IMG/VR virus record: IMGVR_UViG_3300049226_000061 | Coordinates: 1 to 26,019 of that record | Reading direction: 5' to 3' (one strand) | Length of the DNA stretch: 26,019 nt | DNA from: a virus | In this document: piece by piece, positions 1-26,019 of the stretch | Layout: each line of letters begins with the position of its first letter | How positions within the stretch are numbered: position 1 is the stretch's first letter | Notes under the pieces: generated by a model | Database searches by the model: none | What the model was told of the DNA's origin: nothing | The model's input: the letters and a program-made list of their open reading frames with translations, nothing else | Made by a program: the position numbers and the translations under genes

Positions 1-36
1 ATAAGTACTTTTTAAACAAAACTAATCTAAAATAAT

Positions 37-792
37 ATGACTACTAATTTTAAAAATAACGTTTGGGACGCGGTTGCAACAAGCGCGCCCAAAATGCCGA
101 AGAAACTACTTTCACCAGGTAGCACGAATGCAAAAACAGCAAAGAACGAAATTAAGACTTTTATACTTTATCTTATGCCGTACAATCAAAATAGCGAAGG
201 GCGCAATTTATGCCCGCACGCCTCCAAGGGTTGCGCTGCTGCTTGCTTAGTTAGTGCTGGTCGCGGTTCCTTTAGCAATGTAATAAAAGCAAGAGTAAAC
301 AAAACCGAATTGTTTATTAAAAATAAATTAGCCTTCTTAAATAAGCTAGCTGACGAAATTACACAAGAGACCGCAAAAGCTAAGCGGGGCGGGTATCGGG
401 TTGCTTTTAGACTCAATGGTACGTCCGATGCTGACTTTATCTATATGCTTAAAAAATACGGCTTTTTAGATATTGAGGACCTGCAGCCCCACGCGGTTTT
501 TTATGACTACACTAAAAACGTACAAAAGGCAATAAGATATAAAAGCCATCCAAATTACACGGTGACTTTTTCACGTGCTGAAAATAACGCGGTTAAAACT
601 AAGCTAGCAATAAAGCACGGTTTAAACGTTGCGGCGGTGTTCAATGAGTTGCCTAATACTTGGCGCGGTGTTGAGGTTGTTGACGGTGATAAGTCAGATC
701 TACAAATGTTAAAATATAACGGGGTTATATTAGGACTCAAAGCGAAAGGAGCCGCGCGCAAAGATACAACAGGCTTTACAATTTTAAATTGA
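37..792 (+). CDS. Gp88-family phage protein
   Basis: The 251-residue product resembles the family named after mycobacteriophage gene product 88, whose biochemical role is not established. The family-like core is seen at about residues 59-90: LCPHASKGCAAACL with Cys59, Cys66 and Cys70, then GRG and a basic ARVNKTELF stretch. A conserved-looking FRLNGTSD block follows near residue 125. The closely spaced cysteines could bind a metal, but that is inference. The start is the ATG after an AT-rich leader with no Shine-Dalgarno sequence, as is normal in Bacteroidetes. The stop is followed at once by the next small ORF. Family assignment is fairly secure; function is unknown. Confidence 0.75.
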   Translation: MTTNFKNNVWDAVATSAPKMPKKLLSPGSTNAKTAKNEIKTFILYLMPYNQNSEGRNLCPHASKGCAAACLVSAGRGSFSNVIKARVNKTELFIKNKLAFLNKLADEITQETAKAKRGGYRVAFRLNGTSDADFIYMLKKYGFLDIEDLQPHAVFYDYTKNVQKAIRYKSHPNYTVTFSRAENNAVKTKLAIKHGLNVAAVFNELPNTWRGVEVVDGDKSDLQMLKYNGVILGLKAKGAARKDTTGFTILN

Positions 793-797
793 ATAAT

Positions 798-983
798 ATG
801 TACTTAAGATTCTTAAACTACAAAGATACATTAATGAAGGTCACGGATGAATTATACGGTCCACGAAAATATTATATGCTGATGCCGGATGAAAAAATAA
901 ATTGTGTCTCCGAAACGCACGCAAGAATGAAAAAATATGTTTTAAAGCAAAAGAAAAACTTTAAACGCAATGGGCTCCATTAA
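798..983 (+). CDS. Small basic hypothetical protein
   Basis: This is a 61-residue ORF starting MYLRFLNYKD, just after the stop of the Gp88-like gene. An in-frame TTG at 789 would overlap the upstream stop, but the ATG at 798 is the more likely start. The protein is rich in Lys, Arg and Tyr, has no membrane segment and matches no family I recognise. Its last codons (FKRNGLH) lie inside the first copy of an 18-bp tandem repeat, so its C-terminus is shaped by that repeat. It could be a real small early protein or a chance ORF. Confidence 0.5.
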   Translation: MYLRFLNYKDTLMKVTDELYGPRKYYMLMPDEKINCVSETHARMKKYVLKQKKNFKRNGLH

Positions 984-997
984 ACGCAATGGGCTCC
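961..997 (+). repeat. Tandem 18-bp repeat (TTAAACGCAATGGGCTCC x2)
   Basis: Two identical 18-bp copies lie at 961-978 and 980-997, separated by one base. The first copy covers the end of the small ORF before it and the second is intergenic. The core TTAAACGCAATGGG matches a motif found elsewhere in the window (13783, 20647, 20668, 24825). The junction also holds a short AATGG-GCT-CCATT inverted repeat. Confidence 0.85.
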
Positions 998-1024
998 CCT
1001 CCAGCACGCCCTCCAGGTTCCCCC

Positions 1025-1042
1025 TGTAGGGCAAATCCTACA
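1025..1042. other. Hairpin TGTAGG-N6-CCTACA
   Basis: A perfect 6-bp stem with a 6-base loop sits between the tandem repeat and the phased TAACA repeats. No T-run follows, so a classical intrinsic terminator is unlikely. It may be part of the control region of the promoter downstream. Confidence 0.5.
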
Positions 1043-1049
1043 CGAGCTG

Positions 1050-1098
1050 TTAACAATTATTTAACATTAATTTAACATTAAGTTAACATTGGGTAACA
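1050..1098. promoter_or_regulatory. Five phased TAACA repeats (operator-like)
   Basis: TAACA occurs at 1051, 1062, 1073, 1084 and 1094, with spacings of 11, 11, 11 and 10 bases. Four of them read TTAACA and three continue as TTAACATT. The array runs into the -33 element of the promoter that follows. One-turn spacing suggests that several protein units bind along one face of the helix. The regulator is not identifiable. Confidence 0.6.
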
Positions 1099-1116
1099 TT
1101 GCCTGCCCTATATTTG
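1089..1116 (+). promoter_or_regulatory. Bacteroidetes-type promoter
   Basis: TTG at 1089-1091 and TATATTTG at 1109-1116 are separated by 17 bases. This fits the Bacteroidetes consensus TTG-N17-23-TAnnTTTG. The ATG of the next small gene lies 22 bases after the -7 element, so transcription should begin just upstream of it. The repeats overlapping the -33 element suggest repression or activation. Confidence 0.7.
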
Positions 1117-1138
1117 GGGTATAATTAAAAACAAAAAT

Positions 1139-1294
1139 ATGACACTAAAACAAGTTTACACTATATTGAACAAAACAATCGGACAGGTTGACCCTGATAC
1201 TTATTTGAAGCTATCCGAAGCTATCGCGAAGCATTCTACAACATCCTTCCAGGAGGGTGCCGATATGGTAAAACGAGTATACAATATAAAATAA
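1139..1294 (+). CDS. Small hypothetical protein, first gene after promoter
   Basis: The 51-residue ORF begins MTLKQVYTILNKTIGQVDP and ends MVKRVYNIK. It is directly downstream of a consensus promoter, and its ATG is preceded by the AT-rich leader AAAAACAAAAAT, which supports expression. It looks soluble and mostly helical. I do not recognise a family. It is probably an early phage protein transcribed together with the two small genes that follow. Confidence 0.6.
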   Translation: MTLKQVYTILNKTIGQVDPDTYLKLSEAIAKHSTTSFQEGADMVKRVYNIK

Positions 1295-1300
1295 AAAACG

Positions 1301-1402
1301 ATGAACACACAGAAAGCAATTAAAATAGTAGCAGTAATATTAACAGTAATTTCAGCAGTTGTCACCTTTGGCGGCGGTGTTGTTATCCTTTTAAATTTAT
1401 AA
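1301..1402 (+). CDS. 33-residue single-pass membrane peptide
   Basis: The ORF starts MNTQKAIK and continues with a hydrophobic stretch of about 23 residues (IVAVILTVISAVVTFGGGVV), enough for one membrane helix with a basic N-terminus. It starts 6 bases after the previous stop, and its stop overlaps the next start (TAATG). The arrangement favours a real mini-gene in the same transcript. Function is unknown; small phage membrane peptides may alter host envelope functions, but nothing here shows that. Confidence 0.5.
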   Translation: MNTQKAIKIVAVILTVISAVVTFGGGVVILLNL

Positions 1403-1599
1403 TGATGAGGTACAATAAACTAAACAAATTCGAGGCTGGCATCATTGAGGATGCCCTTAACCTTTGGGCTAATACCTTTATACAAGAAATTAAACAGATA
1501 GAAAGCTCCGGGCGCGTTGCACTCTTTCACGAGGATTACCCCAAGGGCATTAAAACTGATATTTTAGATAAGGTCAGAGACCTAACCAAAAAACGTTAA
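1402..1599 (+). CDS. Small hypothetical protein
   Basis: The 65-residue product starts MMRYNKLNKFEAGIIEDALNL and is predicted to be soluble and helical, with a charged, basic C-terminus. The start overlaps the stop of the membrane peptide by one base (TAATG), indicating translational coupling. A large hairpin follows about 12 bases after the stop. No family is recognised. Because the ATG is doubled (ATGATG), the exact first residue is uncertain by one codon. Confidence 0.6.
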   Translation: MMRYNKLNKFEAGIIEDALNLWANTFIQEIKQIESSGRVALFHEDYPKGIKTDILDKVRDLTKKR

Positions 1600-1611
1600 C
1601 ATATTAATTCT

Positions 1612-1645
1612 GAGGCGGTCCTACATTGTTTGTTTAGGTCGCCTC
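1612..1645 (+). terminator. Hairpin, possible terminator
   Basis: GAGGCG (1612-1617) pairs with CGCCTC, and an inner CCTA pairs with TAGG, leaving a loop of about 11 bases. A pyrimidine-rich tract TCCTTTCCTTT follows. It may end the short early transcript or attenuate the next small gene, which starts at 1662. The T-run is broken by C, so termination strength is doubtful. Confidence 0.45.
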
Positions 1646-1661
1646 TCCTTTCCTTTCAAAT

Positions 1662-1820
1662 ATGCACTATTTACACATTTTAGACTACAGCACAGGCACG
1701 AACACAGCATATATATACAATTCACCCCCTGAGGACCTGGAAACCGAGGTTATAACCTTAGGGCACAGCTTAAAAAATTGCGAGTGGATGCTTTCAACGA
1801 ATAAACCGGAAACCCTATAA
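1662..1820 (+). CDS. Small hypothetical protein
   Basis: The 52-residue ORF begins MHYLHILDYSTGTNTAYIYN and ends MLSTNKPETL. The pattern, with alternating aromatic residues followed by PPEDLETEVITLGHSLKNCEW, looks like a compact beta/alpha domain. Similar short proteins that bear on an acidic patch are common among flavophage early genes, but I cannot name this one. It follows a hairpin and precedes a long non-coding region, so it is the last gene of the early cluster on this side. Confidence 0.55.
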   Translation: MHYLHILDYSTGTNTAYIYNSPPEDLETEVITLGHSLKNCEWMLSTNKPETL

Positions 1821-2061
1821 GTGACCACAGGGCAAACAACGTAAAACGGAATGTGCCTTGTTTAAGTACCCAAGTTTAATCAAATCAACCGAAATAGAAA
1901 CTGCTCAGGTCTCCCTGCGATATTTGATGTTTAGGGATTAGGGTGGAATCACAATGACACCCGAATATATATATTACATATAATATTTGGCAAAAGAATA
2001 TACCTCACCCACAGCCTCACTTATATAGTACTTATATTATATATGTTTTTATAATAGAAAG

Positions 2062-2082
2062 ATATTATAAGGTTTATAATAT
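2062..2082. promoter_or_regulatory. Palindrome ATATTATAA-ggt-TTATAATAT
   Basis: A perfect 9-bp inverted repeat with a 3-base spacer, typical in size of a dimeric regulator site. It lies about 170 bases before the first tail gene. AT-rich composition raises the chance of coincidence. Confidence 0.45.
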
Positions 2083-2089
2083 GCTGGTA

Positions 2090-2126
2090 GTGGATGTGCG
2101 TGTCTGCCTCTTTGGGTGGCATCCAC
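2090..2126 (+). ncRNA. Structured leader hairpin GTGGATG...CATCCAC
   Basis: A 7-bp outer stem pairs GTGGATG (2090-2096) with CATCCAC (2120-2126) around a GC-richer loop in otherwise AT-rich DNA. The flanking GTGTC (2100-2104) and GACAC (2127-2131) offer an alternative pairing, so two mutually exclusive folds are possible. It could be a leader RNA or a processing site. There is no T-run directly after it. Confidence 0.35.
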
Positions 2127-2186
2127 GACACTCGACATATAAGTAACTCTTTTTATTTGACTTTGTTGTATATTCAGAGCAATTAT

Positions 2187-2206
2187 TTTGTTATAAATAT
2201 AACAAA
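2187..2206. promoter_or_regulatory. Palindrome TTTGTTATA-aa-TATAACAAA
   Basis: A perfect 9-bp inverted repeat with a 2-base spacer, located 44 bases upstream of the first tail gene start. Its position and symmetry suit an operator for a dimeric regulator. Confidence 0.5.
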
Positions 2207-2249
2207 CGAATATCGTGGTACATAAAACCCATATATAAGTTATATATAT

Positions 2250-2942
2250 ATGACTAAAGAATTTGAAATAAAAGTCCCCTCAGTAAAAGAGAATATTCAG
2301 CTACATAAGTATCAGAAGTATATTAAGCTGTTGCAAGACAACGAAGATATAGATGCAGACTTTCATCGATTGAAGGTGTTGCAGATATTCTGTGGTCTTG
2401 AGCTCAACGAGGCGAACAAGCTTCCTGTTGCGGAACTTGACTTCATAGTTGATCACATAGTAAAGATAATGTCTACTGAAGATAAACTTCAGCGCAGGTT
2501 TACTATGACTGACCCAAGCGGTAAAACGGTTGAGTTTGGTTTTATGCCTAACCTAAGCGAAATGACCTTAGGTGAGTATGTAGACCTAGAAAGTTATGTT
2601 TCTGATTGGGAGCAAATGCACAAGGCACTTGCAGTTATGTACAGACCTATTGTTGCTGGAAAGGGAGAGTTCTACGAGATAGAAGAATATGAAGGCTCTG
2701 CTAAATATGCAGACGTAATGAGGGATGCTCCAATGAATGTTGCTACGGGTGCTATGGTTTTTTTTTACAGTTTAGGGAAAGAACTACTGAAAACTACCCT
2801 TCGCTCTTTACAGGAGGATCTTCAGAAGGACCCACAACAGCAGAAGCTTCCTTCGGAAACAAATGGGGATGGTATCAATCAATATATGCACTCGCTGGAG
2901 GAGATGTTCTCAAGTTTGGAGACGTTACAAAAACAAATCTAG
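2250..2942 (+). CDS. Tail assembly chaperone-like protein (short form)
   Basis: The 230-residue product resembles a flavophage family found at the head of tail modules and shares the logic of the lambda gpG/gpGT chaperones. The N-terminus is helical (KYQKYIKLLQDNEDIDADFHRLKVLQIF is one block). The middle holds GFMPNLSEMTLGEYVDL and MHKALAVMYRPI. The end of the ordered part is MVFFYSLGKELLKTTL. A run of nine T codes the FF and is an in-phase -1 slippery site (T TTT TTT, 2759-2765). An overlapping reading frame continues to 3025, so a longer form is likely. The start follows the conserved late leader. Confidence is high that it is a gene and moderate for the role. Confidence 0.7.
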   Translation: MTKEFEIKVPSVKENIQLHKYQKYIKLLQDNEDIDADFHRLKVLQIFCGLELNEANKLPVAELDFIVDHIVKIMSTEDKLQRRFTMTDPSGKTVEFGFMPNLSEMTLGEYVDLESYVSDWEQMHKALAVMYRPIVAGKGEFYEIEEYEGSAKYADVMRDAPMNVATGAMVFFYSLGKELLKTTLRSLQEDLQKDPQQQKLPSETNGDGINQYMHSLEEMFSSLETLQKQI

Positions 2943-3025
2943 GGAAGTGCTTAATGTGGATGGAGTTTGAAAAGGAAAAGAACGATTTAGAAAGAATGCG
3001 AATAGAAAGAATGAGTAGACAATGA
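2765..3025 (+). CDS. -1 frame extension of the tail assembly chaperone
   Basis: This frame is open from 2705 to the TGA at 3025 but lacks a start upstream of 2954. It encodes a protein-like segment, KWGWYQSIYALAGGDVLKF then DVTKTNLGKCLMWMEFEKEK, ending MRIERMSRQ. A slip at the nine-T run (2757-2766) would give a fusion of about 258 residues. The stop overlaps the next start (ATGA at 3022), implying that this frame is really translated. An ATG at 2954 could start a separate 23-residue peptide, but that would leave the best part of the sequence untranslated. The exact slip site is inferred, not shown. Confidence 0.6.
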   Translation, partial: LQFRERTTENYPSLFTGGSSEGPTTAEASFGNKWGWYQSIYALAGGDVLKFGDVTKTNLGKCLMWMEFEKEKNDLERMRIERMSRQ

Positions 3026-3483
3026 GAGCAGTATACGAAGTATTAGATAAAATAAAGGACAAGCTAAGACAATCCCCTAACATACAAACAGTATCGTTTG
3101 GAGACCTGTTCAGTGTTGACCTGAATAAGACAGACATATATCCTATTGCACATATCAATATGGGGAATGTATCTTTCCAAGAGTACAAGCTTGAGGTAAC
3201 AATCAATCTGCTCCTTTTGGATATTGTAGACGATAACAGGGATTCGGATATGACGGATGACTTCTACGGAAATGACAACCTCCAAGATATCCTAAACACT
3301 CTGTTGGCGGAAGCCAACATTTTAGTAGCAGACCTGAGAAGGGGACAGGGTTATGAAGACTTGTTCCAGATAGAATCAGACCTAACTGCACAGCCGTTCT
3401 TAGATAGATTTGAGAATCAGCTTGCAGGATGGGGCATAGACATTGTGATATCATTCCCTAATAACGAAGTAACTATTTGCTAA
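3022..3483 (+). CDS. Head-tail connector / tail completion-like protein
   Basis: The 153-residue protein has the form of a small connector seen in Bacteroidetes phages: an N-terminal helix (MRAVYEVLDKIKDKLRQSP), a strand-rich core (TDIYPIAHINMGN), then YKLEVTINLLLLDIVDDN. The C-terminal part has FYGNDNLQDILNTLLAEAN, a run of residues conserved in my recollection of the family, and ends NEVTIC. Its start overlaps the -1 frame stop (ATGA). It is probably a tail terminator or neck protein that closes the tail tube and joins it to the head. The specific role is inferred from position and shape. Confidence 0.55.
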   Translation: MRAVYEVLDKIKDKLRQSPNIQTVSFGDLFSVDLNKTDIYPIAHINMGNVSFQEYKLEVTINLLLLDIVDDNRDSDMTDDFYGNDNLQDILNTLLAEANILVADLRRGQGYEDLFQIESDLTAQPFLDRFENQLAGWGIDIVISFPNNEVTIC

Positions 3484-3992
3484 TGGCAGCTAGAAGTCCA
3501 CTTACAGGTAGATTCGCTAAGGTTGATCAGGTACTTGAGCAACTTGCAAGGGATGTTATTATTCCTGAGTTGCAAAAGACCCTAAGAAACCAAGACAAGG
3601 TGGTTGGCGGAAAGCCACCATCACTTGTCGACACATTCGACTATGAGTTATCTGAAGATGGGGTTAATATATTTTCTACCTCCTCATATTCAGGTTCTGT
3701 GGACTTGGGATATAAAGGACCTAGACCTCCATACCAAAGTATTGCTCTTTGGGTAAAAAAAAGAGGTATTAGACCACGTAATAAAAGTGGCAGGTTTGTA
3801 CGTATGACTGAAGGTTATATAAACAGAACTGCATTCGCAATAGCAAATAAAATAGGCAGAGAGGGCTATCTAGGCTCCAACTATGTTGGAGAATCATATA
3901 TAAACGTAGCAGACATAATAGTAAAATCCATAAGCGAAGCTTATGCAGAAGATATTAGAAATATGTTAAACAAAAACATAAGTAGACAATAA
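3477..3992 (+). CDS. Neck/tail-completion structural protein
   Basis: The 171-residue product resembles small neck proteins (HK97 gp10-type size): N-terminal helix with basic residues, then a strand-rich domain with SGSVDLGYKGPRPPYQSIAL and a long C-terminal helix. It overlaps the previous gene by 7 bases, and its stop overlaps the next start (TAATG). It likely takes part in joining head and tail together with the preceding protein. No catalytic motif is seen. It ends ISRQ, the same three final residues as the frameshift product upstream. Confidence 0.5.
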   Translation: MLMAARSPLTGRFAKVDQVLEQLARDVIIPELQKTLRNQDKVVGGKPPSLVDTFDYELSEDGVNIFSTSSYSGSVDLGYKGPRPPYQSIALWVKKRGIRPRNKSGRFVRMTEGYINRTAFAIANKIGREGYLGSNYVGESYINVADIIVKSISEAYAEDIRNMLNKNISRQ

Positions 3993-5128
3993 TGGCAACA
4001 ATAATAAATACAAGAAGCCCTTTTTATATACAAGTTTCAGACGAATCTTTGTTTGAGGCGAAACTTGAATTATATATATATTCAGGAGAGAAGAAGTCAA
4101 GTCCTGCAGCTTCTGATTTGGAGTACACAATACAAAAGGCAGTGATAGGTTCAGACAACTACATTGTGTTTGAGATATCTGAACTTGTTAGAGATTACAT
4201 AGATGTGAACTTTAACCAAGAAAGAACTGAAGATGCTTATGTAGCTAGAATCGAAGCTGATGGGGGTACATTTGAACAAAACAGTTTATTAACACAATTC
4301 TCACTTGATTTAGATGATGATTACTCAAGTAGCTCTGTTTGGGTAGAAGCAGACATAGAATCCTATGACTCTGCAGGTTCTCTATTGAAAACAGAATACT
4401 TTGATTATATAGCTATGGATGGGTATGGGTATTTTGAAGAAGGTGCAAATCCTGAGCCTAGCAGAACATTATTACAAACTAATACAGACATATACTATCT
4501 TCAAGGCAATGCAGTTCAAGTGCCTGTGTTCAGCGAAGAGGTAACCTCAGTGAAGTTCTACAACGATGGTTCTTTACATACAACAAGAACAATATCCTCC
4601 TCCAATAACTCTTCAGGTCAAATATCTTACCCAAGCGTTACAGCAGACACGGATAAGATTGAGGTCATCAGTGCTTCAGGCACTGAGACCATAAACGCCT
4701 ATCCTACATCTGAGTGTAAATACACACCGTACAGAGTAACATTCGTAAATAAGTTCGGAGCATTGCAGAATATATATTTCTTCAAGAAGTCTGTACAATC
4801 TATAAATACTAAGGAAGACTCATATAAAGCAAGTGTGTTTAATATGTTTGACTTGAGATATGATTTACAGCAACATCAATATCAGACATTTCATAAGCTA
4901 GGCAGAGAAAGCATTACTATGAACACAGGTTTTGTATCTGAAGAGTATAATGAAGTAATGAAGCAAATGATGCTTAGTGAAAAGGTTTGGATTGAAGATG
5001 AGGGAGAAATACTCCCTATTAATGTTAAGTCTCAATCACTAACATACAAGACAAGTGTCAACGATAAATTAATAAACTATAGCGTACAATTCGATTACTC
5101 ATTTGACAAGATAAACAATATAAGATAA
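3992..5128 (+). CDS. Tail structural protein, baseplate-like
   Basis: The 378-residue protein is strand-rich, acidic and without membrane segments. It starts MATIINTRSPFYIQVSDES, a form common among flavophage tail proteins, and includes VFEISELVRDYIDV near residue 60. The C-terminal half has a YRVTFVNKFGALQNIYFFK block. It is coupled by one-base overlaps to both neighbours (TAATG), so it is made with the next, larger tail protein. It is probably part of the tail tip or baseplate. I cannot assign the subunit; structure prediction would settle it. Confidence 0.5.
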   Translation: MATIINTRSPFYIQVSDESLFEAKLELYIYSGEKKSSPAASDLEYTIQKAVIGSDNYIVFEISELVRDYIDVNFNQERTEDAYVARIEADGGTFEQNSLLTQFSLDLDDDYSSSSVWVEADIESYDSAGSLLKTEYFDYIAMDGYGYFEEGANPEPSRTLLQTNTDIYYLQGNAVQVPVFSEEVTSVKFYNDGSLHTTRTISSSNNSSGQISYPSVTADTDKIEVISASGTETINAYPTSECKYTPYRVTFVNKFGALQNIYFFKKSVQSINTKEDSYKASVFNMFDLRYDLQQHQYQTFHKLGRESITMNTGFVSEEYNEVMKQMMLSEKVWIEDEGEILPINVKSQSLTYKTSVNDKLINYSVQFDYSFDKINNIR

Positions 5129-7563
5129 TGAACAAGGTTGTATTATACATAAAAGATGCTGATAGTGTGTTTCAGGCAGTGGACCTGTTTGAGGATGAAA
5201 CAATCTCTGTAACGTCTAAAGTACAAGATATACGAGACATATCCAAGGTATTTACAGACTTCTCTCAATCGTTTACATTACCAGCTTCAAAGAAAAACAA
5301 CAAAATATTTAGACACTTCTACAACTATTTCATATCTGAGGGTGCATTTGATGCTAGAAAGAAAGTCGAGGCGCAGATAGAGATAAACTACATACCTTTT
5401 AGGCAGGGGAAAGTTTTCCTGAATAGCGTTAAAATGAAAGACAACAAGCCGTTTGCATATAATGTTACGTTTTTCGGTAATACTGTTACGCTAAAAGACT
5501 CTTTAGGCGATGATGAGTTAAGTCAGCTTAATTTCTCTCAATTTGACCACGATTACGGTACAGATGAAGTTAGAGATGGTCTTACAACAGGTGTTGACTT
5601 CAGCGGAAATACTACATCAATTATATACCCCTTAATAAGCCACACTAAAAGACTTTACTTTGACTCAAGGAATAGTGGAGGGCATAGTCTTGATGGAAAC
5701 CTACATTTTCAAAGCACAGGAGGCGGAAGTAACAATTCAAATTTAGCTTTAGAATATATAGACCTAAAACCTGCTATAAAGGCAAAAGAAATTATAAGTG
5801 CTATAGAGGATAACCCTAAATATAACATATCTTTTGTAACAGGGGATGATGATGATTTCTTTGATTCAACAGCTTTTAGTAATCTATATCTATGGTTAAG
5901 CAGGACTAAGGGTGTTCTTGGTGGTGCTGAAAGTGCAGAAGAAAAGGTAAAGGTTCTTGAAGATTGGCAATATGATTCAGGGGATGATTTTGTTTCTATA
6001 TCTTCTGACGGTCAAGAAGTTTTCTTTACGGATATACCATCATCAGGAAATCCTTTTGGTACGATAGGTCTAAATTGTACAATAACCCCATCAAGCGGAT
6101 ATGAAAATATTCAATACACAATACAAATGTATAGGGATGGTGTTCTTTGGGCAGAAGAATCTAATGTTACAGGAACTAGGTATGTTTCGTATAATTCTTC
6201 GTTTGGAGGAACTGACTTTTGGAATGATGTGAGATGGAAGTTTATATTAAAGTCAAATTCTCAATTTTTATTTACCCCTAGTTTAACAATGTTTGACCTT
6301 AGAAGCTCCCCAACAAGAAGTCAGATTCTTGATTGTAACCCAAGCCAGCTTACTGCTCAAAGTAAGGTAATAATATCTGAAGAAATACCTAAGATGAAAA
6401 TAATAGATTTTCTTTCAGGTATATTCAATATATTCAACCTTACCGCTTTCTTCATTAGCGATATGAGTAGTCCTAATTTCGGTAAAGTAAAGGTAATGAA
6501 GCTAGATGATTTTTACACTCCTACCGACACAGGCTCGGATGCCTACCCATCAAAAATATACGACATAACGAAATATGTCGATTCTACCAATACTGATGTT
6601 GAGGCAACAATTCCTTTTAGCGAAATAAACTTCAACTATCAAGAGGGAAAGACCCTTTTAATGAAGCGACATAGCGAAACATTTAATAGTGAGTTTGGAG
6701 ACGAGGAGTTCACGCCAGATGGGGTAGATAGGGGTAAACCATATGAAGTTAAAGTTCCATTTGAACACTTTAAATTTGAAAGACTATTCGATGATAATAC
6801 TTCTAGTTTTATTGCTGGAACACCAACAGATATTCAATGGGGGTATTCGGCTAATGACAATTTTAAACCAGACTACGATGCTGACCCGAAAACAGGAAAT
6901 TATGAGCCTGTTTTAACAAAGCCAATGTTGTTTTATGGAATAAATATAAGCATATCAAGTAGCCTTAGATATATAAATTGGCTTGGTTCTTCACATCAAG
7001 CTCTTTCAACGTATTGGAAGCCGTCTAACACAAATGAAAACGGAAGTAACCCTAATTATAATTTACCTGTAGAATCAGGTACAACAACATCAACGACAGC
7101 AAATAAGCTTGTAGATTCTGGTCAAAACTTCTTATCTACAGTTGAGGTTGGAGACTATGTGGCAAATACCACAGACTCAACTTTAGCTTTAGTTACTGCT
7201 GTTGATAGTGACACAACTCTGTCATTAAACTTAGATATATTTGCTTCTGGTGAAGATTATAAAGTATACAGGAAGCCTGAGTTTACCTTAAACTTTGACA
7301 ACGAAGTTGACGAGTGGAATCTAATAGATTACTCTGGAGAGACAAACTCATTATTCAGTAAATTCTATAAGACATACATAGAAGATGCTTTTAATGCTAA
7401 GAAAAGGATATTTAAGCTGACGGCATATTTACCAAATAGTATATTACTTAATTATAAGCTGAACGATAGGTTTCAGATTGGAGACAAGGTATTTACTATA
7501 AACTCAATAGACACTGACCTTAAAACAGGAGAGTCTAAACTAGAATTATTAAACGTATTATGA
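5128..7563 (+). CDS. Large tail tip / baseplate structural protein
   Basis: At 811 residues this is the largest protein in the window. It opens with MNKVVLYIKDADSVFQAVDL, then SVTSKVQDIRDISKVFTDF and SQSFTLPASKKNNKIF, a conserved-looking module in flavophage tail proteins. The central part is beta-rich with many Ser, Thr and Asn. The C-terminal stretch KTYIEDAFNAKKRIFKLTAY is followed by LNDRFQIGDKVFTINSI, again family-like. It may be the baseplate hub or distal tail protein. It is unusual that it lies before the tape measure gene. The stop overlaps the next start (ATGA at 7560). Confidence 0.55.
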   Translation: MNKVVLYIKDADSVFQAVDLFEDETISVTSKVQDIRDISKVFTDFSQSFTLPASKKNNKIFRHFYNYFISEGAFDARKKVEAQIEINYIPFRQGKVFLNSVKMKDNKPFAYNVTFFGNTVTLKDSLGDDELSQLNFSQFDHDYGTDEVRDGLTTGVDFSGNTTSIIYPLISHTKRLYFDSRNSGGHSLDGNLHFQSTGGGSNNSNLALEYIDLKPAIKAKEIISAIEDNPKYNISFVTGDDDDFFDSTAFSNLYLWLSRTKGVLGGAESAEEKVKVLEDWQYDSGDDFVSISSDGQEVFFTDIPSSGNPFGTIGLNCTITPSSGYENIQYTIQMYRDGVLWAEESNVTGTRYVSYNSSFGGTDFWNDVRWKFILKSNSQFLFTPSLTMFDLRSSPTRSQILDCNPSQLTAQSKVIISEEIPKMKIIDFLSGIFNIFNLTAFFISDMSSPNFGKVKVMKLDDFYTPTDTGSDAYPSKIYDITKYVDSTNTDVEATIPFSEINFNYQEGKTLLMKRHSETFNSEFGDEEFTPDGVDRGKPYEVKVPFEHFKFERLFDDNTSSFIAGTPTDIQWGYSANDNFKPDYDADPKTGNYEPVLTKPMLFYGINISISSSLRYINWLGSSHQALSTYWKPSNTNENGSNPNYNLPVESGTTTSTTANKLVDSGQNFLSTVEVGDYVANTTDSTLALVTAVDSDTTLSLNLDIFASGEDYKVYRKPEFTLNFDNEVDEWNLIDYSGETNSLFSKFYKTYIEDAFNAKKRIFKLTAYLPNSILLNYKLNDRFQIGDKVFTINSIDTDLKTGESKLELLNVL

Positions 7564-7697
7564 TAAAGCACATTTTAGATTTATTAAAGTTAGATGATTA
7601 CTATGGCGTGTCTCCTTACATCGACATCGCCAAAGGTAAATATCAAGCACCCAAAACAGTAAAAGAGGCAATTAACAAACGAAAAAGATTTAACTAA
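7560..7697 (+). CDS. 45-residue hypothetical protein in tail operon
   Basis: The ORF begins MIKHILDLLKLDDYYGVSPY and ends with a basic helix NKRKRFN. It overlaps the upstream stop by four bases (ATGA) and its own stop overlaps the tape measure start (TAATG). Such perfect coupling on both sides is strong support that it is translated. It is soluble and basic at the end. It may help tail assembly because of its place right before the tape measure gene; this is inference. Confidence 0.65.
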   Translation: MIKHILDLLKLDDYYGVSPYIDIAKGKYQAPKTVKEAINKRKRFN

Positions 7698-9679
7698 TGG
7701 CAAACCAAATACAAGACATAAAGGTAGCGATAAAAGTCGATGGAGCAGGACAAGCCTATGTCCAAATAGATAAGCTAGGTGGTGGTTTTATGAAAGCTAC
7801 AACTGCAGCTAAAAAACTCCAAGAAGCCATAAAGCAACAGAATCCTGTACTTAAAGGGTCTGTTGCAGATTACCAAAGACAAATATCTGCACTAAAGCAA
7901 ATTAGAGATAACTCAGCCAAGACAGCTAACGATTACAATAGACAGACTATAGCAATATCGAAGTTGCAAACCAAAATGAGGGCTTTAACAGCCACAACTC
8001 AAGTTCAAAACAAGGTAAACGAAGCTCAGATATCAAATGCAGGTCTTGCAGGGGCTACCCTTACGGAATTTGGTCGTACCATATCGGATTTACCTTATGG
8101 TATTCGTGGTGTTGCAAACAACTTGTCTCAGTTGTCTACATTGTTCGTTACACTTATAGCTAAGTCTGACGGTGCAACAAACGCCTTTAAACAACTGCTT
8201 TCACAGCTTAGGGGTCCTTTAGGTTTCATATTGGCATTCCAAGCAATAATATCGCTAATAGATTTTTTCGCAGGTTCAGTCTCAAAAGCTACTGAAGAAA
8301 CGGACGCATTATCAAAAGCATTTAAAAGCGCATCTGAAGAAGCTTCAAAAGTTACAGTGGAGCTTGATATGCTATTGGGGGTTATCCAGGACTCTGGTTC
8401 ATCAACATTTGATTTCGATAGAGCTGTTAAGCAGTTGAGGAATAACTTTCCAAAATTAGTTTCACAATTAGACATAGCTGGAGTATCTACTGAAGATTTA
8501 AAAAATAAAACTGATGAAGCTAAGAGAATTACAGATGCATATACCGACTCCATAATAAGGCAAGCTAAAGCTAGAGCTATATTAAGTGAGATAGAGAAGA
8601 TTGAAGCTGAAAAATTAGAGAATGAACTGAAGCTACAGAGAGATCTTCAGGAGGAGGAAAAAACAAGAGAATTTGAAAGTAGAAAAGAAAGGATAGCAAC
8701 AACCAACTTAGCTTTCGGTACTATAATTAGGAGTGAAAAAGAAATCACAAGTAGTTTTGAGGAGCAAAGCGATAGGCGAATAAAGAAGATGAAGGAAGAG
8801 TTTGATGAAAAGCAAAAACTGCTAAATCAAGACTTAGAGTTCCTCACTTCAAGATTAGACACATCAGAAGTTCTTGAGTCATTGGACGAAAAAACTGTCA
8901 GTTCAATTAAGGAAAGGGGATACAGTGTTAAGACACTGTTCGATATGGAGCTAGAGGCAGACGATATATTGACAAGAAAGACGCTAGAAAATTCAGCTAA
9001 AAGAGGAAGGACAAGAGCAGAGGAGCTTGAGGAATTAAAGAGAATAGGTAAGGCGTTGCTATCTTCTATGTCAGAGGCGTTTGATGCTGAGTTTGAGGCT
9101 GATGTGTCTATAGAAGAGAGAAAAACTACTATAGCAAACAACGAGCTAAAAAAGAGGCTTAGAAATGAAAGTTTATCTGCTAGTGAAAAGGAGGGAATAA
9201 ATAATCAGATAGCAGCGAATGAGGAGGCTTTACAAGCTAAAAGAGATAAACTTGCTGAAAAGAACTTCAAGCAACAGAAAGCCCTATCTATAGTTCAAGC
9301 CTTAATGTCAACATATGAAATGGCTACTGATGCCTTTGCAACTATTAAAGGTATGAAAATACTAGGTCCTGCTGCACTTCCTTTAGCTATAGCAGCAGCA
9401 GCAACAGCAACAGCTTTCGGATTGAAGCAGGTTGCGGCTATAAAGAGGACTAAATTTGTACCATCAGCAATAGGCGGAAGTGGAGGTGGTGCAGGTGGTG
9501 CAGGAGGCGCAGATATACAAGCCCCTGACTTCAACGTAGTAGGTGCATCCGAAACATCGCAATTAGCAGAAACTGTAGCTGGTCAACAAGCGAAACCTGT
9601 AAAGGCTTTTGTTGTAGGAAAAGACATATCGACTCAGCAGGAGCTTGATAGAAATATAAGCAATACAGCATCCTTCTGA
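7697..9679 (+). CDS. Tape measure protein
   Basis: The 660-residue protein sets tail length and is threaded through the tail tube. Evidence: an N-terminal MANQIQDIKVAIKVDGAGQA followed by long coiled-coil helices (Lys, Gln, Ala rich), hydrophobic segments around residues 135-195 (GFILAFQAIISLIDFFAG), a second long charged coiled coil at about 285-540, and an Ala-rich hydrophobic stretch near 553-580 followed by a Gly-rich linker. This pattern is typical of tape measures. It is short for the class; by the usual 0.15 nm per residue it would imply a tail around 100 nm. Position in the tail operon supports the call. Confidence 0.8.
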   Translation: MANQIQDIKVAIKVDGAGQAYVQIDKLGGGFMKATTAAKKLQEAIKQQNPVLKGSVADYQRQISALKQIRDNSAKTANDYNRQTIAISKLQTKMRALTATTQVQNKVNEAQISNAGLAGATLTEFGRTISDLPYGIRGVANNLSQLSTLFVTLIAKSDGATNAFKQLLSQLRGPLGFILAFQAIISLIDFFAGSVSKATEETDALSKAFKSASEEASKVTVELDMLLGVIQDSGSSTFDFDRAVKQLRNNFPKLVSQLDIAGVSTEDLKNKTDEAKRITDAYTDSIIRQAKARAILSEIEKIEAEKLENELKLQRDLQEEEKTREFESRKERIATTNLAFGTIIRSEKEITSSFEEQSDRRIKKMKEEFDEKQKLLNQDLEFLTSRLDTSEVLESLDEKTVSSIKERGYSVKTLFDMELEADDILTRKTLENSAKRGRTRAEELEELKRIGKALLSSMSEAFDAEFEADVSIEERKTTIANNELKKRLRNESLSASEKEGINNQIAANEEALQAKRDKLAEKNFKQQKALSIVQALMSTYEMATDAFATIKGMKILGPAALPLAIAAAATATAFGLKQVAAIKRTKFVPSAIGGSGGGAGGAGGADIQAPDFNVVGASETSQLAETVAGQQAKPVKAFVVGKDISTQQELDRNISNTASF

Positions 9680-9713
9680 TAGAACAAAAAGCAACTCAAT
9701 AAGTTATTTATAT

Positions 9714-11249
9714 ATGGAAGAAATAAAAGTTATCGAACTTATCATAGACGAGGAAAACGAAATTAGTGGGATAGACGCTATCTCTATTGTGGATGACCCT
9801 GCAATCCAGGAGGACTTTATTATGCTTAGTTCACAGGAAGTGAAACTCGCTGAAGTTGATCAGGAGAAGAAAATACTGATGGGTCCGGCACTTATCCCTA
9901 ACAAAAAGATATACCGTAAAAACGGAGAAGACGAATACTTTATATATTTCTCTAAAGATACCGTCAGAAAAGCCTCAGAGCTTTTCCTGACGAAAGGAAA
10001 CCAAAATAACGCTACTTTAGAACACGATGGTAAGCTAGATGGCTTATCAGTGGTAGAATCTTGGATTATTGATGATACGAACCAAGATAAGTCTCGTAAA
10101 TATGGTTTTGACCTACCTAATGGCACTTGGATGGTGTCTATGAAGGTATATGATGATGATGTATGGTCAGATTACGTTAAAACAGGCAAGGTAAAAGGCT
10201 TCAGCATCGAAGGGCACTTCGCAGATGCTATGGAGAGACCCCAAGAGCAACTTCCTGAGTATGGCGATGATGAACTAGAGGCTTTATCAGTCATAGAAGA
10301 GCTTACAGAGGCTATGGACGTTGAATTACGCACATATGATGATTACCCTAAGGCTGCAAGAGAAAATGCAAGGAAAGTCCTTAATTGGCGTTTACGTTAT
10401 GGTCGTGATGAGGTCAAGGGAATGACTAGGGTGGGCTGGCGAAGAGCCAATCAGCTCGCTAAAGGACAAAAAATCAGCCGCTCAACAATTGCCAGGATGG
10501 CTTCATTCAATAGACATCGTAAAAACGCTACTATAGACCCAAACCTAAGAGGAACACCCTGGAAAGACAAGGGATACGTTGCTTGGCTTGGTTGGGGTGG
10601 TACTGAAGGTGTAAATTGGGCTATTCGCAAGATGAAGCAATTCAGAAGGGGTGAATTTGCCTCTATGGTTGTAGATGAGAACACTGCTATTATAGATGAC
10701 CGCCTTGCATACGCAACAAAGGAGCTTGCAGAGAAAGCTGCTCAAGATATTGGATGTGAAGGATACCACGAACACGAGTTTGAAGGTAAAACTTGGTATA
10801 TGCCGTGTAAAGAGCACAACCTAGCAGAGATAGGACCAAGAGGTGGAGTAAAAAAGTCCCCTAAAGCTCCGAAATCGGACACTCCGAACCCTAGACCAAA
10901 GGGTGAGGGGTCCGCTAAAGGCGATGCGTCAGGAAAAACAGGTGCTAAGGTATCTGCAAAAGACAAGAAAGCCCTACAAAAGAAGGCTGATGAATTTAAC
11001 GATAAATATAAAGAGAAACTAGGCTACGGAGTAACTATAGGGGTATTATCTTCAGTGTTTCAGAGAGGTTTAGGTGCGTTTAATACATCCCATTCTCCAA
11101 ATGTTAAGTCAGCTTCGCAGTGGGCACACGCTAGGGTCAACGCTTTTATGTATTTAGTTAAAAACGGAAGACCTGAGAATGCTAAATACACTACAGACTA
11201 CGATTTATTACCTAAGAAGCACCCTAAGTCTCCTGAGAAAAACGCATAA
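9714..11249 (+). CDS. XkdF-like prohead protease, multidomain fusion
   Basis: The first 170 residues match the XkdF-like phage serine protease family (Peptidase_S78_2): KKILMGPALIPNKKIYR, then LEHD with His104 and KGFSIEGHF with Ser164 as likely catalytic pair. This would mature the capsid by cutting scaffold and coat proteins. A second block (about 208-310) has YDDYPKAARENARKVL and WLGWGGTEGVNWAIRKMKQ, a module I associate with phage virion proteins. A third part (330-370) has CEGYHEHEF and WYMPCKEH, Cys/His residues suited to metal binding. The end (430-511) carries GAFNTSHSPNVKSASQWAHA. At 511 residues it is far longer than a protease alone. It opens after the late leader TAAGTTATTTATATATGG and lies before scaffold and capsid genes. 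Confidence 0.7.
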   Translation: MEEIKVIELIIDEENEISGIDAISIVDDPAIQEDFIMLSSQEVKLAEVDQEKKILMGPALIPNKKIYRKNGEDEYFIYFSKDTVRKASELFLTKGNQNNATLEHDGKLDGLSVVESWIIDDTNQDKSRKYGFDLPNGTWMVSMKVYDDDVWSDYVKTGKVKGFSIEGHFADAMERPQEQLPEYGDDELEALSVIEELTEAMDVELRTYDDYPKAARENARKVLNWRLRYGRDEVKGMTRVGWRRANQLAKGQKISRSTIARMASFNRHRKNATIDPNLRGTPWKDKGYVAWLGWGGTEGVNWAIRKMKQFRRGEFASMVVDENTAIIDDRLAYATKELAEKAAQDIGCEGYHEHEFEGKTWYMPCKEHNLAEIGPRGGVKKSPKAPKSDTPNPRPKGEGSAKGDASGKTGAKVSAKDKKALQKKADEFNDKYKEKLGYGVTIGVLSSVFQRGLGAFNTSHSPNVKSASQWAHARVNAFMYLVKNGRPENAKYTTDYDLLPKKHPKSPEKNA

Positions 11250-11252
11250 CAT

Positions 11253-11393
11253 ATGAAAAATACAGATTTCGAAACTCCATCACGGACAAGCCCTAGGCGC
11301 AGAAAGCGTGGTTGTTTATGTATCGACACTAATAAATATAGCGTAAAATGCTGTAAAGGTAAGTTGAAGAATCAAGGTATTGGTAAAATATAA
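11253..11393 (+). CDS. Cys-rich mini-protein A
   Basis: The 46-residue basic protein has the pattern RKRGCLCIDTNKYSVKCCKG and ends NQGIGKI. Four cysteines in C-x-C ... C-C spacing could bind zinc or form disulfides. It shares this pattern with the next gene, which starts directly after its stop. It sits between protease and scaffold. I recall proteins of this form in flavophage structural clusters, but the function is unknown. Start is the ATG at 11253; the gene is too short for routine ORF finding. Confidence 0.65.
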   Translation: MKNTDFETPSRTSPRRRKRGCLCIDTNKYSVKCCKGKLKNQGIGKI

Positions 11394-11597
11394 ATGGGGA
11401 GAAAGTTCTTAACGCCATCCTATTCTAGCCCAAAAAGGGGTAGAAGGGGATGCCTATGTGGTGATGGCACCTACTCTAGAAAATGCTGTAACGGAACCTT
11501 AAGAGCTCAGGGAATAGGAAGGACTAGGCGATCAGGCGTATATTGGGATAACGTAGAAACAACTTGGGCGTTAACCAATAGAGAGTGGAATAAGTAA
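11394..11597 (+). CDS. Cys-rich mini-protein B (paralogue of A)
   Basis: The 67-residue product repeats the core of the previous protein: RRGCLCGDGTYSRKCCNG followed by QGIG. It begins right at the base after the upstream stop. It has a longer C-terminal tail (RRSGVYWDNVETTWALTNRE) absent from A. The two genes probably arose by tandem duplication and then diverged. Both are basic, which suggests contact with nucleic acid or with acidic scaffold protein; this is inference. Confidence 0.7.
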   Translation: MGRKFLTPSYSSPKRGRRGCLCGDGTYSRKCCNGTLRAQGIGRTRRSGVYWDNVETTWALTNREWNK

Positions 11598-11672
11598 GTT
11601 AAAAATACAACAACATTATATTGTATTAGTTAAGTATATAGTTAATTATTGTTTAACCCTATTAATTAGTAT

Positions 11673-12146
11673 ATGAAAGCTAACGAAATTGTAGAGCGTT
11701 TCAAGAACGTACTACTTAGCAATGAAGCAGAAGTTGAGGCTACTGAAGTAAAAGAAGAAGCCACTCCTGAAGTTGAAGAGCAAGTAGAACTTTCTGAGGA
11801 CGTGAAGAACATCGAAGTTGAGGCTTCTGAAGAATTAGAATCTTCTGAAGAAGTTGAAGCTGGATACGATGATAAAATGGAAGAAGAGGGTGATATGGAC
11901 AAGTATGCTACTAAAGAAGATTTAGCTAAAGCTATTGCTGAGGTTAAAGCTATGGTTGAAGAGCTTAGTTCTCAAAAAGAGGAAGAGCTTGAAGTACCAA
12001 CTGAGCTATCTTCTCAAGAGCCTGCTGTAGAGCCAATCGCTCACAATCCAGAAGCAGAGGTTTCTAAGAAGCCCCTAAATTTATATGCACAGAAACGTGC
12101 AATGACTACTAAAGATATTGTATTTAATAAACTATTCAATTCATAA
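11673..12146 (+). CDS. Capsid scaffold protein
   Basis: The 157-residue protein is very acidic and dominated by Glu in its first half (EVEATEVKEEATPEVEEQVE), then a helical coiled coil (KYATKEDLAKAIAEVKAMVE), and a basic end KKPLNLYAQKRAMTTKDIV. This order, acidic coil followed by a basic C-terminus that binds coat protein, is typical of phage scaffolds. It ends two bases before the major capsid gene, and the protease gene is upstream, the usual partner set. No sequence homology is needed for this call; composition and position support it. Confidence 0.7.
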   Translation: MKANEIVERFKNVLLSNEAEVEATEVKEEATPEVEEQVELSEDVKNIEVEASEELESSEEVEAGYDDKMEEEGDMDKYATKEDLAKAIAEVKAMVEELSSQKEEELEVPTELSSQEPAVEPIAHNPEAEVSKKPLNLYAQKRAMTTKDIVFNKLFNS

Positions 12147-12148
12147 AA

Positions 12149-13093
12149 ATGGCAACAACCACATCTATTACAACAACTTACGCTGGTGAATTTGCAGGGA
12201 AATATATCTCAGCAGCTTTATTGAGCGGTAAAACTTTGGCAGAAGGCGCAATCACCGTTAAGCCAAATGTTAAATTCAAAGAGGTAGTAAAGAAGATTTC
12301 TACAGATGCAATCGTAAAGGATGCAACCTGTGATTTCGACCCTACGTCTACACTCACGCTAACTGAGCGCATCCTTCAACCAGAAGAGTTCCAAGTAAAC
12401 CTTGAGCTTTGTAAGAAGGACTTCCGTTCTGATTGGGAAGCAGTACAAATGGGATATTCTACATTTGACAACTTGCCTCCTTCTTTTGCTGATTTCTTAA
12501 TCGGTCACGTAGCTTCTAAAGTAGCACAAAAGACTGAGCAAAACATCTGGGGTGGAGTAAACGCCACTGCTGGTGAGTTTGATGGTCTTACAGTTCTTAT
12601 GGCTGCTGATTCAGACGTAAATGACGCTGCTAACGACACTGAAACAGCTTACACATCTTCTAACATCGTTTCTTTGTTAGGGAATGTAGTTGATTCTGTT
12701 CCTTCTGCTGTTTATGGTAAAGAAGACTTGACTATCTATGTGCCAACTGTAGCTCTTCAGGCTTATGTACGTGCATTAGGTGGATTTGGTGCTTCTGGAC
12801 TCGGTGCTGCTGGTATCGGAGACCAAGGTACTCAATGGTACAATAGAGGAAATGCACTTTCTTTCGAAGGTATCAAAATCCAACACGCTCCAGGTATGCC
12901 TGCTGACCACATCGTTGCTGGTGAGGCTTCTAACATCTACTTCGGTACAGGTCTATTAGCTGACCACAACGAAGTTAAGTTGTTAGATATGGGTGACTTA
13001 GACGGTTCTCAGAATGTAAGAGTTATTATGCGATTTACTGCAGGTGTACAATATGGCATCGGTGGTGACCTTGTATTACAAACTCTAGCGTAA
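12149..13093 (+). CDS. Major capsid protein
   Basis: The 314-residue protein follows the scaffold at a 2-base gap and is followed by a strong terminator, as expected for the coat gene. It starts MATTTSITTTYAGEFAGKYI; then a strand-rich region (ILQPEEFQVNLELCKKDFRS) and DWEAVQMGYSTFDNLPPSFA, a helix (HVASKVAQKTEQNIWGGV), and a domain with TIYVPTVALQAYVRALGG. This resembles HK97-fold coat proteins of Bacteroidetes phages. Codon choice is visibly biased towards frequent codons ending in T or C relative to the tail genes, as for a highly expressed protein. The fold is inferred. Confidence 0.75.
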   Translation: MATTTSITTTYAGEFAGKYISAALLSGKTLAEGAITVKPNVKFKEVVKKISTDAIVKDATCDFDPTSTLTLTERILQPEEFQVNLELCKKDFRSDWEAVQMGYSTFDNLPPSFADFLIGHVASKVAQKTEQNIWGGVNATAGEFDGLTVLMAADSDVNDAANDTETAYTSSNIVSLLGNVVDSVPSAVYGKEDLTIYVPTVALQAYVRALGGFGASGLGAAGIGDQGTQWYNRGNALSFEGIKIQHAPGMPADHIVAGEASNIYFGTGLLADHNEVKLLDMGDLDGSQNVRVIMRFTAGVQYGIGGDLVLQTLA

Positions 13094-13117
13094 TAAAATA
13101 AATTGTTAAACATAGAA

Positions 13118-13152
13118 GGGTAGGTAAGCCTAGAGCCTACCTGCCCTTTTTT
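13118..13152 (+). terminator. Intrinsic terminator after capsid gene
   Basis: GGGTAGGTA (13118-13126) pairs with TACCTGCCC (13138-13146), with one G-T pair, followed by six T (13147-13152). A standard rho-independent form 25 bases after the capsid stop. It would uncouple capsid expression from the tube gene or allow only partial readthrough. Confidence 0.8.
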
Positions 13153-13165
13153 AATACCAAATAAT

Positions 13166-13771
13166 ATGAGCTGTGATTTATCACTCGGAAGAGAAAGACC
13201 TTGCAAGGACTCCGTAGGAGGACTGAAGGCAATTTACTTTATCAATTATGGTCTTATCGATGCTTCATTTGACGGCACAGATACAGATATGATTGACGGG
13301 TTAGGTACGGGACTTAGTGCGTACAGATATGACCTAAAAGGAAACTCTAATCTTGAGCAAACAATTACCTCTTCTACTGATACAGGAGGTACGTTTTTTG
13401 AGCAAGCACTTACATTGGTTCTTCCAAAACTAACAGTTAAAGACCACAAGGAAATTAAATTGTTAACATTCGGAAGACCGCACATCATTGTAAAAGACAA
13501 CAACGATAACTATTTTATGGTTGGTCTTGAGCACGGTGCTGATGTAACAGGAGGGACTATTAGCTCTGGTGCTGCTATGGGTGACTTAAGCGGATATAAC
13601 TTGACGCTTTCAGGAACCGAAAGAGCCCCTGCTAACTTTGTTAGTGTTACTGCTGAAACAGATACTCAGTTAACTTTAGGCGATGCAAGTACAATTACTG
13701 TAGTGCCAGGAACAGTTGCTGACGTGGACGTTGATGATGACCAATCTGGAATACCAGGAGGTAACAACTAA
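13166..13771 (+). CDS. Major tail tube-like protein
   Basis: The 201-residue protein begins MSCDLSLGRERPCKDSVGGL, which I recognise as the form of tail tube proteins in flavophages. The middle has many strands, with TTTVLP-like TLVLPKLTVKDHKEIKLL, and the end is a Ser/Thr/Asp-rich region ending DDDQSGIPGGNN. The C-terminal Gly/Asp-rich tail could be a small surface domain. It stands alone between two terminators, which suits a protein needed in many copies. Call is moderately sure. Confidence 0.6.
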   Translation: MSCDLSLGRERPCKDSVGGLKAIYFINYGLIDASFDGTDTDMIDGLGTGLSAYRYDLKGNSNLEQTITSSTDTGGTFFEQALTLVLPKLTVKDHKEIKLLTFGRPHIIVKDNNDNYFMVGLEHGADVTGGTISSGAAMGDLSGYNLTLSGTERAPANFVSVTAETDTQLTLGDASTITVVPGTVADVDVDDDQSGIPGGNN

Positions 13772-13782
13772 CAACCACCTTC

Positions 13783-13820
13783 TTAAACGCAATAAGCCTC
13801 ACCTTTCGGTGGGGCTTTTT
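13783..13820 (+). terminator. Terminator overlapping a TTAAACGCAATAAG motif
   Basis: AAGCCTCACC (13794-13803) pairs with GGTGGGGCTT (13808-13817; one G-T pair) around TTTC, followed by a T-run. The dispersed motif TTAAACGCAATAAG (13783-13796) runs into the 5' arm. The terminator lies 23 bases after the tube protein stop. Confidence 0.8.
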
Positions 13821-13841
13821 TGTAAACAAATAACAAGTCTT

Positions 13842-13859
13842 TAAGTTATATATATATGA
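13842..13859 (+). promoter_or_regulatory. Conserved late leader TAAGTTATATATATATGA
   Basis: An identical 18-base sequence lies at 2236-2253, each time ending with the ATG start of the first gene of an operon. A near-copy lies at 9700-9717. It could be the -7 region of a phage promoter or a translation leader. Confidence 0.55.
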
Positions 13860-14215
13860 ATGTATTAGCTCCTGTTCAAACAAGCCAAGAATTAAAAATA
13901 ATCCCTAGAGGTTACAGACCTTCAGGAACAGATTATAAGATTACGCTTATTGAAGACGGTACAGGTAAAACTGAAACAATCACTAATGTTAGTGCTGATC
14001 AAGATGGTAATTATATGGTGTTCACCGTAACCTTCACTATTCTCACTAACAAGTCTATTTATTATATGGAAGTGGAGCGAGATAACAAGGTAAAGTTCAG
14101 GGGTAAAGTATATTGCACGGATAGGTCTGATAAGAAAATTAAGCAGTCTTTAAATAACAACAAATATACAGAGCATAGTGCAGCACCTACGGGGCAAAAA
14201 TATATAACAGTTTAA
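13856..14215 (+). CDS. Hypothetical virion-associated protein
   Basis: The 119-residue product starts MNVLAPVQTSQELKIIPRGY and looks like a beta-sandwich (TDYKITLIEDGTGKTETITN, YMVFTVTFTILTNKSIYYME). Its place directly before the portal gene and after the tube gene suggests a virion or connector part. There is no signal peptide or membrane segment. It opens a new operon after a terminator and has the conserved late leader. Homology is not recognised. Confidence 0.55.
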   Translation: MNVLAPVQTSQELKIIPRGYRPSGTDYKITLIEDGTGKTETITNVSADQDGNYMVFTVTFTILTNKSIYYMEVERDNKVKFRGKVYCTDRSDKKIKQSLNNNKYTEHSAAPTGQKYITV

Positions 14216-14216
14216 T

Positions 14217-15449
14217 ATGGCTAAAAATAAGAAATCAGAGGGAGCAATCAGAGTAGTTAACCTACAGGGTTATACCATACCTCAAATTAAAGAGGACTAT
14301 CGAAATGATTGGGTCACTTACGGAGAAGATAATGATTACTTTGGTGATTTGATTGATAATTACCTTAGTAGCCCAACAAATTCCTGTTGTATAAACGGTA
14401 TTGTGGATATGATTTACGGAAGAGGCTTGAATGCTACAGATAGCGAGGAAAAGCCTGAAATGTTCGCTAGATTCAAAATGATACTAAAAGACGAAGAGGT
14501 AAAGAAATTGGTCAATGATTATAAATTACTTGGTCAAGCTGCTGTTCAGATTGTATATAATAAAAGCAAAACTAGAATTACTTCTCTTACTCACTTCCCT
14601 ATGGAAACGCTAAGAGCTGAGAAGGCAGATGAGGGCAGAATCAACGCATACTATTATCACCCTAAGTGGAGAAAATATAAGCAAGCTGATGAGCCTAAGA
14701 GAATACCAACATTCGGCAATGGGAAAGATAGCGAGCTAAGAGAGCTTTATATCATTCGACCCTATCGTCCAGGATTCTACTACTATGCTCCTGTAGATTA
14801 CCACGGATGTTTGCAATATTGCTCACTTGAAGAGGAGGTATCAAACTACCACATAAACAATATTCTAAACGGGCTTCAGCCATCATTATTAATCAACTTC
14901 AATAATGGAGTTCCCGATGAAGAGGCACAACAGCTTATAGAAAACAAAATACAAGACAAGTTCGGAGGAACGTCTAACTCAGGTAAGTTTATACTAGCGT
15001 TTAACGAAGACCCTGATCGTGCAGCAGATATAGAGCCAATCCACTTACCAGATGCTCACGCACAATACCAATTCCTATCTGACGAGGCTCGTGAGAAGAT
15101 TATGCTTGGACACAGAGTCGTTTCTCCGATACTTCTTGGCATAAAGGATAATACAGGATTTGGAAATAACGCAGAAGAACTTAGAACAGCTTCTGTACTT
15201 ATGGATAACATTGTTATTAGACCATTTCAGGAGAAGATAATAGAGTGCCTTAAAACCATTTTAGCATTCAATGAAATTGATCTTAACTTATACTTTGTAA
15301 CGCTTCAGCCGATTGAGTTTACTGAGCTAGATAATATCGAGACTAAGATTAAGCGTGAGGAGGAAACAGGAGAGAAATTATCGGCAATAGACCGAGTAAA
15401 GTCACTATTTAAAAAGAAAGAAGATGAAGGCACTGTTCATAACGACTGA
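14217..15449 (+). CDS. Portal protein
   Basis: The 410-residue protein forms the ring through which DNA enters the head. Evidence is its pattern: a start MAKNKKSEGAIRVVNLQGYT, then WVTYGEDNDYFGDLIDNYLS and NSCCINGIVDMIYGRGL, similar to portals of flavophages. The centre has the long helical stem (LEEEVSNYHINNILNGLQPS) and FILAFNEDPDRAADIE, then RVVSPILLGIKDNTGFGNNA, a typical portal loop. It is of ordinary length for the family. It overlaps the next gene by 26 bases. Finding the portal well after capsid genes is unusual. Confidence 0.8.
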   Translation: MAKNKKSEGAIRVVNLQGYTIPQIKEDYRNDWVTYGEDNDYFGDLIDNYLSSPTNSCCINGIVDMIYGRGLNATDSEEKPEMFARFKMILKDEEVKKLVNDYKLLGQAAVQIVYNKSKTRITSLTHFPMETLRAEKADEGRINAYYYHPKWRKYKQADEPKRIPTFGNGKDSELRELYIIRPYRPGFYYYAPVDYHGCLQYCSLEEEVSNYHINNILNGLQPSLLINFNNGVPDEEAQQLIENKIQDKFGGTSNSGKFILAFNEDPDRAADIEPIHLPDAHAQYQFLSDEAREKIMLGHRVVSPILLGIKDNTGFGNNAEELRTASVLMDNIVIRPFQEKIIECLKTILAFNEIDLNLYFVTLQPIEFTELDNIETKIKREEETGEKLSAIDRVKSLFKKKEDEGTVHND

Positions 15450-15933
15450 TGATTTAAGGCGCAAGTCGCTTGTAGGTGGGACTGTAGATGCTGATAAGTT
15501 CATTCAGTTTATAGAGGTCAGTCAGGATATACATATTCAAAACTACTTGGGTACAAAGTTGTATGATAAGATACAGGAGCTTATTGTTGACGATGAAATA
15601 GATGATGCAGGAAATGCTGTATACAAAACGCTCTTAAACGACTACCTTACACCGATGCTTATTTGGTTTGCTCAGTCAGACTATTATATGTTTGCATCTT
15701 ATCAAGTGAGTAACGGAGGTGTTTATAAGCATCGTAGCGAGTCCTCAGAGACTCTCTCGATGCAGGAGGTTCAATATCTAGTGGATAACTCAAGGAATAA
15801 AGCTGAGTTTTATACAAGAAGGTTTTTAGATTATATGACGTTTAACTCAAATGATTATCCTGAATACAACGAGTCTAACAATGAGGGTATGTATCCAGAT
15901 AAGTCAGATAATTTCAATAGTTGGGTTTTATGA
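15424..15933 (+). CDS. Head-tail connector protein
   Basis: The 169-residue product begins MKALFITTDDLRRKSLVGGT and resembles a connector family I know as DUF6712 in Bacteroidetes phages: VSQDIHIQNYLGTKLYDKI, a helix-rich middle (LNDYLTPMLIWFAQSDYYMF), then VSNGGVYKHRSESS and TRRFLDYMTFNSNDYPEYN, ending SDNFNSWVL. It overlaps the portal end by 26 bases, so translation is coupled. It likely docks onto the portal. Function is inferred from context and family memory. Confidence 0.65.
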   Translation: MKALFITTDDLRRKSLVGGTVDADKFIQFIEVSQDIHIQNYLGTKLYDKIQELIVDDEIDDAGNAVYKTLLNDYLTPMLIWFAQSDYYMFASYQVSNGGVYKHRSESSETLSMQEVQYLVDNSRNKAEFYTRRFLDYMTFNSNDYPEYNESNNEGMYPDKSDNFNSWVL

Positions 15934-16085
15934 GATATCAACCAAAAAAGGAAAACATAAATAAGTTAAAGCAGTTTTTAAGTAGATGCCAATACCAAGA
16001 CCAAAATCAGGAGAAAAGCAAAAAGACTTCATCGAAAGGTGTGTTTTCGAAATTGGCAAAGAATACAAGACAGATAAAGCATTAG
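15930..16085 (+). CDS. Small basic ORF overlapping the next
   Basis: The 51-residue ORF starts MRYQPKKENINKLKQFLSRC with an ATGA overlap with the connector stop, and ends NTRQIKH. It is very basic (Lys, Gln rich). About two thirds of it lies over the next gene in another frame, so only its first 19 residues are free of overlap. It may be real, may serve to couple translation to the next gene, or may be a chance ORF. Confidence 0.4.
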   Translation: MRYQPKKENINKLKQFLSRCQYQDQNQEKSKKTSSKGVFSKLAKNTRQIKH

Positions 16086-16120
16086 CAATCTGTTACAAAC
16101 AATATAGAGAAAAGATATGA
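15986..16120 (+). CDS. Small conserved phage protein (PxPKxGE...DFxxRC type)
   Basis: The 44-residue ORF reads MPIPRPKSGEKQKDFIERC and ends DKALAICYKQYREKI. This form (a Pro-rich start, then DF-x-x-RC and later AICYKQY) is common in short phage proteins from structural regions, where it often appears also as a tail of protease or capsid genes. It is basic, soluble and of unknown role. The start lies inside the preceding ORF and the stop overlaps the next (ATGA). Confidence 0.6.
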   Translation: MPIPRPKSGEKQKDFIERCVFEIGKEYKTDKALAICYKQYREKI

Positions 16121-16206
16121 GTTACGGTTCAATATATAGTTCGACTTGGTGGGGAAGTCCTGTTGATGGTGGCTGGGGAGATATTTATTACGATTTAACA
16201 GTGTAA
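16117..16206 (+). CDS. 29-residue aromatic peptide
   Basis: The ORF starts MSYGSIYSSTWWGSPVDGGW and ends IYYDLTV. Trp, Tyr and Gly dominate. The ATG overlaps the previous stop by four bases, and the next gene starts two bases after its stop. Peptides with GSIY...WWG...GWG are, to my memory, frequent before tail fibre genes in flavophages. It may be a structural cap or connector. The tight packing is the main support. Confidence 0.5.
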   Translation: MSYGSIYSSTWWGSPVDGGWGDIYYDLTV

Positions 16207-16207
16207 T

Positions 16208-17593
16208 ATGGCAAATCTAACAGACAAAGCGATAAACAATACTTATCAGTCCTTACTCAAGACCATCGATAACACAGAGATTAACGGCTCTACCGAGATA
16301 AGCGATGGTTTAGGCAATGGAACAGGAATTACCATAAGTAATGACGGTCAGATAACAACTGACGGTACAATTTCTTTTGGTACACTGAAAGATGCTGGAG
16401 AAAATATAAGTATATCGAAGTTTGTTGATGAGTCCGATGGTATTGCTAATAATGACAATGATACGTCTATCCCTACAAGTGCTGCTGTAGTTGATTATGT
16501 AGAGAACAAAATAACCTTAGATGACCTTGACTTCACAGCGGACACGGGTTCCGGCTCAGTTGATTTAGATAGTCAGACGCTAAATATAAATGGCGGAACC
16601 AACGTAACTACTGAGGCAACAGGGCAAACCGTTACAATAAATGCCACAGGAACAAACCTAAGTAGCACATCAACATCAACAGTTGTTAATATAAACAGCT
16701 CCACAGGAGGGAACACCTCCATTAGTTCAGCCACCTCCACAAACGCAGGAGTCTTAACATCTTCAGATAAAGATAAGCTTGATGGTATTTCTTCTGGAGC
16801 TGAGGTTAACCCTGCTTCTACTGATAATTTAAGCGAGGGAACATCGAACCTATATTATACAGATGCAAGAGTAAGTGCAAATACAGATGTTGCTGCTAAT
16901 ACTGATAAGGTTGGAATAACCACACAACAGGCATCTGATATCACTACTAACAATGCGAAGGTAGGTATAACAACTGATCAAGCAGATGCCATAACGGCAA
17001 ACACTGCAAAGAATAGCTACCCTAGTGCTGATAGCACAAAGGTTGGTTTTATAAGTATTACACAGGCTGTTGACTTAGATACAATAGAAAGCGATGTAAC
17101 AACGAATAATGCTAAAGTCGGCATAACCTCTCAACAGGCTACTGACATTACAACTAACAACGCTAAAATAAGTTTCGATTCAGCTTCATCTACTAAATTA
17201 TCAGGCATTGAAGCAGGAGCGGAAGTCAATCCTACTGCAAGTGAGATAAAAACATCTTATGAAAGTAATGCTGATACTAATGCTTTTACCGATGCAGAGC
17301 AAACTAAGTTATCAGGAATTGCAACAGGTGCTACTAATGTAACAGATAATAGCCAAATAGCAAACGGAGCGGGATATACCACAAACACAGGTACAGTAAC
17401 AGAGGTAACGGTAGGAACAGCTTTAGGAGTAACAAACGGAACAACAACACCTAACATAACCCTAGACACAGCAAACCTATATAAAGTAATAGGAACAGCA
17501 ACAGACCATTCTAGTAGAGTAACATTAGATGGCGGTGTAGCAGAGGGAGCAACAAGTATTATGAAGAATTTAGAAACTTTAATTTTTAACTAA
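16208..17593 (+). CDS. Repeat-rich tail fibre protein
   Basis: The 461-residue protein has an N-terminal virion-binding helix (MANLTDKAINNTYQSLLKTI), Ser/Thr/Asn/Gly-rich strands (TISNDGQITTDGTISFGTL) and repeated units. TNNAKVGIT, KLSGIEAGAEVNP and KLDGISSGAEVNP occur more than once, typical for trimeric fibres that fold into triple-stranded beta-helices. The repeats lie at nucleotides about 16770-17330. The end VTLDGGVAEGATSIMKNLET fits a foldon-like C-terminus. Its stop overlaps the next start (TAATG). It likely forms the fibre shaft and carries the receptor-binding protein that follows. Confidence 0.7.
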   Translation: MANLTDKAINNTYQSLLKTIDNTEINGSTEISDGLGNGTGITISNDGQITTDGTISFGTLKDAGENISISKFVDESDGIANNDNDTSIPTSAAVVDYVENKITLDDLDFTADTGSGSVDLDSQTLNINGGTNVTTEATGQTVTINATGTNLSSTSTSTVVNINSSTGGNTSISSATSTNAGVLTSSDKDKLDGISSGAEVNPASTDNLSEGTSNLYYTDARVSANTDVAANTDKVGITTQQASDITTNNAKVGITTDQADAITANTAKNSYPSADSTKVGFISITQAVDLDTIESDVTTNNAKVGITSQQATDITTNNAKISFDSASSTKLSGIEAGAEVNPTASEIKTSYESNADTNAFTDAEQTKLSGIATGATNVTDNSQIANGAGYTTNTGTVTEVTVGTALGVTNGTTTPNITLDTANLYKVIGTATDHSSRVTLDGGVAEGATSIMKNLETLIFN

Positions 17594-18819
17594 TGAGTTT
17601 ATACGATAAAGCAAGTTTAGTAATGATACCTAGTGGTTATAAGGCTTCATCAGCTACATTATATTCAGTAGTACCTAATACATCAGTAGGAGATTTTGAT
17701 GTAACGGTAGATGCAGATGCTACTAGATTAAACAAAGATGGTCTTATAGAAAGCGTATCAGCAAACCAAGCTAGATTAGATTACCCTTTAACTGATGGTG
17801 TAGTAGGAGATTGCCCACATTTACTTTTAGAACCGAGTAGAACAAACGTTATACCTTATTCTGTTTTTGATGCAGGTGTACCTACAGGTTGGGCGGTTGG
17901 TTTTGGTACAGGAACTTTTACACACGAACTAACAACCTTTAGAGGACAAACAGCTATAAAACACACGCAACTAACAACAGGCAGAAGTTATTTACAAGAT
18001 AGTGTTAGTTTGGCTGCAAGTACTACCTACACCTTTAGTATGTATGTTGATTTAGAAAACAGTGGCAATATATCAAGTAGTGAAGTTATTGCTGCTATAT
18101 CTATGACAGGCGATACAGGTGATGATGAAGTAACTTTTGGGGAAATTGACCAAGATACAGGGCGCTGTGAATTTACTTTTACAACTACTGTTTCTGCTAG
18201 CTGTAATATAAGATTGGGTTTTGGTGCTTTTAGCAATACAAGCCAGTTAAACAAACCGATTATATTTTCTATGCCACAGCTTGAAGCAGGAAGCTATCCA
18301 ACAAGCTATATAACGACACAAAATAACCCAAGTGGTGTAACACGCAACGCAGATTTTTGCAACGGAGCAGGAGATACCAGTACGTTTAACGACAGCGAAG
18401 GTGTTTTATTTTTAGAATTTCAGGGTTTAACAACTACTGATGCCGACAATGGATATGTTTCTATTTCAGACGGAACAGCAACTAATTCTGTTTTAATTAA
18501 CACAAGAACAAGTGGTTCTTTGCGTTTATACAATGGGGGTGTAGGAAGTACTAATTTGATATATATAGAAACTGTTGATTATTCAAACACGCTAAAAATA
18601 GCACTTCAATACGGAACTACCACAGGAAGTTATAAGGTTTATATAAACGGAACAAGCAAAACAATATCAGGCACTTTTTCAGCAACAGCTATAAGCGGTT
18701 TAGATGAATTAAAATTTCAATACGCTTTAGGCGGTAATAATTTCTACGGAAAAGTAAAACAAATAATGGTATTTAACGAAGCACTAACCGACAGCGAACT
18801 AGAACAATTAACAAGCTAA
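17593..18819 (+). CDS. Receptor-binding protein with lectin-like domain
   Basis: The 408-residue protein has a short N-terminal anchor (MSLYDKASLVMIPSGYKASS), then a central carbohydrate-binding-like sandwich (LLLEPSRTNVIPYS, STTYTFSMYVDLENSG, MPQLEAGSYPTSYI), and a concanavalin A/LamG-like C-terminal domain (ADNGYVSISDGTATNSVLIN, GGNNFYGKVKQIMVFNEALT). This layout is usual for receptor-binding proteins or minor tail proteins of Bacteroidetes phages. Coupled to the fibre by one base and to the next gene by one base (TAATG). It probably binds a host surface glycan. Glycan target is not predictable. Confidence 0.7.
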   Translation: MSLYDKASLVMIPSGYKASSATLYSVVPNTSVGDFDVTVDADATRLNKDGLIESVSANQARLDYPLTDGVVGDCPHLLLEPSRTNVIPYSVFDAGVPTGWAVGFGTGTFTHELTTFRGQTAIKHTQLTTGRSYLQDSVSLAASTTYTFSMYVDLENSGNISSSEVIAAISMTGDTGDDEVTFGEIDQDTGRCEFTFTTTVSASCNIRLGFGAFSNTSQLNKPIIFSMPQLEAGSYPTSYITTQNNPSGVTRNADFCNGAGDTSTFNDSEGVLFLEFQGLTTTDADNGYVSISDGTATNSVLINTRTSGSLRLYNGGVGSTNLIYIETVDYSNTLKIALQYGTTTGSYKVYINGTSKTISGTFSATAISGLDELKFQYALGGNNFYGKVKQIMVFNEALTDSELEQLTS

Positions 18820-19148
18820 TGGAATTATTTAAGAAATACGAGTTTAACAGCCAAGAACAGGCAGAAAGCAAAATAGCAGCTTTACCACACGATACAGATG
18901 ATGAGGGTAATGAATGGCTAATAGGTAACCATACTATTGTAAAATTAGGACACATAGTAACTCAAGAGGGTGTATATGAAGATACAGAAGATGGAGATAT
19001 TGTAGAGGTAACTCCACCTGTATATGCAGATAAGTATTCTGTTGATGTTTTATGGAGAGGTTTAGATAGCAGTCCTTATGGTTGGGCATCTTACGAGATT
19101 ACAGTAGAGGGTAACGGAGTACACACATTTTTAGGCAGAAACTTTTAA
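18819..19148 (+). CDS. Small partner of receptor-binding protein
   Basis: The 109-residue acidic protein starts MELFKKYEFNSQEQAESKIA and has strand-rich segments (NEWLIGNHTIVKLGHIVTQE) with a C-terminal WASYEITVEGNGVHTFLGRN. It overlaps the stop of the lectin-like gene. Position suggests a tail fibre assembly factor or a cap protein. No family is identified, so the role is only inferred from location. Confidence 0.6.
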   Translation: MELFKKYEFNSQEQAESKIAALPHDTDDEGNEWLIGNHTIVKLGHIVTQEGVYEDTEDGDIVEVTPPVYADKYSVDVLWRGLDSSPYGWASYEITVEGNGVHTFLGRNF

Positions 19149-19158
19149 TACTTAGCAA

Positions 19159-19443
19159 ATGGCTACTGAACTAAACGAGGGAACACAGGTAACGCTAGAT
19201 TTAAAGACAATAGGAATGGTAGTTGTGGGTGCTATCTCTTTAGCAGCTATGTACTTTGCCCTAAAAGCAGAGATTGAATTAGCAAAGGAGTTGCCAGAAC
19301 CTACAATCAGCAGGACAGAGTATGACCTAAAAGACCAACTTATCCGAGAAACCATTATGAACACCCAACAAAAAGTTGAGGAGAATAGTGCCAAGTTAGA
19401 TAAGATAGATGAGAAGCTATATGAAATAATAGAAAGACAATGA
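19159..19443 (+). CDS. Single-TM, coiled-coil membrane protein (lysis region)
   Basis: The 94-residue protein has one likely membrane helix at residues 16-36 (KTIGMVVVGAISLAAMYFAL), followed by a charged coiled coil (about 55-92, NTQQKVEENSAKLDKIDEKL). It could be a holin-type or spanin-like inner membrane protein, or anchor the exported protein encoded next. The overlap with the next gene (ATGA) shows tight coupling. Its lipobox is absent, so a lipoprotein is unlikely. Specific function is unknown. Confidence 0.6.
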   Translation: MATELNEGTQVTLDLKTIGMVVVGAISLAAMYFALKAEIELAKELPEPTISRTEYDLKDQLIRETIMNTQQKVEENSAKLDKIDEKLYEIIERQ

Positions 19444-19760
19444 AACTATTAATAGCTTTACTGTTTACTTCTTTTGTCTATGCACAGGACTTTACAATAG
19501 TGCAGATAAATGCTGAATGGAACGAGCGTAACAAAATAGAATTGCCTTTTAGAGTAGAGGGTGCTAATGTTATTTATGGCTATTTAAAAGACCAACCTAA
19601 GAGCTTACAGCAATCAGTAAGAGTTGTACCTGTTGTAGTTTTATACAAAGATAACAAGCCAATAAGACAATGGGTGGCAGATATTAGTTTTAAGTTAAAA
19701 CTTACTAAGGAAGAACTTATAGAGCAGATTAAGAAAGAAATAAATAACCAAAAGTCATAA
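19440..19760 (+). CDS. Exported thioredoxin-like protein without active-site cysteines
   Basis: The 106-residue protein has a signal peptide (MKLLIALLFTSFVYA, likely cut after Ala15). The mature part reads like a thioredoxin: FTIVQINAEWNERNK aligns with the AEWCGPCK active-site strand, and VRVVPVVVLYKDNKPIRQW aligns with the cis-proline strand (Pro64). Both cysteines of CxxC are replaced by Asn (N28 and N31), so redox catalysis is not possible. It probably keeps the fold as a binding protein in the periplasm. It lies between a membrane protein and the endolysin, suggesting a part in lysis or in protecting virion-specific proteins. The fold is inferred by eye. Confidence 0.6.
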   Translation: MKLLIALLFTSFVYAQDFTIVQINAEWNERNKIELPFRVEGANVIYGYLKDQPKSLQQSVRVVPVVVLYKDNKPIRQWVADISFKLKLTKEELIEQIKKEINNQKS

Positions 19761-19782
19761 CTTTAGGGCATTATAATAACCT

Positions 19783-20136
19783 ATGAAGTATTTTAATTAC
19801 ACAGAGTTTGATAGCCCAGACGTACAAGGTTCTGGTCAGCTAATGGATGAAACCATATTACAGATGCTAGACGAAGTAAGAGAAAAGTTTGACAAGCCTA
19901 TACACATTACAAGTGGATTCAGGACACCGCAACACAATGAATCAGTAGGAGGTGTAGAATCCAGCAGCCATCTCAAAGGATTGGCTGTGGATATAGCCTG
20001 TAATAATTCAAAGGATAGGTTTGATTTAATTAATTGCTTATTAGACGTTGGATTCAGCAGAATAGGAGTAGCTAAAAGCTTTATACACGCTGACATTGAT
20101 CCCGATAAGTCTGGTGGCGTAATGTGGATGTATTGA
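19783..20136 (+). CDS. M15-family peptidase endolysin
   Basis: The 117-residue protein matches the Peptidase_M15_3 form (D-Ala-D-Ala carboxypeptidase type, zinc-dependent). Zinc ligands are seen in HLKGLAVD (His63, Asp70) and FIHAD (His102). ITSGFRTPQHN near residue 42 is the usual substrate loop. It is the likely lytic enzyme that cuts peptidoglycan cross-bridges. It has no signal peptide, so it needs the holin, which starts one base into its stop. Its length is typical for a single-domain enzyme. A diverged copy lies at 20677. Confidence 0.85.
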   Translation: MKYFNYTEFDSPDVQGSGQLMDETILQMLDEVREKFDKPIHITSGFRTPQHNESVGGVESSSHLKGLAVDIACNNSKDRFDLINCLLDVGFSRIGVAKSFIHADIDPDKSGGVMWMY

Positions 20137-20537
20137 TGAAAAAGATTTTAAGCCTAATTACGGGCGGTTTAATAAAGGATATTGGAAAAGTAGTAGATAA
20201 CCTCCACACGAGCGATGAAGAACGCTTAGAAGCCAAGCAACGCATTCAGGAGCTATTAGAAGAAGCAGATAAAGATGCACAACAGCAAGTTACAGACCGT
20301 TGGAAGTTTGATATGCAAAGCGACAGCTTTTTGTCAAAGAACATTAGACCGCTTACTTTGGTATTTCTTACGGTTATGTTTACCTTATTGGCATTTACCG
20401 ATGGAAACATTGGACAGTTTAGCATACAGAAAGAATATATCCCTATTTTTCAAACACTACTCATTACGGTCTATGGTGCGTACTTTGTTGGAAGAACTTG
20501 GGAAAAGAATAAAAAGAATGGCGAAAAAGATAATTAA
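20136..20537 (+). CDS. Holin, 3-TM / GTA-holin type
   Basis: The start is the ATG overlapping the endolysin stop (TGATG), giving 133 residues; an ATG at 20124 would extend into the endolysin gene. The N-terminal half is amphipathic with a coiled coil (EERLEAKQRIQELLEEADKD). Then VTDRWKFDMQSDSFLSKNIR, typical for Holin_3TMs proteins, precedes two membrane helices (LTLVFLTVMFTLLAFTDG, FQTLLITVYGAYFVGRTW). It forms the lesion that lets the endolysin cross. C-terminal KNKKNGEKDN is charged. Family call is good. Confidence 0.8.
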   Translation: MKKILSLITGGLIKDIGKVVDNLHTSDEERLEAKQRIQELLEEADKDAQQQVTDRWKFDMQSDSFLSKNIRPLTLVFLTVMFTLLAFTDGNIGQFSIQKEYIPIFQTLLITVYGAYFVGRTWEKNKKNGEKDN

Positions 20538-20643
20538 TAACTTTACGCCATCATCAAGGGTAAAAAGACCGGGTGTTCACTCAAAGAACGCATCTGTTGG
20601 GAAAAGAGGACATAAGAAAGCTTATCGGGGACAAGGGCGTTAA
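20518..20643 (+). CDS. Tiny basic protein (RPGVHSKN ... YRGQGR)
   Basis: The 41-residue ORF reads MAKKIINNFTPSSRVKRPGV and ends KKAYRGQGR. RPGVH-x-K and KxYRGQG are, as I recall, conserved in short proteins of flavophages. It is extremely basic (over a third Lys/Arg) and probably binds nucleic acid. It overlaps the holin end by 20 bases in another frame. Role is unknown. Confidence 0.6.
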   Translation: MAKKIINNFTPSSRVKRPGVHSKNASVGKRGHKKAYRGQGR

Positions 20644-20646
20644 TCA

Positions 20647-20681
20647 TTAAACGCAGTAGGTTAATTCTTAAACGCAGTGGG
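20647..20681 (+). repeat. Two copies of TTAAACGCAGTRGG
   Basis: TTAAACGCAGTAGG at 20647-20660 and TTAAACGCAGTGGG at 20668-20681, 21 bases apart (two helix turns). They lie after the tiny basic gene and run into the GTG start of the M15 paralogue. They belong to the dispersed motif described in the findings. Confidence 0.85.
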
Positions 20682-21078
20682 TATACACGAACTTAATCAC
20701 TTCGAATACGAAGAGTTTGACTGTCAGTGGTGCGATAAGCACTCTACAGGCTTTAAAAATATGGACAGACATTTCCTAAAAATGCTTGATGAAGCTAGAG
20801 ATTTAGCTGAGCTCAAGTTTAAAATACTTAAGGGATTTGTATGTTACGGATGCAGAGGTAAAATTAATGAGATAGAAAACTCAGCACACTTAATCGGCAG
20901 AGCAGCCGTTATTCAGTGTAAACATTCTTACAAACGATATAGAATCATCGCAGCTCTTTTAGAAGCTGGATTCACTAGGATAGGTATTCATCGAAATTAC
21001 TTGTATGTAGATAATGATGATATGAAGGCTGATTCTGTTTTTAAATTCGATATGATACACGAAAGGTCGTATAAATAA
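20677..21078 (+). CDS. M15 peptidase paralogue, catalytically dead
   Basis: The 133-residue product starts at GTG 20677 (next upstream codons run into a stop; the first ATG at 20761 would cut off the conserved N-terminus). It mirrors the endolysin: HELNHFEYEEFD versus FNYTEFD, FLKMLDEARD versus LQMLDEVRE, and SAHLIGRAAVIQC versus SSHLKGLAVDIAC. The zinc ligand His71 is kept but Asp is replaced by Val78, and the second His by Tyr110. It therefore cannot act as the zinc peptidase. Extra CQWC and CYGC pairs could form a new metal site. The reading frame is intact, so the protein was probably retained for a non-enzymatic job. Confidence 0.75.
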   Translation: MGIHELNHFEYEEFDCQWCDKHSTGFKNMDRHFLKMLDEARDLAELKFKILKGFVCYGCRGKINEIENSAHLIGRAAVIQCKHSYKRYRIIAALLEAGFTRIGIHRNYLYVDNDDMKADSVFKFDMIHERSYK

Positions 21079-21080
21079 GT

Positions 21081-21110
21081 GGGCTAGCCCCCTAAAAAGG
21101 GGCTATGCCC
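21081..21110 (+). terminator. Strong hairpin after the lysis region
   Basis: GGGC (21081-21084) and TAGCCCC (21085-21091) pair with GGGGCTA (21099-21105) and GCCC (21107-21110), with one bulged base. The stem is about 11 bp with a 7-base loop, 3 bases after the stop. Only AT-rich DNA without a clear T-run follows, so it is a terminator or a transcript-end stabiliser. Confidence 0.65.
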
Positions 21111-21210
21111 TATATTATATTATATATTATACTAATATTATATTATATATGTTATTATATTATATTATATATTATATATACTATTACATAAAAATAAATT
21201 TTATGTAATA
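21111..21210. other. Very AT-rich segment with 12-bp inverted repeat (origin candidate)
   Basis: About 100 bases almost free of G and C, with repeated TATTATAT units. It ends in TATTACATAAAA (21182-21193) and its exact inverse complement (21199-21210), 5 bases apart. It sits at the junction of lysis and replication genes, a common place for an origin. No iterons or initiator gene are seen, so the call is tentative. Confidence 0.4.
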
Positions 21211-21222
21211 ATATTATATGCA

Positions 21223-21251
21223 TTGTATTTAAAAAAAGTTTTATATATTAG
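21223..21251 (+). promoter_or_regulatory. Promoter of first early gene
   Basis: TTG (21223-21225), 18 bases, then TATATTAG (21244-21251), one mismatch from TAnnTTTG. The gene start at 21271 follows by 19 bases. The upstream TTG codon that would extend the ORF to 21223 belongs to this promoter and not to the gene. Confidence 0.65.
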
Positions 21252-21270
21252 CATCATAAAACAAAGAATT

Positions 21271-21519
21271 ATGACAGCAATACAAGAAATAAACTTTTAC
21301 AATAACTTCGATTTACTTGCCGAAACACTAAAAGACCACGACCCCCAGGTCGTGAGAGCACTGAATGAGATAGCTATTTACGTAGCAGGCTTGCATATCG
21401 AAAACAGAGATAATCTTACATTCATAAATAACCTCAAACAGGAGTCACTAGAAAAGGATAATAAGATAGATGTATTGTCTTTTATGAGTGATCCTAATGA
21501 GTTTTTGGTGAAACAATAA
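21271..21519 (+). CDS. Early hypothetical protein
   Basis: The true start is ATG 21271 (MTAIQEINFYNNFDLLAETL), not the in-frame TTG at 21223, which is the -33 box. The 82-residue protein is acidic and helical, with no membrane part. It is the first gene after a consensus-like promoter and precedes the ERF recombinase by 19 bases. It is probably an early regulator or recombination accessory, but no family is recognised. Confidence 0.7.
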   Translation: MTAIQEINFYNNFDLLAETLKDHDPQVVRALNEIAIYVAGLHIENRDNLTFINNLKQESLEKDNKIDVLSFMSDPNEFLVKQ

Positions 21520-21534
21520 TTTTTTATATATTTG
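21505..21534 (+). promoter_or_regulatory. Consensus promoter with almost no leader
   Basis: TTG (21505-21507), 19 bases, then TATATTTG (21527-21534), a perfect match to the Bacteroidetes consensus. The ERF start codon begins only five bases after the -7 box, so the transcript would start at or next to the A of ATG (leaderless). The -33 box lies in the end of the previous gene. Confidence 0.7.
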
Positions 21535-21538
21535 CACT

Positions 21539-22105
21539 ATGACTACGCTAGTAAATAAATTGGTTGCTATTCAAGGGAGATTGAAAGCACCCAAGAACCA
21601 AAGGAATAACTTTGGTAAGTATAACTACCGAAGCTGTGAAGACATCCTTGAGGCTGTCAAACCGCTTCTAGCAGATCAGGGACTTGCCCTGACGATATCA
21701 GATATATTTATAGGTGAAGGTACTCTACCGCACATAGTAGCCACGGCTTCTGTGACCGATGGTAAGGACACCGTATCTGTATCTGCACAGGCAGGGGTTG
21801 ACCCAAATAGAAAGGGAATGGATATTGCCCAATCGTTTGGTTCTTCTTCCTCATACGCTCGCAAGTATGCGCTCAATGGTTTATTCTTAATCGATGATAC
21901 TAAAGACGCTGATGCGACTAACACACACGGAAAGACGGCTATTGCTCAACCTAAAAAGGCTGATGTTAAAAAGCCAATGCTTAAACCGAACACACCGGAG
22001 TTTGATAAGGTAAAGTCTTATATGAACAATGGAGGTGATATAGAAAAAGTGCAGTTGAAATACAACATTTCAGATGCAGTAAAAATTAAATTAATAAATA
22101 AATAA
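21539..22105 (+). CDS. erf: ERF-family single-strand annealing recombinase
   Basis: The 188-residue protein has the ERF pattern: NNFGKYNYRSCEDILEAVKP (residues about 23-42), DQGLALTISD, then a Ser-rich SFGSSSSYARKYALNGLF and DDTKDAD. ERF proteins anneal complementary single strands for phage recombination and genome circularisation. A Lys/Pro-rich linker leads to a small C-terminal helical domain. Strong promoter directly at the start. Neighbours (SSB-like, RecA-like ATPase, RusA) make a coherent recombination module. Confidence 0.85.
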   Translation: MTTLVNKLVAIQGRLKAPKNQRNNFGKYNYRSCEDILEAVKPLLADQGLALTISDIFIGEGTLPHIVATASVTDGKDTVSVSAQAGVDPNRKGMDIAQSFGSSSSYARKYALNGLFLIDDTKDADATNTHGKTAIAQPKKADVKKPMLKPNTPEFDKVKSYMNNGGDIEKVQLKYNISDAVKIKLINK

Positions 22106-22111
22106 ATAAAT

Positions 22112-22399
22112 ATGGCAGCATTAACTGAAATCTCAATCGATGTCAAGAAAATTGACAAATCTAAATTATACAAAGGTCAATACCTTAATCTGACTGTAGC
22201 GACTCGTGATGAGTTGTCTCAATACGGACAGAACGCATCCGTCTTCTACGCTCAATCTAAGGAGGAGCGTGAAGCTGAAATAAAAAAAACATATATCGGA
22301 AATGGCAAAGTTGTTTGGACCGATGGCAATATTGCTACAGCTCGTTCGTTAGAAGAGCCTGCAGCAGCAGAAACCCTTGACTCTGGTTTAGAGTTCTAG
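22112..22399 (+). CDS. Small SSB-like protein
   Basis: The 95-residue protein starts MAALTEISIDVKKIDKSKLY and has KGQYLNLTVATRDELSQYGQ and YIGNGKVVWTDG, a pattern of short beta-rich proteins placed beside recombinases in flavophages. Its C-terminus is acidic and ends DSGLEF, reminiscent of the acidic hydrophobic tip of bacterial SSB. Binding to ssDNA is likely but not shown. It lies 6 bases after ERF and is followed by a terminator. Confidence 0.65.
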   Translation: MAALTEISIDVKKIDKSKLYKGQYLNLTVATRDELSQYGQNASVFYAQSKEEREAEIKKTYIGNGKVVWTDGNIATARSLEEPAAAETLDSGLEF

Positions 22400-22422
22400 T
22401 GTTGTCTCTTTTGTTTGACCCG

Positions 22423-22450
22423 AAGGGTGGTGTAAAAGCCACCCTTTTTT
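22423..22450 (+). terminator. Intrinsic terminator after the SSB-like gene
   Basis: AAGGGTGG (22423-22430) pairs with CCACCCTT (22439-22446), loop of 8, followed by T-run to 22450. It ends the ERF/SSB-like transcript or allows partial readthrough to the ATPase gene. Confidence 0.8.
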
Positions 22451-22468
22451 AACCATTAAATTCAAGAG

Positions 22469-23287
22469 ATGACACCACAAGAGAGATTTGAACAACTTAG
22501 AGCAAGAGCATATATAGACCCCTACAAGGAGGTCGAACATCCGCCTGTAGCAATCAGCTATGGCGAATACAAAACAAAAGACGCAATATATCACACACCA
22601 ATAGGCACTTACGGCAACTTCAGCTTTGTACAAGCACCTCCAAAAAGCAAGAAGACATTCTTTATATCTATGCTTGCAGGGGCTTATCTTACAGAGACAA
22701 CAAGGTATACCGGCAACATAAGAGGACACAGAGAGGGAAAAAGATTAGTACATTTTGATACTGAGCAAGGAGCTCACCACGCCCAAAGAGTATTTAAAAG
22801 GGTTCTTGATATGTCTCAGTACGATGGTCTTGATTACGATACATTCGGACTTAGGACTTTTCCTACACAAAACCGATTAGAGTTTATTGACTTATACCTC
22901 CATTTGTATGGAGAGGAAACGGGAGTAATCATCATTGATGGTGTTGCTGATCTTGTTGTTGACGTAAACGACATTAAAGAGTCCAACGAGATGGTCCAAA
23001 GGATTATGAAGTGGACTGAAAAATACGATGTACACATTATTGTTGTTATTCACAGTAACTTTAATAGTGATAAGCCTACAGGACATTTAGGGTCGTTCCT
23101 AGAAAAAAAGACAGAGACACAGATACAACTTAAGGTAAGAGAAGATAACGATGACATCGTAGATGTTATGTGTAAACGCAGTAGGTCTTACCCATTCGAA
23201 GATTTTAGCTTCGAAGTAGATAGAGAGGGAATACCAAAAATAATAGATAAGATAGATAATGTACTCAGAATTGATACTCCATTTTAA
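22469..23287 (+). CDS. RecA-like (AAA_25/RepA-type) ATPase
   Basis: The 272-residue protein has a Walker A-like motif APPKSKKTFF at residues 56-65 where both glycines of GxxxxGK[ST] are replaced. I recall KSKKTFF as usual in the Bacteroidetes phage branch of RepA-type ATPases. FDTEQG (96-101) and the Walker B segment TGVIIIDGVADLV (151-163) follow, then VHIIVVIHSNFNSDKPTGHL with a sensor/arginine-type loop. It likely acts as DNA helicase or recombination motor. The gene ends in the RusA gene (29-base overlap). ATP binding is expected, activity unproven. Confidence 0.7.
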   Translation: MTPQERFEQLRARAYIDPYKEVEHPPVAISYGEYKTKDAIYHTPIGTYGNFSFVQAPPKSKKTFFISMLAGAYLTETTRYTGNIRGHREGKRLVHFDTEQGAHHAQRVFKRVLDMSQYDGLDYDTFGLRTFPTQNRLEFIDLYLHLYGEETGVIIIDGVADLVVDVNDIKESNEMVQRIMKWTEKYDVHIIVVIHSNFNSDKPTGHLGSFLEKKTETQIQLKVREDNDDIVDVMCKRSRSYPFEDFSFEVDREGIPKIIDKIDNVLRIDTPF

Positions 23288-23675
23288 ACTCAAGCCAACA
23301 CCACATCAATCCTTTAGAAGGGGAAGAAATGGTATTGCATATACGCCAAAAAAAATACTCGATTTCAAGAAGGATATAGCTTGGGAGCTCTCAGGTCAGC
23401 TTTCAGAAGACTTCGACATAATAAAAGCAGGTACACCCATCATAGTGGAGTATCTGCATTATTGTTTTGAGTTTCCTAAATCCACGGCTCTTAAACGCAG
23501 AATAGGTGGTACGCCCAAGACAACTAAGCCTGATTTATTAGATAACCTGAACAAAGCATTCATAGATGCTTTGGAGGGTATCGTTTTTGAACAAGATCAG
23601 AATATCGTAGAGGTAAGAGATTTAAGAAAATTCTATGGAGAAAGTAACTATATTGAAATAAAATTACTATATTAG
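23259..23675 (+). CDS. rusA: RusA-like Holliday junction resolvase
   Basis: The 138-residue protein shows the RusA signature: TTKPDLLDNLNKAFIDALEG (Asp92, Asp95, Asp103) and VFEQDQNIVEVRDLRKF with Asp113. These acidic residues bind Mg for cleavage of four-way DNA junctions. The start at 23259 lies in the end of the ATPase gene, and no closer ATG would keep the first strand (LILHFKLKPTPHQSFRRGRN). Length is usual for RusA. It completes the module of ERF, SSB-like protein and ATPase. Confidence 0.85.
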   Translation: MYSELILHFKLKPTPHQSFRRGRNGIAYTPKKILDFKKDIAWELSGQLSEDFDIIKAGTPIIVEYLHYCFEFPKSTALKRRIGGTPKTTKPDLLDNLNKAFIDALEGIVFEQDQNIVEVRDLRKFYGESNYIEIKLLY

Positions 23676-23679
23676 CAAT

Positions 23680-23844
23680 ATGTTTGGATTTTCATTTTTT
23701 CCTATATATGGAATGGTTGCTGGGATACACATAAAAGACTCAGCTATGGACGGAGTATCTATCGAAGAGGGGGACTACATTATGGTTCAAGCCCTCTTTT
23801 TTGTTTTTGGAATAAGCTTTATTTATGTTAGAGATACTGATTGA
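23680..23844 (+). CDS. Small membrane protein
   Basis: The 54-residue ORF starts MFGFSFFPIYGMVAGIHIKD and ends QALFFVFGISFIYVRDTD. Two hydrophobic segments frame an acidic middle. Short proteins of this type (GFSxxPIxGxxxGI) are, as I recall, frequent in flavophages. It starts 4 bases after RusA and overlaps the sigma factor start by 20 bases. A terminator-like hairpin lies within it. Function is unknown. Confidence 0.55.
   Translation: MFGFSFFPIYGMVAGIHIKDSAMDGVSIEEGDYIMVQALFFVFGISFIYVRDTD
23765..23802 (+). terminator. Terminator-like hairpin inside small membrane gene
   Basis: AAGAGGG (23765-23771) pairs with CCCTCTT (23792-23798), loop of 20 bases, followed by six T (23797-23802). It lies 23 bases upstream of the sigma factor start. 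The loop is long, so strength is uncertain; it may also be a by-product of coding for QALFF. Confidence 0.4.
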
Positions 23845-24385
23845 TAGACATAGTGAGTGGATTTCTATGGCTAAGTCCATATGTAAGGACATAAATATTG
23901 CAAACGACTTGGTTCAAGATATGTACCTAAGATTAAATAAATATATTGATAATCCAGAAAAAATTATTCAGAATGATAAAGTTAATTCTTTCTTCATATA
24001 TATCACTTTGCGTAACATTTTTTACGACTATAAAAAGGCTGAGAAATCGGAAATCAATAAAGACTACAGCGATGCTGAAAGCCTCAAGCTATTATCAAGT
24101 ATGGCGGAGGTTCCTGAGAAAAGAAAGAAGGATGACGCTATGGAGGAGGCATACCTTAAGATATTTAAAGCCATTGATAAGGAGGTTTCCTCCTGGCATT
24201 GGTATGATCAGAAACTATTCCGCCTATACTACTATACTAATAAGTCTCTTAGGGACATTGCTGACGATACAAAAATATCACTTACAAGTATATATAATTC
24301 TTGCAAGAACTACAGAATCCGCCTTAAAGAAAAACTAGGCGAAGATATAGAAGATTACTTTAACGAAGATTACGATAAGATATGA
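23825..24385 (+). CDS. Phage RNA polymerase sigma factor
   Basis: The 186-residue protein has a sigma-70-like region 2 (IDRHSEWISMAKSICKDIN, ANDLVQDMYLRLNKYI) and helix FIYITLRNIFYDYKKAE. After a variable acidic linker comes a region 4 helix-turn-helix near residues 140-172: SLRDIADDTKISLTSIYNSC followed by RIRLKEKLGE. This two-domain layout without region 3 is that of ECF-type sigma factors. It should direct host RNA polymerase to phage promoters, likely of late operons. The start overlaps the small membrane gene; the end overlaps the next start (ATGA). The acidic C-terminal tail EDIEDYFNEDYDKI is unusual. Confidence 0.8.
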   Translation: MLEILIDRHSEWISMAKSICKDINIANDLVQDMYLRLNKYIDNPEKIIQNDKVNSFFIYITLRNIFYDYKKAEKSEINKDYSDAESLKLLSSMAEVPEKRKKDDAMEEAYLKIFKAIDKEVSSWHWYDQKLFRLYYYTNKSLRDIADDTKISLTSIYNSCKNYRIRLKEKLGEDIEDYFNEDYDKI

Positions 24386-24801
24386 ATACACCAGAAGCAC
24401 CAAAGGATAAGCGCACCAAAGCATATAAAGAGTGGAAGGCTAAATACGATTCTGCTCCAAAAGGATTAGGTGACACTATAGAGAAGATAACCACAGCCAC
24501 AGGCATTAAGAAGGCAGTTAAGTTTTTAGCTGGTGAAGATTGCGGTTGTGAGGAGAGAAAGCAAGTTCTCAATAAGAAGTTTAGGTATAAGAAACCTGAA
24601 TGCTTTACTGAGAGCGAGTATGAGTTTGTTCGGAATATAATAGAGAGAGGTTCTAATAAGATATCATCTATAGAGAACACTAAAATGGTTAATATATACA
24701 ACAGGGTATTTAATGAAAAAAGAAGAGGTTCCGGATGTTCCTCTTGTTTCTTGAATAATGTTTATAAGCCCTTAAAAGCACTTTATGAAACCTATAAATA
24801 A
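24382..24801 (+). CDS. Hypothetical Cys-containing protein
   Basis: The 139-residue protein begins MNTPEAPKDKRTKAYKEWKA, then GLGDTIEKITTATGIKKAVK, EDCGCEERK, a helical middle (ESEYEFVRNIIERGSNKISS) and GSGCSSCF. The DCGC ... CSSC pairs may form one zinc site that joins both halves. I recall GLGDTxEKxTxATGIK with CGCxxRK from flavophages, but not its role. It overlaps the sigma factor by 4 bases and the next gene by 17. Confidence 0.6.
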   Translation: MNTPEAPKDKRTKAYKEWKAKYDSAPKGLGDTIEKITTATGIKKAVKFLAGEDCGCEERKQVLNKKFRYKKPECFTESEYEFVRNIIERGSNKISSIENTKMVNIYNRVFNEKRRGSGCSSCFLNNVYKPLKALYETYK

Positions 24802-25180
24802 AGAGGACGATTTATTCGACTTTCTTAAACGCAGTAAGTATCCTGATTTAGTCAAGGCTAAAAACCAGATGAGTAGATGGGATTGTTACTCGCCAAGCAC
24901 TAGAAATAGAATAGAATTAAAATGCAGAAGAAAACATTATGAAACATTACTTATTGAAAAAAAGAAGTTTGATGCAATTCTTTCGGTTTGTGAAGACAAT
25001 CTCGACATTCCTATTTATGTGTGCAGTACTCCTAGTGGTATATTCTCATTTAATTTGTTTTGGGTTTCGCCTGAGTGGGAAATCAACAGAAGAAATCCAG
25101 CTACTACTGAGTTCGCTAATGGGGCTAGGGTAGAAAAGGAAGTAGCCTATTTAAACATAAACGAAGCAACTATATTATGA
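24785..25180 (+). CDS. Possible nuclease-like hypothetical protein
   Basis: The 131-residue product includes RNRIELKCRRKHYETLLIEK at about residues 40-59, where ELKC looks like the E-x-K of PD-(D/E)XK nucleases, followed by basic residues. Then PIYVCSTPSGIFSFNLFW and EVAYLNINEATIL. A helix-strand order fits but the first Asp is not certain. It contains one copy of the TTAAACGCAGTAAG motif, coding for LKRSK. It overlaps both neighbours (17 and 4 bases), so it is clearly part of the operon. Nuclease role is tentative. Confidence 0.55.
   Translation: MKPINKEDDLFDFLKRSKYPDLVKAKNQMSRWDCYSPSTRNRIELKCRRKHYETLLIEKKKFDAILSVCEDNLDIPIYVCSTPSGIFSFNLFWVSPEWEINRRNPATTEFANGARVEKEVAYLNINEATIL
24825..24838 (+). 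repeat. Dispersed motif copy TTAAACGCAGTAAG (coding)
   Basis: An exact copy of the dispersed motif TTAAACGCARTRRG lying in frame in the hypothetical gene at 24785, coding for LKRSK. Near-copies lie at 23173 (TAAACGCAGTAGG, in the ATPase gene) and 23491 (TTAAACGCAGAATAGG, in the RusA gene). Confidence 0.8.
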
Positions 25181-25518
25181 AAGATATAACAAAACCGTTT
25201 TACGGAGGAGGCTATTTTTCATCCTCCACTACTAAAACAACAGAAGATAGAAAAAAGATACCTGTTTATTCAGGTGTGCTAAAGTATTTTCCTGATGCAA
25301 TCAAGGAGGTCGCTAGATGTAGCTATAAGGGTAATGATCAACACAATCCTGGTACCCCACTACATTGGGATAGAAGTAAATCTGGAGATGAGCTTGACGC
25401 TTTAATGCGTCACCTCATCGATGCAGGAACAATAGACACAGACGGTATACGACATTCAGCTAAAGTAGCTTGGAGGGCACTTGCTAATCTTCAAAAAGAA
25501 ATAGAAAATGACAAATAA
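25177..25518 (+). CDS. dATP/dGTP diphosphohydrolase N-terminal-domain protein (DUF5664)
   Basis: The 113-residue protein matches the DUF5664 type: RKKIPVYSGVLKYFPDAIKE, CSYKGNDQHNPGTPLHWDRS and KSGDELDALMRHLIDAG, then HSAKVAWRALANLQKEIE. Acidic and His residues fit metal-bound nucleotide hydrolysis. Relatives are annotated as dATP/dGTP diphosphohydrolases and in some phages act next to genes for the 2-aminoadenine (Z) base. It would adjust the dNTP pool. It overlaps both neighbours. Whether it is active, and on which nucleotide, is not known. Confidence 0.7.
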   Translation: MKDITKPFYGGGYFSSSTTKTTEDRKKIPVYSGVLKYFPDAIKEVARCSYKGNDQHNPGTPLHWDRSKSGDELDALMRHLIDAGTIDTDGIRHSAKVAWRALANLQKEIENDK

Positions 25519-25741
25519 AGATTTAATAGAATTAGGATTTAAAAGAATAGATGATTATAACGATGGTGATGGATTTCATTATTATGAATATAATATCTGT
25601 GAAGATGTAGATTTGGACTTAGTTGCTACTTTTAGGGGTGGTGATAATTGGTATGTGGAGTTCGGATGTAGATTTGAAACAGAAGACAAGTCTAAGGTAA
25701 AGAGCCTTATAGATATTTTAAATAGTTTTGATGAAGTATAA
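25508..25741 (+). CDS. Hypothetical acidic protein
   Basis: The 77-residue protein starts MTNKDLIELGFKRIDDYNDG and is acidic and aromatic, with a strand-rich centre (FHYYEYNICEDVDLDLVATF) and a C-terminal helix (KSKVKSLIDILNSFDEV). This form, KDLIELGFKR plus strands, is known for many small phage proteins without assigned function. It overlaps the previous gene by 11 bases and the next by 11. Confidence 0.6.
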   Translation: MTNKDLIELGFKRIDDYNDGDGFHYYEYNICEDVDLDLVATFRGGDNWYVEFGCRFETEDKSKVKSLIDILNSFDEV

Positions 25742-25868
25742 AAAAACGAGCCAAGCTCAAAAGATAAAGCAACTAGAGAAGACAGTTGCACAGCTCCAAG
25801 AAATGTGTGTATACCTACATCAAATAATTACTAAAGATAAAGAAGATGGAGACGATAAGACTTCTTGA
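25731..25868 (+). CDS. Small coiled-coil protein
   Basis: The 45-residue ORF reads MKYKKTSQAQKIKQLEKTVA and ends KDKEDGDDKTS. The middle has a short heptad pattern (KIKQLEKTVAQLQEMCVYLH) typical for dimeric coiled coils, with an acidic tail. It overlaps the genes on both sides, which supports translation. Function unknown. Confidence 0.55.
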   Translation: MKYKKTSQAQKIKQLEKTVAQLQEMCVYLHQIITKDKEDGDDKTS

Positions 25869-26019
25869 CGGAACTGATTGGGCTGTAGAAGACCTAGTTG
25901 AAAAGATGTACGATAACGAGTTTTATTATGGCTACCTTAATAAGGCTTGCTTGTCCTCATCGTCTTGCAAAAAATTACTAGAGGGTGTCGATAGCTATTT
26001 AGGTAATAGAGAACCTTTA
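25846..26019 (+). CDS. Start of probable PD-(D/E)XK nuclease (partial)
   Basis: Only the first 58 residues lie in the window; the frame is open to the edge. They read METIRLLDGTDWAVEDLVEK, then FYYGYLNKACLSSSSCKKLL. An N-terminal LSSSSxKxLL block is typical of phage PDDEXK-type exonucleases (Cas4/RecE-like), which begin with a helix binding the DNA end; the catalytic part would be outside. A nuclease here would complement the ERF recombinase. Without the rest, the assignment is tentative. Confidence 0.45.
   Translation, partial: METIRLLDGTDWAVEDLVEKMYDNEFYYGYLNKACLSSSSCKKLLEGVDSYLGNREPL

Follow-up and report, generated by a model that had tools for sequence, protein, structure and literature searches.

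A run of nine T's of conserved length at a frame switch in a putative tail chaperone gene of Bacteroidota phages: polymerase or ribosomal slippage?

Introduction

The frameshifting of phage tail chaperone genes is a textbook case of ribosomal recoding. The viral DNA analysed here (IMG/VR record IMGVR_UViG_3300049226_000061, positions 1 to 26,019, hereafter the window, 26,019 nucleotides in length) carries a gene of this apparent design, and a preliminary description of its sequence proposed that a programmed -1 frameshift on the ribosome joins two reading frames of a tail assembly chaperone gene. The locus raises three questions: whether the change of frame is real and kept in related phages, which machine slips, the RNA polymerase or the ribosome, and what the resulting proteins might do. 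The features on which the analysis rests are the following (all on the + strand; "unbiased" homologues are those collected without reference to the T run).

2250..2942, +, 0-frame ORF of 230 aa; residues 1-172 are common to both predicted products; matches phrog_32199 (E 1.5e-15), function unknown
2758..2766, +, run of nine T's where the frame changes; length 9 or 10 in 301/301 unbiased distinct homologues
2759..2765, +, T TTT TTT ribosomal slippery heptamer, in phase, inside the T9 run
2765..3025, +, -1 frame extension, 86 codons plus TGA; predicted helical domain, mean pLDDT 83
2765..2942, +, stretch coded in both the 0 and -1 frames; codon-position differences point to constraint on each frame
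3022..3483, +, the gene that follows, 153 aa, whose start and the -1 frame stop share the ATGA; matches phrog_30964, function unknown
7697..9679, +, tape measure-like protein of 660 aa, five genes downstream; kin of a phi10:1 virion structural protein

Results

The slip region of the ORF at 2250-2942 reads ATG GTT TTT TTT TAC AGT TTA GGG AAA, with GTT TTT TTT TAC at 2757-2768, and a shift at the T9 run would yield a trans-frame product of 258 aa (172 + 86). The TGA of the -1 frame, at 3023-3025, overlaps the ATG at 3022. The preliminary description had placed correctly the in-phase T TTT TTT, the -1 frame open from 2705 to 3025, the ATGA overlap with the next gene and a GGGAAAG motif at 2775-2781, which is out of phase and for this reason was discarded as a slip site. 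It did not remark on the length of the full run, which comprises nine T's, and the coding overlap of about 100 bases that it described, while real, was an underestimate, as the measured overlap is about 180 nt (2765-2942). The AlphaFold2 model of the 0-frame protein had a mean pLDDT of 87 and was low in the tail only. In the comparison of homologues the -1 domain, with an invariant FF...F and a near-invariant W-G-W-Y, was the more conserved of the two C-termini.

The 0-frame protein matched 67 viral contigs and the Nonlabens phages P12024L and P12024S. Wider searches were carried out with each domain separately and without using the slip site, and targeted searches for the run were added. About 380 related loci (308 distinct sequences) carrying the same two domains were found in viral contigs, in the two Nonlabens phages and in flavobacterial prophages, including those of Flagellimonas onchidii and Galbibacter pacificus; the domain searches gave the best 80 loci each, so that the family is larger than this sample. 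The preliminary description had suggested comparison with homologues as a way to see if the second frame and the slip site are conserved, and both were: in 306 of the 308 distinct sequences the second domain lay in the -1 frame with the T run at the same place, and none of the 308 lacked an in-phase T TTT TTT. L260 and L270 were the two that departed from the -1 arrangement; they had T8, with one base different in the run and the domains in a +1 relation, and look like single-base homopolymer deletions, either natural variants or assembly errors. On the basis of these comparisons, the programmed frame transition is almost certainly real and conserved. What stood of the earlier proposal is thus the switch of frame at the T run, found across about 380 loci, whereas its ribosomal mechanism is possible rather than established.

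The length of the dual-coded stretch varied among relatives. In two of them (L012:706-984 and L039:1173-1451) it extended over about 270 nt, the 0-frame tail reaching nearly the end of the -1 domain; these loci encode two C-termini of almost equal length on the same DNA. The Nonlabens phage pairs, genes 40/41 of P12024L and 38/39 of P12024S, share with the window gene the N and C domains, the place of the T9, the -1 relation and a TerL gene upstream (the latter as seen in relatives of the window gene). They differ from it in their sequence, with about 28% identity, in a 0-frame tail of just 28 residues and in being annotated as two hypothetical proteins each. Genes 40 and 41 of P12024L correspond to the two frames of the chaperone-like gene, with the T9 between them (JQ823123.1 23946-24640; L068:11998-12692).

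The annotation of gp40 and gp41 as two genes agrees with another reading of the locus, in which no fusion exists, the -1 frame forms an independent gene that begins at an internal start of its own and the overlap is a coincidence. We consider this very improbable, since the conserved -1 domain starts directly at the T run, ahead of every start codon that the homologues have in common, and the run itself is invariant and devoid of silent substitutions. Furthermore, several entries of the viral fold library, each a single protein of 240-267 aa (A0A516L5A8, A0A516L611 and A0A6J5N0W0), matched both domains, consistent with their being in-frame fused relatives.

Both tails of the gene carried signs of selection. 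Among 61 independent close pairs, the differences at 0-frame codon positions 1/2/3 were 0.044/0.025/0.192 in the upstream region and 0.041/0.086/0.071 in the overlap. The -1 frame limits change at the wobble position of the 0 frame, and position 2 of the 0 frame, the wobble of the -1 frame, varies less than under neutrality; therefore both C-terminal tails appear to be under selection. In 72 representatives less than 75% identical, the Phe codons of the slip site were TTT in 144/144 cases versus a background of 0.70, which has a probability of about 10^-22 if codons are assumed to be independent, and its Val codon was always GTT versus 0.37 elsewhere. A wobble change of T to C in these codons, which would alter neither product, was never seen. 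In these codon comparisons the invariance of silent positions shows selection on the nucleotides themselves, and it says nothing on which machine slips. The other coding sequence of the same contigs (1.2 Mb) contained 103 T7 runs, nine T8 runs and two runs of T9 or more.

To what extent the length of the run is preserved bears directly on the mechanism. All 301 unbiased distinct loci had 9 or 10 T's and never fewer; T10, a natural intermediate, occurred in several lineages. In addition, the loss of a T at one end of the run was matched by the gain of a T at the other end in 8/8 loci. Thus, where the 3' T was lost, in L060 (CGG), L233 (CTG), L404 (GTG) and L474 (GGG), codon 1 was TTT in each, and where the 5' T was lost, in L470 (GGT), L498 (GAT), L499 (AGT) and L532 (AAT), codon 4 was TTG or TTT. 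These loci represent about 6-7 lineages on a tree from which L404, too short, was left out. The coupling of the two ends gave a Fisher value of about 1e-8, which rises to about 1e-6 once the three T8 lineages described below are counted; as it treats the lineages as independent and uses an approximate background, it is to be read as an order of magnitude only.

A targeted scan of 2.9 million contigs led us to identify three genuine T8 lineages, all with the heptamer intact (GGT TTT TTT TAC in L237/L240, GTT TTT TTT CAG in L242 and GGT TTT TTT TCT in L246). As the same scan for T9 returned -1 homologues in 80/80 of the matches listed, T8 is rare. For these lineages, eight T's may be enough for slippage, or the frameshift may be the work of the ribosome. 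We had taken them at one stage as the case that would settle the matter in favour of the ribosome, a view that was overturned by the unbiased run-length count. Two loci with T7 were set aside: in L352 the -1 frame closes at once and in L368 the frames are inconsistent.

Slippage in vivo becomes efficient at runs of nine A or T (PMC5009743). Selection against such runs can be discerned in many bacteria from this length on, and a 9A or 9T run that keeps its length from homologue to homologue has been put forward as a sign of purposeful slippage (PMC1088944). The T9 run of the window gene fits this description of transcriptional slippage, with its length kept in 301/301 unbiased loci and its ends compensated. 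The in-phase heptamer expected of a ribosomal frameshift was likewise found in 308/308 sequences, although it is automatic for any T9.

A ribosomal slippery heptamer needs just seven T's. Given that seven would suffice for the ribosome and at least nine are preserved, transcriptional slippage is favoured, and we assign a probability of roughly 0.58 to its being the main mechanism, judging from the pattern of conservation. The RNA polymerase would add one U, or drop two, at the T9 run in a fraction of the transcripts, and ordinary translation of these slipped transcripts would continue into the -1 frame. Two proteins would result, one of 230 aa read in the 0 frame throughout and one of 258 aa whose C-terminus is the helical -1 domain. 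That the polymerase, rather than the ribosome, is the slipping machine is what we infer from run length; the ribosome may contribute by slipping -1 on the U UUU UUU of this run, on which both machines could act.

Weighing on the other side are the T8 lineages, the perfect heptamer for the ribosome that the T9 also contains, and the possibility that amino-acid requirements at codons 1 and 4 help to keep the ends of the run. The principal competing explanation is programmed -1 ribosomal frameshifting by tandem slippage of two Phe-tRNAs on U UUU UUU, as in lambda G/GT and the tail chaperones of many siphophages; the extra T's would then be retained on other grounds, for instance the amino acids at those two codons. 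This explanation draws on the heptamer being in phase in the 308 distinct sequences, on its retention in all three true T8 lineages and on its being the known mechanism of phage tail chaperones (PMC5009743). However, its first argument loses force because a T9 run always includes an in-phase heptamer, whatever the phase of the run, and for the same reason we dropped this invariance as proof of ribosomal slippage. The absence of any unbiased homologue with fewer than nine T's, the matching of end losses by gains at the opposite end and the absence of a conserved downstream structure also count against it. No 3' RNA structure was detected in the 72 representatives (mean folding z about -0.2, with dinucleotide shuffles and without pseudoknots), nor was an SD-like element upstream of the site, where the encoded amino acids account for the conserved bases; a search of Rfam matched no family. 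Stimulators of these two kinds are frequent in -1 ribosomal frameshifting, though not universal. We therefore consider ribosomal frameshifting as the main mechanism a serious candidate, albeit a less probable one than slippage of the polymerase.

Tail-module genes of this size with two frame-shifted isoforms are typically tail chaperones. The two-product architecture with a shared N-terminal domain, predicted from sequence in 306/308 cases, together with the gene neighbourhood, makes the same role quite probable for the window gene, whose pair of proteins would most likely act like lambda gpG/gpGT. In a Flagellimonas prophage the order of genes is terminase-like, chaperone-like, 149 aa, 169 aa, 342 aa, 780 aa, tape measure-like (647 aa) and protease-like, and the window has the same order from the chaperone-like gene onward. 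The tape measure-like protein of the window (7697..9679) has a relative among the virion structural proteins of Cellulophaga phage phi10:1 (E 1e-12) and showed a weak match to the PHROG tape measure family (E 0.12). In an 84% identical contig (L071), a terminase-like ORF and a GP88 gene lie upstream of the chaperone-like gene. No terminase gene was present upstream in the window (1-2249), where relatives carry TerL; the 26-kb record probably represents a fragment. Before the chaperone-like gene the window carries a GP88-family gene (37-792) and about 650 nt with no long ORFs.

The frame switch could also be real and serve a different morphogenesis protein, for instance one of packaging or of the head-tail joint, made with two C-terminal isoforms. 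This alternative concerns function only and is compatible with slippage of either machine. The gene lies directly after TerL in P12024L and in the Flagellimonas prophage, and it is not located between a major tail protein and the tape measure, as four other genes separate it from the tape measure-like gene. Sequence searches found no chaperone family in Pfam or PHROG, and PDB gave neither a sequence match nor a significant fold match. On the other hand, the typical identity of two-isoform, frame-shifted tail-module genes speaks against this alternative, as does the position of the gene, first in a conserved block that extends to the tape measure-like gene; a weak fold match was also obtained to A0A8S5V8Z8, annotated as a tail assembly chaperone (E 0.33, prob 0.77). 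We regard a non-chaperone function as unlikely. The name given in the preliminary description, tail assembly chaperone, is thus reasonable from architecture and neighbourhood, but it comes with no sequence match, a weak fold match and a position that is not beside the tape measure gene.

Discussion

Lambda G/GT uses ribosomal slippage (PMC5009743, citing Xu, Hendrix and Duda 2004). The window gene resembles lambda G/GT and its siphophage relatives in having a common N-terminus, a C-terminal domain in the -1 frame, a place in a block of structural genes and a slippery site in phase. In contrast to them, it has no detectable sequence homology to lambda G/GT, its site is a T9 run of conserved length, its 0-frame tail and -1 domain share about 180 nt, whereas in the lambda type the 0-frame tail ends soon after the site, and it follows TerL (in relatives) instead of adjoining the tape measure gene.

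Sites of transcriptional slippage were reported in Shigella flexneri mxiE, Thermus thermophilus dnaX and IS elements (PMC1088944, PMC5009743); in mxiE, two ORFs are joined by a nucleotide inserted at a run of U's (PMC1088944). With these the window gene shares a run of nine identical bases whose length is conserved, and with mxiE, where an inserted U makes the junction, also the overlap of the ORFs and the direction of the shift. Unlike the mxiE, dnaX and IS sites, the run in the window also holds a ribosomal heptamer, sits in a phage structural gene and is a predicted slippage site. Among the hits listed by searches of open-access papers, none described transcriptional slippage at a tail chaperone gene.

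There is about an even chance that a large and widespread family of Bacteroidota phages sets the ratio of its tail chaperone isoforms by polymerase slippage at a locked T9, and not by ribosomal frameshifting. If this is true, evolution would have conserved the requirement for two isoforms and not the way in which they are made, and predictors built on the ribosome would assign the wrong mechanism to hundreds of contigs. Annotated genomes such as that of P12024L carry the gene split in two, and our analysis gives a putative identity to an unannotated flavobacterial phage gene, phrog_32199. The natural variants (T8, T9, T10 and shifted runs) represent a ready test set for polymerase versus ribosome slippage.

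Homopolymer runs were also observed in other flavobacterial phages. Flavobacterium phage 11b has an A9 run at the frame change of a two-frame gene pair (L553:7647-7655) and Cellulophaga phage phi10:1 has an A8 run at the corresponding change in its own pair (L552:7496-7503); both pairs adjoin a tape measure-like gene, just upstream of it, and HMM comparison detected no homology of either to the window gene. These cases point to homopolymer frame switches as a common feature of tail chaperones in flavobacterial phages. In Flavobacterium phage 6H, AGN89393 (L551:9986-10927, - strand) is distantly related in fold (R9VW65, E 1e-4); it has T6 at the corresponding position, and more coding-like sequence past its stop in other frames.
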